Of a DNA stretch of 64,000 nucleotides, positions 1 to 64,000 are shown piece by piece. Source of the DNA: an uncultured Clostridia bacterium. GTDB lineage: Bacteria > Bacillota > Clostridia > Christensenellales > UBA1242. The translations under genes and the position numbers were made by a program. The DNA is taken from contig CANSRZ010000005.1 of the NCBI GenBank assembly GCA_947649575.1, positions 1 through 64,000 of the forward strand, given 5' to 3'. The first letter of the stretch is position 1. The number at the start of each line of letters is the position of its first letter. The notes beneath the pieces are model-generated. The model was not told the origin of the DNA, did no database searches, and saw only the letters and a list, made by a program, of their open reading frames with translations.

Positions 1-41
1 CCGTAAGACTCAATAACACAGGTACAAGCTTATCTAATTAC

Positions 42-75
42 AAAAAAGAACTATGGATTTCCATAGTTCTTTTTT
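42..75 (+). terminator. Rho-independent terminator of an upstream gene outside or at the edge of the window
   Basis: AAAAAAGAACTATGG-ATTT-CCATAGTTCTTTTTT perfect stem with T run. Confidence 0.8.
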
Positions 76-658
76 GGTGCAAGCTTAACGCTTGGCGAAT
101 GTCAATAAATTACAATTAAATTCATAGTTTATTTGTTCATAACAAACAACGAAGTGCCATAGGCACTTTGTTGGTTTTGTGAATAAAAATTTTAACAGAG
201 AGTGGTGCGTCACCTATTTTATGCGAAACATGTCGAAAAAGTATCCAGTTTTACAAAAATACAATACTTTTGTACAAAATGCTAGTTTCAAAAGTAGACT
301 TACACGAATAATGTCGAATAATAAAGAATATTATCAAAAACAAAATTAATTTTACAAAATGTAAGCTGTTTTTAAAATATAGAAATGGTATTAACATGTG
401 CTTTAAGGTTTGTGTGTCAATACTTGTCAAATAATAGCGAAAACTTTATGGTTTAAAATTTATGTTTGTTGGGGAATTTTTTTGCTAATTTTTTGATTTT
501 GCAGTTAAAATTAAGTGTTAAATACGTGTAAATATGGCTAAAAATGCAAAAATTGGGCAAGATAATGTAAATTCATGTCGAAAAATCAAATTTAAATTTG
601 ACATCATTGCAAAATTTTGTTAAAATTCTAGTATATAGTGTTATTATAGGAGGAGCAA

Positions 659-1300
659 ATGACAAACACAGAAATGAAAATTAAAGAGAAAAATAATGAG
701 GCAGTTATAGGGAATGATATTGTTACTATTGATGATTATTTAAAATCTCTTGAAAAAGTAACTAAAATTAAATACAAGCTTGAATTTGATTTTAGTAGGA
801 AATATGACCCAACCAGTGATAAACTTCCTGATTATGCTTATCAATCTGTTATGGACACAAAGATTAAACTGTTGGAGCCTGCAGATGATTATGAAAAAAC
901 AGTTTATTATAAAATGAATATTGTGCCTGACGAAAAAACCGTTGAAAAGAAAGGCGTTACTGAATTTAAAAAGAAAAAGAAATATAAATATGATCAAGTG
1001 CGTCACCAATTTGCTATGAAAGCAAATTTGCTGGATAGGACTCCTGATGGTTATACAAGATTTATTGACCATATAACTGAGTTTAGCAGGGCTGATCTTT
1101 ACAGAGAAGTTTCTCAGTTGAAATTTGGGCTTGATAAAGACCCTAGAGAAGTTTTTAATATTTGCCTTACTGAGGAACAATTTAAGAATTGCGACCCAAT
1201 TTATATCAAAGCATTAGATGAATGTTATAAAGAAAAGGCTAAGGAAGCTGCCGCCGAGAAAAAGCCAAGCAAACAAGATGTAGAGCCAGAAATTGGCTAA
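659..1300 (+). CDS. Hypothetical protein, charged C-terminal tail
   Basis: 213-aa ORF, GGAGGAG RBS just upstream, terminator directly downstream (1306..1336). Confidence 0.75.
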   Translation: MTNTEMKIKEKNNEAVIGNDIVTIDDYLKSLEKVTKIKYKLEFDFSRKYDPTSDKLPDYAYQSVMDTKIKLLEPADDYEKTVYYKMNIVPDEKTVEKKGVTEFKKKKKYKYDQVRHQFAMKANLLDRTPDGYTRFIDHITEFSRADLYREVSQLKFGLDKDPREVFNICLTEEQFKNCDPIYIKALDECYKEKAKEAAAEKKPSKQDVEPEIG

Positions 1301-1305
1301 ATGTT

Positions 1306-1336
1306 AAAAGATTATGATAAATTCATAATCTTTTTT
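1306..1336 (+). terminator. Rho-independent terminator
   Basis: AAAAGATTATGA-TAAAT-TCATAATCTTTTTT. Confidence 0.85.
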
Positions 1337-1522
1337 ATTGTTTTGCAACTCACTAAATGTGATAAAATAATATGCAATTTGCTGTTAAATTTTCAAAATA
1401 TATTTGGCTTCGACAAAAAGTGGCAATTACTGTCAAAATCTGATATTTTCTCGACGTAAATTTATTTGTTAATATGTTTAGTTTATTGTTATAATGGAAA
1501 TATTTTTTAAAAGGAAGTTTTT

Positions 1523-1675
1523 ATGTATTACAACAAAGCGATTAGACATATTAGAGAAATTACTCCTGAGGAGTTTAAAAGTGAAATTATGGATGGCTCA
1601 TTTGCCGAAAAGGTCATGGCTATGCCAAGTGAAAATTTGTTTTTAGAAAAAATATCAAAACTTTTTAAAAAGTGA
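1523..1675 (+). CDS. Small hypothetical protein (about 50 aa)
   Basis: ATG with AAGGAAG upstream; MYYNKAIRHIREITPEEFKSEIMDGSFAEKVMAMPSENLFLEKISKLFKK; followed by terminator. Confidence 0.5.
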   Translation: MYYNKAIRHIREITPEEFKSEIMDGSFAEKVMAMPSENLFLEKISKLFKK

Positions 1676-1694
1676 TAAGTGCTTTTTATTAAAA

Positions 1695-1722
1695 GAAAAA
1701 ACACGAAAATTTCGTGTTTTTT
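1695..1722. terminator. Bidirectional terminator
   Basis: AAAAAACACGAAAATTTCGTGTTTTTT palindrome between convergent genes. Confidence 0.8.
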
Positions 1723-1747
1723 GTGCGTTTGAATATTTTACGTAATT

Positions 1748-3238
1748 CTAATTCTGGAAAAGGTGATTATTCAAAAACTGTGGCTGGCAAGTTATGTTGA
1801 TGCCAAGCTTTTTTAGCGTCATTTCTTCTGCGGAAGAAAGCATATAAGTTGAATGCGCTTCACAGCCTGAAAGTTCTGGCAAAAGTTTGATAATCTTTTC
1901 AGCTTTTGGGTTTGTGCTAGAGCTTATTGCCAAGGCAACCAAAACGTCATCTAGTGTTAGCACACTTTCTTTTGAATTCAAGTAGTTTGTTCTTAAATTG
2001 ATGATAGGCATCAAAATATTATCTGTGATAACATCAAAATCGTCGCCCATGCCAGCAAGCGTTCTTAATGCGTTAAGCACAACTGCGCCACTTGCAGAGA
2101 TAACTTTTTTTGTTTTGCCTGTTACAATTCTTTTGTTTGGAAGTTCCAACGCAACGCAAGGATAGCCTGTGGTTTTGCTGATTTGTTTTGAAACCTTGGT
2201 CACTTCAAAATAGTCAGCTGGCAGGTCAAGTTCTGCCATTAAATATTCCAGTCTTTCAACAGTGTCCATATTGGCTCTGCCTTTTTTGTAATCGCATTGA
2301 CCTCTGTAATATCTTCTGACGATTTCTTTTTTAGCGGCTTCTTGAACGACCTCGTCATTAACAATCGCTTTGGCAACCATATTGACTCCCATATCTGTTG
2401 GAGATTTGTAAGGCTCGCCACCTGTGATTTTCTTTAAAATATTATGTAAAACTGGGAACACTGCAATGTCGCGATTATAGTTTACGGCAAGTTTGTTGTA
2501 AGCGTTAAAGTGGAACGGGTCGATTTGATTGACATCTTTTAGGTCTGCCGTTGCAGCTTCATATGCAATATTGATTGGGTGTTTAAGTGGCAAATCCCAA
2601 ACAGGGAAAGTTTCAAATTTTGCATAGCCAGCTTTAACTCCACGTTTATACTCGTGATACATTTGTGATAAACAGGTTGCAAGTTTGCCACTTGATGGCC
2701 CAGGTGCAGTCACAACAACAAGAGGATTTGTTGTCTCTATATAAGGATTAGCGCCATAGCCCTCTTCTGAAACAATTGTTTCAACTTCGCTTGGATAACC
2801 TTTTGTGTAGTTGTGGAAATATACGTGTTCTCCACGATTTTCAAGTTTGCGAGCAAATTTTTGAGCGCTTGGCTGACCTTTGAAAAGAGTGATTACAATG
2901 GATGAAACATAAAGGTCAAGCTCTCTGAGATTGTCAATAAGCCTTAACACTTCATCATCATAACTAAGCCCAAGATCAGCTCTAATCTTGTTTTTTTCAA
3001 TATCATTTGCACTTATGCAAAAAATTATTTCAGCTTTATCTTTTAACTTTTCTAATAGTTTTGTTTTGATGTTAGGGTCAAAGCCTGGCAAAACTCTTGC
3101 CGCATGCAAATCGTCAAAAATCTTTCCGCCAAATTCAAGATAAAGCTTGTTGTTAAATTCTTCTATCCTTTGCAAAATGTTTTCACTTTGCAATTTTAAA
3201 TATAATTCATTGTCAAAGCCAATTGATGAGTTCTTCAT
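1748..3238 (-). CDS. DUF1846 domain-containing protein
   Basis: 496-aa ORF; recognisable DUF1846 sequence (IGFDNELYLKLQSENILQRIEEFNNKLYLEFGGK...HAARVLPGFDPNIKTKLL). Confidence 0.9.
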   Translation of the reverse strand: MKNSSIGFDNELYLKLQSENILQRIEEFNNKLYLEFGGKIFDDLHAARVLPGFDPNIKTKLLEKLKDKAEIIFCISANDIEKNKIRADLGLSYDDEVLRLIDNLRELDLYVSSIVITLFKGQPSAQKFARKLENRGEHVYFHNYTKGYPSEVETIVSEEGYGANPYIETTNPLVVVTAPGPSSGKLATCLSQMYHEYKRGVKAGYAKFETFPVWDLPLKHPINIAYEAATADLKDVNQIDPFHFNAYNKLAVNYNRDIAVFPVLHNILKKITGGEPYKSPTDMGVNMVAKAIVNDEVVQEAAKKEIVRRYYRGQCDYKKGRANMDTVERLEYLMAELDLPADYFEVTKVSKQISKTTGYPCVALELPNKRIVTGKTKKVISASGAVVLNALRTLAGMGDDFDVITDNILMPIINLRTNYLNSKESVLTLDDVLVALAISSSTNPKAEKIIKLLPELSGCEAHSTYMLSSAEEMTLKKLGINITCQPQFLNNHLFQN

Positions 3239-3471
3239 AAATTCCTCCTGTGTTTTACAAGATTATTATATCCAATTTGTTTAAAAACTCCTAACAATTT
3301 TGAATATTTTAATATTGTTTTTTAAGATAATTTTTGTCAGCAATTTTTTATGTTTGAAAATTTTTTAAGATTGGGAAAATTACAGAAAAACAGCGATAAA
3401 TGTGCAAATTATTTGATTTATAATGCAAATTATGCTATCCTATATATGTCAAATTTATAAAAGGGGGCAAG

Positions 3472-4708
3472 ATGAAAAGAGTTTTAATTCTAACCGTCAC
3501 GGCTGGCAACGGGCATAATGCTTGTGCTAAAAGTGTACATGACAAATTAAACACTATTGGCGAATTTGAAGTTAAGACAGTAAATCTTTTGAAAGCTTGC
3601 TCTAAGCCAAAGTATACTTGGCTGACCGATAGAGGATATTCAATTGCAGTATCTCACTTTATGTTTTATTATAATTATCTTTATCGCTGCGGCGAAAAAA
3701 CTTAAGCCAAAAACGCGTTATAAAAATGCGATTACAAATCTTGCTTTGTCTTGTTGCAAAAAACTTTTGAAAGAAATTTATGATTTTAAGCCTGATATCG
3801 TCTATGGCACACATTTCTATGTTGGCGCAGTTCTCAGTTTGTTAAAATTAGCATATAATTTGCCATGTAAAACAATTGTGAGTACACTTGATTACACAAA
3901 CACACCATTTTGGGAAAGCTCTGTTGGGATTGATTATTTAACCTTGCCAAATCAAGAATTTATTGCTGAATTTGTTGAAGAGGGCTTTAAAGAAGAACAA
4001 CTTATTGTGACAGGGCTTCCATGTGGCGATCAATTTATGCTTAAAGAGGATAAGCTTGAGGCAAGAAAAGAGCTGGGACTTGATGTTGACAAGTTCACAA
4101 TTATGGTTATGTTTGGTGGCGGTTATTGGAGCGGTGGCTATAAAATTTTGAAGAAATTGATTAAATGCGTTAAAGGCAAAGACGTTCAAATAATTATGAT
4201 AAACGGCAAAAATCAGCAGGATTTTGTAAAGGTTGAAAAATTAAAAAATAAACTGAAAGATTTAAAACTTATCAATGTTGGCTTTACAAATCAGATTGCA
4301 AAATATATGTCAGCAACAGATGTGATTATCAACAAAATGGGCGGGTTGTCATTGACTGAAACTTTAAATAAGCAAGTTCCATGCATTGCCTATTCGCGCT
4401 TGCCAGGTCAAGAACTTGCTAATTTGAAATATGTCCAAGAAAAAGGGCTTGCAAAAGCATTTAAAAACAAAAAAGAACTTGGTCAAGCAATCAACAGTTT
4501 TATAGATGACCGCAAAGAACTTGACAGGATTAAAGTCAAGATGCTAGAATATAAATCAGATGGCTTAAACAAAATAGTCAATTTAATAAAGGCTCAGCCT
4601 GAAGCAAACTATGATGAAAAATATATTTCAACAATATCATTTAATGATGTTGAGAAAAACATCAGAAAAATCATAAAAACAAAACACAAAGAGGAGAAGA
4701 AAAAATGA
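3472..4708 (+). pseudogene. MGDG-synthase/UgtP-like glycosyltransferase split by a +1 shift in an A6 run
   Basis: ORF 3472..3705 (MKRVLILTVTAGNGHNA...) continues in another frame in ORF 3644..4708; the join falls at GGCGAAAAAACTT (A run 3695..3700). Confidence 0.75.
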
Positions 4709-5580
4709 AAAAGATTGCAATTGTAACAGATAGTAATAGCGGGATTTCGCAGGAAGAGGGTAAAAAGATGGGAATAAGTGTTATTCCTATGCCTTTTATT
4801 GTTGATGGTGAAGAATTTTTTGAAGATATCAGTTTGACTCAAGCAGAGTTTTTTGAAAAATTGAAAGCTAATGCAGATATTTCAACTTCTCAACCAGCAA
4901 TTGGTCAGGTTACAGAAGTTTGGGATGAACTTTTAAAAACTTATGATGAACTTGTTCATATTCCAATGTCAAGCGGTCTTAGTGAAAGCATGAACACTGC
5001 TCGTAATTTTGCTAGTGAATATCAAGGTCGTGTTCAGGTTGTAGACAATCACCGCATTTCAATCACTCAAAAGCAAAGTGTAATTGATGCTGTTAATCTT
5101 GCAAAAGACGGCTATGATGCAAAGCAGATAAAAGAGTATCTTGAAAAGAATGGTCCTGAAAGCAGTATTTACATTATGGTGAACACTCTTAAATATCTTA
5201 AAAAAGGCGGAAGAATCACGCCAGCCGCTGCTGCAATTGGAACTGTTTTGAATATCAAGCCAGTGCTTCAAATTCAAGGTGGAAAGCTTGACCAATTTGC
5301 CAAAGTTCTAAACTTGAAAGCTGCAAAATCAAAAATGTTAAATGCAATCAAAGATGACTATGAAAAGCGTTTTAAAGACCTTGTTGCAAAAGGTGAAATG
5401 AGAATTTCAGTTGCTCACACAAATAACTATGAAAAGGCTGACGAGTTTGCAAAAGAGATTGAAGCAGTTCTTGGAGTTAAACCAGATTTTGTAGATCCGC
5501 TTGCGCTTAGCATTGCTTGCCATATTGGCGACGGCGCATTGGCAATTGGTTGCTATAGAATTTATGAGAGCAAAAAATAA
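4705..5580 (+). CDS. DegV family (fatty-acid-binding) protein
   Basis: IVTDSNSGIS, STSQPA, HIPMSSGLS and GRITP-type motifs; ATGA overlap with the preceding ORF. Confidence 0.93.
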   Translation: MKKIAIVTDSNSGISQEEGKKMGISVIPMPFIVDGEEFFEDISLTQAEFFEKLKANADISTSQPAIGQVTEVWDELLKTYDELVHIPMSSGLSESMNTARNFASEYQGRVQVVDNHRISITQKQSVIDAVNLAKDGYDAKQIKEYLEKNGPESSIYIMVNTLKYLKKGGRITPAAAAIGTVLNIKPVLQIQGGKLDQFAKVLNLKAAKSKMLNAIKDDYEKRFKDLVAKGEMRISVAHTNNYEKADEFAKEIEAVLGVKPDFVDPLALSIACHIGDGALAIGCYRIYESKK

Positions 5581-5633
5581 AGAAGAATATCTTTAACAAA
5601 AACAGCCGTTTGACTGTACATTTAGAAATTAGT

Positions 5634-5666
5634 AAAAAAGACGACATTTTATGGCCGTCTTTTTTA
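5634..5666 (+). terminator. Rho-independent terminator after degV-family gene
   Basis: AAAAAAGACGaCATTTTATGgCCGTCTTTTTT. Confidence 0.8.
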
Positions 5667-5780
5667 AATTTATATTTCCCCATTATCTGTGCCAAAATTT
5701 TATTATTTTGACCTTGTTGCCTCTGTACGAAATTATTATAATAAGATTTTTAATATATTTCAATAAAAAGCCCCTTAACA

Positions 5781-6170
5781 TTAAGAGTCTTTTTCAGCTT
5801 TTTGCTGTTCTTCATTTTCCACTTCAACAATCTCAGGTGCTTGCTTCTCTAAGTGTAAAAACGATGCCTGTCTTAAAATATATAAGCCAAAGCCAAAAGT
5901 TGTTGAGAATATAACTAATAACACAAACATAGCAATCAATAAGCCTGTGTTGTCTGAGATTGATTTAATATTAGCTCCAAAAACGCCTATAATAATAAAA
6001 GCTGTTAAGGCTACAACAAAACTGGCAATTGTGATAGGTGAGCCTATCAAATGAAGTTTTTTCTTTAAAGCTTTGTTTTTATCATAATTTAAAGTGAAAT
6101 CAGCATTAGTGTTATTTTGTTCTATGATTTTTTTGAGTTTCATAACTTCTCCTAAAATATAATATATCAT
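5781..6170 (-). CDS. Hypothetical membrane protein
   Basis: 129-aa ORF with two hydrophobic segments. Confidence 0.6.
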   Translation of the reverse strand: MIYYILGEVMKLKKIIEQNNTNADFTLNYDKNKALKKKLHLIGSPITIASFVVALTAFIIIGVFGANIKSISDNTGLLIAMFVLLVIFSTTFGFGLYILRQASFLHLEKQAPEIVEVENEEQQKAEKDS

Positions 6171-6379
6171 AAAAACAAAACTTATTCAAAGCAAAAATAT
6201 AAAATTTTGCATAATAAAATAAATTAAAAGCTTTATTATGTTGTTTTTTTGTTGAAAAATTTGAATAAAGCAGAATAAAAAATAAATAAAATGAAATTAT
6301 TTCTTGACAATGCTTAAAGTTTTGTGTTAATATAAGTGTGCAATCAAGATTGCGCTAAAAATAAAAAACAATTCGACAA

Positions 6380-6470
6380 GGGGAGATACTCAAGAGGTCG
6401 AAGAGGCGGCCCTGCTAAGGCTGTAGGTCGGGAAACCGGCGCGAGGGTTCAAATCCCTCTCTTCCCGCCA
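6380..6470 (+). tRNA. tRNA-Ser (GCU)
   Basis: Acceptor GGGGAGA/TCTTCCC, discriminator G + CCA, anticodon loop CTGCTAA, long variable arm, GGTTCAAATCC T loop. Confidence 0.95.
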
Positions 6471-6482
6471 AAAGAGAACTAG

Positions 6483-6517
6483 ACGCACCCTCGATTATAT
6501 CAGGGTTGCGTATTTTT
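6483..6517 (+). terminator. Terminator after tRNA-Ser
   Basis: ACGCACCCT...AGGGTTGCGTATTTTT. Confidence 0.7.
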
Positions 6518-6602
6518 CATTTTAAGAGAATTTTTTTGAATTATAATAAATTTTTAATTGTTTCATTATAAAAAATGTGCTATATTTGTTTGGGAGAAAA
6601 AT

Positions 6603-7190
6603 ATGAAAGATTATATTTTTATCATAGGTCCAAGTGCAGTTGGAAAGACAACATTGGCAAAATCTTTGTTTGAACATTATAAAGGTGTATATATTGAGCA
6701 GAATATGGTGCCAGAATTTAATATTCCTCAAAATGTTGATGTGGGTATTTTTGAAGAAAAAGTTTGCTGGGAAAACACTTTAATGCAAATAAAATATTTT
6801 CACGACAAAGGTTTTAAGAATATTATCACCTTGGATTTTGATGATTTAAGGACACGAGAAATTCCTAAAATTTTTAAAGGCACAAATTTTATAACATTGA
6901 AACTTATTTCAAGCAATCCAAATCAAATTAAAGAACAAATGATAAAACGACATAACGAAAGAGAAGGTTTATTTGATTTAGAGAATGTTGTAAGAAGTAA
7001 TGAAGTAATATCAAAGCGCCCGTTATTGCCAAATGAACAAGTAATTGATGTTTGCGGAAAATCTGCTAATGAGGTTTTAAAAGAAGCAATTTTGATAATA
7101 GATAAACATAAATCAATCAAAAAATATGAATATAGACTTCCTAACAGAAATTTATTTTTATCTTGGGTAAAGAGTAATAACTTAAAATAA
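6603..7190 (+). CDS. P-loop kinase-like ATPase
   Basis: Walker A GPSAVGKTTLA at the N-terminus; GGGAG RBS before ATG 6603. Confidence 0.7.
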   Translation: MKDYIFIIGPSAVGKTTLAKSLFEHYKGVYIEQNMVPEFNIPQNVDVGIFEEKVCWENTLMQIKYFHDKGFKNIITLDFDDLRTREIPKIFKGTNFITLKLISSNPNQIKEQMIKRHNEREGLFDLENVVRSNEVISKRPLLPNEQVIDVCGKSANEVLKEAILIIDKHKSIKKYEYRLPNRNLFLSWVKSNNLK

Positions 7191-7308
7191 TTTAAGGTGC
7201 GTATAAGCACTCTTGCTCTCCGCCAAAATTCGACAAGTTTCGCAAGGGGCTTGTTATTTTTATAATTAAATGATTGGATAATTTAATTAATTTTGATATA
7301 ATCAAAAC

Positions 7309-8145
7309 ATGAGTATAATTTACAGACCATGCGGAATGGCGAGAGAATACAGCCCTTATGCGTGCAATATTTATATTGGTTGCAATCACGGTTGCAGATA
7401 TTGTTATGCACCTCACACATTGCAAAGACGAGGTGAAGAATATTTCATCAAGCCAGAGCCACGCAAAGATATTTTGAAATTACTTGAAAAAGACTTGCAA
7501 AAGAATGTTTACAAAGAGCAAGTGCTTTTGTCTTTTGTTGGAGATGTGTATGGCGACAATGCAGATGATTGTGCAATCACAAGAGAAGTACTGAAACTTT
7601 TGAATGCATATCACGTGCCCGTCGCTGTGCTTTCTAAAGGCGGACAGAAAATGTTGCGAGATTTAGATATTTTTAAAGAATTTGGCGACCACATAACTGT
7701 TGGCACAACGCTGACGTTTTTAGATAAAGAAAAAAGCAAATATTGGGAGCCGAATGCCAGTCTGCCAAGTGAAAGATTGGAAACTTTGAAAGCTCTTCAT
7801 GACAACGGAATTAAGACATTTGCAAGTTTTGAGCCAACAATTGAGCCAGAAGAAAGCTTGAAACTTATTCGCAAAACACTTGAACTTGATTGTGTGGATC
7901 ATTATAAAATCGGAAAAATCAACAATTACAAGCGCGAAGATAAATGGCAAGACTGGGCGAAGTATCTTCAAGATTGTGTGGATTTGCTTCGTCCTACTGG
8001 CAAACAAGTGTATTATAAATTTTGCCTACGCAAACTTGCACCAAATGTTCAACTGACACCCCAAGAGAAAAATCCAGATGAATACATAGTGAGAATCAAA
8101 GACGAAAGCAATCAACTTAGTTTGTTTGATGATAAAAAAGATTAA
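7309..8145 (+). CDS. Radical SAM protein (SPL/Rv2578c-like)
   Basis: CNIYIGCNHGCRYCYAP; CxxxCxxC cluster motif. Confidence 0.85.
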   Translation: MSIIYRPCGMAREYSPYACNIYIGCNHGCRYCYAPHTLQRRGEEYFIKPEPRKDILKLLEKDLQKNVYKEQVLLSFVGDVYGDNADDCAITREVLKLLNAYHVPVAVLSKGGQKMLRDLDIFKEFGDHITVGTTLTFLDKEKSKYWEPNASLPSERLETLKALHDNGIKTFASFEPTIEPEESLKLIRKTLELDCVDHYKIGKINNYKREDKWQDWAKYLQDCVDLLRPTGKQVYYKFCLRKLAPNVQLTPQEKNPDEYIVRIKDESNQLSLFDDKKD

Positions 8146-8204
8146 AATTTTATTTTCAATATAAGAAATCCGACACATACGATTACAGGGTTAGGATTGG
8201 ATAT

Positions 8205-8396
8205 CGCTTGCTCCGCCAAAATTCGACAAGTTCCGCATGGAGGCTTGTCTTTTTTATATTTTAGCAATAAATTTTGATTCCCAAAAAATGTGTATAAACA
8301 GCAAATGCTTTTGTCATTTGTTGGAGATGTTTATTGTTACAATGCAGATGAAAGCGAACAACTAAGCTTGTTTGATGATGTGATAAATTTAGGATA
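8205..8396 (+). pseudogene. Internally deleted relic copy of the upstream radical SAM gene and its 5' flank
   Basis: NVYKQQMLLSFVGDVYCYNADESEQLSLFDD matches two separate parts of the intact gene (NVYKEQVLLSFVGDVYGDNADD and ESNQLSLFDD); flank CTCCGCCAAAATTCGACAAGTT.CGCA is also duplicated. Confidence 0.75.
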
Positions 8397-8586
8397 AAGT
8401 TTATCAAAAATGGACAATTCTGTGCAAAAGGCTAGTTTTTAAGAGTATAGGTTTTGTTTTTAGAATAATTGGCAAGATTTTTGTCAATTATTTTTTATAT
8501 TGACAAAAAATGTGGAAGAATGTTTGTTTTTCTCTTGAAAAAATTTGCAAAAAGTTATAAAATATATTTGTTTAAGGAGGTTGATT

Positions 8587-11148
8587 ATGTCTTATGGTGT
8601 TTTGGCCCTTATTGTTAACGGGTTATTTGCATTAATCCTTGTAATAGGCTTTTTGATAGGTTTTTGGAGAGGACTCAAAAAAAGTTCTGTTAATTTTGCA
8701 TTCGCTGTTATTGGCGCAATTGTTGCGTTCTTTATAACAATTCCTGTAACTAATGCTGTTTTGGGCATTGAAATAACTGATGAGGGAGTACCTAAAACAT
8801 TAAACAATTATTTCTTAGATAAAATTTTGGATGATCCGCAGATTACTGAACTTTTGACAAGCGCTCCAGCGTTGAAAAATTTGATTTATGGATTGCCAGC
8901 GGCACTTGTAAACATAGTGATGTTTATTTTATTGAATATTGCTGTGCAACTTGTGATTTATATTATTTATAAAGTCATTGCAATTGCATTTCTTAGAAAC
9001 AAAAAACCTGCTGACGGCGAAGAACCTGTAAAAAAACGTCGCTTGCTTGGAGGACTTGTTGGAGTTATCAAAACTTTGATTTTGGCAATTTTTGCATTGC
9101 TTCCACTTTCTTCTCTAATGGGACTTGCTGACGAAATGGCAACTGAACAAAATTATTTTATCGAGCAAGAGGTTCAAGCGGCAAACACAGTCACGAGCGA
9201 TGAAGAAACTGTTTCAGGCGAAGAAAATTCTTCAAGTAATATTTTGATAGATAAGCTTCCAACAATTGCGCTTGACAGTATTAAAGCTTATCATAATTCT
9301 GCTTTTGGATTTTTGGGCGGGATATTCCATTTGGATGATGCAGTGCTTGACTATTATGCTAATGTTGAAATTGAAAATGAAAATGTAAAGATTAGAGCGG
9401 AAGTTCAAAACTTCTGGAAAATCTATGATGCATATTCAAATATCTCTAAAATTGGCAAGGACGGCTTTGATAAAAAATTTGCAGATATAAATTTTGATAA
9501 ACTTGACCCTGTAATTGAGGGGATTTTGAAAGGCGGACTTTATAGAACTGTTGTGACAGACCTTTTAAAAGCAGCCGTTACAGATTACAACAATTCTTCA
9601 ATCATTGACGCAAGCAAACTTGGTGAATTTACTAAAATTTTGGACGCTGTAAGTGTTGAACTTTCAAAAAACAACCAAGTTGCGGACTATTTTGCACATG
9701 ATATCAATCTTATTTATCAAATTATGAAAGAACTTTGTAAGGCCGACATTGTTGACCAGATAAATCAATCTGAAAGCAAGGCTGTCGATGATATTTTAAA
9801 AATATTGGTCGACGATAACAATTATCAGACTTTTAATAAACAAATTGTAAATATATTTGATCTTAATATGATAAGAGCAGGTGCAAAGCCTGTGGCTGAT
9901 ATTCTTGTTTCAAAGGTTGTTGAAGAAGCTGAAAAAGTTTCTGTTGACACAAGTGCTTGGACGGAGCAAGATTGGGAAACTGTTGCTGTAAGTTTTGCAG
10001 ACTTATTGAATGATGCATTTAAACTTATGGATGAGGTTGATATTCAAGCTGTGCTTGGCGACCCACTAATACTTTTGGATAACAATTCTAATACAAACTT
10101 GCAATCAGTGTTATCTAAACTTGGCAGAATTATAGACAATTTGCGTACAAATCCTTTGTTAAAGGCAGACAATAAGCCAGTTATTGATTCATTCTTAACA
10201 AAAAATAAATTTGTATTGCCTGATAATCAAGTGATTGATATCAACGGAAACAAAATTGATGTTCAAACTTATTCTTCATTGTTTAACGATGTGCTTTATC
10301 CATCAATGAACAAAATCAAAACTGCTGGAATGTATGAAATAATCAAAAGCGAAACTGGAATTGACCAAGTGAGATTATTTAATCTTGTTGCAAATCAAGA
10401 CAAAAACTTTTTATCACAAGTTATCTTGCCACTTTATCAGGTTGAACCTACAAAAACTTTGCTTGTTGATGAACTTTTGATGACTTTGCAAAGTCAGCAA
10501 ATAGATTTTTCAAAACTTACAACTTATGAAATGTGGGCAAATGATTTAGCTCAAATTGGAGAACTTTTGCAACAACTTAAAATTATAAAAGTTACAGAAA
10601 CTCAAAATGCAATTGAATATTTGTTTGGTGGCGGAGATGTATCTAAGTTTATGCTGAAAATTGATAAGGCAACTGAGGGTGCAAATGGTTATTTAACAAA
10701 CGGTCAACTTTCAAAAGTTGTCAGCCCAATGCTTAATGCAACGTCAACTAATGGCTTGGTTAAAGAAATGTTTGCTATTATCGCTAATGCAGTCGGAACA
10801 CTTACTGATAGCTCAGCTGTAACAATTTCTTCTGATGAAAAACTTTTAAGAGAACAAAATAGCGAAATTTGCGATATTATGGAAAACTTCTTGCCTATTT
10901 ATAAAGAATATGATTTAGGCATTACTAAGCTTGAACAACTTAACAAAGAAAATGTTGGAATGCTTATGGATGCTCTTAAAGTTAACAAATACAGAGCCTC
11001 TGGAAATGGCGTTTTTGAAGTTGTATTTGATAAAATCACACAATACCTTGAAAGCAAATACGGAAATATGTTTGGGAATAACGGCGATTATTCCCAAACC
11101 AACTTCAAGGAAGTTTGTTCAAGTTTGCCAAATTTGCCAATCGCATAA
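8587..11148 (+). CDS. Large membrane-anchored protein with CvpA-like N-terminal transmembrane region
   Basis: AAGGAGG RBS; ALIVNGLFALILVIGFLIGFWRGLKKSSVNFAFAVIGAIVAFFITIPV. Confidence 0.6.
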   Translation: MSYGVLALIVNGLFALILVIGFLIGFWRGLKKSSVNFAFAVIGAIVAFFITIPVTNAVLGIEITDEGVPKTLNNYFLDKILDDPQITELLTSAPALKNLIYGLPAALVNIVMFILLNIAVQLVIYIIYKVIAIAFLRNKKPADGEEPVKKRRLLGGLVGVIKTLILAIFALLPLSSLMGLADEMATEQNYFIEQEVQAANTVTSDEETVSGEENSSSNILIDKLPTIALDSIKAYHNSAFGFLGGIFHLDDAVLDYYANVEIENENVKIRAEVQNFWKIYDAYSNISKIGKDGFDKKFADINFDKLDPVIEGILKGGLYRTVVTDLLKAAVTDYNNSSIIDASKLGEFTKILDAVSVELSKNNQVADYFAHDINLIYQIMKELCKADIVDQINQSESKAVDDILKILVDDNNYQTFNKQIVNIFDLNMIRAGAKPVADILVSKVVEEAEKVSVDTSAWTEQDWETVAVSFADLLNDAFKLMDEVDIQAVLGDPLILLDNNSNTNLQSVLSKLGRIIDNLRTNPLLKADNKPVIDSFLTKNKFVLPDNQVIDINGNKIDVQTYSSLFNDVLYPSMNKIKTAGMYEIIKSETGIDQVRLFNLVANQDKNFLSQVILPLYQVEPTKTLLVDELLMTLQSQQIDFSKLTTYEMWANDLAQIGELLQQLKIIKVTETQNAIEYLFGGGDVSKFMLKIDKATEGANGYLTNGQLSKVVSPMLNATSTNGLVKEMFAIIANAVGTLTDSSAVTISSDEKLLREQNSEICDIMENFLPIYKEYDLGITKLEQLNKENVGMLMDALKVNKYRASGNGVFEVVFDKITQYLESKYGNMFGNNGDYSQTNFKEVCSSLPNLPIA

Positions 11149-11159
11149 AAGGGAATTAA

Positions 11160-12089
11160 ATGGAATTTAAACATATACCAGTACTTTTGAATGAGGTCAT
11201 TAATGGTCTTGACATAAAGCCAGGCGGCGTTTATGTTGATTGCACTATTGGTGGAGCAGGTCATTCAGGAGAAATTTGCAAAAAACTACATAATGGAAAG
11301 CTTATTGGCTTTGATAAAGACAGCACGGCAGTCAAAGTTGCAAGCGAGAGATTGAAAAATTTTAACTTTGTTCAGATAATTCATTCAGATTACAAAAACG
11401 CGTCTGAAATTTTGAAAGAACTTGGCGAAAATCAACTTGACGGAGTTTTGATTGATTTGGGCGTTAGTTCTTATCAGATTGACACTGCTGAGCGAGGCTT
11501 TTCATTTCTCCATAATGGCAGGCTTGATATGCGAATGGACAAGACTTCAAAGCTGGACGCTTATCAAGTTGTAAACTTTTATCCTCGTGAAAAACTTTTG
11601 GAGATTTTATATAAATATGGTGAAGAGCCAAACGCAAAAAGAATAGTTGATAAAATTCTTGAAGCGAGAGCGCAAAAACAAATTGAAACTACATTTGAGC
11701 TGAAAGATATCGTTGAAAGTGCGTTTCCTAAAAAACTTTTATATGCAAGAGGTGGCGTTTGCAAACAGACCTTTCAAGCAATTCGCATTGAGGTCAATGG
11801 CGAGCTGAGCGGGCTTGAAAACTGCTTGAAAGAATTGATTGAACTGCTTGCACCTAAGGGCAGAATGGCAGTGATAACCTTTCATAGTCTTGAAGACAGG
11901 ATCGTTAAAAATGTATTTAAAGATGCATGCACTGATTGTGTTTGTCCGCCAAAAACTCCTATTTGCATTTGCGGGCATAAGGCAATTTGCAAAAGCATAA
12001 CAAAAAAGCCAATTGTGGCTGGACAAGAAGAGTTGAAATACAATTCTCGAAGCAGTAGCGCTAAACTTAGAATTATAGAAAAATTATAA
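11160..12089 (+). CDS. rsmH: 16S rRNA (cytosine(1402)-N(4))-methyltransferase RsmH
   Basis: HIPVLLNEVI, DCTIGGAGHS, GVLIDLGVSSYQID, FHSLEDRIVK. Confidence 0.97.
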   Translation: MEFKHIPVLLNEVINGLDIKPGGVYVDCTIGGAGHSGEICKKLHNGKLIGFDKDSTAVKVASERLKNFNFVQIIHSDYKNASEILKELGENQLDGVLIDLGVSSYQIDTAERGFSFLHNGRLDMRMDKTSKLDAYQVVNFYPREKLLEILYKYGEEPNAKRIVDKILEARAQKQIETTFELKDIVESAFPKKLLYARGGVCKQTFQAIRIEVNGELSGLENCLKELIELLAPKGRMAVITFHSLEDRIVKNVFKDACTDCVCPPKTPICICGHKAICKSITKKPIVAGQEELKYNSRSSSAKLRIIEKL

Positions 12090-12113
12090 AAACGCTTAAT
12101 TTAAGCGTTTTTT
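12088..12113 (+). terminator. Terminator after rsmH
   Basis: AAAACGCTTAATTTAAGCGTTTTTT. Confidence 0.75.
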
Positions 12114-12229
12114 GTTTAAAAAATAACAAAATTAGCAAAAATTTTTAAAAAAGTGTTTAATTCTTGTTTTGAATGTGCTAAAATGTAAGCAAGAAATTCA
12201 TAAATCAAAAGGAGGGGAAGTATATTATT

Positions 12230-12892
12230 ATGGAAGAAAAATCTATAAAAACTCTTTTGCTAGACAAAAAAACTGAAGAGCCAGAAATTCAATATACTCC
12301 TCAGCCAAAAGTTCAAATAACAAGAACGCCTCCGCCAACTGCTCAACCACAGAAAATCAATATTTCTCAGTTGAAGCAAAAGGCAGAGCCAAGACATCGT
12401 GTGGTTGAGAAAAAAGAAATCAATTTTTTTGGTGGTTCTTTTGAAAAACAAGATGAGCCATTGCCTGAAAAAGAAATTCTACCTAAGGCGCAAGATTTTT
12501 CTTCTGTGATAGAAACCCCTAATTATGATTTTATCCAGCCTTTAAGTGAAGAGCAAGAAGAAAAGATATTCAAAATAAAAAAAGAGGAAAAGCCAAAAAA
12601 GAGTCCGTCTCCATTTTTGAAGAAACTGAAAATCATTGTGTTTACTTTGATGATTGCAGTGTTTGGCTCTTGGACGGTTTATAACGCGGTTGAACTTTCA
12701 ACTGTTGTAACTGAATATAATCTTAAACTTGATCAATATCTTTTGAAGCTTGCCACACTTGACTCAGCAAGTGGAATGAATGACCTTTTCCCAACTTATC
12801 CAGAGGAAGAGAATACAGCTTCAAGCATAGCAGAAAAGTCAAATTGGTTTGATAGATTTTGTAATTTTATAGCGGGGATTTTTGGAGGTTAA
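12230..12892 (+). CDS. Single-pass membrane protein in the FtsL position (between rsmH and class B PBP)
   Basis: Proline-rich N-terminus, one TM segment (LKIIVFTLMIAVFGSWTVYNAV); gene order. Confidence 0.5.
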   Translation: MEEKSIKTLLLDKKTEEPEIQYTPQPKVQITRTPPPTAQPQKINISQLKQKAEPRHRVVEKKEINFFGGSFEKQDEPLPEKEILPKAQDFSSVIETPNYDFIQPLSEEQEEKIFKIKKEEKPKKSPSPFLKKLKIIVFTLMIAVFGSWTVYNAVELSTVVTEYNLKLDQYLLKLATLDSASGMNDLFPTYPEEENTASSIAEKSNWFDRFCNFIAGIFGG

Positions 12893-12894
12893 AC

Positions 12895-14796
12895 TTGCAA
12901 AAATTGTATTCCTTGCATTCATTAAGAAAAAGGATATTTGCAATTATGATTGTGATATCCTTTCTTTTTTGTGCGCTTTTTATAAGACTTTTTGTTTTGC
13001 AAATTATAAATGGTCAAGCGCTTCAAATAAAAGCAACTGACCAGTGGACGCGAGACCTTGCCATTGTTGCGCCTCGTGGAAATATCACAGATTCAACTGG
13101 CGTTAATTTGGCGGTGAGTTATACAAGTTATAATGTTTTTACTCGACCTCGTGAAATAACGGACGCTCAAGAAGTGTCCAAATTTTTGGCTGATATACTT
13201 GAACTTGATTATCAAAACACATTTGATAAGGTCAGCAAAAAAGGTGTTAGCGAAACGTTAATCAAAATGCAGATTGAGGGCGAAATAGCAGAAAAAATAT
13301 ATGCAAAAAATCTTGATGGCGTGTATTTGGCTGAAAATTGTCAAAGATTTTATCCTTATGGCAATTTAGCGTCGCAAATCATAGGCTTTACAAGCATAGA
13401 TAATCTTGGTCAGGCTGGCATTGAGGCATATTTCAATGATTATCTTAAAGGTCAGGATGGTTACAGTTATGTGCAAAGTGATTTGCAAGGTAAAGAGATT
13501 GGCGGAAGTTTGAGATATTATGTAGGGGCAACGCCAGGCAATAATTTAAAACTGACTTTAAATAGCAAAATTCAACTTGTTATGGAACAAACTCTTGAAA
13601 AAATTATGCTTGAGCAAAAAGCAAAATCTGTTTCTGCGCTTATGATTAAGCCAAAAACTGGCGAGGTTGTTGCAATCTCCTCAAAGCCAAGTTTTGATTT
13701 GAATGAAGTTCCGCGTGATGACCTTGCCGCTTTGTTTGAACAATCAAAAGTCAAGTGCGTGACTGATAATTATGAGCCAGGCTCAACTTTTAAAATTTTA
13801 ACAATTGCAATGGCGCTTGAAGAGGGTGTTACTAATTTTGAAGACAGATTTTATTGCCCAGGCTATCGCGTGATTGATGGTGTGCGCATTAAGTGTTGGA
13901 AATCTATTGGTCACGGCTCTCAAACTTTGGTGGAGGCATTTGCAAATTCTTGCAACTGCTGCTTTATGGATTTGGCTTTAAGAATTGGCAAAGATAAATT
14001 TTATAGTTATATGCAAAAGTTTGGCTTAGGCACGCAGACAGGGATTTCTATCACAGGCGAAGCCAAAGGAATTTTGATGAGTAAAAATCTTGTCAAAAAT
14101 GTAGACCTTGCAAGAATGGGCTTTGGTCATGCTGTGGCGGTGACTCCTGTTCAGCTTGCAATGGCAGTTTCTTCTGTTACAAATGGAGGCAGTTTGTTGA
14201 CTCCATACATTTTGCAAGAAGTTTGCGACTGTGATAATAATTTAATGAAAAATTATCAAAAAACTGTAAAAAATTCAACAATTTCATCACAAACTTCAAA
14301 TTTAGTAAACGAACTTCTTGAAAAAGCGACCAACAAAACAGCGCCTTACACCTTTGTTGAGGGCTATAATGTGGGAGGCAAAACTGGAACAGCACAAAAA
14401 TACAAAGATACAGGAGGGATTGACCAAGGCAAATATATTTCCAGCTTTATTGGGACTTATCCTGCAAACGACCCTGAATATGTTTTACTTTTGCTTGTGG
14501 ATGAGCCAAGTGCAGGAGCATATTATGGCTCAATTGTTGCAGCACCTTACGGCAAAGAAATTTTCTTAGGCTTGTTTGACTATTTAGGTGCTAAAAAAGA
14601 TGATGAAAGCGTGGTGATTGAATATGTAACAATGCCTAACCTCGTTGGCAAAAGTTTGACGGATGCGGCTATTGAGTTGAAAGCGCTTGGACTTGATTTT
14701 GAACTTGACGGCGAGGGGCAAATGGTGAAAGGGCAACTCCCGCCAGCAGGGACGCAGATAGAAAAAGGCGGAACGATTATAATTATAACTGATTGA
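12895..14796 (+). CDS. Class B penicillin-binding protein (FtsI/SpoVD type) with C-terminal PASTA domain
   Basis: EPGSTFKILT (SxxK), SNCCFMDLALRIG, GGKTGTAQK, and PASTA-like PNLVGKSLTDAAIELKALGL; TTG start. Confidence 0.92.
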   Translation: MQKLYSLHSLRKRIFAIMIVISFLFCALFIRLFVLQIINGQALQIKATDQWTRDLAIVAPRGNITDSTGVNLAVSYTSYNVFTRPREITDAQEVSKFLADILELDYQNTFDKVSKKGVSETLIKMQIEGEIAEKIYAKNLDGVYLAENCQRFYPYGNLASQIIGFTSIDNLGQAGIEAYFNDYLKGQDGYSYVQSDLQGKEIGGSLRYYVGATPGNNLKLTLNSKIQLVMEQTLEKIMLEQKAKSVSALMIKPKTGEVVAISSKPSFDLNEVPRDDLAALFEQSKVKCVTDNYEPGSTFKILTIAMALEEGVTNFEDRFYCPGYRVIDGVRIKCWKSIGHGSQTLVEAFANSCNCCFMDLALRIGKDKFYSYMQKFGLGTQTGISITGEAKGILMSKNLVKNVDLARMGFGHAVAVTPVQLAMAVSSVTNGGSLLTPYILQEVCDCDNNLMKNYQKTVKNSTISSQTSNLVNELLEKATNKTAPYTFVEGYNVGGKTGTAQKYKDTGGIDQGKYISSFIGTYPANDPEYVLLLLVDEPSAGAYYGSIVAAPYGKEIFLGLFDYLGAKKDDESVVIEYVTMPNLVGKSLTDAAIELKALGLDFELDGEGQMVKGQLPPAGTQIEKGGTIIIITD

Positions 14797-14851
14797 CAAG
14801 AATTGTTTGTAAAAACTTGTTTAAAAGAGCAAATTATGATATAATAATAAC

Positions 14852-15568
14852 ATGACTTTAACTTGGGTTTTGATAATTTGTGGAATTGCATTGGCAGTTT
14901 TGTTCTGCCTGTGTTTGGCAATTGCAAATTATGCGCCAGAGCGGTTCATGGATATTTATAAAGAATGCAATGAGCAAATTGCAGATTGTGATTATACTCC
15001 GCGCGAAATTGTTGACGATATAAATCATAATGAATTTGGAGGTCAGCTTAAAATAGAGAGGACTGAAAAATATGCGGGGGACGCTTATGTAAGAGGTGGC
15101 TGGCTGCTGCTTTCAGATATCACAATGCAAAGCCGAGGAATTTCAGCCTATGCAACGCTTACTCATGAACTTGGGCATGCTATGCAAGATAGAGATGGCA
15201 ACAAACTGAAAGTCAGGTCAATCCTTATGAGAATAGGCATGTTGATTGGCCCGCTACTTTTCCCAGCCTTGATTGCTGGGCTGATATTGATTGCGATTGG
15301 TGGAAGCGTTTTCTATTGGGGCATTGGTGTGGCGATTTTTGGAGGACTGATATTCTTGCTTGCAATCGTTTTAAGAATACTTACAATTTCAATAGAAAAG
15401 GATGCTTCAAAAAAAGCTATAAAGATTTTAAATCAATATTTAAATCAAAAAGACTTAAAAATTGCAAAAAAACTGCTAAATAGTGCAAAATTAACTTATT
15501 GGGCTGTTATGTTTAGAACGCTTTTGGGTTGGACATTTTTAACTCGAAAGCCAACCTTATTCAATTAG
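14852..15568 (+). CDS. YugP-type membrane zinc metallopeptidase
   Basis: TLTHELGHAMQ (HEXXH) followed by TM segments. Confidence 0.8.
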   Translation: MTLTWVLIICGIALAVLFCLCLAIANYAPERFMDIYKECNEQIADCDYTPREIVDDINHNEFGGQLKIERTEKYAGDAYVRGGWLLLSDITMQSRGISAYATLTHELGHAMQDRDGNKLKVRSILMRIGMLIGPLLFPALIAGLILIAIGGSVFYWGIGVAIFGGLIFLLAIVLRILTISIEKDASKKAIKILNQYLNQKDLKIAKKLLNSAKLTYWAVMFRTLLGWTFLTRKPTLFN

Positions 15569-15577
15569 GAGGAATTT

Positions 15578-16297
15578 ATGGAAGCAATATATATTGGATA
15601 TTTGATTTGCGGAGTTGTGATTTTGTTTGCAATTATCCTTGCAGTTTATGCACAAATCAAAGTTTCAAGCACTTATAACAAATATATGGAGACACAAGCT
15701 AAAAGTGGGATAACTGGGCGTCAGCTTGCTCAAAATATTTTAAATTCAACGGGGAATCAGGCAACTTTGCGCACAATCAGAGGTCATTTGAATGATCATT
15801 ACAATCCAGTTAACCACACCGTGAACATTTCAGTTGACAATGCCGATAGCTCCTCAATTTCTGGCTTGGGCGTTGTTGCTCATGAAATGGGGCATTATCT
15901 TCAACAGGTTAAAAATTATAAGCCTTTCTATATCCGCCAAACTATTGTCAAACTTTGCAATTTCACTTCTGGATTGCTTGTGCCTATGCTGTTGATTGGA
16001 ATACTGCTTAATGTGTTTCTCTATGCCTTTGCTGGCAACGTTGTGATTTGGATAGCCGTTGGCATTTATGGTGTTTCCGCTCTTGCAAATCTGGCAACGC
16101 TTCCAGTTGAAATTGATGCGTCGAAGCGCGCTCTCAAAATGTTAAGCGGAATGGGCATTATGGATAAAGAAGAACTTGGCAAAACAAAGAAAGTTCTTTC
16201 AGCTGCCGCACTGACCTATGTTGCCGCACTTTTGGTTTCACTTGCTTACTTCTTGCGCCTACTTTTCTATGCTTTGATGATAACAGGAGACAGGTGA
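15578..16297 (+). CDS. YugP-type membrane zinc metallopeptidase
   Basis: VVAHEMGHYLQQ (HEXXH), multiple TM segments, LPVEIDASKRAL. Confidence 0.9.
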   Translation: MEAIYIGYLICGVVILFAIILAVYAQIKVSSTYNKYMETQAKSGITGRQLAQNILNSTGNQATLRTIRGHLNDHYNPVNHTVNISVDNADSSSISGLGVVAHEMGHYLQQVKNYKPFYIRQTIVKLCNFTSGLLVPMLLIGILLNVFLYAFAGNVVIWIAVGIYGVSALANLATLPVEIDASKRALKMLSGMGIMDKEELGKTKKVLSAAALTYVAALLVSLAYFLRLLFYALMITGDR

Positions 16298-16359
16298 TAA
16301 ATAACTTTTTCACAAAATATGCTTTGTAAGCATATTTTTTGTTATGGAGGATTTTACAT

Positions 16360-16899
16360 ATGATAGAGAAAAAAGTTTGTTGGTGGTTTAGGCAAAAGCA
16401 TGAAGTTGGCGATTTTGGACTACTACAAAGCACAAGCAATATTGAAACGGTTTCTGGCGAGTGCGATATTTTGCTTTCACAAAGTTGCTATATTGATGTC
16501 TCAACGGATGAGGGCAAAAAGCAAAATCGGCAATTACAAGACAGATTGCATACTCGGTGGGCTGAGATTTTTAAAGAGTTTTATACTAAGCCAGAATTTA
16601 CAAATTTACATAAAAAAGAACTTATTAAAGTTATCAATAAGCATATAAACACCAAAGAGGACGGACGTCTTAAAAATTTCAAAATAATGTGTATTGAAAA
16701 AAAAGAAACAATTGAGGGGCAAATTAAATCTGGCATAAGAACATATGTTTATACAGAAACAAATCGAAAAGTTTGGATGCCAGTGCCAGAAAGAGTTGCA
16801 AACATAATGCAAAAGCAAGAGGCGACAACAAAAACTGAAACAAAGCTAGTTCCAGAAATGAAACAAGAGAAAGTAAACAAAGAAAATCAGTGGGATTAA
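16360..16899 (+). CDS. Hypothetical protein
   Basis: ORF with GGAGG RBS before ATG 16360; terminator at 16899..16926. Confidence 0.65.
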   Translation: MIEKKVCWWFRQKHEVGDFGLLQSTSNIETVSGECDILLSQSCYIDVSTDEGKKQNRQLQDRLHTRWAEIFKEFYTKPEFTNLHKKELIKVINKHINTKEDGRLKNFKIMCIEKKETIEGQIKSGIRTYVYTETNRKVWMPVPERVANIMQKQEATTKTETKLVPEMKQEKVNKENQWD

Positions 16900-16926
16900 A
16901 AAATGAGGGAAATCTCATTTTTTTTT
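16899..16926 (+). terminator. Rho-independent terminator
   Basis: AAAATGAGGGAAATCTCATTTTTTTTT. Confidence 0.75.
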
Positions 16927-16987
16927 CTTTGTCTATTGACAAATTTCAAATTTATGATATAATAATCTCATCAAAAGGAGAAAATTT

Positions 16988-17572
16988 ATGAAAAAAGTTG
17001 ATATCAATTGGAGTATTACTCAAGATAAAAAGAGATTAAATATTATATCATTTGCCAACATTGCGCGAGGCAAAGCAACAGTTGCTGTTTCGGATAATTT
17101 TGAGCTAGATAACGAAGAGGGACTTAAAAAAATTCGTATTAGAAATAATATTTCTGAAAGAGAATTCACAAACGAAGAAGTTTTAGGCTTTTATTTAGGT
17201 GAGGCTTGGAGTAAGGTTTTGGCAGAGAAGCTTGATTATAAATTTTTAAATTTGATACAAGCAAAGGAAGAGGCTATTCTTGAATATTTTAATGAAATTG
17301 CAAGGTCAAAAAATATCGGCATGATGACTCATGTTGAGGTTGAGAAATTCGAAGATCAAGATATCGACGAAAGGCCTGTAGAACTTAATGGTAAAAAATA
17401 TAAATTAGCCACAACGACAATTCAAACTTGGACTTTGGTTAAAGAAAATAAAGAAGAAAAAGTAAATGCACAAAAAGCAGAAAACTCAAAACCAAAGAAA
17501 CAAGAAAAAGAAGTAGAAATGAAGCCAGTGAGAAATGTTCATTTTAACGCTGAAGCTATGCTTGATGATTAA
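16988..17572 (+). CDS. Hypothetical protein
   Basis: 194-aa ORF, AAAAGGAG RBS, terminator at 17576..17604. Confidence 0.7.
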   Translation: MKKVDINWSITQDKKRLNIISFANIARGKATVAVSDNFELDNEEGLKKIRIRNNISEREFTNEEVLGFYLGEAWSKVLAEKLDYKFLNLIQAKEEAILEYFNEIARSKNIGMMTHVEVEKFEDQDIDERPVELNGKKYKLATTTIQTWTLVKENKEEKVNAQKAENSKPKKQEKEVEMKPVRNVHFNAEAMLDD

Positions 17573-17575
17573 TAC

Positions 17576-17604
17576 AAAAAATCGAGAGTAATTCTCGATT
17601 TTTT
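17576..17604 (+). terminator. Rho-independent terminator
   Basis: AAAAATCGAGAGTAATTCTCGATTTTTT. Confidence 0.8.
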
Positions 17605-17639
17605 GTTTGGAATGAAATTTTTAATGCGTCTTGCTAATT

Positions 17640-17885
17640 TTAATATTCATCGCGCATATCAAATTCAGTGCTGGCTTCAACATTGGTCTGAGCGCAATCA
17701 CAGTCTGCTTTTTTGCAAATAAAGCTTTTGCAGAAATGCTTTTGTTTGCCATTTGACATTGGCTGACCGTCACCAAGAGAAACGTCAATAACTTCTTTGT
17801 TGCACTCACAGCCTTTTTCATTGTACACACATTCGTTTACATTGCAACGAACTCCGCTGTTGCATTCACAATTTTGATTATTCAT
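17640..17885 (-). CDS. DUF1540-type cysteine-rich protein
   Basis: CNSGVRCNVNECVYNEKGCECNKEVIDVS; internal Met start preceded by GGAGG. Confidence 0.75.
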   Translation of the reverse strand: MNNQNCECNSGVRCNVNECVYNEKGCECNKEVIDVSLGDGQPMSNGKQKHFCKSFICKKADCDCAQTNVEASTEFDMRDEY

Positions 17886-18184
17886 TAATTTACCTCCAAA
17901 ATTATTGTGTAGCAAAAATTTGTTATTATTCTAATTGTTGTAATTATTATGTCAAGTGTGGGGGCGGCAGCGATAGCAAAGGCATAAAAATAGCAAGTTG
18001 CATTTTTATGATTTTAAATAGTTTGTTACTTATTGCGCTTGTTGTTATGTTTATTTGGGCTGGTTCAATTTTTTGTTGAAGCAGGAGCATAAAACGGATA
18101 AAAGCTTATCCTTTTTTTATTTTTTTCTATTTTATTTGACAAAAACGCATAAAATATGATATTAATAGGTTGGAGATAAAATTT

Positions 18185-18949
18185 ATGAGTAATTTATTAG
18201 CATTACAATTCAGCGGGCTTGAACTTGTCGCTGCAATTTTGGCTGTTATCACAGCGATTGCTGTTGTTTATGCTTGTGTGGCAAGAATTGTTTTATGGTT
18301 TCGCTATCATAATTTAAATAAGGTTGAAACTGAGGGAAATCAAACTGCATATGAAGCAACAAGAGCGCTTCTTGATGCAAATGAAATGCAAGATGTTCAA
18401 GTCAAAAAATGTGGCTTTTGGCGTGCTTGGCTTTGGGGAAATTCCTACAGTGTTCGCAAAAAAACAATCTTTTTAAGAAAAGGAATTATTAATCAAAAAT
18501 CTATAACAGCTATTGGTGTAGGACTTCAAAAAGTGGGGCTTGCAATCATGGATAAGCGTGGAGATAAAAAAATCAAAACAAGGTCAATCTTGCTTCCTTT
18601 AACTTATTTAGCACCACCACTTTTTATTCCAATTGTTATTATTGGGCTTGTGTTTGATTTTGTTATCGGCTTCACAGGCGTTCCTACAATCATTGCAGGA
18701 ATTGTTGGCATTGTGCTTTATTTCTTAGCCTTTGTTTATATGATTATCAATATTCCAGTTGAAAAGCAGGCAAATCGTCTTGCAATGGGCATTATGGAAA
18801 AGTCTAGTTTCTTGACTGCTGATGAACGCGAACAAGTGAACAAACTTTTTAAATCATATATAACAATGTATGTTGTTGATTTTATAATCGCACTACTCAG
18901 AATAATTCAAGCTATTTTGAAAATTATTATAAGTGCAAAAGGAAATTAA
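18185..18949 (+). CDS. YugP-family paralog lacking the HEXXH motif (predicted pseudo-protease)
   Basis: Aligns with the 14852..15568 product through DxxGxKxKxRSIL and the TM region, but HELGH is replaced by QKVGL. Confidence 0.65.
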   Translation: MSNLLALQFSGLELVAAILAVITAIAVVYACVARIVLWFRYHNLNKVETEGNQTAYEATRALLDANEMQDVQVKKCGFWRAWLWGNSYSVRKKTIFLRKGIINQKSITAIGVGLQKVGLAIMDKRGDKKIKTRSILLPLTYLAPPLFIPIVIIGLVFDFVIGFTGVPTIIAGIVGIVLYFLAFVYMIINIPVEKQANRLAMGIMEKSSFLTADEREQVNKLFKSYITMYVVDFIIALLRIIQAILKIIISAKGN

Positions 18950-18960
18950 GCAAATTCTGC

Positions 18961-18989
18961 TTGACAAATTGCGATTTTTGTTTTAAAAT
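18961..18989 (+). promoter_or_regulatory. Sigma-A-type promoter of the T-box leader
   Basis: TTGACA - 17 nt - TAAAAT. Confidence 0.75.
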
Positions 18990-18994
18990 TATCA

Positions 18995-19140
18995 TAGCAT
19001 TGAAAAGGCTTGGCAACCTTGGAGCTAAACGCGTGTCGGCGTAAAGACGATTAATGAAGGTGTTTATCACGAATTAGGGTGGAACAGCGGTTTAAAACTA
19101 TCGCCCCTAAGCAAATAGATTTTTTGCTTAGGGGTTTTTA
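18995..19140 (+). ncRNA. T-box leader (glycine) with intrinsic terminator
   Basis: AGGGTGGAACAGCGG (19076..19090), TCGCCCCT antiterminator partner, terminator CCCCTAAGCAAA...TTTGCTTAGGGGTTTTT; upstream of glyS. Confidence 0.88.
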
Positions 19141-19231
19141 TGTAGTGTCTTAGACGCTTTATGATGTGATATCCGTCTAGCAAATTTAAATTAAAAAAAT
19201 AAAGTGCATAATGCACGCACAGGAGGAATTT

Positions 19232-20611
19232 ATGGAAGAAAAAAAATTAACAATGGAAAAACTTGTAGCGCTTTGCAAATCTAGAGGCTTTGTGTTCCCT
19301 GGGTCTGAAATTTACGGAGGCTTTGCCAATACTTGGGATTTTGGGCCAATCGGTGTTGAACTTAAAAACAATGTTAAACGTGCTTGGTGGAAAAGATTTG
19401 TTCAAGAAGACCCATGCACTCATGGTGTTGACGCTGCAATTCTTATGAATCCAAAAACTTGGGAGGCGAGCGGGCATATTGCAAGCTTTGGCGACCCAAA
19501 AATGGATTGCAAAAAGTGTAAAGAGCGATTTAGAGCAGATACTTTGATTGAAAATCATTCTAAGGGTGCGGTTTCAGCCGAAGCAATGACTAATGAAGAA
19601 CTTGAAGCTTATATCAATGAGCATCATATTTGCTGTCCAAAGTGCGGAAATTTTGATTGGACAAATATCAGAAAGTTTAACCCAATGTTTAAAACTTCAA
19701 GAGGAACGCTTGAAGCTGATGCTGATGTGGTTTATCTTCGCCCAGAAACTTGCCAAGGCGAGTATGTTAACTTTTTGAATGTTCAACGCACAACTCGTGC
19801 AAAAGTGCCTTTTGCGATTGCTCAAATTGGAAAGTCTTTTAGAAATGAAATTACGCCAGGAAACTTCCTTTTCAGAACAATTGAGTTTGAACAAATGGAA
19901 CTTCAAATGTTCTGCAAAGAAAGTGAGAGCATGGATATTTATAATGATTATAAGGCTCGCGCTAACAAATTTGTAAATGATTTGGGCTTGAAACAAGAGA
20001 ATTTGCGTTTCCATGACCACGATAAGCTTGCTCATTACGCAAAAGCTGCCTGCGATATTCAATACAATTTCCCAATCGGCTGGCAAGAACTTAACGGAAT
20101 TCATCATCGTGGCACTTGGGATTTATCTCGTCACCAAGAATATTCTGGCAAAAGTATGCTTTATCTTGATCCGTTCACAAACGAGAAATTTTTGCCTAAT
20201 GTTATTGAATATTCTATCGGCGCTGACCGCTTGACTTTGGCGCTTTTGTGTGAAGCCTATGAAGAGCAAACGTTGGAGGGTGGTGATAGCCGTGTTGTTA
20301 TGCATTTACATCCAGCGATTGCCCCTTATAAGGTTGCAATTTTGCCACTCCAAAAGAACTTGTCAGATAAAGCCAAAGAGGTTTATTCAATTTTATCGAA
20401 AGAGTTTATGTGCGATTATGATGAGGCAGGCTCAATTGGCAAGCGCTATCGTCGTCATGATGAGATTGGAACGCCTTTCTGCGTGACTATTGACTTTGAC
20501 ACTCTTGAGAACAATACAGTTACTATTCGTGACCGTGACACTATGGAGCAAATTCGATTAAACATCAACGAGCTTGTTGATTATGTTGTACAAAGAGTAA
20601 AATTTAATTAA
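19232..20611 (+). CDS. glyS: Glycyl-tRNA synthetase (class II, alpha2 type)
   Basis: LCKSRGFVFPGSEIYGGFANTWDFGPIGVELKNN; RPETCQGEYVNF; RNEITPGNFLFRTIEFEQMELQ. Confidence 0.97.
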   Translation: MEEKKLTMEKLVALCKSRGFVFPGSEIYGGFANTWDFGPIGVELKNNVKRAWWKRFVQEDPCTHGVDAAILMNPKTWEASGHIASFGDPKMDCKKCKERFRADTLIENHSKGAVSAEAMTNEELEAYINEHHICCPKCGNFDWTNIRKFNPMFKTSRGTLEADADVVYLRPETCQGEYVNFLNVQRTTRAKVPFAIAQIGKSFRNEITPGNFLFRTIEFEQMELQMFCKESESMDIYNDYKARANKFVNDLGLKQENLRFHDHDKLAHYAKAACDIQYNFPIGWQELNGIHHRGTWDLSRHQEYSGKSMLYLDPFTNEKFLPNVIEYSIGADRLTLALLCEAYEEQTLEGGDSRVVMHLHPAIAPYKVAILPLQKNLSDKAKEVYSILSKEFMCDYDEAGSIGKRYRRHDEIGTPFCVTIDFDTLENNTVTIRDRDTMEQIRLNINELVDYVVQRVKFN

Positions 20612-20619
20612 ATTAAAAT

Positions 20620-20643
20620 AAAAGTGGTTTAGCCACTTTTTTA
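20620..20643 (+). terminator. Terminator after glyS
   Basis: AAAAGTGGTTTAGCCACTTTTTT. Confidence 0.8.
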
Positions 20644-20726
20644 TTTTGTAGGATTTATAAAATATCAAAAATTTCGCAAAAATATTGAAAAAATAGACAT
20701 TTTTTTGACAAATTTGCAAAAACATA

Positions 20727-20757
20727 TTGACAAATCCCCCCCCCGCGGTGGTATAAT
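20727..20757 (+). promoter_or_regulatory. Promoter with a C9 tract in the -35/-10 spacer
   Basis: TTGACA AAT CCCCCCCCC GCGGTGG TATAAT; extended -10 (TGGTATAAT). Confidence 0.8.
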
Positions 20758-20778
20758 GGTGCCGAAGCGAGGGGATAA

Positions 20779-22062
20779 ATGGTTGTTTGGAAAGTTATTT
20801 ATTCGATATTAACATTTGTTATGGGTGCAATGGTGGCATATATGTTTTTGTATGTTGCTATTGGCTTGTTTAAGAAAAAGAAATTTAAAGAGGCAAAAAA
20901 AGAACATACTTATGCTTTTCTGATTGCTGGAAGAAATGAAGAGAAAGTTATTGGTCAACTTATAGACAGTATAAAAAAGAATAACTATGACCAAAGCAAG
21001 CTTAAAATCTTTGTTTGTGCTGACAATTGTGATGCAAAAGACAAAACGGCAAAAATTGCAAGGTCTATGGGAGCAATTGTATATGAAAGGCATGATTTGA
21101 CCAAAGTTAGCAAAAGTTATGCACTTGATTTTCTGCTTTCAAGCATTGGAAATGATTATCCTGACTATCTTCCAGACGGATTTTTTGTGTTTGATGCTGA
21201 TAACTTGCTTGATAAAAATTATATCAAAGAAATGAATAAAGCTTTTGATAACGGTGAGGAGATTATCACTTCTTATAGAGCGTCAAAAAATTATGGAGAT
21301 AGCCTTTTTGCAATGGGGTCATCAATACATTTTATAAGGGCAAGCAGATTTTTGCATACTCCAAGAGTTTTGCTTGGTCTTTCAACAAATGTGACAGGAA
21401 CAGGATTTTTGGTTTCAAGCAAGATTTTAAATCCAAAAGGTGGCTGGAAGTATGGAAAAATAACTGAGGATGCTGAGTTCTCTTGTGATAATTTGCTGAA
21501 AGGGCACAAAGTTTCTTATTGTGATGACGCAATTTTCTTTGACGAACAGCCAGTCTCATGGAAGCAAACTTACAGACAGCGTTTGCGCTGGCAAAAAGGA
21601 ATTTATCAATGTTTTGGAGCTTTTGCATTAAATTTGATGTGTATGTTTTGTGTTAATTTAAATTTTTCTTTCTATGACTTCTTTATGTATTATTCCCCAT
21701 TACCTGTATTTTCAACGACTTGGGCCTTGACAAACGGAGTTGTTGCGCTGGTGCAGAGTATAATATCAATAACAAATGGTGCTCCAATTTGGGGAACTCT
21801 TTTAGTGTTAATAATTGCATTATTAAAATATTTCGCTGTTATGTATGCTGGCTTTTTTGTGTATGGATCGCTCTCAGTTCTTAAAGATTGGAAACGCATA
21901 AAAGCCACTAGAATAAAGAAAATATTATCTATGTTTGCCTATCCATTATTCATGATGACGATAATTCCTATCTGCTTTATTGCAATATTCAAAAAAGTTG
22001 AGTGGAAGCCAATTGTAAGAAATTCAACAGTTACAATTGATGAAGTTGCTGAAAATAAATAA
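20779..22062 (+). CDS. Membrane glycosyltransferase family 2 protein
   Basis: AFLIAGRNEEKVIGQLIDSIKKNNYD, VFDADN, TEDAEFSCDNLLKG, QRLRWQKG, C-terminal TM segments. Confidence 0.9.
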   Translation: MVVWKVIYSILTFVMGAMVAYMFLYVAIGLFKKKKFKEAKKEHTYAFLIAGRNEEKVIGQLIDSIKKNNYDQSKLKIFVCADNCDAKDKTAKIARSMGAIVYERHDLTKVSKSYALDFLLSSIGNDYPDYLPDGFFVFDADNLLDKNYIKEMNKAFDNGEEIITSYRASKNYGDSLFAMGSSIHFIRASRFLHTPRVLLGLSTNVTGTGFLVSSKILNPKGGWKYGKITEDAEFSCDNLLKGHKVSYCDDAIFFDEQPVSWKQTYRQRLRWQKGIYQCFGAFALNLMCMFCVNLNFSFYDFFMYYSPLPVFSTTWALTNGVVALVQSIISITNGAPIWGTLLVLIIALLKYFAVMYAGFFVYGSLSVLKDWKRIKATRIKKILSMFAYPLFMMTIIPICFIAIFKKVEWKPIVRNSTVTIDEVAENK

Positions 22063-22087
22063 AAGCCTTAATGGCTTTTATTTTTTT
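22061..22087 (+). terminator. Rho-independent terminator
   Basis: AAAAGCCTTAATGGCTTTTATTTTTTT. Confidence 0.75.
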
Positions 22088-22189
22088 GACAAAATTTGAT
22101 AAATTATAACAAAAAAGTCATAATTTTCGCATTGTGAGAATATATTGAATGTTATATAATAGATACATTCACATAAAAAGGAGAAAGTT

Positions 22190-22666
22190 ATGTTATTTTG
22201 TGATATGGTTGAAAGGTTAGAAATTCCGTATTTTATAAAATGTCAGTTGAAAGTGCTTGATGGGGAGAAAATGCAGACATGCATAAAAAATCTTGACATG
22301 GTCAAAATGTTTTCAACTGAATTTGTAGATTTGAAAGATATTAAAGAGTTTAACAGAAATCAAATTCTTAATAAAAATGTGTATGTGCATGATAAAAAAA
22401 TCGAGGTCAAGGCGCATAATATAAACAATCAGGACTTTGGCTTGTGTAGAAGCGATTGCTATTTAGGGCAAAATGCTCCGTTTTTTAGAATTGGACTTAA
22501 TGTTTCTAAAAACAAAGTATTTTTTGCTATGTATGAAGCAAAGGAAAATTCTTTTGATGAGGCGTGTTATATATTTTCTTACAGCAATCAAAGCAGACTG
22601 GATAAAGCGGAAGTGATAGAAAAAGGGCACAAACAAATTATTGATTTAGCCGAAATTGAAGCGTAA
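22190..22666 (+). CDS. Hypothetical protein
   Basis: 158-aa ORF, AAAAGGAG RBS, terminator downstream. Confidence 0.7.
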   Translation: MLFCDMVERLEIPYFIKCQLKVLDGEKMQTCIKNLDMVKMFSTEFVDLKDIKEFNRNQILNKNVYVHDKKIEVKAHNINNQDFGLCRSDCYLGQNAPFFRIGLNVSKNKVFFAMYEAKENSFDEACYIFSYSNQSRLDKAEVIEKGHKQIIDLAEIEA

Positions 22667-22681
22667 TATAACAAAAACAAT

Positions 22682-22710
22682 AAAAAAAGAGCAAAATTAT
22701 GCTCTTTTTT
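22682..22710 (+). terminator. Rho-independent terminator
   Basis: AAAAAAAGAGCAAAATTATGCTCTTTTTT. Confidence 0.8.
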
Positions 22711-22820
22711 GTTGTTTTGTTGAAAATAAATGTTATTGATTTATTATTCGATTTTTTGATAGTCGCCCAGCACTAGGGCTTGTTATGAACGGATAGACTA
22801 TTGCTTTACTAGTTGCCTAT

Positions 22821-22845
22821 TGACAGTCGTGCAACATTGGGTTGC
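22821..22845 (-). repeat. Short dispersed repeat with mini-hairpin, copy 1 (second copy 51781..51805)
   Basis: tgacagtcgtgcaacattgggttgc vs tgacagtcgtgcaacatctggttgc, 23/25 identical. Confidence 0.6.
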
Positions 22846-22854
22846 CGCCAAGCA

Positions 22855-24441
22855 TTAGGCTTGCGAGCCGAATTTTTCAGCATATTCTTCATAAGTGCCA
22901 GTGAAATCAATTACTTTGTTTTCGTCAGTGAGGTCAATTATTCGATTGGCTGTTGTTTCGATAATTTCTTGGTCATGAGTTGAGAAAAGTAACACGCCTT
23001 TATAGTTTTGCATGCCTTTGTTGAGGGCAGTTATGCTTTCAAGGTCAAGGTGGTTTGTTGGCTCATCCAAAATTAAAATGTTAGGACTTTCGAGCATAAT
23101 CTTTGCAAGCATGCAACGCACGCGCTCGCCACCAGAAAGCACATTTGCAGGCTTCAAGTTTTCTTCACCAGTGAAAAGCATACGCCCAAGCCAAGAACGA
23201 ATATATGTTTCGTTCTGATCTTTTGAAAATTGTCTTAACCAGTCAACAATTGAGTTATCATTTTTCTCAAACAATTCTATATAATTTTGAGGGAGATAAG
23301 ATGCTTTTGTGGTTTTTCCCCAACGGATTTCACCGCCGTCTGCTTCTTCTTTTCCAATCAAAATATTGAATAAAGAGGTTAAAATTTGATTATTTTTTGC
23401 AAAAAATGCAACTTTTTGATCTCTTTCTATGTTGAAAGATAAATTTTTAAACATTCCATTTTTGGTTAAGTTTTCAACTTTAAGCACTTCTTTGCCAAGT
23501 TCTTGCCCGCATTCAAAATTGATGTAAGGATACTTTCTTGATGACGGTTTGATATCCTCAATTGTAAGACGTTCAAGCTCTTTCTTTCTGCTTGTTGCTT
23601 GTTTTGATTTTGATGCATTGGCTGAGAAACGTGCAATAAATTCTTTTAATTCTTTAGCGCGCTGTTCAGCTTTTTTATTTTGGTCTTTGAGCTGGCGAGC
23701 AATAAGTTGGCTAGACTCATACCAAAAATCATAGTTGCCAAGAAACATATTTATCTGACCATAATCCACATCGCAAATGTGAGTGCAAACTTTGTTTAAA
23801 AAGTGACGGTTGTGCGAAACGATGATGACAATATTGTCAAAATCAAGCAAGAAATTTTCAAGCCATTTTGTTGTTTTAAAGTCAAGGTTGTTTGTTGGCT
23901 CGTCAAGAACCAAGATGTCAGGATTGCCAAACAGTGCTTGTGCTAAAAGAATTTTAACCTTAACTTTTGGATCCATGTCTTTCATAAGAGTGTAATATTC
24001 TTCCTCTTTGATCCCCAAATTTTGAAGCATGCTTTTGGCTTCGCTTTCAGCTTCCCAACCTCCAAGCTCTGCAAAAAGAGTTTCAAGTTCGCCAGCGCGA
24101 ATGCCGTCCGCTTCGTTAAAATCTGGCTTCATGTAAAGCTCATCTTTTTCTTTCTGAATATCCATAAGGCGCTTATGCCCCAAAAGAACTGTATCGAGAA
24201 CGGTTTCATTATCATAGGCATTTTGATTTTGTGCAAGCACGCTCATACGTTCGCCAGGAGTGATAAAAATCTCGCCAGTGTTAGGCTCAAGTTCGCCAGT
24301 CAGGATTTTTAAAAATGTTGATTTTCCCGCGCCATTTGCGCCGATTATTCCATAACAATTGCCTTTTGTAAATTTTAAATTAACCTCTTTATAGAGTGTC
24401 CTCCCGCCAAAAGCAAGAGAAATATTTGAAGCTTGTACCAT
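22855..24441 (-). CDS. ABC-F family ATP-binding protein
   Basis: Two ABC domains: GANGAGKSTFLKIL, LDEPTNNLD, LSGGERVRCMLAK, LDEPTNHLDLES. Confidence 0.95.
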   Translation of the reverse strand: MVQASNISLAFGGRTLYKEVNLKFTKGNCYGIIGANGAGKSTFLKILTGELEPNTGEIFITPGERMSVLAQNQNAYDNETVLDTVLLGHKRLMDIQKEKDELYMKPDFNEADGIRAGELETLFAELGGWEAESEAKSMLQNLGIKEEEYYTLMKDMDPKVKVKILLAQALFGNPDILVLDEPTNNLDFKTTKWLENFLLDFDNIVIIVSHNRHFLNKVCTHICDVDYGQINMFLGNYDFWYESSQLIARQLKDQNKKAEQRAKELKEFIARFSANASKSKQATSRKKELERLTIEDIKPSSRKYPYINFECGQELGKEVLKVENLTKNGMFKNLSFNIERDQKVAFFAKNNQILTSLFNILIGKEEADGGEIRWGKTTKASYLPQNYIELFEKNDNSIVDWLRQFSKDQNETYIRSWLGRMLFTGEENLKPANVLSGGERVRCMLAKIMLESPNILILDEPTNHLDLESITALNKGMQNYKGVLLFSTHDQEIIETTANRIIDLTDENKVIDFTGTYEEYAEKFGSQA

Positions 24442-24957
24442 AATTTTCTCCTATTATTATTTCAACTTATTATACTTGATAAATAAAATAAAGTCAATAG
24501 AAAATTAATTAATAAATAATTTAATAAAATTAATTTAAAATAAATAAAAAATAATTTTTTGATAATTTATTAAAAATCATTAAAAAATTGCAAAAAAATT
24601 AAAAAAATAACTGATTTTTTCTTATTTTTTGATTTTTAAAATATTTTTTATTAATATTTTTAATTAAAAACAATTAAAATATTGCATTATTTCTTTGCCT
24701 TTGTTTTAAAGAGAAAGAAATATTTTTTGATTTTATTTTTTATAGATAAATAATTTGTTAATATATTATTTATAATATATATAAATATAAGGCTAATTCG
24801 TTTGCATTTTTTGTTTAAAAAATGTAAAATATTACATATAAGTTTGGATTGTGAATATTTTATTTCTCGACCTTATTATTTAAAACTTTGCAAACTTTAT
24901 TAAAATTAAGCGAATTAATTTACATATTTTTTTAAAAAGTTTTTAAAGGAGCAAATT

Positions 24958-27900
24958 ATGAAAAAGTGGGCTATTTGGAAAACTATTTTGGTTGTTATTG
25001 CCAGTGTTGTTTTTGTGGCTGGTGCAACTGTAGGTGGAGTTTATCTTGCAGGCGGGTTTAAAACAAAATACATAAATCCAGACAGGATTTCTTTTGTGAT
25101 TGATGAAAAATTCTTCAATGCAGAATATGCTCAATATGAAATTTCTGGCTCTGATGAAAACTTGACATTTAACGCAGTTATTGAGGGTGAAAAAGAGGGC
25201 GATGAGATTACTCAAAAAACCGTCACCCTTGACCTTGACGGCGGAAGAATTGACTATGAAAAGAAAACTGTTCGAAACAATGTTGTGGTTGTTCCAAGAG
25301 AGGTTACAATTGGCGAGCCATTTACAATAACTCTTAATAGACAACCTTTAAGAATTTCTGCAAGCGGAGAAATTTCTTTCAATGAACAAGATGCGCTTTT
25401 ATATAACCAGCAAGGACTTCCTGTGCCTTGGGTTGTTGGCGGGTTGACAACAATAACTGCTCGCGCTGAAAACGAGGAAGTTTACACAACTGTTAATCTT
25501 GCAGTTGACACTCCTGTTTATAGCATACATAACACAGCTGTTAACAACGACGGCAGAGAAGTTGATCAGCTTACTATTAATGAAACTTTTGACATAAAAA
25601 CAGTTTTCTATCCTGCTGAAAGTGCGTATCTGTTCAATGACCGCACAAATGACAGGGTTGAAAACAAAAGAGTTAGACGTGCTTTTTATGAAACTGTTAC
25701 AAACAATATCAGAGCTGAATTTGATGAAGAGTTTAACAGATATTTTTCAGCAGTTAATGTAAGCACTGGCAACAGGCTGAATGCTTATGCGTTTAGAGAT
25801 GCAACTGCTCAGATTGAAAATATCAATCAAATAACTAATGACCTTGCAGGCGATTTATCTGCAATTTATAGCAGACTGGTTTCTTTGCTTAATGGTGGAC
25901 AAGTCAGCGTGGCTTCTGGAAGTTTGATTGTGGATATCAATAGAGCTTCAATCAAAACTTTCTCAATTGGCTATGCAGGCTCTTCATATAACATGTATGC
26001 AGGTGAAGATTTTGTTCTTACAATGACTCGCACACCTTATGCAAACGCAACTCTTGATGCAAAAGTAATCTCTTCAAATAATAACGAAGAATTGCCATCT
26101 ATGCTTAGAAATATTGCAATCAATTTTGAATATTCAATTGATAATGGACAAACTTATCAAGATGCTTCAAGAGTGCTTGATATTTTGGGCGGTGAACAGG
26201 TAGAAATAGAGGACAAGACATATTATCTTTCTGACACAACTCCAAAAGATCCAAGATATTGCTTCTGGACTTTAAGAACAAACGGCGAATATGAAATCAG
26301 AATGACTGTTGTTTTGCTTATTGAAGTTGAGGGGCAAGAGGGCGTTTACTCATTGTTCAAAGATGACGGAACTGTTATTAGTTCAAATGTCACATTGTAT
26401 ACAGAAATCAAAGAGGATGAGCCTGTTAAATGGGCAAATGATGACCCAATCAATATTACTCTTGACTTTAACGGAACAAGCACAAAACCTGCTTCAAGAA
26501 CTTTATCAAATCTTGTAAGCATTCCACAAAATAACATTTATAAAACTCCACAATTCTTTGCTCACTTTGCAAACGGGACAACATCTGAGGAAATTGAAAA
26601 AATCTTAGGCAAAGGCAATGCTGATTTGTCACCAGATAATATCAATCATAATGGCACTTATCAATTTGGCAACAGTGAAATGACCTTGTATCCTGTTTCT
26701 AATGAGTTGACCGTTTATGACATCGGCAGATTTGAACTTTATTATGCAACTGTGCAAACTGTTGGGAATAAGTATGTTATTGATGACGATAACAGATATG
26801 TAATTGTTCAACCTGTTGCAACTCCGCTTAATGTTATTGTAACAAAAACATTGTATCAAGATTCAATTTCTGGCATGACTCACAAAACTTCAATGGAACT
26901 TGAAGAGGGTTTGACAAATTATTATTTCCATTCAGGCTCAGCTGACACAATTGAATTGACATTCCAAATTGTAGATGACAGTTATGCAATTTTTGCCGAA
27001 AAGCTTGGTCAAAACAGAATAGAATTTAACATGCTTGCATACAACGCTGATAATGAACTTGTAAGCATTAATGAACATTTCAATAATCTTGATATAAACA
27101 GCATTGTTTATGACGAGGAAGAAAAAACTGTAACTTATATATTGACAATCAAAAGCACATTTAATGAAGTGCTTAGTGATTTGAGAATTGTTTCTGCAAG
27201 TTTAAAAGACCTTGATAATGATGCGCTTGCTCCTTGGATATTTGATTTTACAGAAAATTATTATCTTTATACTCCAATCCCTGAAACAATAGACTTTGCT
27301 GTTAAAGATTTTCAAGCTGGTGATTATCAGCAAAATATAGAGATAAATCAAACTCTTAGCAATGATGCTGACGCAAACTTGACAATTCGTTATGAAGTGA
27401 CAGATGCTCAGACTGGCAGAAAAGAAGTTCGTGAATATAAATCTGTTAAAGAATTTGTTGAACAAAACATCAACGTGATTATCGCTGACCAACATGGCAA
27501 TACTTCAATTTTTGAAGACGATTGGATTTTTGTAACCGATTATGCAAACATTGTAAGAATTTTGCCTGGCGGAAAAGAATTTGCATTCTCATCAACTGAG
27601 GGAGAGCAAAGTGCTAATATTTATGTTAGATACAGCGGAAGTGAAAAAGCTTTGGCAAGCGATATAAAATTAAGCCTTACAGTTAACTCTTCTGGCATTC
27701 AAAGAATTGAATATGACAACTCAACAGAAATTGGCTCGACTGCAGACTTAATAGCATCAGACTCTTTGGATGTTATCTCAATTGGAAAGTATGGCTCAAA
27801 CAAAATCCATCAGGGAGAAACTTCGGCTAACAATGTGATTGACCTTTATAAACTTGTAACTCTTTATTTAGATGCGTCAACAGAATATTTAGGCAAAAAC

Positions 27901-30900
27901 TATAACTTTATTTTGGATTCTCAATATTTGGACGCTCAGGATTCTAATACAATTGTTGACATGTTTGGCGAAAATGGCATGTTGATATTGACATTTAGCG
28001 ATGCCTCTTCAATTCCAGGTTATATAGACGACATCGAACAATATGCAAATGCAATCAAAAATGTATTAAGAACAGCTAAAATTCAATCTATGACAGTTAA
28101 TCATAACTTTGGCAAAAATCATGATATGATTTTCAAAATTGTGGATGCTGGCAACACTGGTGTTGTAAACATCACAATGAACTTTACTTTCTTTGCAAAT
28201 GTAGCAACATCAGGCTCAACCACTTTGGGCACAACAGAAAACCCAATCTATGCGGCAACAAATTATTCTATTGGCAGTGGCAATGGAAGCATTAATATAA
28301 ATTATACAAACGCAGACACAAATGTTGGCGAAGTTGAAAAAAGCAAATCTGTTGCATTAAATGATATACTTTTAAAACAAATCAACAAAAATGGCACAGC
28401 CTATGTTGTTGACAATGGCGAAAGTGGCTATAAAATTGCTTTTGGAGATAGCAACAAAGATATTAGTTCTGCTACAATCACTGTTGTTGGCGGAGTTCCA
28501 GTATTTAGCTTTAATGATTTCTGGAATGAGAGAACATTAGAGTTTCCAGTTGTTTTCTATCTTGAAGAAACAGATAATGATTTTGCTCCTTTTGTTTCAT
28601 TAAACTTTACAATTACAAGAAATATTCAAGTTGTAAATAAAAAGATTGAGGACTCTCAAGAAAACAAGAAATATTATTTGATAGAAAGAAGCTCTGCTGA
28701 AAGTTCAAGCAGTCAGTCTAACAATATAAGAGATTATATTGATATTGACAGAATTGCGCCAAGCAGTGTCGCTGTTCCTGCTGATATCAGATTTACAATG
28801 CAAGAAAATCCTTTCTTCTCAATTGTAAATAATCAAGCAAACAATCAAGCAACTATTTTGAGAGATGAAACAAAATTCCCAGTATTCCCTTATGGCGAAA
28901 CGCAGTTGATTTATAACGTTACAGTGTCAATTGGTGAATCTGCAATTGGCAATGCAGACCTTGTATTTGATAGCGGAATAGACTATGCAGAGATTGCCAA
29001 CAGAATGCTTGCTGTGTCTAATGATGCAAACGGTGATCGTGTAGAAGAAACAGGCAAAGCAAAAGTTGAAACTTACAAAGGAGTAAATTATCTCAAATTG
29101 ACAGAGGGAGCTTGGGAAGTTGATAATAATTCTCAAGGTGCATTCTCAGGTTATAGAGTTAACTTTATAAGACAATATACTGACAAATCTTCTAATAATT
29201 CTATTGAGTATACTTCTATTGAATTTGGTAGAGACGAAACAGACACTGGCAATATTGCTTGCTCTTTCTATGGCTTTGACAATTCAGGCTTGTCTGGACT
29301 TGAAAACGAAGAAAATTTTGTAACCGTCAGAGTTGAAAACAGTGATAGAACATGGCAATATGTGCTTCTTATGCCAATCATAATTTCTCGCGTTGGCTCA
29401 ACTTATGCTGTTTATGATAACAATCAAGAGGCAACTTTGACTGACGTGTTGAATGATAATATTGAGCAGTTGATTGAAAAAGATAAATATATGACAGTTG
29501 ACGCAGGGGATGAAAACATTGTTGTTGCTTCTGAATATATAGATATCAATAATCCTTTTGGCGAAACTGCTCAAAAAGATGCAAAGATTTATTATTTTAA
29601 CAGCAATGGGCAAACAGGAATAATTCTTGAAGAAATCTTTGTTGAGGGCTATTCAAAAACTGGACTTGTCAAAGAAATTGACCACTCTCAAACTGCAACA
29701 AATGGCAATGTGATTTTAAAACTTAATCACCTTGTTGGCGGAGCAAACAATTTTGCTTATGTATTCTTAAAAGCAACAATCAGCGGAATTGGCAACTCTG
29801 GCGGAAGTTTTACTCAGGTTTATTATTATGTAGTCAGAGTTAGACCTGATACTGAACTTATTTCTGCAACTTATCCTTATGCTGACGGCGAAGAACATAT
29901 TTCAATTGATAAAAACGGACTTGGACAATTCAATTCAAAAACTATTGATTTGGATGAAAAATTTGATAAAACAACATTAGCACCAGATTCAACTCGCTAT
30001 ACAATCTCTGTGAATGGACAGGCAGGCGTTTATAAAGATTATCCAGTTTCACATTATGTTAAGAGCGTTAGCGAACAAGGCAGACCAATTGAAAATTGGC
30101 AAGATGTTATTGGTGTTGAATTTAATAATGAAAACAGAACTATGACTTTAAGACCTAAACAAGATGGCGTTTACACTATTGTTGTTACAAGGTCTTATCA
30201 AAATGTTGTTGGCGGTGAACTTGATTATACTTTCATTATAAATGAAGTTTCAAATTATAATCTTGAATTTGTTGACACAGCAATCACTCCTGCAAGAGAT
30301 GAGGTTAACACTTGGATTTGGAATGTAAATAGAAATTCTGCAGATGGACAAAGCCAGTTCCAGACAAGAATAAACCTTAGAGCAGGCGAGAATCAAACAA
30401 GCACAATCGTTGAGGGCGAACTTGCAATTAACGCTATTAATTATGAGGATGCTTGCGAAAAAATCGTTTATAACAATAAAAACAGTGTACAAGATGGAGT
30501 AAATCCTTACAGTTTACTAATTGAACTTCAAGATTATTTAAGTCAAGACCACTCAATTGATGTTTATCTTTACACAAAGTTTGGGCTTCTTGGCACGCTT
30601 AGAATAAACATTAAGGGAAGCGTTGAATTTACAGGAACTCAACTTGGCGAAGTTAATGCAGGCAAAGATGTTGACCTTAAAGATTTCTTAGGCCAAGATA
30701 AAAACAATGCTGAAAACGAGGCAGATAAAGATAGAGGCGTTAAGATTAACGGACAAAAAGCTATATATTTTGTTGGCGCAAATCCTGCTGATTCAGAAAC
30801 TCCTGATTATTATTACAACATAAAATCAGCAAAAATTATTGTTCAAGAAGAGCAAAAAATAAACGGTGAAACCATAATAGTTGAAAAAGAACTTGACAAT

Positions 30901-33900
30901 GTTAAATTTGCTAAGATTGAGAATGACAAATTAATCACTTACTCAAATGCAGAGGATAAAGAAATTACAATCAAATTTGAACTTAACATCTGCTTTAAAG
31001 ATGATAAGGGTAGATTGGTTGAAAAACTGTTTACTTTCAATCACAATGTAAAAATAGCAAAAGACTTAAAAAACAATGACCCAGCAGAGAGCGATATTGA
31101 CTTGTCTGGCAATCCAAACAGCACAAGAATTAACACTGTTAAACGCGCAGGCAATGTTATTGCAGGTGAGGAAATTGTTGTAACTGCAAATGAACTTTTT
31201 AATGCTGGCAACTTGCAAGCAACACAAAACGCATTCTTCTCATGGCGTGCAATCTCTGGCGGAGAAGCATTCAGTGCAGGCTCTTCTGCAGACATAACAC
31301 TTGAAGAACAGCAAGGCAAAATTGTTATCAAGACAAATGACATTGCAGAAAATACAAATTGCACAGCGCTTATCACAGTTTCACTTCGCGGAAACGCAAG
31401 TGAAGAAAGCACAGAATATTGTTCATTCTATGTGAAATATGAGTTCTTGGTTGAAAAGAACACTCTTATTGCAACAAATTATCCAGCTCCACAAGGGCAG
31501 GAACTTGATGTTGAATATATTAGTGACGAAACTATATTTAATGATTTCTTAACAGATTTCGTCAATGCACAAGCTCCATTTGTTAACACAAATGAAAGCG
31601 TAAACAAACCTTTAGACGCTGACAAAAACACAAAAGACTATGACGGCAACGGATTGTTCTCTCGCTTTGATATGAAATATAAGGTTAGAGGAGAAAATAA
31701 GTCAATTGGCTTTGCACCAATAGAAGATGCTAAGTTTGAAGTTAAAATTTCAAGCGCAAACAATGTTTCTATCAGAAAGGTTGTGGACGGACAAGAAGTT
31801 GATGTAGACTCAACAAATAAAGTTTTCTCAGACCAAGACGGAAACAATGTTGTGTTTGAAAACAGAGATGGAATGACTCCAGTTGGTGAATTTGGAATTA
31901 AGTTATATATCGGCAATTGGCGAGAAGTTACATCTTCAACAGGTGAAAAATATTACACAGCCGTTTCTGACGGAACTCAGTCAACAGTGACCTTTATGAT
32001 CACTTGCAATGAAGTTGTTAACTATTACACAATTGTGATTGTGGAAGATGCTTATACTCTTGCAATCAACACAGTTAACAATAATGTTACAGATCAAGGT
32101 GAAATTTTCTATGTTGACAACTTGACAAAATCTGCAAAGATTTTTGAGGCTGACAGAATGGCTACTTTCACTGTTAAACGTGCATCTGAAAATGGTCAGA
32201 TTGGTACAATTATCAAAACTCCATATAAAATGTTGTTTGAAAGCGTAAAAGATGAAGAAGTTGATAACAAACGCGATTCGGTTTACGCATATAAATATGT
32301 GGACTTGCAATTGTCAGATGTCAATATTGGTCAGGCAATTAATGTTGACCTTGGCGAGCCTTTTACAGACTATAACTTTGTTGGACTTTATGTTGCAGAC
32401 AAATTTGCAACTGAGTGGGAAAACTATGTTAACAGCATTGGCTCAACTAAGCCGGAAAATAATCCTGGCTATGCTTATGAGAGATTTACAACATCAGCAA
32501 CAAATTATGATTCTCAAATATTTAGTCAAACTCCAACACTTATTTCAAGACTTGACCTTAGATATAACAATATTAAAGTTGACTATGAAAAATATGCAAG
32601 CACATTGAAAGTTAAAGAAAATGACAATGATGAGGGCATTTCTGCAGGTAATTATGAAGTTCAAGCAGAAAATATTGATAAGTATTTGCAAATTTCTAAA
32701 TTTAGCTTTACTTATCCATATAAGCTTGCTTCAAGTTCAACTACAAAAGAAGTTAAATATGAAGAAAAACCTATTGATATTCGAGGCGTAACTTATTCTT
32801 ATTGCATATCAGTTGACGTTCAAGTTGATGAGGCAATTGAGTTTGTTGAAAAAACTCAGATTGTTGATGGTCAAGAAGTTAAAACTATTACTGCAAACAG
32901 CGAAAGTACAAATGATATTTATGCATATCAAACTCAAAACTTGATTGCAGGTTTAGGGGTTCGTCATCCAAGCTCAGTTAGCAAGCAGTTGGTTTCTGCT
33001 GATGACCTTAAGAGCGAAAACATTGATATTAACCTTGAAATTATGGGCTTGAATGGTGTTTGGCCAACTAATGACGCTTATATTGACGCTATCAGAAATA
33101 TTTACGACCGCAGTGGCGTTACAAACTTTGAGCCTCAGGCAGATAGAAGCAATTCGCTTACAACTTACCTTGAAATTTCTCCAGTTCTGTTTGAAGTTTC
33201 AACAGGTGAAAATACTCCTCGCGATGAAACTATTGACTGGCAAATCAGAGGTTCAGGGGCAAGCAATCAAGGCAATCATGTTATCTTGCATATGAACTAT
33301 GAAGTTAAGGTTACAATTAATGGCGAGCCTAAGACATTCTCAAAAGATTTCTATATTGTTATGAAAGTGTTGCCTGACTATGAAATCACTTATCTTAAAG
33401 TTGGAACGGCGACTCCTGATAATGACGGAAACATAACAAACGCAGGCGAAACAACTATTTATACTATAAGTGAACTTACTACAAATCCTGGTGGCGGGGC
33501 AGGCGAGAATTATGTTAATACAATTCTTGCAAGCAATAGTAACAACGATAATAAGATTGTTTCTGTTGTTCATAAAAATGACCCATCTAAACTTGAAGTT
33601 GGCGCTCAAGGATTTACTTATACTATGAAAATTAATGACACAGATGCAAATGATGAAACAATAACTTATAACAAAGATTTGAACGTTAAATCAAAATTGG
33701 CAAGAATGATTACCACAGGCAATCATTGGAGTGCAAATATTTCTAATAATGTTCAACTTCAACCTGAATACAAATGGACAAGTTCAAATGATAATGACAG
33801 CATTGTTATTATTGCAAAAGAAGTTAAATTTGGTGTTCAATATTACAGATTAACCGCTGTTGATATGTTTGGCTTTAAGTTTGATGTTTGCTTTGCATTG

Positions 33901-36564
33901 TCAAATGTATCTCAAATTAATCCAGCAATCAACTTTGGCAATGACTATTTGCTTGAGGGTGACAGCTTTGATATCGGAACTTATTACAACAAAATCACTC
34001 TTACACCCCAAGACAAGATAAAATCTGGCGAAAATGAAGACAAAATTCCGCTTGTGTCAACTGAGGAAGAGGGCAGAGCGCAGAGTGAAAACGTTTCAAA
34101 AGTTATGAATATTTCAAATTTGACAGCCTATGGATATGATAAACCTTTATATGCCCCAACACCAAATGCAGATGGGGTAACTCCTGAAAATTATGGTACA
34201 TTCTTTACAGGAACAGATTCTAACAACTTGAACGAATTAAACAGCGCATATGTTCTAGTTGATGCGGCAAATAAGTCGTTCTATAAAAATATTCCGATCT
34301 TCTTGCAATTGAGAGTTACTTCAATCAAACTTTATTATAACAAGAAGTTTGTGGGCGAAGTTGTGCTTAATAATGAACAGAAAGCAACAACATTTAACGA
34401 AAAAATCGCATCAAGTGCAGGCATACACTTGTTTAAAGATGCAGAACATGATGCTGGTTTTGAAGATGCAAAAGCAAGATATTTGATGCCAAGATTGCCA
34501 GGATATATCTATGGTTCTAGAAGTGATCAAGAGTTAGAGATGGTTGTCGCTCTTGGATATAATTCAAGCTTATCTCATGGCGGTTCTCTTGAATCAGGCG
34601 CAAATTATGAAGAAACTTATGATCTTAGAACATCAGTAACAGTGCGCAGATCAACTAACATTGTTGACAGAGTTAACAATGTTGTTCGTGACGGACAAAC
34701 CTTTGACGTTAAGGACTATATGAATGTATCTCAAACAACTGGCAACAAGACAACAATGTTTACTGCAAATCAATATGCAATTTATGATGATGCATTGGCA
34801 GTGACAACTCCTGCAAACAGTAATACAGAGTTTAAGTTGACAATCACAAAGACTGTTACAGATAAAAATGATCAAGGAGAAGTTACAGGATCACACCAAG
34901 AAACTGTAATTGAAAATAGATCTGTATTCTGCGTGAATAACAATTCTTATGCAAGTACAGACTATCTGTCACTTTCTGATTTGGCAGAAGTAACGCTTGA
35001 TAAAACTGCTAAGTTTACAATAACTGGCGTTACAGTTAAAGGCAACAATGAAAGCGAAAGCGCAATCATCAAATATGCAGGAAATATAGTAAATACTGAT
35101 GTTGAAACTTCATTAACTAGACTTGATGGCAAAGCTGGCAAATCTAATGCTGATGATGTTATTAATATTGAAGATTCTCGCAAATTGTATAATAATTCAG
35201 TGAATATCACCAAGTCTTATCTTGTGAGCGTGAACACAACAGCAACAACGGGCGAAGAATCAGAAAATTCTCAATATGATGCAAATGCCGAAACTGTTGA
35301 ATATAGATATCCAAGAACATATATGGTGACAGGTTTCTATTACTCATTGAACTATAATTACACTGGTCTTAACCAAATAGTTGATGATTATTTGGAAGTT
35401 GCAGGTGCTGACGGCTCAATCAGTGGAAATAATGTTGAATATATCATTCCGCTAATGGGTTGGACAAAAGGCATGGAACTTACAACAGCTGTCCGCACTT
35501 CAAGTGGAATAAGCACAGCAGTTTATGACACATTCAGTGAAGCAAGCACTGAAAAATTGTATTTTGAAATCACAACCACAACGGTTGGAGGAACTCAAAC
35601 TTCAGGTGCTGCGACAATTGATGAAGATGGAACTATCAGAACAAATCAACGTTTTGATATCAATTCTCACTATATCACAGTTGCAATCAAACAAAAGGTT
35701 TCTGGACTTGATGGTAGATATGCAAACAAAGCAACTGATCAAGACTTTGATTTGACAAGAACAAGAACATTCTCATTCAGATTAAGACCAAAAGCGACAG
35801 ACGCTGACAGTATAACTCTTGGCGAGATAAGCAGTTTGATTAAGTCTGAGGGAAATGAATATACTCTTGCATTAAGACATAGAAGTTATGTTAATGGCGA
35901 TATTAAGTATGAAAACAGACTTGTTAACTTTACTGCAAGCGGTTTGGGAAATGTAAAAGCATATATCACAAACACGACCTTGTGGGCAGGCGAAAGCGCA
36001 ACAGGTGTTAATGAAACTTCTAATTCAGGCACATTTGACGGAGTTTATATTGATAAACCTGATAAAGGTGGTATATCATTTACTTCAAGATATGTAAGAG
36101 GCAAAACATTCACCTCAGATGAAGTGCTTGTTAAATTTATTAAAGATCAAACATATTCTAATGCAATAGTAACAAGTACTGATTACGAAAATCCTACACT
36201 AGGCACATATTATTTTGATAAGAGCGAGGGAAAAGCTCATGCTACAGGAAATGAGGGCTCGGATGACGAATATGAAATTATGAGTTTCCCTGCAGGCACA
36301 TTGCATTATGAACAAAGAATCTTGTTAAGCTCAAATCTTAATGCGGTGGGGAAAGCCAATACAACAGGTTTAGTTGAATTTAAGAATGAGCCTCCTAAAA
36401 CTGTTCAAACTGTTCTTGCAAAGACTTGTTATAAGGTTTTTGAAGATGAAGAGCAAAAACTGGTAACATACATTTTTAGAGATTATACTGGCATATACTA
36501 CACAATTCTTTCTAACTTTGCGATTGTGGATGCAAATTCACTTTCGCAAAGGGTGGAAAGTTAG
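24958..36564 (+). CDS. Giant (3868 aa) membrane-anchored, presumably extracellular protein
   Basis: Single uninterrupted ORF, AAAGGAG RBS, N-terminal signal/anchor (WKTILVVIASVVFVAGATVGGVYLAGG), T/N/S/V-rich beta-type composition. Confidence 0.9.
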   Translation: MKKWAIWKTILVVIASVVFVAGATVGGVYLAGGFKTKYINPDRISFVIDEKFFNAEYAQYEISGSDENLTFNAVIEGEKEGDEITQKTVTLDLDGGRIDYEKKTVRNNVVVVPREVTIGEPFTITLNRQPLRISASGEISFNEQDALLYNQQGLPVPWVVGGLTTITARAENEEVYTTVNLAVDTPVYSIHNTAVNNDGREVDQLTINETFDIKTVFYPAESAYLFNDRTNDRVENKRVRRAFYETVTNNIRAEFDEEFNRYFSAVNVSTGNRLNAYAFRDATAQIENINQITNDLAGDLSAIYSRLVSLLNGGQVSVASGSLIVDINRASIKTFSIGYAGSSYNMYAGEDFVLTMTRTPYANATLDAKVISSNNNEELPSMLRNIAINFEYSIDNGQTYQDASRVLDILGGEQVEIEDKTYYLSDTTPKDPRYCFWTLRTNGEYEIRMTVVLLIEVEGQEGVYSLFKDDGTVISSNVTLYTEIKEDEPVKWANDDPINITLDFNGTSTKPASRTLSNLVSIPQNNIYKTPQFFAHFANGTTSEEIEKILGKGNADLSPDNINHNGTYQFGNSEMTLYPVSNELTVYDIGRFELYYATVQTVGNKYVIDDDNRYVIVQPVATPLNVIVTKTLYQDSISGMTHKTSMELEEGLTNYYFHSGSADTIELTFQIVDDSYAIFAEKLGQNRIEFNMLAYNADNELVSINEHFNNLDINSIVYDEEEKTVTYILTIKSTFNEVLSDLRIVSASLKDLDNDALAPWIFDFTENYYLYTPIPETIDFAVKDFQAGDYQQNIEINQTLSNDADANLTIRYEVTDAQTGRKEVREYKSVKEFVEQNINVIIADQHGNTSIFEDDWIFVTDYANIVRILPGGKEFAFSSTEGEQSANIYVRYSGSEKALASDIKLSLTVNSSGIQRIEYDNSTEIGSTADLIASDSLDVISIGKYGSNKIHQGETSANNVIDLYKLVTLYLDASTEYLGKNYNFILDSQYLDAQDSNTIVDMFGENGMLILTFSDASSIPGYIDDIEQYANAIKNVLRTAKIQSMTVNHNFGKNHDMIFKIVDAGNTGVVNITMNFTFFANVATSGSTTLGTTENPIYAATNYSIGSGNGSININYTNADTNVGEVEKSKSVALNDILLKQINKNGTAYVVDNGESGYKIAFGDSNKDISSATITVVGGVPVFSFNDFWNERTLEFPVVFYLEETDNDFAPFVSLNFTITRNIQVVNKKIEDSQENKKYYLIERSSAESSSSQSNNIRDYIDIDRIAPSSVAVPADIRFTMQENPFFSIVNNQANNQATILRDETKFPVFPYGETQLIYNVTVSIGESAIGNADLVFDSGIDYAEIANRMLAVSNDANGDRVEETGKAKVETYKGVNYLKLTEGAWEVDNNSQGAFSGYRVNFIRQYTDKSSNNSIEYTSIEFGRDETDTGNIACSFYGFDNSGLSGLENEENFVTVRVENSDRTWQYVLLMPIIISRVGSTYAVYDNNQEATLTDVLNDNIEQLIEKDKYMTVDAGDENIVVASEYIDINNPFGETAQKDAKIYYFNSNGQTGIILEEIFVEGYSKTGLVKEIDHSQTATNGNVILKLNHLVGGANNFAYVFLKATISGIGNSGGSFTQVYYYVVRVRPDTELISATYPYADGEEHISIDKNGLGQFNSKTIDLDEKFDKTTLAPDSTRYTISVNGQAGVYKDYPVSHYVKSVSEQGRPIENWQDVIGVEFNNENRTMTLRPKQDGVYTIVVTRSYQNVVGGELDYTFIINEVSNYNLEFVDTAITPARDEVNTWIWNVNRNSADGQSQFQTRINLRAGENQTSTIVEGELAINAINYEDACEKIVYNNKNSVQDGVNPYSLLIELQDYLSQDHSIDVYLYTKFGLLGTLRINIKGSVEFTGTQLGEVNAGKDVDLKDFLGQDKNNAENEADKDRGVKINGQKAIYFVGANPADSETPDYYYNIKSAKIIVQEEQKINGETIIVEKELDNVKFAKIENDKLITYSNAEDKEITIKFELNICFKDDKGRLVEKLFTFNHNVKIAKDLKNNDPAESDIDLSGNPNSTRINTVKRAGNVIAGEEIVVTANELFNAGNLQATQNAFFSWRAISGGEAFSAGSSADITLEEQQGKIVIKTNDIAENTNCTALITVSLRGNASEESTEYCSFYVKYEFLVEKNTLIATNYPAPQGQELDVEYISDETIFNDFLTDFVNAQAPFVNTNESVNKPLDADKNTKDYDGNGLFSRFDMKYKVRGENKSIGFAPIEDAKFEVKISSANNVSIRKVVDGQEVDVDSTNKVFSDQDGNNVVFENRDGMTPVGEFGIKLYIGNWREVTSSTGEKYYTAVSDGTQSTVTFMITCNEVVNYYTIVIVEDAYTLAINTVNNNVTDQGEIFYVDNLTKSAKIFEADRMATFTVKRASENGQIGTIIKTPYKMLFESVKDEEVDNKRDSVYAYKYVDLQLSDVNIGQAINVDLGEPFTDYNFVGLYVADKFATEWENYVNSIGSTKPENNPGYAYERFTTSATNYDSQIFSQTPTLISRLDLRYNNIKVDYEKYASTLKVKENDNDEGISAGNYEVQAENIDKYLQISKFSFTYPYKLASSSTTKEVKYEEKPIDIRGVTYSYCISVDVQVDEAIEFVEKTQIVDGQEVKTITANSESTNDIYAYQTQNLIAGLGVRHPSSVSKQLVSADDLKSENIDINLEIMGLNGVWPTNDAYIDAIRNIYDRSGVTNFEPQADRSNSLTTYLEISPVLFEVSTGENTPRDETIDWQIRGSGASNQGNHVILHMNYEVKVTINGEPKTFSKDFYIVMKVLPDYEITYLKVGTATPDNDGNITNAGETTIYTISELTTNPGGGAGENYVNTILASNSNNDNKIVSVVHKNDPSKLEVGAQGFTYTMKINDTDANDETITYNKDLNVKSKLARMITTGNHWSANISNNVQLQPEYKWTSSNDNDSIVIIAKEVKFGVQYYRLTAVDMFGFKFDVCFALSNVSQINPAINFGNDYLLEGDSFDIGTYYNKITLTPQDKIKSGENEDKIPLVSTEEEGRAQSENVSKVMNISNLTAYGYDKPLYAPTPNADGVTPENYGTFFTGTDSNNLNELNSAYVLVDAANKSFYKNIPIFLQLRVTSIKLYYNKKFVGEVVLNNEQKATTFNEKIASSAGIHLFKDAEHDAGFEDAKARYLMPRLPGYIYGSRSDQELEMVVALGYNSSLSHGGSLESGANYEETYDLRTSVTVRRSTNIVDRVNNVVRDGQTFDVKDYMNVSQTTGNKTTMFTANQYAIYDDALAVTTPANSNTEFKLTITKTVTDKNDQGEVTGSHQETVIENRSVFCVNNNSYASTDYLSLSDLAEVTLDKTAKFTITGVTVKGNNESESAIIKYAGNIVNTDVETSLTRLDGKAGKSNADDVINIEDSRKLYNNSVNITKSYLVSVNTTATTGEESENSQYDANAETVEYRYPRTYMVTGFYYSLNYNYTGLNQIVDDYLEVAGADGSISGNNVEYIIPLMGWTKGMELTTAVRTSSGISTAVYDTFSEASTEKLYFEITTTTVGGTQTSGAATIDEDGTIRTNQRFDINSHYITVAIKQKVSGLDGRYANKATDQDFDLTRTRTFSFRLRPKATDADSITLGEISSLIKSEGNEYTLALRHRSYVNGDIKYENRLVNFTASGLGNVKAYITNTTLWAGESATGVNETSNSGTFDGVYIDKPDKGGISFTSRYVRGKTFTSDEVLVKFIKDQTYSNAIVTSTDYENPTLGTYYFDKSEGKAHATGNEGSDDEYEIMSFPAGTLHYEQRILLSSNLNAVGKANTTGLVEFKNEPPKTVQTVLAKTCYKVFEDEEQKLVTYIFRDYTGIYYTILSNFAIVDANSLSQRVES

Positions 36565-36573
36565 CGAGGGCTT

Positions 36574-38028
36574 ATGTATAACTGGATTTTGATTGTCATG
36601 ACTGTTGTCGCTTCTATGAACTTTCTGCTTCTTATCGCCATGGTTTTCTTGGAACAAAGAAAGCCACAAACAATCATTTCATGGCTTACAATTCTAACAT
36701 TTTTGCCAATATTAGGCTTTATCTTATATGTCATATTCGGCAGTGGGCTTAGCGTAAGAACTAGGCGAATGATAAAGAAAAAGGATATCTCAGAACGAGA
36801 TATCCTTAAAAATATTGACGGAATTCATAACCTTAAAAATGCTAAGGTTGAAAGCATAACCGAAAAGGATAGGCATATCATCAATTATTGCTATAATTAT
36901 GGTGCTTATCCTTGCCCGGGGAGCGATGTGCAAATTTTTAATAACGGCATAGAAAAAATTACTTCTCTAAAACAAGATTTGCTTAATGCAAAGCATTCTA
37001 TCAATATGGAATATTATATTTTTGCAAATGACAAAATTGGCAGAGAAATAATGAATATTTTATGCCAAAAAGCTCGTGAGGGTGTTGAGGTTAGACTCAT
37101 TTATGACTCGATTGGCTCACGCAAAGCGCCACGTAGGTTTTTCAGAAAACTTACAAAAGCGGGTGGAAAAGTTGCAGAATTTTTCCCACCATTTATGCAT
37201 ATAAGGCTTATAAATCTTAAACTGAACTATAGAAATCACAGAAAAATTGTTGTGATTGACGGCAAAATTGGCTATACTGGCGGAATTAACATTCGCGACG
37301 ATCATCTTGGACTTGACAGCAAGTTAAGCCCATGGCGAGATACGCATATTCGCATTGTGGGCTCTGGTGTTTATGGCTTGCAGAATATCTTTATTGATGA
37401 TTGGCGTTACAGCAAAAAAGAAAGCGTGCCACCCAAATATTATATTGATAAAGGCTACTTTCCAAGCCCTGAAATTAAAGGGGATGTAACTGTTCAGATT
37501 TTGTCGTCAGGTCCATATATGCCTGTGCAGAAAATCAAGGAAGCTTTTATCAAACTTATTGCAACGGCGGAAAAACGATTATACATTCAAACACCATATT
37601 TTATCCCTGATGATGCTTTTATGGGCGCAATCAGGATCGCTGTTATGAGTGGCGTTGATGTAAGGGTTATGGTTCCAAGCAAGCCTGACAAAAAGTCGGT
37701 TTATTATGTTACATTGTCTTACCTTAAAGAACTTGTTGAAATGGGCGTAAAAGTTTATCTTTATCAAGGATTTTTGCATAGTAAAACAATTATTGTGGAT
37801 GATAACAAATTGTCAATTGGTACATGCAATCTTGACAATCGCTCATTCGGTTTGAATTTTGAGGATACTGCAATTATGTATTCTGAGAAACTTAACAAAA
37901 AGTATCAGGAAGCATTTGCCAAGGATGTGAAAAACTCTTTTGAGGTAGGTCTAAGCTATTTCAAAAAGAAGCGTTGGCTGACCAAGATTTTGCAAGCGAT
38001 TTTCCGTTTGCTAGCTCCGTTGTTTTAA
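36574..38028 (+). CDS. cls: Cardiolipin synthase (phospholipase D family)
   Basis: Two HKD motifs: HRKIVVIDGKIGYTGGINI and HSKTIIVDDNKLSIGTCNLDNRSF. Confidence 0.95.
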   Translation: MYNWILIVMTVVASMNFLLLIAMVFLEQRKPQTIISWLTILTFLPILGFILYVIFGSGLSVRTRRMIKKKDISERDILKNIDGIHNLKNAKVESITEKDRHIINYCYNYGAYPCPGSDVQIFNNGIEKITSLKQDLLNAKHSINMEYYIFANDKIGREIMNILCQKAREGVEVRLIYDSIGSRKAPRRFFRKLTKAGGKVAEFFPPFMHIRLINLKLNYRNHRKIVVIDGKIGYTGGINIRDDHLGLDSKLSPWRDTHIRIVGSGVYGLQNIFIDDWRYSKKESVPPKYYIDKGYFPSPEIKGDVTVQILSSGPYMPVQKIKEAFIKLIATAEKRLYIQTPYFIPDDAFMGAIRIAVMSGVDVRVMVPSKPDKKSVYYVTLSYLKELVEMGVKVYLYQGFLHSKTIIVDDNKLSIGTCNLDNRSFGLNFEDTAIMYSEKLNKKYQEAFAKDVKNSFEVGLSYFKKKRWLTKILQAIFRLLAPLF

Positions 38029-38041
38029 AATTTATGCAAAT

Positions 38042-38067
38042 AAAAAAAGCGCAATTGCGCTTTTTTT
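38042..38067. terminator. Bidirectional terminator between convergent genes
   Basis: AAAAAAAGCGCAATTGCGCTTTTTTT. Confidence 0.85.
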
Positions 38068-38076
38068 ATTTTAAAC

Positions 38077-39228
38077 TTATTTATGGCAATCACAATGGTC
38101 ATCACAATGGCAGTCGTGTTCGCCACAGCCACAGTCGTCGCCACAGCAGATTTCTTCCATATATTTGTCAAGATTTTGAGATTTGTAGAAGTTCTCTGGC
38201 ATCCAGTCAGTTGTTGTGAAACCAGCAGGGGCACACATAACTTCTGGAATACGATTGATAACTGTTGCACAGGTAAGTTCAACAGTGCTTGGGCGTTCAA
38301 TCACAACACGTGTGTTTGGCTCTCCCTCAATTGTCCAATCATTGCAGTCGAATTCTTTTGAGTCATACACTTTGCCAATACATTCAGATTCAATCACGAT
38401 TCCCTCTTTTGTTTCAGTTGTAACAACCGCGCTCATGCCAGTGCAGTTGCCTTTTGCAATAGTCATGCCAAGAGTTGAACTTTTTAAATTTTTGCTTGCG
38501 ATTTGAGGAATGCATTTTTGAGTTTGACGTTTAACGTGAAGTCCAAGTTTTTCGCAGAGCCAGCCATTAACATTCCACATATAACTTGGCGCAAAATTGC
38601 CAGCATTGATAATCTTTTTTCTTTCTTCGTCAGAGATGTTGTCAGCAGAAGCTACTTCTTTTTCAAATTCAGCAGGAGTGAGTCCAGCACCATGAACTTT
38701 TGCAAGAGAAATGCCATAATCTTCAACATTATAACTTGATTTGCCTCTGATTTTTGTTATCTTGTGAGTAGCCCCAGCAAGTACACTGATAAGGTTGCCC
38801 CAGAAAACATCTTGATAACCGCTTCCGCAAATTGTGCATCCGTTTTCTTGGCAAAGTTTGTCAAGTTTTTTGAATAATTTAGGATTGCTATTTTGTGGAA
38901 AGAAAGCCTCCTCACAAGTTGAAATTGCGTTAACTCCATTTTTTGCGCAGATTTCATAAGCAGGATAGTTTTCAGCAAATACACTTGTAGTTGTCACAAT
39001 TGCAACGTCAACATCGTTGACTTGCAAGAATGTGTCAAATTCCTTAGCGTCTTGAATCTTTACACCAAGTTTTTTGCTTCCTCCAATAATTTCTGAAATG
39101 TCTTTGCCAATTACAGCAGGGTTAATATCAAAAGCGCCTACAATTTTTACGCCTTTTTCAAGTGCATAACGCATTGTGTAAGCACTCATTTTGCCACAGC
39201 CATATTGAACCATTTTGATTTTTTCCAT
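38077..39228 (-). CDS. NAD(P)-dependent dehydrogenase, DapB-like N-domain (2,4-diaminopentanoate dehydrogenase type), with Cys/His-rich tail
   Basis: MVQYGCGKMSAYTMRYALEKG, CAKNGVNAISTCEEAFFPQ, GSGYQDVFWGNLISVLAGATHKITKIRGKSSYNVEDYG; C-term CCGDDCGCGEHDCHCDDHCDCHK. Confidence 0.8.
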   Translation of the reverse strand: MEKIKMVQYGCGKMSAYTMRYALEKGVKIVGAFDINPAVIGKDISEIIGGSKKLGVKIQDAKEFDTFLQVNDVDVAIVTTTSVFAENYPAYEICAKNGVNAISTCEEAFFPQNSNPKLFKKLDKLCQENGCTICGSGYQDVFWGNLISVLAGATHKITKIRGKSSYNVEDYGISLAKVHGAGLTPAEFEKEVASADNISDEERKKIINAGNFAPSYMWNVNGWLCEKLGLHVKRQTQKCIPQIASKNLKSSTLGMTIAKGNCTGMSAVVTTETKEGIVIESECIGKVYDSKEFDCNDWTIEGEPNTRVVIERPSTVELTCATVINRIPEVMCAPAGFTTTDWMPENFYKSQNLDKYMEEICCGDDCGCGEHDCHCDDHCDCHK

Positions 39229-39294
39229 ATTAAAACCTCCAAGAATATTATACACAAAATGCACTAATTTTGTAAAATGTTTTACACAAATTTT

Positions 39295-40008
39295 TTAATT
39301 CAATGCAAATTCAACTTTTAATCTGGCGCAAATTGTAACTTTGCCAACCATATCATTGTCAATCATTCCATCATTATAGTTTCTGTAAAGACTTGAAGAT
39401 GTGTAAACATATTCTTCATTGATTGAAAGCAATTGCAAACTATCAATTTCTTGTCCAGAAAGTTGTGAGGCTTTTTGCTTTGCGTTTTCAAGGCAGGTGA
39501 GTAGGGTTTGAGAATATACTTCTTCTTGATTAGAAATTTCATAATTGATATTTCTGATTGATGTTGCACCATGGGTTGTTACAGCGTCTATGCATGGCTT
39601 GATATTCTCAAGCGAGTTTACTTTAAAGCTGAAAGTTGTTGTGGCATAATAACCTGTGAGTGTTCTGCAATTTGAATAATCATAGCTTGGATATGCTGAA
39701 AAGCATTCAGTGATAATTGAGTCTTTTTGAATTCCGCAATCGATAAGAGCATTGACGCAATCGTTAAAAAGTTGCATGTTTTCGTCCTTGGCTTTTGTGA
39801 TATCTTGTGACATAGTTTCAATGCAAGCAGTGATAGTGGCTCTATCAGGGGAAACTTCTTGGCAAGCCTCACCTATAACACAAATTGAAGAAACATCATC
39901 TGCTTTTGCATAAGCGCTTTGACTATTTGGAGTGGCTGCAAAAGTAATCCCCAAAACAGTTGATATCATTAGTAAAAGTGTAAGCGACAATATAAATATT
40001 TTTTTCAT
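39295..40008 (-). CDS. SIMPL (DUF541) domain protein, secreted
   Basis: Signal peptide; GEACQEVSPDRATITACIETMSQDITKAKDENMQLFNDCVNALID. Confidence 0.85.
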   Translation of the reverse strand: MKKIFILSLTLLLMISTVLGITFAATPNSQSAYAKADDVSSICVIGEACQEVSPDRATITACIETMSQDITKAKDENMQLFNDCVNALIDCGIQKDSIITECFSAYPSYDYSNCRTLTGYYATTTFSFKVNSLENIKPCIDAVTTHGATSIRNINYEISNQEEVYSQTLLTCLENAKQKASQLSGQEIDSLQLLSINEEYVYTSSSLYRNYNDGMIDNDMVGKVTICARLKVEFALN

Positions 40009-40111
40009 AATAACCTCCGAGTTTAATTTAACCGAAAGTTTAAGAAATATTTAAATGTAAGGACTTTTCGACAAAACAAGGCAAATAGATATAAAAAATA
40101 ACATTTTTAAC

Positions 40112-40142
40112 AAAAAAAGCAGTTGTTTTTAACTGCTTTTTT
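40112..40142 (+). terminator. Stem-loop with T run between two minus-strand genes (orientation uncertain)
   Basis: AAAAAAAGCAGTTGTTTTTAACTGCTTTTTT. Confidence 0.6.
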
Positions 40143-40157
40143 ATTTATTGTTATTGA

Positions 40158-40958
40158 TTACATAGGCAAGTTTGGTCTTTCTGTTGGATAAGAAGCGAGA
40201 TCGTCTGGGAATTTAATTTGGTCAGGTGAACCAACAAGCTCAAGAGTTGTAGACAAGCTCATTTTAACGCCCATATATGTTGTACTTGCATTTACTGTTG
40301 TTTTAAGTCCTGCCAAAGAGTTGTTTTTAAACACAAGCCAGAAGTTATATGTGCCAAAGTCTATATTAGAGCCAGGCAAAATTGAACTCATATCTCCAAC
40401 GATATCTTCAGTTAAAGCGTCGCCAGCAATCGAAATGTGATATTTTGTTGACGTGCCTTTTTCAGCTTTTTCAACTGTGTATTTTGTTTGATCTTGGATT
40501 GTGTTAAGGTTATCTAACAAGCCTTTAAAGTCAATTTGATCGCCAATAAATCCATTGTTTCCAGAGACAATTTCATCAAATCCCATATCTTCAGCAGGTT
40601 GTTGAACTTTTACTCCGTTATAGTTCATATAAACTGTGTTATCAACATAATACATATTCATAGTTATGCCGTCGGCTTCCATTGTCATGCTTAATTTGTT
40701 ATCCCCAGCAGCATGAATTGTGATTTTGCTCTTTGCTTTTTCACCCTCAGCCTTGACCTCAGAATTTACAATAATTTTAAAGCCATTTTGAATTGAAGTC
40801 ATGTCCATTGCGTCAGTTTCTTCAACAATAGCCTCTTTTGTAATCTCGCTATATTTGCCTGAAGTGTCAACAAGTCCCTTTCCACCGCAAGCTGTAAAAG
40901 CAAGCATACATGGAGCCATCAAAAGCCCAACTCCTAAGATTTTTGTAAACTTTTTCAT
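40158..40958 (-). CDS. Putative lipoprotein
   Basis: Signal peptide with lipobox (LAFTACGG). Confidence 0.8.
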   Translation of the reverse strand: MKKFTKILGVGLLMAPCMLAFTACGGKGLVDTSGKYSEITKEAIVEETDAMDMTSIQNGFKIIVNSEVKAEGEKAKSKITIHAAGDNKLSMTMEADGITMNMYYVDNTVYMNYNGVKVQQPAEDMGFDEIVSGNNGFIGDQIDFKGLLDNLNTIQDQTKYTVEKAEKGTSTKYHISIAGDALTEDIVGDMSSILPGSNIDFGTYNFWLVFKNNSLAGLKTTVNASTTYMGVKMSLSTTLELVGSPDQIKFPDDLASYPTERPNLPM

Positions 40959-41028
40959 AAATACCTCCTTTAAATTTACAACTTTATAATAGTACTATAA
41001 AATTTTTATGTCAAGCGTATAGAAAAAG

Positions 41029-41655
41029 TTAATTATTTTTATAAGCCTCTTCAAAAACTTTGATAATTCTTTGATGAACTTCCTCAATACTTCCAACAGC
41101 GTCAACAATCTTTATGCGCTCGGGATACTTCTTGGCAAGCTCTAAATAGCCATTTTCAACTTTTTTATAATAGTCAAGTCCACGTTGTTCAATTCTGTCT
41201 TGCTTATTTTCAATCAATTTGCGTTCATAAGAAATCTCAGCAGATTGATTTAACAAAATTGTGAGATCGGGCTTTATTCCGCCTGTGGCATACTCGATTA
41301 TTGGCATAAGTTCTTCAGGATTTTTGTCAATTGAATACCCTTGATACACAAGATTGCTGTCATAAAACCTGTCAAACATAACAAGTTTCCCTTGATTTAG
41401 TGCTGGTTTTACTATTTCTTCAATAAGCTCAGCACGAGAAGCGTTTAAAAGCAAAGTTTCAGCTTTGGAACATAGTTTTAGTCCTGGATCAAGAAATATA
41501 TTTCTCATGCACTCACTTGCTTCTGTTCCACCTGGCTCACGAAGAACTAAAAAGTCAAAGTTATTTTTCCCCAAATATTCTTTAAAAAGTTTTGTTTGAG
41601 TGCTTTTCCCGCAAGCTTCTCCTCCCTCAAAAGAGATTATAAAAGATTTTTTCAT
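41029..41655 (-). CDS. tmk: Thymidylate kinase
   Basis: ISFEGGEACGKSTQTKLF, REPGGTEASE, DRFYDSNLVYQG. Confidence 0.96.
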   Translation of the reverse strand: MKKSFIISFEGGEACGKSTQTKLFKEYLGKNNFDFLVLREPGGTEASECMRNIFLDPGLKLCSKAETLLLNASRAELIEEIVKPALNQGKLVMFDRFYDSNLVYQGYSIDKNPEELMPIIEYATGGIKPDLTILLNQSAEISYERKLIENKQDRIEQRGLDYYKKVENGYLELAKKYPERIKIVDAVGSIEEVHQRIIKVFEEAYKNN

Positions 41656-41770
41656 ATATCCTCCTAATCAAAAGTATAAAAGAAACAAAAAGTTTAGTCA
41701 AATAATATATCAAAATAAATAAAAAAGTATTGTGCTTGACTATTTTGCACAAAATTTATATAATAAAGTT

Positions 41771-43597
41771 ATGAATGAGCAAATCCGCAATAAACTTAAA
41801 GTTTTGACGACCAAGCCCGGTGTTTATGTTATGCACGATAAAGACGGGGTTGTTATTTATGTGGGCAAAGCCAAAAATTTAAAAAATCGGGTTAGTCAAT
41901 ATTTTCGCAATTCGCCAAAACCGAGCAAAGTTCAAGCAATGGTGGATAGCGTTGACCACTTTGACTATTTTATAACTGTCAGCGAAATGGACGCACTCGC
42001 ACTTGAAAGCAATCTTATCAAAAAGTATCAACCTTTTTATAATATCCTTTTAAAAGACGGGAAACAGTTTCCATATATCAAAATTAACACAAAAGAACCT
42101 TTTCCAAAATTGGAAATTGTGCGAAAAGTTAAAAATGACGGTGCAAAATATTTTGGTCCATACTTTGCAGGTCTGGACGCTCGCGAAATTGTTAAGGCTG
42201 TCAACGCGGCATTCAAAATTCGCACTTGCAATAATAAAATTACTGACACATCAATTGCGAAGCGCGAGTGTTTAAACTATAGTTTAGGGCTTTGCTCTGC
42301 GCCTTGCACTAAGAAAATTGATAAAGCCGACTATGCAAAAGAAATTGACAGAGTTGTCAACTTTTTGAACGGAAATGACGACGAAATTCAAGAAATTTTG
42401 CAAAAAAAGATGGAAATTGCAGCGGAAAGTGAAAATTTTGAGAATGCTTTGATTTTTCGCGACCGCTTAAAAATGATTGCAAAGCTTAAACAACGCGTTG
42501 TTGCAAATCTGCCTAAAAATATTGATAAAGATATCTTTGCTTATCAAACGGACGGGCTTTCTGGCGTTGTAACATCAATGGTTGTTCGAGGTGGCAAAAT
42601 ATTGGGCGTTATGAATTATCCTTGTCTTGACGCCGAACTTGAAGAGAGCCAAACGTTATTTAATTTTATTGCTCAATATTATCAAAATATGATTGTTCCG
42701 CATGATATTATTGTGTCGCATGAAATTCCAGATGTAGAACTGTTGCAAGAATATTTAGGCAAAAAAATCAATCTCGTTTTTAGCCCGCACGGAGTTAACA
42801 AAACGCTGCTTGATATGGCAAAAGAGAACGCCAAAGAATATCTTGAAAAGCATATTGAAAAAGAACGTCTTAAATATAATAACACGATTGGGGCGCTTAA
42901 AGTATTGAAAGAAAAATTGGGTTTATCTCGCGTGCCTCTTAGAATGGAGTGCTATGATATCTCAAACATCAGTGGAACAAACAAAGTTTGCTCAATGGTT
43001 GTGTTCAAAAATGGCGAGCCGTCCAAAAAGGATTATCGCAAATTTAAAATTAAAACCGTTAAAGGCTCAAATGACTTTGCGTCATTGCAAGAGGCGCTTA
43101 CGCGCAGGTTAAAAAGATATAAAAATCAAGATGGGGAGAGTTTCTCAGAGCGCCCAGACTTACTAATTATCGACGGCGGAAAAGGGCAATTATCTTCTTG
43201 CTATGAAATTTTGCAAGAACAAGATTGTCTTGGCATTGATATGATTTCACTTGCAAAGCGAATTGAAGAAGTTTTTAAACCAGAAAACACAACGCCAGTT
43301 ATGTTAAAACCAGGGAGCGCTGAACTGAAAATGCTTCAACGCATCCGTGATGAAGCTCACCGCTTTGCAATAACTTTTCACCGCCAAATCCGCACAAAAA
43401 AGCAGACAGAAAGCACGCTAGACCAAATTGAGGGTGTTGGCGAAAAGAAACGCGACGCCTTACTTCACGCCTTTGGCACAAGCGAGAACATTGCAAACGC
43501 CTCAATTGACGAACTTGCACTTGTTCCAGGCATTCATAAAGCGCTTGCAATAAAAATACACAAATTTTTTGAAGAAAATAAAAAAGCAGAAGAATAA
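41771..43597 (+). CDS. uvrC: UvrABC system protein C
   Basis: GIY-YIG domain KPGVYVMHDKDGVVIYVGKAKNLKNRVSQYF; LPLRMECYDISNISGT region; LLIIDGGKGQL. Confidence 0.97.
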   Translation: MNEQIRNKLKVLTTKPGVYVMHDKDGVVIYVGKAKNLKNRVSQYFRNSPKPSKVQAMVDSVDHFDYFITVSEMDALALESNLIKKYQPFYNILLKDGKQFPYIKINTKEPFPKLEIVRKVKNDGAKYFGPYFAGLDAREIVKAVNAAFKIRTCNNKITDTSIAKRECLNYSLGLCSAPCTKKIDKADYAKEIDRVVNFLNGNDDEIQEILQKKMEIAAESENFENALIFRDRLKMIAKLKQRVVANLPKNIDKDIFAYQTDGLSGVVTSMVVRGGKILGVMNYPCLDAELEESQTLFNFIAQYYQNMIVPHDIIVSHEIPDVELLQEYLGKKINLVFSPHGVNKTLLDMAKENAKEYLEKHIEKERLKYNNTIGALKVLKEKLGLSRVPLRMECYDISNISGTNKVCSMVVFKNGEPSKKDYRKFKIKTVKGSNDFASLQEALTRRLKRYKNQDGESFSERPDLLIIDGGKGQLSSCYEILQEQDCLGIDMISLAKRIEEVFKPENTTPVMLKPGSAELKMLQRIRDEAHRFAITFHRQIRTKKQTESTLDQIEGVGEKKRDALLHAFGTSENIANASIDELALVPGIHKALAIKIHKFFEENKKAEE

Positions 43598-43612
43598 TCT
43601 TCTGTTTTTTTG

Positions 43613-44938
43613 TTATTTTTGTATAAACTCTTTAATCTTTTCGAGGCACAACTCTTTTGTGAGAATTGCTTGCGTGCCGTCAAACATGTTTTTGAGAGTG
43701 TATGTTTTGCTGGCAACTTCATTTTCGCCAACGATTAACACAAAAGGTATGTTTTTGCGCCCAGCGTCTTTAAGTTTTGCTTTGAATGAGCGGTCGTCAT
43801 AGTTGACTTCACAGCGCACTTTGTTTGAGCGGAAATATGTTGAAAGTTCAAGGCAAGGGAGAAGTGTTTCTCCAAGCGGAATAATTTCAAGTTGAGTAGG
43901 AGAAAGTGGGAACTGGCCAAGCATATTGTTTGTGTCAAGCAAATCAAACAGGCGAGTGAAGCCAATGCTCATACCTACACCTGGCAGTTTCTTATCTGTA
44001 AAGTAGCCAGCCAGATTGTCATAACGTCCGCCTCCGCAAACAGTTCCAAACTCTGGATGAGTAGGGATGATTGTCTCAAAAATTGTACCAGTGTAATAAT
44101 TCTGTCCGCGAATTATGCCCAAATGCAAAATATATTTATCCTTTGGAATTTTGTAAGCTTCCAAATATTTTGAAAGTTCTTCAAGTTCAGCAACTCCTTT
44201 AAGGAATGTTGGATTGTTTGAAAGTCCTTTAATTTGTTTTAATATATCATTAAAGTCGCCTTTAAGCATTGATAAATTGATAAGTTTGTCTGCGTCGTCT
44301 TTATTAAGTCCAAGCGCTTGCAAACTGTTAAACGCGTTATCTTTGCCAATCTTGCCAAGTTTGTCCAAGATTGTCAAAATTTCAGTTGAATGGTTGGCGT
44401 GTCCAAGCTCTACAATCATGCCAAACAAAACGTTACGATTAGAAATTTGCGTAAGAGTATCAAGTTTAAGAGCCTCAAAAGTTTCATATATAAGGTTAAC
44501 GCATTCGGCGTCAGCTGTGAGGGGAAGATTGTCTAGCCCAATTATATCGCAATCGCATTGAATAAACTCACGAAATCTGCCTTTTTGAGGGCGTTCTCCA
44601 CGGAATACTTTGCCGACTTGATAACGTTTGAATGGAAAAGTCATTGTATCGGCATTCATTGCCACGAATCGCGCAAGGGGAACTGTCAAATCATAACGCA
44701 TGCAAACATCGCTGTCGCCTTTTGTAAAGTGATAAAGCTCTTTATCTATTTCTCCGCTTGATTTGGCCAGCAAGATTTCACTATATTCAAGCACAGGCGT
44801 GTCAAGAGGAACAAAGCAATTGTTTTTGTACACTTTTTTGATTGTGTCAATCATATTGTCAAACACAATTTGCTTATGAGGTGGCAATTCCATAAAACCT
44901 GACAATTTTCGCGGTGTAATCAGTTTGTTATTTGGCAT
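43613..44938 (-). CDS. hisS: Histidyl-tRNA synthetase
   Basis: Class II motifs: KSSGEIDKELYHFT, MRYDLTVPLAR, GGGRYDNL. Confidence 0.96.
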   Translation of the reverse strand: MPNNKLITPRKLSGFMELPPHKQIVFDNMIDTIKKVYKNNCFVPLDTPVLEYSEILLAKSSGEIDKELYHFTKGDSDVCMRYDLTVPLARFVAMNADTMTFPFKRYQVGKVFRGERPQKGRFREFIQCDCDIIGLDNLPLTADAECVNLIYETFEALKLDTLTQISNRNVLFGMIVELGHANHSTEILTILDKLGKIGKDNAFNSLQALGLNKDDADKLINLSMLKGDFNDILKQIKGLSNNPTFLKGVAELEELSKYLEAYKIPKDKYILHLGIIRGQNYYTGTIFETIIPTHPEFGTVCGGGRYDNLAGYFTDKKLPGVGMSIGFTRLFDLLDTNNMLGQFPLSPTQLEIIPLGETLLPCLELSTYFRSNKVRCEVNYDDRSFKAKLKDAGRKNIPFVLIVGENEVASKTYTLKNMFDGTQAILTKELCLEKIKEFIQK

Positions 44939-45088
44939 AATTTCTCCTTTTTGATAGTAAGTTAATTTAGACTTAATTTTGTGAAGTAAAAGTATAAAAT
45001 TGACAAATATTTTACTTATATTTCAAACATAAGTCAAGTGTTTTTTGATAAAAATTTCAATATTTTTAATAAAAGTTGCAAACAACAG

Positions 45089-45200
45089 TTATCCACATTT
45101 CCACAAATAAATATTTATACACTTGTGTTAATTTTTATGCATTTTGTAGAATTTTAGCCCTTTTAGGGGTGTTTTTGGGGTAGTTATCCACTTATCCACA
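45089..45200 (+). promoter_or_regulatory. DnaA-box cluster
   Basis: TTATCCACA at 45089..45097 and 45192..45200, TTATCCACT at 45184..45192, TTATACACT at 45115..45123, in an AT-rich intergenic. Confidence 0.6.
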
Positions 45201-45372
45201 TGATTATTTGTTAAAAATTGATTAAATCATAACTTTTATGTCCATATATAGTGGTAAAAAATTCTTAAAAAAGTTATTGTTTTTGCTTGACAATTGCAAG
45301 TTGATTTAAAGTCTTTGTAATGGTTATGATTTAATACATATTTTGATTGGCAAAATGTATAATTATGTGTTT

Positions 45373-47439
45373 TTATGCTTTTTCTATGTGATTTATAAAT
45401 TTTGTTGTCTGAGAAGTCGAAATAAAGAACAATTTATGAAGCGCTCTTGTGGATGCAACATATAAAATGTTTTTATCAAGGCTGTTATTGTAATTTTCTT
45501 GATTTGCATAAGGAATAATTACAGCGTCAAACTCAATTCCCTTTGCGGTTGCGCAGGTTGTAAGCAAAATGCGGTTATTATAATCCTCTGGTTCTTCAAT
45601 ATATTTAAAGTTAAGTTTGCCTTTCAAAAGTTTTCCAAGTGCTTTTGCTTCTTTTTTACATTTGCAGATAACTGCAATGTGTTCATATTCTCCGCAGTCA
45701 CTCTCGATTATGTCTATAATAGCATTTGCTATGTTATCATCTTTTGTGTTGATAAGTTTTGGCTTGTCGCCATCACGATTTACATATTCAATATCTTTAA
45801 GCCCAAGCATATCATATGCAAAGTTTGCAATTTGCTTGGTTGAGCGATATGTTTTCTTAAGTTCAGTAAATTCTCCGCCCCACATTTCAGCCACAGTTTT
45901 CATATAGTTGTCTGGCAAGCATTTTTCAATGCATTGATTTTTATCTCCAAGAAGAATGCTTGGACAATTCCAGATTTTTTTGAACATATATAAGTCGACA
46001 GGGGTGAAATCCTGCATTTCGTCAATTATAAGATATTTTGCAGAGAAGTCATGCTTAAAGCCATAAAGATAATATTTTATCAGCATTAAAGCGCCTTTAT
46101 CCATATAAGCAACACGCTCAGACTTTGGAGTTTTTAAACCCATTCGAGTTAAGAAAATTTCAAAAACTTTATCAATATCATTTATTGGCAAGAAATTGTA
46201 AAGAAGTTTAACAAAACGCTCTTTCAGGCCTTTGTTTTGTTCTTTGTTATAATGTCTGCTTGTAGTAAACACCATTGCATATTGCCATGCAATTTTGTTT
46301 ATGCGCTCGCTGATTGTGTGACCTTTAAATGTATCAAAGAAAAGTTTGCGGGTCTGCTCTTCTGGGAAAGTAATTTGTTCTTTAACATGTCCCTCTTCGT
46401 CAACAGCAGTTACAAAGTTAAGCGTTTGTGGAGTAAAGGTGTCTGCAAGGTCACCTTTCAAAAATTTGAGAAGTTCATCAAGATATTCAAAGCTCGACTT
46501 GAATGAAATTTCATCAAGCTCTTCTTGTTTTGGATTTGTAGCAAGTTCATCAAGCATTTCTTCACGACTTTGCAAGGTTTTTTTAAGTTCAGCCGACGCA
46601 ATTTGAGCAAATGTTGTTTCTACAAGATTATCCTCGCCAAGTTCTGGCAAAACATCAGAAATATAGCCTGAGAATACATTGTTTGGTGAAATAATTAAGA
46701 TATCATTGCTTTTTAGTGTTTTGCGATGTCTGTACAATAGATATGCGGCGCGGTGCAGGGCAATAGAAGTTTTGCCTGAGCCTGCCACACCTTGAATAAC
46801 CATGTGATCAAACTCTTCAGTGCGGACAATTTTGTTTTGTTCCTTTTGAATAGTTGAAACAATCTGCTTCATTTTGCTTGATGTGTTTTTGCTTAAAATA
46901 TCTTGCAAAATTTCGTCTTGAATAGTTAAATTTGTATCAAAATATGATTTTAATATGCCGTTTTCGATTTTGTATTGACGTTTTAAAGTAAGTTTTCCAG
47001 CAGTGGCTTTGCGGTCTACATAATAAAATGCTCTGCCAGGTTCAAAGTCATAATACATAGAAGAGATTGGTGCGCGCCAGTCATAAACATAGATTTTGTC
47101 TTTATCATTGATTGTGCCAAGACCTATATATATTTGGTCATTTTCTGTTTGCCCATCAGCTGTAAAGTCAATGCGGGCAAAATAAGGGGAGGTAAGTTGT
47201 TTTTCAAGGCGATGTCGAGTCTTAACAAGCTCAGTGAGTGTATCATCGGCTTGGGCGAGGTCGGTGTAGTAACGGATAAGGTTTCCGTCTTTGGAAAGTT
47301 CATAATAGTTGTCAGTGATATATTGTTTATCCTTATCAACCTGAAAGCCAAGCATTTCAATTTTGCTTATTGCTTTGTCGACCTCTTTTTGTATGCAGTC
47401 ATGCGTAGCATTAAAATATTGTTGTTCTATTTTGTCCAT
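45373..47439 (-). CDS. HelD/UvrD-like superfamily 1 helicase
   Basis: VIQGVAGSGKTSIALHRAAYLLY, IIDEMQDFTP, DKNQCIE; start at MDKIEQQYF. Confidence 0.9.
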   Translation of the reverse strand: MDKIEQQYFNATHDCIQKEVDKAISKIEMLGFQVDKDKQYITDNYYELSKDGNLIRYYTDLAQADDTLTELVKTRHRLEKQLTSPYFARIDFTADGQTENDQIYIGLGTINDKDKIYVYDWRAPISSMYYDFEPGRAFYYVDRKATAGKLTLKRQYKIENGILKSYFDTNLTIQDEILQDILSKNTSSKMKQIVSTIQKEQNKIVRTEEFDHMVIQGVAGSGKTSIALHRAAYLLYRHRKTLKSNDILIISPNNVFSGYISDVLPELGEDNLVETTFAQIASAELKKTLQSREEMLDELATNPKQEELDEISFKSSFEYLDELLKFLKGDLADTFTPQTLNFVTAVDEEGHVKEQITFPEEQTRKLFFDTFKGHTISERINKIAWQYAMVFTTSRHYNKEQNKGLKERFVKLLYNFLPINDIDKVFEIFLTRMGLKTPKSERVAYMDKGALMLIKYYLYGFKHDFSAKYLIIDEMQDFTPVDLYMFKKIWNCPSILLGDKNQCIEKCLPDNYMKTVAEMWGGEFTELKKTYRSTKQIANFAYDMLGLKDIEYVNRDGDKPKLINTKDDNIANAIIDIIESDCGEYEHIAVICKCKKEAKALGKLLKGKLNFKYIEEPEDYNNRILLTTCATAKGIEFDAVIIPYANQENYNNSLDKNILYVASTRALHKLFFISTSQTTKFINHIEKA

Positions 47440-47485
47440 AATTTTCTTACCCCCATTTTTTTGTTTAGAAACATATATGTAGGTT

Positions 47486-47582
47486 GTGCAACTTTTCCAC
47501 ACCAAATTGCTTTTGCAATTTGGAGTTAAAGCCAATTTTTCAAATTGGCTTTGCAAACTGAAAGTTTGCGGAAAAGTTGCGC
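47486..47582. repeat. Four-way-junction (cloverleaf) inverted-repeat element
   Basis: Outer stem GCAACTTTTCC/GGAAAAGTTGC encloses three perfect hairpins of 9, 11 and 7 bp. Confidence 0.8.
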
Positions 47583-47635
47583 TAAACATTATAATTCTTA
47601 TATTCCCTTTCTTACTCTTCAATTTGTTCTACAGT

Positions 47636-50227
47636 TTATTCATCTGAAACATCTTCACTGTTAACTTCAATAGTCTGTCCGTTTTCTGCAACAGGGACAT
47701 CTTCACTGTTATTTTCAACTATGACAGGATTGCCGTTTTCGTCAAGTTGAGGTTCATCAGGCTCTTTTAAGGTTATTGCAACCGCTACAATCTTAGCGTC
47801 ATTTTTCAGCCTCATAATGCGTACGCCCTGGCTAACTCTTGAAAGCCAGCTGATGTCGTCAAGAGGAGTTCTGATAACAACACCATTATCAGCAATAAGC
47901 ATAATGTCGCTGTCGTCATGAACTTGTTTGAGTGAAACAAGTTTTCCAGTTTTGTCATTAAATACGCCAGCTTTAACACCCATTCCGCCACGAGCCTGAA
48001 CACGATATTCATTCACATTGCTGCGTTTGCCATAGCCATTTTCAGTTATTGTGATAATCTGAGCATCTTTATCTTCATAATCGCCAGCTTTGATGACAAC
48101 CATATCAACGATTTCATCTTTTGCAGAAATTTTCATACTACGCACGCCTTGACTGTCACGACCCACTCTGCGAACATCTTTTTCACTAAAACGAATACAT
48201 TTGCCTGCTCGGCTAGCAATCAAAATATGGTCATCGCCATCAGATTGTGCAACACCAATAAGTTCATCACCATTAACAAGCTTGATTGCAATCTTGCCAA
48301 CTTTGCGGATTGAGTGGAATTCAGAAAATCTTGTCTTTTTGATATATCCGCGCTTTGTTGCCATAATCAGATTGCCGCAAATGTGGTCAGGGGATGGAAT
48401 GATTGTTGTAACTTTTTCTTCTGGGGCAAGTTGCAAAAGATTAACAACTGCTCTGCCTTTTGCAGTGCGTTGTGCTTCTGGGATTTCATAAGCTTTTATG
48501 CTGTAAACTCGCCCAAGGGTTGTAAAGAAGAATAAGTCGTCATGAGTGTTTGTAACAAACATATGCTCAACATAGTCCTCTTCCTTGGTTTTATGAGCTG
48601 TTATGCCTACGCCACCACGGTGTTGAGATTTGTATTCACTAACTGACATGCGCTTGATATAGCCCTCATGAGTGAGTGAAACAATAACATCTTCTTTCTC
48701 AATGAGGTCAGCGATGTCAATTCCGCCAGCGTCAAGAGAGATTTCAGTTTTTCTAGCGTCGCCGTAATCAGCCTTAATTTTTTCAAAGCCCTCTTTAAGA
48801 ATTTGCAAAATACGTTCAGGTTTTTCGAGTATATCTTTAAGGTCGGTGATTAATGCTTCAAGTTCAGCGAGTTCTTGATTAAGTTTTTCAACTTCAAGTT
48901 TTGCAAGTTTAGAAAGTTTCATTTCAAGAATAGCATTAGCTTGAATTTCGTCAAGTTCAAAGTTTTCGCAAAGTTTAACCATTGCGTCTTGACGGTCATC
49001 AGCCGATTTGATAACGCGGATAACTTCATCAATGTTTGCAAGCGCGATTACAAGACCTTTTACGATATGTTCACGCTCTTCGGCCTTTGCAAGGTCAAAC
49101 TTAGTCTTGCGAGTAAGCACTTCTTTTTGATGTTCAAGATAGTAATAAAGCATTTCTTTAAGATTGCAAATTTTTGGAGTATTATTTACGATTGCAAGGA
49201 AGATGATTCCTGAGCCTTTTTGAAGTTGAGTATGTTTATACAACGCATTTAACACAACTTGAGCATTTGCGTCTTTTTTGATATCAACAACAACGCGCAT
49301 TCCCTCACGGTCAGACTCTTCTTTAATATCGCTAATTCCCTCAACGCGCTTGTTTTTAACAAGGTCAACCATTTGCAAAATAAATTGCTCTTTGTTTACT
49401 TGATAAGGAAGTTCTGTTATGATAATGCGTTGTTTGCCAGAGGCTGTTTCTTCAATTTCAGCACGGCCTCTTACAACAATTCCGCCACGACCAGTTTTAT
49501 AAGCATGTTTAACAGCCGTTCTGCCCATAATGATACCACCAGTAGGATAATCAGGTGCAGGAATATATTTGATAAGTTCGTCAATCTCAATGTCAGGATT
49601 GTCTATCATAGCCTCTAAACCGTTCAAAACTTCTGTAAGGTTATGAGGTGGAATATTTGTAGCCATACCAACCGCAATACCATCTGCGCCGTTCACTAAC
49701 AGGTTAGGAAATTTTGCAGGCAGAATCACAGGCTCTTCCAGAGTGTTGTCAAAGTTAGGCTTAAAGTCGACAGTGTTTTTGTCTATATCTTCAAGCATTA
49801 AAGCAGCAATCTTTGAAAGACGTGCCTCTGTGTAACGAGAAGCAGCGGGAGGGTCTCCGTCAACAGAACCAAAGTTACCTTGACCGTCTACAAGAGGATA
49901 GCGGATAGAGAAATCTTGGGCAAGACGAACGAGTGCGTCATAAACAGAGCTATCGCCGTGAGGGTGATATTTACCCATAACTTCACCCACAATTCTTGCC
50001 GACTTCTTAGTTGGTTTATCATAAAAGTTGTTCATTTCACCCATACCAAAAAGTATGCGTCTATGAACTGGTTTCAAACCGTCCCTTACATCTGGGATTG
50101 CACGCGAGATATTAACCGCCATAGCGTAAGAAATAAAGGACCTTTTCAAATTGTCCACAGTATCAATTTTTTCGACCTTAGTTGATTGGAATATCTCCTC
50201 TAAAGGCTTTTTTTCATTTTTGTCCAT
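47636..50227 (-). CDS. gyrA: DNA gyrase subunit A
   Basis: [46 protein letters not shown], GyrA-box-like QHRGGVG. Confidence 0.96.
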
Positions 50228-50243
50228 AAAACTCTCCAATTAT

Positions 50244-50276
50244 CAACTTTTCTTCAAAAGAAAAGTTGCAAAAGAA
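50244..50276 (+). repeat. Palindromic hairpin plus GCAAAAGAAA motif
   Basis: CAACTTTTCTT-CAA-AAGAAAAGTTG then CAAAAGAAATTT; related units at 57926 and 58155. Confidence 0.6.
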
Positions 50277-50278
50277 AT

Positions 50279-50830
50279 TTATTTAGCTTGAGAAAGTTGT
50301 TTTAATGTTTCAAAATATCTATTAAAATGTAATTTCATTTTATTATCAAAGTTTTTTGTAATCACAGTCATGTTTTCTTCTATATCATTAATTATCTGTC
50401 TTGCACAAGCATAAACATTCATATCTACTACATCACTATTTTTAATAATCTCATTTTTATTTGTTGTTAGCCTAGCTTCCAAGATGGAGCCTTCTGGGAC
50501 TTCAGTAATATAAACTTTTTCGTCAACTACTGATATTTGTATTAATCCTGGCTCTTGGTCAAATCGCATAAAGTTTAGTTTTTGCGGATTAGCAATAGCA
50601 TCAACAAAAAATTTAACAATTGAAACAGCAATATTATCACTAAAACAATTTTCCAATGCATAGCCAAAATACACACATTTGGCTTGCTTTTCATTATTTT
50701 GTAAATAAGCAATACAATTATAAATAGAGAAATCGTCATTGATTATCAACTTAAAACTTGGGGCTTTGCTTTGTTCCATTTGTTTTAAAACATTGTCGAT
50801 TTTATCAACATATTCTTTATTTTTGTCCAT
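50279..50830 (-). CDS. Hypothetical protein
   Basis: ORF with GGAGAA RBS before the internal Met at 50830. Confidence 0.65.
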   Translation of the reverse strand: MDKNKEYVDKIDNVLKQMEQSKAPSFKLIINDDFSIYNCIAYLQNNEKQAKCVYFGYALENCFSDNIAVSIVKFFVDAIANPQKLNFMRFDQEPGLIQISVVDEKVYITEVPEGSILEARLTTNKNEIIKNSDVVDMNVYACARQIINDIEENMTVITKNFDNKMKLHFNRYFETLKQLSQAK

Positions 50831-50840
50831 ATTTTCTCCT

Positions 50841-51164
50841 TTAATTTTGCAATTTTCTCTCTTTATATTCTTTAACTTTTTCTTTGCCTTTTTCAATTTT
50901 AGCTAAACGGATTTTTTCAATTTCGTCAAAACCGTCAAAAATGTAAGCGAGTTCTTCAATACAAATTTCAACATCGGCAATGCAGTCATAAAGAGTAGCC
51001 AAAAGCTGTTGTTTTTTGCTTTCAGTGTCATCAACTGCCATACGTTTGTATTTGCAAATGGCTTTTGTAAGTTCGCTCATCTCTTCAATGGTGATTTGCA
51101 GTATCCAATCATCACCAAAAGTTTCCATATATTGTTTGTAAGGGTTTACATCATACTTTTTCAT
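50841..51164 (-). CDS. MazG-like nucleotide pyrophosphohydrolase-type protein
   Basis: IEEMSELTKAICKYKR...LLATLYDCIADVEICIEEL (EExxE ... ExxD-like all-alpha arrangement). Confidence 0.7.
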   Translation of the reverse strand: MKKYDVNPYKQYMETFGDDWILQITIEEMSELTKAICKYKRMAVDDTESKKQQLLATLYDCIADVEICIEELAYIFDGFDEIEKIRLAKIEKGKEKVKEYKERKLQN

Positions 51165-51729
51165 TAGGTTTCTCCTTATAAATAATTTCTTTGCCATGTG
51201 CTTTAGCGTAAGCGATTTCTTCTTTAACGCTTTCGCCAATATAGCCATCAATGTTTACAATATAGATTGCATCTGAAATATCAATCTTTTTGTAATGAAT
51301 TTGTGCAACAATTTCTTTTTCGTTATCGTTTAATGGCTTATTGCTAAACACAGGTTGAAGCACACACCAATTATTTTTAAGTTCAAGTTCCATAGCAATA
51401 TCAATCATTTCTTTTTGAAATTTCATACTGCCACAAATTGTTACGGTCTTTATGTGTTTATCTTTTTTATCTCTAAACGCAATGGCACAAATTAAAATAA
51501 TCAGACAAAAGGCTAGTTCAAGGCTTGTTTCTACAATCAACATGACGGTGTCTGTGCAAAGCACTGCGTAAAGCGAGTAAGATATTGAACTGAAAACCCA
51601 AAGGCACCACGACCAAATGCTTAAATCTTCGGCTTGTTTTGTTCGCAAGCATTTGACAATTTGTGGGAAATATGAAATAAAGGTGCAAATTGAAACAATG
51701 ATTAAAAGTATATTTCCTAATGTTTCCAT
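51151..51729 (-). CDS. Fusion of SemiSWEET/PQ-loop membrane domain and nucleoside 2-deoxyribosyltransferase-like domain
   Basis: N-term ISYFPQIVKCLRTKQAEDLSIWSWCLWVFSSISYSLY; C-term VTICGSMKFQKEMIDIAMELE...KIDISDAIYIVNIDGYIGESVKEEIAYAKAHGKEIIY. Confidence 0.75.
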   Translation of the reverse strand: METLGNILLIIVSICTFISYFPQIVKCLRTKQAEDLSIWSWCLWVFSSISYSLYAVLCTDTVMLIVETSLELAFCLIILICAIAFRDKKDKHIKTVTICGSMKFQKEMIDIAMELELKNNWCVLQPVFSNKPLNDNEKEIVAQIHYKKIDISDAIYIVNIDGYIGESVKEEIAYAKAHGKEIIYKEKPNEKV

Positions 51730-51780
51730 TTCTTCTCCTTTGTTAAGAACGAATATAATTTGTATTTTCTATCTGTATGC

Positions 51781-51804
51781 TGACAGTCGTGCAACATCTG
51801 GTTG

Positions 51805-51805
<1 letters not shown>
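51781..51805 (-). repeat. Short dispersed repeat, copy 2, immediately after the gyrB stop
   Basis: tgacagtcgtgcaacatctggttgc; 23/25 match to 22821..22845. Confidence 0.6.
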
Positions 51806-53844
<2,039 letters not shown>

Positions 53845-54029
53845 TTATATTATATAATAGGGAAAAAATCAAGTGTTTAAACAAAATATTGTACATAAGC
53901 TCCGAAAAATTTGTCATAAACTACAAAATATATAATTTAATGGCTTTTTAACAAAATAACCTTGTCAATATGCTCAAATATTTGATTTTTTGACGTTTTT
54001 GTGCTAAAATATTAAGCAATGAGGAATTT

Positions 54030-54698
54030 ATGAAAGAAGGAAATAAAAAAGAGGTAATTAAATCAAATATAGAAACAAATATAGTTGATAAACAAAATGT
54101 CAATAAAAAAGAAGAATGGCTTCGAATTTTAAAATTTGTGCTGTTTTCAATTTCAGCAGGTGCTATTCAAATGGTTTCGTCACTACTCTTAAAACTTGTT
54201 ATACTTGACCATTTTATTTCAGCAGAATCTACTATTTTTTTCATAACTGAACAAGCAACAAGCACTTTTATTGCAGATACTGTGGGGCTTGCACTTTCAG
54301 TTGTTTGGAATTTTACTTTTAATCGAAAATTCACTTTCAAAGCTGCTAACAATGTGCCAATTGCAATGCTTCTTGCATTTTTGTTCTATATTCCTTTTTA
54401 TCCATTTCAAATTTGGTATATTGCCACAATAGAAAAGGCGTTGACGGCAAGTTTAGGAGGCTCTTTTGCCTATATCATAGGCCTCGTAACTTGCATGATA
54501 ATAAATTTTGTTCTAGAATTTTTATGGCAAACATTTGTTGTTTTCAGAAAAAGCATTGATACAAATAATCTCGCAAAAAAGCAAAAAGATAAAGAGGGGG
54601 ATAACAACTCTAAAATATCAGAAAAAGCCGAAAATAAGGGCAAAAAAAGCGAAATTAAGGCTAAAATAAACACAAATAACAAAAAAGAAGATAATTAG
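54030..54698 (+). CDS. GtrA-like membrane protein
   Basis: Four TM segments with ...VWNFTFNRKFTFK...; lysine-rich tail. Confidence 0.8.
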   Translation: MKEGNKKEVIKSNIETNIVDKQNVNKKEEWLRILKFVLFSISAGAIQMVSSLLLKLVILDHFISAESTIFFITEQATSTFIADTVGLALSVVWNFTFNRKFTFKAANNVPIAMLLAFLFYIPFYPFQIWYIATIEKALTASLGGSFAYIIGLVTCMIINFVLEFLWQTFVVFRKSIDTNNLAKKQKDKEGDNNSKISEKAENKGKKSEIKAKINTNNKKEDN

Positions 54699-55303
54699 TC
54701 TTCTTTTTTTCTTGTGCTGACAAAAGAAAAGTTTATATTTTTAAGTTTAACCCAATAACTTTTGTCTTGCAAAATTAATGTTCCTCTGTAAAATATTTTG
54801 GCAGACCTGATTTCATCTTTTCCTTTTTCATGATATTTGATGTTGTAAAAATTATAACCTAAAAGGTTTAGCAGCGGGTTGATATAATAAAGTGAATTGT
54901 TGATATACACAATGCCAATCATGACAAGAATTGCAACGTAAATGCAATAGTTGCTCATATTGGCAAGATCAAGCGGGATAGCAAAAAACACAAACAGTGA
55001 AAAATAGCCTAAAAAGTGTTGGTCAGTTATGTTTTGCTTTTCAGTTATAATAACTTCTTTTGCTTGGTCACTTTCAAATTTGATATTCCAAACAAGACCA
55101 ACAATGCCTAAAGTGATAAGTGCAAGTAAAGTGGTCAGATTTAAAGTATTAAGCACATTAAAATGCAGATTGTCGTTAATAATTTCAACAATCAGCTTAA
55201 TCAAAATCAAAATATACATAGGCATAAACGCGGATATATACAAAAGAAGATTTTTAATAAAGGTCATAATGTTAGTATTTGCTAACTCATGCAATATATT
55301 CAA
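54695..55303 (-). CDS. Hypothetical membrane protein
   Basis: 202-aa hydrophobic ORF; 3' end overlaps convergent GtrA-like gene by 4 nt. Confidence 0.7.
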   Translation of the reverse strand: MNILHELANTNIMTFIKNLLLYISAFMPMYILILIKLIVEIINDNLHFNVLNTLNLTTLLALITLGIVGLVWNIKFESDQAKEVIITEKQNITDQHFLGYFSLFVFFAIPLDLANMSNYCIYVAILVMIGIVYINNSLYYINPLLNLLGYNFYNIKYHEKGKDEIRSAKIFYRGTLILQDKSYWVKLKNINFSFVSTRKKED

Positions 55304-55401
55304 ATAAAAAACTAGACTATAAAGCCTAGTTCAATTTGTTTTCGGTTATAGGATAAACCACTCCCGACAACGAGGTTATATCTTTGATATAACCTAATAA
55401 A

Positions 55402-55440
55402 TTAAAAAACCTAAATCAAACAAAAGTTCAATTTAGGTTT
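55402..55440 (-). terminator. Terminator of tRNA-fMet
   Basis: Minus strand AAACCTAAATTGAACTTTTGTTTGATTTAGGTTTTTTAATT. Confidence 0.8.
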
Positions 55441-55444
55441 AATC

Positions 55445-55521
55445 TGGTTGCGGGAGTTGGATTTGAACCAACGACCTTCGGGTTATGAGCCCGACGAGCT
55501 TCCGAGCTGCTCTATCCCGCG
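55445..55521 (-). tRNA. Initiator tRNA-fMet (CAU)
   Basis: 77 nt; C1:A72 mismatch (CGCGGGA...TCCCGCAACCA), anticodon arm GGG-CTCATAA-CCC with three G:C pairs, CCA encoded. Confidence 0.95.
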
Positions 55522-55671
55522 ACATAAGATACTTTGCTATTATACCTTGCAAAAAACTATTTGTCAACACTTTTTTGCAATTTATTTTCATTATATGCTC
55601 TTTTTTTGTTAATATTATCAAATTAATTAAGATTTTTGCCGTTTTATGTTATAATTGGGCTAGGAGAGTTT

Positions 55672-56379
55672 ATGCCAAAGTTTGAAAATCAACATTATAT
55701 TATCAACTATCCACAAGAACTTGAGGAATTTATTCAAAAATCTGTTGACAATGCTGAAAGTAGAAAGCAGGTTTTTGAAGATTTGTTTGAAATTGATTGG
55801 GATAATTTGCCTAAGATGAAAGCCAGTTTTTTTATAACAAGAGAAGAGTTTTTGAAATATATAAAAGAACTTAATGGTTTTGTTCCTGGACCAAATGCAA
55901 TCGGTTGTTTTTGTGACGGGGAAATTCAAGCACTTGTTGATATTGAAAATATGTACAAAAACAATTCTCTTTACACACTGGCACATGAAACAATTCATTT
56001 GTTTATTCAAAAGATTTATAAAGATAAAAACAGAAATTATATTGAGGAAAGAATTCGCTGGTTTGATGAAGCCTATGCATATTATCTTGAGCGCCCGCGC
56101 GACAATAGTTATAACAAACATTATTATGACAAAGCATTAGCGTTAAAAGAAGTTGCGCAAATGGACGTAAATATTTTGGATGACAGAGCAAAATTAAATA
56201 ATGAAAAATATAACAGTTACAACATTTTCCAAGTGCTTGGCAAATATATTTTTGATAACAATTTGCAAAAAGAATATTTGAGGCTATTGAAAGATAATCC
56301 ACGCCAGTTAAGAAAAATAGGTGAAACAATCTTGAAAAAATCGGTCGAATATATTTTGCAAATTGTATTTAAAGTATGA
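55672..56379 (+). CDS. Putative HEXXH zinc peptidase-like protein
   Basis: LYTLAHETIHLFIQK ... RWFDEAYAYYLE; GGAGAG RBS. Confidence 0.6.
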   Translation: MPKFENQHYIINYPQELEEFIQKSVDNAESRKQVFEDLFEIDWDNLPKMKASFFITREEFLKYIKELNGFVPGPNAIGCFCDGEIQALVDIENMYKNNSLYTLAHETIHLFIQKIYKDKNRNYIEERIRWFDEAYAYYLERPRDNSYNKHYYDKALALKEVAQMDVNILDDRAKLNNEKYNSYNIFQVLGKYIFDNNLQKEYLRLLKDNPRQLRKIGETILKKSVEYILQIVFKV

Positions 56380-56403
56380 TATAATTATATTAAGGAGAAA
56401 GCA

Positions 56404-57141
56404 ATGTTTAAAGATAAAGTTGTTTTAATAACTGGTGCAAGTCGAGGCATAGGCAGAGCGACAGCACTCGAATTTGGTCGTCAGGGTGCGACAGTTGTTG
56501 TGAATTACAAGCACAGCAAAAAAGAGGCTGATAAGGTTGTTAAAGAGATAAATGCAAGTGGGGGAATTGGCTTTGCCATTCAAGCAGATATTTCAAATAT
56601 AGACAATTTAAAACCTATGGTGGATAAGATTGTAAAAAAGTTTGGCAAAATAGATATTCTTGTCAATAATGCGGGAATTGTTTTTGACCGTGAGTTTGAA
56701 GACATTAAATATGAAGAAGTTTTAGAAGTTTTTAAAACCAATGCCATTGCACCTTTGTTTTTATCTAAACTGGTTGCCCCAATTATGCTTAAAAATGGTG
56801 GCGGAAAAATTGTTAATGTAAGTTCAACAAGCGGAATGAAAGATTTTTGCCCAGGAACTGCTGATTATTGTATGTCAAAATTGGCACTCCAATCACTTAC
56901 AAAAGATTTATCAATGCAGTTTGCGCCAAAGATTAACGTTAATGCAGTTGCACCAAGTTGGGTTGATACAGATATGAATGCTGATTTACCAAAGGAATAT
57001 TTAGATGAAGAAATGCAAAAATATCACATCAAACGACTTGCAAAAGCTCAAGAAATTGCTGATGCAGTCGTATACTTGGCAAGCGACAAAGCGAGTTATA
57101 TAACTGGACATGTTTTAGTTGTTGACGGTGGGCATTGTTAG
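56404..57141 (+). CDS. SDR family oxidoreductase (FabG-like)
   Basis: LITGASRGIGRATA, NNAGI, YCMSKLALQ. Confidence 0.93.
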   Translation: MFKDKVVLITGASRGIGRATALEFGRQGATVVVNYKHSKKEADKVVKEINASGGIGFAIQADISNIDNLKPMVDKIVKKFGKIDILVNNAGIVFDREFEDIKYEEVLEVFKTNAIAPLFLSKLVAPIMLKNGGGKIVNVSSTSGMKDFCPGTADYCMSKLALQSLTKDLSMQFAPKINVNAVAPSWVDTDMNADLPKEYLDEEMQKYHIKRLAKAQEIADAVVYLASDKASYITGHVLVVDGGHC

Positions 57142-57155
57142 AAATATCATAAAAA

Positions 57156-57188
57156 CAAAAAAAGAGCAAATTTGGAATGCTCTTTTTT
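57156..57188 (+). terminator. Terminator between convergent genes
   Basis: AAAAAAAGAGCA...TGCTCTTTTTT. Confidence 0.75.
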
Positions 57189-57189
57189 A

Positions 57190-57861
57190 CTACATAAAGA
57201 AAATTGAACTTGCGGTTGCTATTATGCCAACAATGTAAAGGGCGTTGGCTATTATGCGGATTGTGTTTTGCTCTTTTTTGCGGAGGTGGTGCATGATTGT
57301 TCCTGTAACGGAAAGTAATCCGCCAAAGAAGTAGAATAGTCCTGACATCAGGCTTGGCGCCGAGATAAGCATTACTATTCCTTGCCCAAAGAAAACGCAC
57401 AGAAATAGCATAAGCACGCCTTGACTTATCCAATAATGCATTGATTTTTTTTCTTTTTCAAGCGCAAGGAACAGGCAAATAAAGCCAGTGGCAAGGAATA
57501 GACCTAAAAGCAATCCAAACACGTTGAATGAAGCATAAAGCATTCCTGCCAAGCAGAAGCAGAGATAGCCAAGACCAGTTGTGATATTTTTGATATAATA
57601 ATAGAATTTGTTGTCGCGCAAATCGATAAGGCTCATACACTCTCCGCAGAGTAGGAATAATAAGCCGATTATGATAAAAATTGAATAGCCACCGATTGCC
57701 GAGCTAAGATTGGCAGTCACGATTGCAAGAATTGCGCAGGAAAGCATGCCGGCAAGTTTTGCCGTCACGCAAATAATATTGTTTTTATAGTTGTATATGC
57801 TGTAAAATGCGCCAGTTATCATGCAGACCAGCACTAAGCATATATACGCCACAATCATCAT
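57190..57861 (-). CDS. Polytopic membrane protein, YhhN-like
   Basis: 223-aa multi-TM ORF; family assignment tentative. Confidence 0.6.
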   Translation of the reverse strand: MMIVAYICLVLVCMITGAFYSIYNYKNNIICVTAKLAGMLSCAILAIVTANLSSAIGGYSIFIIIGLLFLLCGECMSLIDLRDNKFYYYIKNITTGLGYLCFCLAGMLYASFNVFGLLLGLFLATGFICLFLALEKEKKSMHYWISQGVLMLFLCVFFGQGIVMLISAPSLMSGLFYFFGGLLSVTGTIMHHLRKKEQNTIRIIANALYIVGIIATASSIFFM

Positions 57862-57925
57862 GTTTATATTTTAACACAAAAACCCAAATAATAAAAATAA
57901 AAAACACATTTTTTATCTTTATTAT

Positions 57926-58155
57926 TACTTTTCTTTAAAAGAAAAGAAACAAAAGAAAACTAAAACAAGCACTTCTCAATTTTTTAAAAATTTTCAAAGT
58001 GCTTGTTTATTATTTTGCATCTTATCAATTGAAATAAATATTTTTTTAATAAGAGTAGGGTTAATGTCAAAACCAACCTTTCGAAAACTTTGAAAAGTTA
58101 AGAAAGGTTGGTTTTAAACTTTCTTTTGCATACTTTTCTTGTTAAGAAAAGTATG
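57926..58155. repeat. Non-coding MITE-like element with hairpin-bearing inverted ends and two nested long hairpins
   Basis: Ends ACTTTTCTTTAAAAGAAAAG(AAA)CAAAAGAAA and, inverted, ACTTTTCTTAACAAGAAAAG(TATG)CAAAAGAAA; interior perfect stems of 12 bp and 14 bp. Confidence 0.6.
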
Positions 58156-58161
58156 TTATAG

Positions 58162-59349
58162 TTATTCATGCGGATTTTTGGCTGAATTGATGTATGACGC
58201 CATGTCAGAAGCGCGCGAAATATGACCATAGCGGTGTTCTATCTCGGTTAGAACTTTGCTAGGGTCTTTTTTTGTGTCAAATAGGCTAAGCTGTTCAGTT
58301 TTTTCGTGTTCAAGATTTGACGCGCGCACACGAACTGACCTTATTGGAATTGAATAATCCCAAAAAGTGTCCAAAAGTTTTAATGCGCTTTGGGCTATTT
58401 CACTACTCGAATTGGTTGCAGAAATTGTATGACTTTTGCCAAAACGCCTAATATCACTTGTTTTGACTGATATCCCAATTGTGCGGGCAACGTAGCCTTG
58501 ATTTATAAGCCGTGAGGATACTTTCTCGGCTAAGAAAAAAATCAGCTTTGAAATATCTTCGCGAGAAGTTATATCTTTTAACGTTGTTGAGCCATTGCCC
58601 ACACTTTTGGGCGGTGGCAAGTGATAATAATTTAGCACTGGAATGTCGTCGACTCCAAGCAGTTGTTGTTTAAGTTCAACAGCAGTAATGTTGACAAATT
58701 CTTTTAAAAAACCGTCTTCAAGCTTGACATATTCGCCAATTGTTTTTACTCCAATCTTTGCAAATTTTTTTGTTAGACGATTGCCTATTCCAACTATGGA
58801 ATTAAGTGGCATAGGATAGGTGATTTCTTTAAAATTTGACTTATCTAAAATATTTGTGGCGTCTGGCTTTCTTAAATCTGAGCCAAGCTTGGCAAAAATC
58901 TTGTTGAAAGAAACTCCAACTGAAACTGTAAAGCCAAACTGAGTTTTGATTTTTTCTCTGATTTCATCAGCAATTTGTTTTCCATTTTTGCCGAGATACT
59001 TTTCACAGCCTGTCACGTCAAGCCAGCATTCATCAAGGCCTAATGGCTCAACCTTGTCAGTATAGTCAAGATACAGTGCATGCAGTTTTTTTGAAATTTC
59101 TTCATATAGGTCATAATGAGGCAAAAGACAAATTAAATCAGGACAGGCCTGCTTGGCCTCCCAAATTGTTTGCCCAGTTTGTACGCCATATTTTTTGGCT
59201 ATCGTGTTCTTTGCTAAGATTATGCCTGTTCGCTTCTTTGGATTGCCTGTAACTGCCACAGGTTTATCTTTCAGCTCTGGTCGAGTAGCACATTCAACAG
59301 AAGCAAAAAAATTATTTACGTCAGAATGTAAAATTGTTCGCTCTTTCAT
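58162..59349 (-). CDS. dinB: DNA polymerase IV (Y-family)
   Basis: LHSDVNNFFASVECA, PLGLDECWLDVT, SVGVSFNKIFAKLGSDLRKP. Confidence 0.95.
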   Translation of the reverse strand: MKERTILHSDVNNFFASVECATRPELKDKPVAVTGNPKKRTGIILAKNTIAKKYGVQTGQTIWEAKQACPDLICLLPHYDLYEEISKKLHALYLDYTDKVEPLGLDECWLDVTGCEKYLGKNGKQIADEIREKIKTQFGFTVSVGVSFNKIFAKLGSDLRKPDATNILDKSNFKEITYPMPLNSIVGIGNRLTKKFAKIGVKTIGEYVKLEDGFLKEFVNITAVELKQQLLGVDDIPVLNYYHLPPPKSVGNGSTTLKDITSREDISKLIFFLAEKVSSRLINQGYVARTIGISVKTSDIRRFGKSHTISATNSSSEIAQSALKLLDTFWDYSIPIRSVRVRASNLEHEKTEQLSLFDTKKDPSKVLTEIEHRYGHISRASDMASYINSAKNPHE

Positions 59350-59401
59350 TTGATTTTTTGCCTCCTTTTATGCTATACTTTAACCATATAAGAGGAGAAA
59401 T

Positions 59402-60328
59402 ATGCAAAAAAGCATTTGGCACGACGTGAAGTTAAAACCTTACAGCAATTATTTTTGTGACTGCGAAAAAAGTTTGTTTTTTGAGTTTGTTAACATTGAT
59501 TATCCTGATGAAGCTTATAAAAACTATATCAAACTTTTTGAGAAAGACGATATTTATCAATTATATAAATATGTTGTTATGAAAAATGCTATTGTTGGCG
59601 TTAGCGAGCTTGCTCTATCTGCGCAAGTGCCTGAAATTGCACTTCAAGCCATGAAAGAGTTGAATATGCAAGGTTTTATTCTTTCTGAGATTGATAAACT
59701 GCAATTTGCTGGCTTTGACAAGTTGCGTTGTCCTGCTGTTTATGTAGATAGCTTGCTTGATTTGAGTGAAAAAGAGCTTGAAAATATAAGCGACTTATGC
59801 GCAAAGCAAAAAATTCCTCTTTTTATCAAATTTCTGCAAAACCTGGATGAGGCAGGCGAATTAAGCAAGGTTTATGGCAATGATGCTCTTAAAATCTTGG
59901 AAGATTTTGGCTTATTTGACAGAGAACTTTATCTGATTGGATGCAATTATCTTGACAAATCGGATGCTGATAGTTTACTGTCTTGCGACAATGCAACAAT
60001 TGTGACAACTCCAATTGCCGACATGCAATTTGCACGAGGAGGGATAAATCTTTATCCATTTGTTCAAAATGGCGTGAGAGTTAAACTCGGAAGCGGAGAG
60101 AATTTTGACATCAACATGCTTGGCGAGGCACGACTAGCAGTTGGGCAGACGGCAAGTATTATGCATGAACTGCAATGCGTTACTTTGGAGGAAGCAAAGG
60201 CTATGCTGGCAAGCAAAAATCAAGCTTGCGTTCAGATTGAATACTCAGAATTTGAAAAACAAAAACAAAAAGCGAAAAATATATTTGAAAAGTATATTGC
60301 AAAAAACATATTTGGAGGAAAAAACTAA
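59402..60328 (+). CDS. Degenerate amidohydrolase-like protein
   Basis: ATIVTTPIADMQFARGGINLYPFVQNGVRVKLGSGENFDINMLGEARLA resembles the MtaD/SsnA-type C-terminal half but metal-binding His residues appear absent; 1-nt overlap with tex. Confidence 0.6.
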   Translation: MQKSIWHDVKLKPYSNYFCDCEKSLFFEFVNIDYPDEAYKNYIKLFEKDDIYQLYKYVVMKNAIVGVSELALSAQVPEIALQAMKELNMQGFILSEIDKLQFAGFDKLRCPAVYVDSLLDLSEKELENISDLCAKQKIPLFIKFLQNLDEAGELSKVYGNDALKILEDFGLFDRELYLIGCNYLDKSDADSLLSCDNATIVTTPIADMQFARGGINLYPFVQNGVRVKLGSGENFDINMLGEARLAVGQTASIMHELQCVTLEEAKAMLASKNQACVQIEYSEFEKQKQKAKNIFEKYIAKNIFGGKN

Positions 60329-62478
60329 TGGAAATTATTGACACACTTGCAAGTGAATTTGGACTTAAAAGAGAATATTCAGTGAATATTATCAATCTTA
60401 TTGATGAGGGTTGCACAATCCCATTTATTGCGCGTTATAGAAAAGAAATGCATGGCACTTGCGATGATCAAACTCTTCGTGCATTTGCTGACAGACTTAA
60501 ATATCTCAGAAACCTTAATGACGAAAAAGCCAAGGTTGAAAAGACTATCACAGAGCAAGGCAAATGGACTGATGAACTTAAAGTTGCACTTGAAAACGCT
60601 ATGACCATGACTGAGGTTGAGGATATTTATCGTCCTTACAAGCCTAAGCGTAAAACAAGAGCGTCTGTGGCTATTGCAAAAGGGCTTGATCCGCTTGCTG
60701 ATATTTTGATTGCTCAAAGCAAGTCTTTTGTAATTGAAGATGAAGCACAAAAATTTATTACAGAAGAAGTTCCAAGCGTGGAAGAGGCTATTGCTGGCGC
60801 AAAAGATATCGTTGCTGAGCGTATTTCTGATAATGCAGAGCTTAGAAAGGAATTGCGTGAACTATTGTTCAAAAAAGCCTTTATCACTTGCGTGCTCGAC
60901 AAAGAAGCTGAGGGGAATGCTACTTATGAAACTTATGACGGTTTTAAACAAGAGGTTAGCAAACTTCCATCTCATAGAATATTGGCAATCAACCGTGGCG
61001 AGAAAGAGAAATGCCTTAAAGTTGACGTTGAAATCAATCGCGAACTTGTGATGAATGTTATCAATTCATATTTCAAAAAGGATAACGAAAACACAAATGC
61101 ATATATGGAAGAAACTATCAACGACAGTTATGACAGGCTTCTTTTCCCAGCACTTGAAAGAGAGTGTAGAAATAATTTGACTGATACTGCAAACGAGCAA
61201 GCTATCAAAATGTTTAAAGTTAATCTTGAACCACTTCTTATGGAAGCTCCACTTAAAAATAACGTGATTATGGGCTTTGACCCTGCTTACAGAACAGGTT
61301 GCAAGATTGCAGTCATTGATATTAATGGCAATGTGCTTGCAACGACAGTTGTTTATCCAACTCCTCCTCAAAATAAAACAGAAGAGGCTATTGAAAAACT
61401 TAAAGCACTAATCGATAAATATAAAGTTGATATAATTTCTATTGGCAACGGAACTGCCTCAAAAGAAAGCGAAATTTTTGTCGCTGAACTTATCAAACAT
61501 TGCGCTCATCAAGTAAGTTATGCTGTTGTTTCAGAAGCAGGCGCTTCTGTTTACTCGGCTTCGAAACTTGGCGCAGAAGAATTCCCTGATTTTGACGTTT
61601 CTCTTCGTTCAGCAGTTTCAATTGCTCGTCGACTTCAAGACCCTCTTGCCGAGCTTATCAAAATTGACGTTAAGTCAATCGGCGTTGGGCAATATCAACA
61701 TGATATGCCACAAAATCGCTTGACTGAGGTTTTGGAGGGCGTTGTTGAGGATTGCGTTAACAGCGTTGGAGTTGACCTTAACACTGCAAGTCCAAGTCTT
61801 TTAAGCAAAGTTTCAGGACTTAATATGTCAATTGCCAAAAACATTGTTGCATATCGTGCAAAAGCCAAAGGAATTAAAAATCGTCAAGAACTTTTGGAAG
61901 TAAGCAAGCTTGGGCCAAAAGCTTATGAGCAATGTGCAGGTTTCTTACGTGTTGTTGGCGGAAATGAAATTTTAGATAACACGGGCGTTCACCCAGAAAG
62001 TTATGAGGGTGCTAAGAAGCTTTTAAAACTTTTTAATAAAACTGAAGAAGATGTTAAAAATGGTGGACTTAGCGATTTGCCTCATTTGATTGAAGTTAAA
62101 GGTGAAGACAAGGTGGCAAAGGAATGTGAAATTGGAGTGCCAACTTTGCAAGACATTGCAAAAGAACTTGTCAAGCCTGGTCGTGACATTCGCGAAAGCA
62201 TGCCAAAACCAGTTCTCCGCAGTGATATCCTTTCTATGGAAGACCTCAAAGAGGGCATGGTGCTTACTGGCACAGTCCGCAATGTAATCGACTTTGGCGC
62301 GTTCATTGATATCGGCGTTCATCAGGATGGGCTTGTTCATATTTCACAGATTTCTGACGCTTATATTCGCCATCCAAGCGAGGCTTTAAAAGTAGGTCAA
62401 CAAGTTGACGTCAAAGTTTTAAGCGTTGACCCAGTTAAGAAGAGAATTTCACTTACGATGAAAGGAATTGAGAGTTAG
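60328..62478 (+). CDS. tex: Tex-type RNA-binding transcription accessory protein
   Basis: PFIARYRKEMHG, GNGTASKESE, C-terminal S1 domain (GMVLTGTVRNVIDFGAFIDIGVHQDGLVHISQ). Confidence 0.95.
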   Translation: MEIIDTLASEFGLKREYSVNIINLIDEGCTIPFIARYRKEMHGTCDDQTLRAFADRLKYLRNLNDEKAKVEKTITEQGKWTDELKVALENAMTMTEVEDIYRPYKPKRKTRASVAIAKGLDPLADILIAQSKSFVIEDEAQKFITEEVPSVEEAIAGAKDIVAERISDNAELRKELRELLFKKAFITCVLDKEAEGNATYETYDGFKQEVSKLPSHRILAINRGEKEKCLKVDVEINRELVMNVINSYFKKDNENTNAYMEETINDSYDRLLFPALERECRNNLTDTANEQAIKMFKVNLEPLLMEAPLKNNVIMGFDPAYRTGCKIAVIDINGNVLATTVVYPTPPQNKTEEAIEKLKALIDKYKVDIISIGNGTASKESEIFVAELIKHCAHQVSYAVVSEAGASVYSASKLGAEEFPDFDVSLRSAVSIARRLQDPLAELIKIDVKSIGVGQYQHDMPQNRLTEVLEGVVEDCVNSVGVDLNTASPSLLSKVSGLNMSIAKNIVAYRAKAKGIKNRQELLEVSKLGPKAYEQCAGFLRVVGGNEILDNTGVHPESYEGAKKLLKLFNKTEEDVKNGGLSDLPHLIEVKGEDKVAKECEIGVPTLQDIAKELVKPGRDIRESMPKPVLRSDILSMEDLKEGMVLTGTVRNVIDFGAFIDIGVHQDGLVHISQISDAYIRHPSEALKVGQQVDVKVLSVDPVKKRISLTMKGIES

Positions 62479-62673
62479 GACAGACACCACTCGGCAAATT
62501 TTATTTTAAATTGTTTCAAATTAAAATAAAATTTGTGACGCGGGCACGATTTGCATTAGCAAATCTAACTCGCTATCCTCGTGGTTTCTCCGCCTAGTCC
62601 TCTTCCATTAAGGTGTCCTTGCAGATTTCTTCAGTGGGCGAAGCCCTATCTTTCAGAAATCTTCCAGTCCTAA
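62475..62673. ncRNA. Candidate structured RNA or MITE-like element between tex and mcsA
   Basis: TTAGGAC...GTCCTAA ends; internal hairpins CAAATTTTATTTTAA.TTG, GCGGG..GATTTGC-ATTA-GCAAATC..CTCGC, AGATTTCT..GGGCGAAGCCC..AGAAATCT; locally GC-rich. Confidence 0.5.
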
Positions 62674-62706
62674 TTTATACATTTAATAAAAAGGAATGAT
62701 GTTGTT

Positions 62707-62886
62707 TTGGATAAATGCCCTTATTGTGATACAAGTTATAGAGAGATTTTGCAAACTGGTTTTGTAGGCTGTGAAAATTGTTACAAAAATATTGACAGCC
62801 TAAAAAGTCATGTTGCAAGCCTTTATGCTGGCAAAAAATATAATGGCAAAATTGCAAAACGGGGGAGGGGTTATGGAAGTTTTTGA
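62707..62886 (+). CDS. mcsA: Short McsA-like zinc-finger protein (59 aa)
   Basis: TTG start after AAGGA; MDKCPYCDTSYREILQTGFVGCENCYKNIDSLKSHVASLYAGKKYNGKIAKRGRGYGSF; precedes mcsB. Confidence 0.75.
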   Translation: MDKCPYCDTSYREILQTGFVGCENCYKNIDSLKSHVASLYAGKKYNGKIAKRGRGYGSF

Positions 62887-63877
62887 TAACATCGCAATTT
62901 CCTCTCGCATCAGGCTTGCCCGCAATGTTGCTGGCATAAAATTTTATATCAAAAACAACGATGAAGATGCTGAATTTATAGTTAGCTCAGTTCGAAAATG
63001 TCTTGATAAATTCGATTTGTTCAATTTTTTATCGCTAAAAAATCTATCTCTTGGCGAATGCAATGCGCTATTTGAACAACATCTTATCAGCAAGGAACTT
63101 ATTGCAAACAAAGACATCTCAGGGGTTGCAATAAGCGAGGATGAAAGCGTTATTGTGATGATAAATGAGGAAGACCATATTCGTGAGCAATGCATTCAGC
63201 CAGGCTTTAATCTTTTGAAAGCTTATAGAAAAATCAATGAAATTGACGACGAAATTTTAAATCAACTTGATATTGCATATGATGAAAACTTAGGCTTTAT
63301 CACAGCTTCACCCGCAAACCTCGGAACAGGTATGCGGGCTTCTGTCATGCTATTTCTGCCAGCGCTTGAATTTTATGCCAAGATAGGTGAAATTATCGAA
63401 AAAGCAGGACAGTCACACCTTACAGTTCGCGGAATTTATGGCGAGGGAAGTGAAGCGATTGGAAGTTTCTATCAAATTTCAAATCAAGGCGCGTTCGGCA
63501 TGAGCGAGCAAGAGATAATTGACCTTGTGACTGACTTTATTTTTAACCTTTGCAATGAAGAAAAAAAGTTGCGCGATGATATGCTTATTTTGGAGCGCGA
63601 CCGCATTTTGGACGAGGGTTATCGTGCTTATGCAATTCTCACTCAGGCTTATAAATTGGAAGAAAAGGAAACTATGGAAATGCTTTCTAGGCTTAAACTT
63701 GTATGCGAGCTTGGCAAAATGGAAATACTTGATGAAAAGGCGTTCCAAAAGTTATATTATGAATGTGGCTCAGCCAATCTTAAAGAAACTTTAAATTTTT
63801 CGCAAAAAATAAAGGAAAACGTGCTGCGCGCTGAGTATATATCTAAAAAGGTTAAAAATCTTGTCAAGAGGAGGTAA
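62873..63877 (+). CDS. mcsB: Protein arginine kinase McsB
   Basis: ISSRIRLARNV, VMINEEDHIREQ, FITASPANLGTGMRASVML, VRGIYGEGSEA. Confidence 0.94.
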   Translation: MEVFDNIAISSRIRLARNVAGIKFYIKNNDEDAEFIVSSVRKCLDKFDLFNFLSLKNLSLGECNALFEQHLISKELIANKDISGVAISEDESVIVMINEEDHIREQCIQPGFNLLKAYRKINEIDDEILNQLDIAYDENLGFITASPANLGTGMRASVMLFLPALEFYAKIGEIIEKAGQSHLTVRGIYGEGSEAIGSFYQISNQGAFGMSEQEIIDLVTDFIFNLCNEEKKLRDDMLILERDRILDEGYRAYAILTQAYKLEEKETMEMLSRLKLVCELGKMEILDEKAFQKLYYECGSANLKETLNFSQKIKENVLRAEYISKKVKNLVKRR

Positions 63878-63882
63878 TTTTT

Positions 63883-64000
63883 ATGAGTTATCAAAGCAGT
63901 TCTTTTTCTGATAATATTGAAAAGGTTATCAAAAATGCAAGCAAGTTTGCACTCCGATTTGGAAGCAACTTAGTTGGCAGTGAACACATCTTGTATGGTC
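63883..64000 (+). CDS. clpC: ClpC N-terminus (truncated by window end)
   Basis: MSYQSSSFSDNIEKVIKNASKFALRFGSNLVGSEHILYG after GAGGAGG; Clp-N-like start downstream of mcsB. Confidence 0.85.
   Translation, partial: MSYQSSSFSDNIEKVIKNASKFALRFGSNLVGSEHILYG

Follow-up and report, generated by a model that had tools for sequence, protein, structure and literature searches.

A C9 tract in the promoter spacer of a membrane glycosyltransferase gene, one of many probably phase-variable tracts in a genus of uncultured gut Clostridia

The DNA analyzed here (the window) is a stretch of 64,000 nucleotides from an uncultured Clostridia bacterium (assembly GCA_947649575.1, contig CANSRZ010000005.1). Its forward strand carries a gene for a family-2 membrane glycosyltransferase (GT) of 427 amino acids (20779..22062), the product of which contains membrane segments and matches the general GT2 domain PF13641 (E = 1.1e-18). 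The nearest NCBIfam models, EpsU (79 bits, cut-off 700) and PgaC_IcaA (43 bits, cut-off 422), scored far under their curated cut-offs, and the protein was thus not classified as a curated EpsU or PgaC exopolysaccharide enzyme; a role in surface polysaccharide synthesis is presumed. A terminator-like hairpin located 3' of glyS (20620..20640, + strand; 9-pair stem, T-rich tail, z = -2.7 against shuffled sequences) divides glyS from the GT gene, and inspection revealed a hairpin followed by a T-run just 3' of the GT stop codon (about 22061-22079, absent from the list produced by the scanner). The GT gene apparently forms a stand-alone unit. Further downstream, positions 24958-36564 (+ strand) are occupied by one open reading frame of 3868 codons with an N-terminal membrane segment, probably encoding a giant exported protein.

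Upstream of the GT gene, on the same strand, the -35 box TTGACA (20727..20732) and the -10 box TATAAT (20752..20757) both match the consensus exactly. They are separated by a spacer of 19 nt composed of AAT (20733-20735), nine C residues (20736..20744) and GCGGTGG (20745-20751), ending in the extended -10 motif TGG (20749..20751, with TG at 20749-20750). A probable ribosome-binding site, GAGGGG (20769..20774), is located 4 nt 5' of the start codon. The initial annotation had described the promoter and its C9 tract correctly to the base. Scanning the + strand from the glyS terminator to the GT start at 20779 yielded no promoter with a spacer of 16-18 nt, and the 19-nt TTGACA/TATAAT pair is therefore the only candidate in this interval. 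A run-length scan showed that the C9 tract is the sole C/G run of at least seven in the window, the next longest being C5 and G5; a first-order model predicts 0.011 C9 or G9 runs where one was observed. The annotation was thus right that the window contains no comparable run; the genome as a whole, however, contains about 24 tracts of 8-11.

These tracts are distributed over a genome of 1.09 Mb in nine contigs, and most of them are exactly nine bases long. Runs of at least C9 or G9 number about 23, compared to 0.19 expected from the first-order model. For 18 of the 24 tracts (one a weak match) a -35/-10 pair flanks the run on one strand, while the same geometry was found at 5.5% of random positions and at 6.8% of positions 30-160 bp away. 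Two related genomes, G035 with 16 of 31 tracts and G036 with 15 of 28, showed a similar enrichment over a background of 5-7%. Tracts are therefore present far above chance and are sited in promoters or reading frames.

The promoter tracts are of two sorts. The first has C on the promoter strand (TTGACAAAT-C9-G...TATAAT) and comprises five loci including the GT gene, with spacers of 15, 15, 16, 19 and 19 nt; a further C-strand promoter with C7 is the sixth. The second is present in twelve copies on the opposite strand (TTGACAC-G9-11-ATTTGC-TATACT or near variants), and all twelve precede paralogous genes for large surface proteins with an N-terminal anchor (contigs C1, C3, C4, C6 and C9; loci L315-L330). 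The three of these proteins that were tested all contain GLUG and Listeria-Bacteroides-type repeats. A mobile repeat as the source of the twelve near-identical upstream regions was ruled out, since each one directly precedes a paralogous surface-protein gene. Three more reading frames carry tracts themselves (L317, L318 and L333). The product of L333 is a confirmed GLUG protein paralogous to the others with a G9 run near its start, in the signal-anchor region; the frame of the start codon stops 12 codons past the tract and the long GLUG frame is a different one, as expected for an OFF state.

C-strand promoters, in contrast to the G-strand ones, include cytosolic targets: a small gene linked to dnaG, a protein with Sigma70_r4 and alpha-CTD parts, and NUDIX-like or hydrolase-like enzymes. 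At the dnaG region and the other non-surface genes, tuning or a fixed element may be the better fit. At the dnaG-linked locus (L320, G000:C8:3500-8000), the C9 promoter combines a spacer of 19 nt with an extended -10 and is followed by a gene of 62 codons and then dnaG, an unexpected target for a switch. At L332 (148-897) a C9 promoter with a 15-nt spacer precedes a gene for a 230-amino-acid protein consisting of a sigma-70 region-4-like part and an RNA polymerase alpha C-terminal domain, a possible transcription regulator. Contig C7 begins exactly at a C9 run (L067, G000:C7:1-60) followed by sequence with a seemingly higher G+C content than elsewhere in the genome, and this may be a chimeric contig end.

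Across the genus, the pattern TTGACA-N1-6-C7+-N2-12-TATAAT was detected at 111 sites in 46 of 112 genomes, while the same pattern read backwards, used as a control, gave no match in these 112 genomes. In the genome studied here, the spacer measures 17 nt in 36 of the 58 consensus promoters that lack a tract, in agreement with the earlier proposal that loss of two C residues would bring the GT promoter to its optimal length. The spacers of the 111 C-tract promoters are distributed differently: 63 measure 15-16 nt, 17 measure 19-20 nt and only 9 measure 17 nt, and the usual C9 state thus misses the optimum by one to three bases. An extended -10 (TGn) is present in 13 of 21 long-spacer promoters compared to 11 of 63 short-spacer ones (distinct sequences; Fisher p = 2e-4, with the related sequences not fully independent). 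A single spacer optimum shifted by poly-C geometry was rejected, since it fails to account for the coexistence of a short mode (15-16) and a long mode (19-20), the latter with TGn.

Slipped-strand mispairing would add or remove C residues and thereby change the distance between the -35 and -10 boxes, moving a promoter toward or away from its optimum. The GT promoter as assembled lies off the 17-nt optimum, and its extended -10 would probably preserve some activity. Loss of one or two C residues would be predicted to raise transcription and gain of one to lower it, and envelope glycan synthesis would then vary from cell to cell. The extended -10 points to graded tuning more than to a clean on/off toggle.

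The strongest evidence for phase variation comes from the same gene in related species, where GT orthologues adjoin glyS on its 3' side wherever the upstream sequence was read. The syntenic GT carries a tract in seven of eleven related species, located in the promoter in one of them and in the coding region, at no fewer than three positions, in six. The promoter of the G111 gene (73% nucleotide identity) reads TTGACT-C9-ATACCTTTGT-TAAAAT and shares the C9 run, the 19-nt spacer and TGn with the GT promoter described here, while the bases flanking the run differ on both sides. Among the coding tracts, the G8 of G135 is at codons 2-4, those of G085 (G10), G089 (G7), G073 (G9) and G095 (G9) lie close to residue 160, and the G9 of G061 lies close to residue 177. 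The reading frame is broken in G085 and G089, with the enzyme halves in different frames that join at the tract, while the frame is intact in G073, G095 and G061; length differences among relatives thus switch the GT frame, which is split with G7 or G10 and open with G9. Over 3.5 kb, G089 and G073 share 93.5% identity, and within the GT coding region they differ by a single indel, the tract itself. No tract was found in the promoter or gene of the GT orthologues of G024, G035, G036 and G119. It is difficult to account for tracts placed repeatedly and independently in one GT gene without invoking selection for variable expression.

Length differences were also seen between the sister species G035 and G036, compared with one genome per species: eight of 18 paired tract loci differ by one or two bases, among them five of the ten in promoters. 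Missing mismatch repair as a cause of instability was ruled out, since MutS and MutL are both present and intact; slippage may therefore be moderate.

Taken together, the promoter sequence and geometry, the enrichment of tracts, their recurrence at the orthologous gene and the frame-splitting length differences make it likely that the C9 tract is a length-variable homopolymer in the sigma-70-type promoter of a stand-alone membrane GT gene, in which slippage would alter the spacing. It would be one of many such sites, which in this genome lie mostly in promoter spacers and otherwise in coding regions, mainly those of surface proteins. Such runs probably constitute a genus-wide device for switching genes up and down through random length changes. 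The proposal that slippage tunes or toggles the GT gene thus gains support by comparison, from the tracts at this gene in seven of eleven species and the two split frames, with tuning favored over the toggle. Several observations point the other way: intact MutS and MutL should dampen slippage, some targets are not surface genes, four orthologues are free of tracts, and the run is nine bases long at 77 of the 111 genus sites.

Constancy of length would also be expected of a fixed promoter element without any switch, with the C9 run bound by a regulator or giving the spacer its shape and length changes selected against. This reading, which we consider unlikely, is consistent with the G directly 3' of the tract at 90 of the 111 sites, the distance of three bases between TTGACA and the tract at 68 of the 111, the retention of C9 and the 19-nt spacer in G111 despite different neighboring bases, and the resemblance of some targets to housekeeping genes. 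However, tracts of equal length are also present in coding regions, where they would be useless as promoter elements and split reading frames, and paired tracts are unequal in length between the sister species. A peak at nine is likewise found in Campylobacter, the tracts of which are known to switch (53% at 9 and 26% at 10; PMC6321876). Still less probable, and already disfavored by the placement of the tracts, is that they are a neutral by-product of biased slippage, in which C/G runs grow and persist wherever they do little harm. Runs of a single nucleotide mutate readily everywhere, and the genus includes genomes with few or no tracts as well as one with 37 C9 matches on one strand only; but placement is far from random, since 50-75% of tracts have promoter geometry against a background of 5-7% and different species carry independent tracts in one and the same GT gene. 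A homopolymer error is scarcely credible, even though these are metagenome assemblies in which a run of nine can be miscalled by one base, given that the arrangement recurs in 46 genomes, including the syntenic G111 site, with no match to the reversed pattern.

Phase variation through promoter spacing has a precedent in Neisseria meningitidis. The -35/-10 spacer of porA (and fetA) contains a homopolymer of about 9-11, with an optimum spacing of 17 nt and lower transcription at other lengths (van der Ende, 1995, in PMC7864442; PMC2791445), and shortening of the 17-nt spacing of porA abolishes transcription (van der Ende, 1995, in PMC7864442). The GT promoter resembles porA in its homopolymer of at least eight between the two boxes, where small length changes would bring the spacing closer to its optimum or take it further away. 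In porA, however, the tract is poly-G, the product is an outer-membrane porin, the host is a proteobacterium and the effect was shown experimentally, while here a C tract, a 19-nt spacer, an extended -10, a GT and many loci are involved and the effect is predicted. The initial annotation had named opc as the precedent. The poly-C tract in the opc promoter does control the transcription level (Sarkari, 1994, cited in PMC3960869). Published positions of this tract differ, however: over the -35 region in one paper (PMC7864442) and between -35 and -10 in another (PMC2791445). This makes porA the better precedent; whichever placement holds, the -35 box of the GT promoter is an intact consensus.

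Other systems share single features. Campylobacter jejuni has a genome-wide set of C/G tracts with the same peak at nine, often in genes for surface structures, but there coding tracts dominate and intergenic ones are found in 20% of gene groups (PMC6321876), whereas here 18 of 24 show promoter geometry. In the tpr genes of Treponema pallidum, poly-G length near the promoter alters transcription of surface proteins; the tprL tract, however, overlaps the -10 region and leaves the spacing unchanged (PMC7864442). The pilus of the gut commensal Bifidobacterium breve is under ON/OFF control by replication slippage, in a different phylum and on a different target (PMC9187656).

Outside the family but within the same order, the C-tract promoter pattern is rare (8 of 363 genomes). 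Among the matches listed from a public species collection, most belong to uncultured gut Clostridia and to Mucispirillum. In Mucispirillum, a member of another phylum, many TTGACA-C9-TATAAT promoters were seen, with a spacer of nearly always exactly 15 nt and often 5' of predicted lipoprotein or exported-protein genes (loci L152, L154, L160, L163, L165, L171, L177, L187, L191, L213, L215, L217, L221, L240, L244 and L247). In viral contigs, no tract-length variants of the surface-protein promoter were found, and the C-tract pattern gave one match. The literature searched, which took in few subscription journals, contained no report of phase variation for either these Clostridia or Mucispirillum.

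We tentatively propose a genome-scale phasome in a genus of uncultured gut Clostridia with genomes of about 1 Mb, and separately in Mucispirillum. In this proposal, which could prove right but on which we hold some doubt, promoter tracts would equal or exceed coding tracts in number, and the usual C9 would leave the spacer either 1-2 nt below or 2-3 nt above the 17-nt optimum; most cells would thus express the genes at a low level and rare slippage would raise expression. The mechanism is of a known kind, but the literature searched seems to contain no account of it in this host, on this scale or with an off-optimum set point. Spacer phase variation would thereby extend from a few Neisseria genes to a genus of very small-genomed, uncultured gut bacteria, in which it seems to be a main mode of control for surface proteins and an envelope GT. 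Consensus assemblies display only one state for many such genes and should be read with this in mind. Cell-to-cell variation would be predicted in these gut microbes, and it would be readable directly from existing metagenome reads.

Follow-up and report, generated by a model that had tools for sequence, protein, structure and literature searches.

In this study, a gene was found that joins a PQ-loop (SemiSWEET-like) unit of three transmembrane (TM) helices to a nucleoside deoxyribosyltransferase (NDT)-fold domain. It is a genuine gene fusion: one open reading frame (ORF) encodes two folds, and the same fusion is present in three species. The gene was identified in a window of 64,000 nucleotides (the whole stretch of DNA analysed) from an uncultured Clostridia bacterium. 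The architecture is real and rare, and both parts are of known kinds. No paper joining PQ-loop/SemiSWEET proteins with nucleoside deoxyribosyltransferases was found in the literature searched.

Fused Gene and Its Neighbours

The features of the locus are listed in Table 1. The ORF starts with ATG, directly preceded by a strong Shine–Dalgarno sequence (AAAGGAG), and has no internal stop. The distance from gyrB to the fused gene is 75 bp. The MazG-like gene lies downstream and overlaps the fused gene by 14 bp; it had no Pfam match at the cut-off. The 183-aa protein gave no match in Pfam, NCBIfam and PADLOC searches. No PADLOC model was matched by the fused protein or the MazG-like gene either, and an anti-phage defence system was rejected on this basis. 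Elsewhere in the window, positions 24958–36564 hold one ORF of 3868 aa, in a genome of just 1.1 Mb.

Table 1. Features of the gyrB–gyrA locus in the window.
Feature	Position	Strand	Evidence
Fused gene: PQ-loop (SemiSWEET-like) 3-TM unit and NDT-fold domain, 192 aa	51151..51729	-	ORF; AlphaFold; orthologous fusions in G057 and G136
PQ-loop half, residues 1–86, three TM helices, PQ motif P22-Q23	51472..51729	-	PF04193; solved SemiSWEETs
Linker/junction, residues 87–93 (DKKDKHI); stand-alone NDT start codon is ATA	51451..51471	-	
NDT-fold half, residues 94–192	51154..51450	-	Foldseek NDT matches; conservation over 81 sequences
MazG-like NTP pyrophosphohydrolase gene	50841..51164	-	phrog_2245, E = 3.6e-16
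gyrB, upstream flank of variable slot	51805..53805	-	tblastn anchor
183-aa protein of unknown family, between MazG-like gene and gyrA	50279..50830	-	
gyrA, downstream flank of variable slot	47636..50224	-	Used in genus search

The full-length fused protein was modelled by AlphaFold2 with a pLDDT of 86.4. Three long helices (residues 2–30, 38–58, and 62–86) were followed by a compact α/β domain from residue 95 to 184. The model supported both folds. The joining of the two domains in one uninterrupted ORF, as given in the original prediction, was confirmed, and the full-length fusion recurred in two other species.

PQ-Loop Half

Residues 4–57 of the fused protein matched PF04193 at 44.1 bits, where the cut-off is 22 (E = 1.7e-11). 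The protein also matched MtN3_slv (25.2 against a cut-off of 23.7). Solved SemiSWEETs were found directly by sequence, with E values down to 1.6e-5, and a family profile reached E = 1.7e-7. The cut-off of the NCBIfam SemiSWEET subfamily was not reached (28.8 against 80 bits). The PF04193 match and the three modelled helices confirmed the 3-TM PQ-loop unit proposed for the N-terminus. P22-Q23 in TM1 and Glu67 and Glu71 in TM3 were invariant in nine relatives.

The substrate (sugar) pocket of EcSemiSWEET includes Trp50 and Asn66 (PMC4309421). In the fused protein, Trp50 corresponds to Tyr51, and Asn66 corresponds to Glu67 or Thr68, by the alignment used. Since both pocket residues are replaced, sugar transport by the PQ half is not to be assumed. 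The positive-inside charges predict an N-out/C-in orientation with the C-terminus of the PQ half in the cytoplasm, which would also make the NDT-fold domain cytoplasmic.

NDT-Fold Half

The C-terminal half of the fused protein had no Pfam match at the cut-off, and the NDT-fold half alone scored 13 bits for DUF4406 against a cut-off of 22. Weak Pfam matches were present among 28 relatives: DUF4406 in 12 (best E = 0.001) and Nuc_deoxyrib_tr in 4 (best 0.0021). A PDB sequence search with the NDT-half profile gave no genuine match. AlphaFold2 on this half alone reached a pLDDT of 93.4. In the Foldseek search, NDTs were at the top (E = 5.7e-4, probability 1.00, TM 0.66–0.75 on the query), human DNPH1 was close behind, and TIR domains, including the TIR NADases SARM1 and Bacillus cereus TIR, were lower in the list. 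The predicted models therefore supported an NDT fold (Rossmann-like) for this half. The NDT/DUF4406-like assignment of the original prediction was upheld by fold, but not by Pfam HMMs at the cut-off.

The numbering of DNPH1 used here agrees with the residues given in the paper cited next. The catalytic residues of DNPH1 are Tyr24, Asp80, and Glu104 (PMC10603095). Assigned by motif and spacing, not by superposition, these positions correspond to Thr97, His145, and Glu171 of the fused protein. Across 81 related sequences, CGS (C99 G100 S101), His145, Ile149, Tyr174, Ala175, and Lys180 were invariant. E171, at the nucleophile position, was kept in 80 of the 81, Asp153 in 79, and Asp150 in 75. By spacing, a catalytic Asp is expected where all 81 sequences have His145, and a catalytic Tyr where 77 have Thr97. 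The window protein retains the putative active-site residues conserved across these sequences. The NDT half thus belongs to an NDT-fold group whose site is altered yet strongly conserved. With the catalytic Asp and Tyr replaced here, and the sugar-pocket Trp and Asn replaced in the PQ half, neither activity can be assumed.

The NDT-like half represents an uncharacterised, widespread family of about 100 aa. Members are also present on Streptomyces, Mycobacterium, and archaeal (Salinibaculum) plasmids, and are nearly always annotated as hypothetical protein. In genome G123, one member is fused to a Nudix hydrolase domain (L044:436-1284; 282-aa ORF, PF00293, E = 5.1e-9).

Distribution of the Fusion

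Of 112 genus genomes, three carried the full-length fusion, namely that of the window, G057, and G136. The latter two were deposited as uncultured Clostridia and Firmicutes metagenome-assembled genomes. A full-length profile search returned the same three species among 298 family genomes and the window genome alone among the 396 order genomes sampled, with no fusion outside the genus in either set. A profile search of genome contigs found two already known fused relatives and no others. A class-level scan with the PQ profile added one more PQ gene, an unfused frame of 105 aa. A fusion common elsewhere was thus rejected within the genomes sampled in the genus, family, and order scans.

The fusion is rare, and separate genes are the rule in most relatives, often with just one part present. 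Homologs always split into two genes had been named in advance as a sign of an assembly fusion; three species carry the fused gene, although the split state prevails. Matches to the fused profile were obtained in 99 of 298 family genomes, mostly to the NDT half, and PQ-loop genes above the family cut-off in 18 of 296. Where unfused genomes carried both genes, the two were nowhere adjacent (112 genus and 298 family genomes).

The fusion was located at the gyrB–gyrA locus in all three species of this one reduced-genome genus. Protein identity among the three was 69–73%, and the linkers differed. The gyrB–gyrA interval (50225–51804 in the window; loci L119–L178) is a variable slot, whose length varied between 15 and 1791 bp across 61 genus genomes. 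It held MazG-like genes (one or two) in 27 genomes, the NDT part in 8, and the PQ part in 4. The slot was almost empty (<190 bp) in 21 of the 61, and others had DUF488-like or unknown genes. An NDT gene stood alone in G137 and G138, was followed by MazG in G024 and G140, and was followed by DUF488 in G042. In G146, DUF488 was followed by PQ alone. Since G146 has PQ without the NDT half, and G137 and G138 have NDT without PQ, neither part needs the other.

Other bacterial PQ loci had mixed neighbours. Among about 18 loci, Nudix was a neighbour twice, cytidine deaminase once, and a DUF84 NTPase once; a consistent position of bacterial PQ genes beside nucleotide genes is only suggestive. In two genomes, a stand-alone PQ-loop gene is followed directly by a Nudix gene (L004:1742-2347 and L086:487-924). 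A divergent PQ-loop gene of G050 (L030:1477-2273) precedes a cytidine deaminase gene (PF00383) and, judged by position, a Nudix gene on the same strand. In G055 (L005:1804-2379), a ToxN-family type III toxin gene (PF13958) adjoins the PQ-loop gene.

History and Selection

Stand-alone NDT relatives have ATG at the start codon that corresponds to the junction. In the window this codon reads ATA and in G136 ATT, but G057 has ATG. The separate NDT start is thus lost in two of the three fusions (the window and G136). In G057, the retained ATG is preceded by AAAGGA, and the NDT part may also be made separately. Comparison of the three fusions gave dN of 0.10–0.29, with synonymous sites near saturation (pS 0.72–0.88). 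Such low dN values, beside synonymous sites this close to saturation, suggest purifying selection on both halves.

In the gyrA+gyrB tree, the three fused species were in three places and were not sisters. In the PQ-half tree, the window paired with G136 (99/98), and G057 with G146 (84/83). One fused clade was not rejected for the PQ halves (p-AU 0.12); for the NDT halves, p-AU was 0.77. As read from the domain trees, one origin of the fusion is neither required nor excluded.

PQ-Loop and NDT Gene Pairs in Phages

A tandem PQ-loop membrane protein, phrog_2642, was identified through a weak match of the PQ half to Staphylococcus phages (E = 3); the window protein matched this family at E = 2.3e-8. 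Direct comparison of the PQ half with the phage protein gave 31% identity (E = 7e-8), and profile comparison gave a probability of 94% (E = 1.3e-7). In Kayvirus G1 and pSa-3, the tandem PQ-loop gene overlaps a nucleoside 2-deoxyribosyltransferase gene by 8 bp. The Kayvirus NDT gene is above the PF05014 cut-off, and its product keeps the canonical triad Y11/D68/E92. The gene upstream of the PQ gene in Baoshanvirus phiSA_BS2, with a 4 bp overlap, is NDT-like. An HNH endonuclease gene lies between the NDT and PQ genes of Silviavirus Romulus, and in the Sextaecviruses S-CoN_Ph6 and PT1-4 the two genes share a strand at a distance of 1.5–1.7 kb. In SPbeta-like and Mammaliicoccus phages (L205, L206), the tandem PQ gene instead has ribonucleotide reductase genes a few genes downstream. 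In a predicted-structure library, one phage, Myoviridae sp. ctrf010, is represented by a SemiSWEET with 38% identity to the PQ half and an NDT with 37% identity to the NDT half.

The phage NDT had no similarity to the NDT family of the window in profile comparison. Because of this dissimilarity and of the tandem build of the phage PQ protein, the phage pairs count as analogues of the fused gene rather than orthologues. Different enzyme subfamilies seem to have entered the pairing. By analogy, the staphylococcal gene pairs support a functional coupling of PQ-loop and NDT proteins.

Possible Function and Alternative Explanations

Functional coupling of the two halves is supported by context. The function tentatively favoured here is that of a membrane-tethered N-glycosidase-like domain that feeds, or is fed by, a PQ-loop transporter. 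The fusion would have formed when a SemiSWEET-type PQ gene inserted in frame upstream of an NDT-like gene in the gyrB–gyrA slot, both of them stand-alone until then. The PQ half would dimerise as SemiSWEETs do, so that two NDT-fold domains would be brought together where the channel opens to the cytoplasm; enzymes of the NDT family likewise form oligomers. The NDT-fold domain may cleave or bind an N-glycosidic substrate (a nucleoside, nucleotide, or relative), using Glu171 and probably His145. The PQ-loop dimer may carry a small product or substrate (a base, or a pentose with its phosphate) through the membrane. A role in the nucleotide pool would fit with the adjacent MazG-like gene. The coupling of nucleoside uptake or sensing to turnover that was first proposed is plausible, and the phage pairs support it independently, but two of the three canonical catalytic residues and the pocket pair are replaced. 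On a wider view, which is rather unlikely, the recurrence of PQ-loop transporters with NDT-fold glycosidases would mark an undescribed functional module that couples N-glycosidic cleavage at the membrane to base or pentose passage, with a non-canonical His/Glu site in the bacterial enzyme; it would cover the fusions of the three gut species, the staphylococcal phage pairs, and the two proteins of Myoviridae sp. ctrf010.

The main rival to this coupling, credible but held with some doubt, is that the fusion, formed in a slot that changes fast, is neutral or serves for tethering only. In that case, the loss of a stop codon would have joined two unrelated small genes, with each half keeping its own job and the PQ half acting at most as a membrane anchor for the NDT half. 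The turnover of the slot, where MazG-like, DUF488, NDT, and PQ genes occur in many combinations (61 genomes), agrees with such an origin, and either half is absent at the same locus in sister species. The Nudix fusion of another NDT family member (L044) also points to promiscuous fusing. However, three diverged species have retained the fusion, two of them without the NDT start codon, and the same two kinds of gene overlap or lie near each other in several genera of staphylococcal phages.

A membrane-bound nucleotide sensor or effector is improbable. Here, by analogy with TM-linked nucleotide-dependent defence effectors, an NDT/TIR-like domain would bind a nucleotide signal and gate the PQ-loop domain. 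A binding role would be compatible with the altered catalytic site, and TIR NADases were among the Foldseek matches. However, neither the fused protein nor its neighbours matched PADLOC models, and neither a nucleotide-signal synthase nor any other defence gene was recognised around this gyrB–MazG–gyrA locus. To our knowledge, the characterised bacterial PQ-loop units are transporters, which also argues against gating by a signal. An assembly or binning artefact that joined two genes, for which the metagenomic origin of G057 and G136 might speak, is rejected as exceedingly improbable, because the same junction recurs at the same locus in three separate assemblies that differ in their linkers and in 28–31% of their amino acids, and the window contig of 126 kb has intact gyrB and gyrA around the fused gene.

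If the coupling of glycosidase-like domain and transporter is true, it would provide a candidate substrate class (bases, pentoses, and nucleosides versus sugars) for many orphan bacterial PQ-loop proteins. It would also assign a role to a widespread family whose members are annotated just as hypothetical protein, and would explain why overlapping NDT and PQ-loop genes are kept by staphylococcal phages.

Comparison with Known Systems

The fused protein shares with SemiSWEET/PQ-loop 3-TM transporters (PF04193, PF03083; 4x5m, 4qnc) the three TM helices, the PQ motif in the first of them, the length, and significant sequence and profile matches. It differs from them by the extra C-terminal domain, the replaced pocket Trp/Asn, and the invariant Glu67 and Glu71 of TM3.

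The NDT half shares the fold and the Glu at the nucleophile position with the NDT superfamily, which includes DNPH1 and the MilB N-glycosidases. The CGS motif at the first strand is common to DNPH1 and the NDT half, and E104 of DNPH1 is comparable to E171 (PMC10603095). Unlike the superfamily, the NDT half has only about 100 residues, lies below the Pfam cut-offs, and has His145 for the catalytic Asp (8 residues before a conserved Asp) and Thr97 for the Tyr.

DmtZ and NDT-Dut fusions are encoded by PurZ0 (Z-genome) bacteriophages (PMC12884076). Their NDT-family domain is likewise found alone or fused to a nucleotide-metabolism domain, but the partner is a dUTPase, which is soluble and has no membrane domain.

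The Kayvirus pair differs from the fused protein in having two overlapping genes in the order NDT then PQ, a tandem PQ unit, and the canonical NDT triad in place of the altered site. In the staphylococcal phage pair (phrog_1817 and phrog_2642), as in the fused protein, an NDT-fold protein and a PQ-loop membrane protein are encoded together, and the PQ halves are related.
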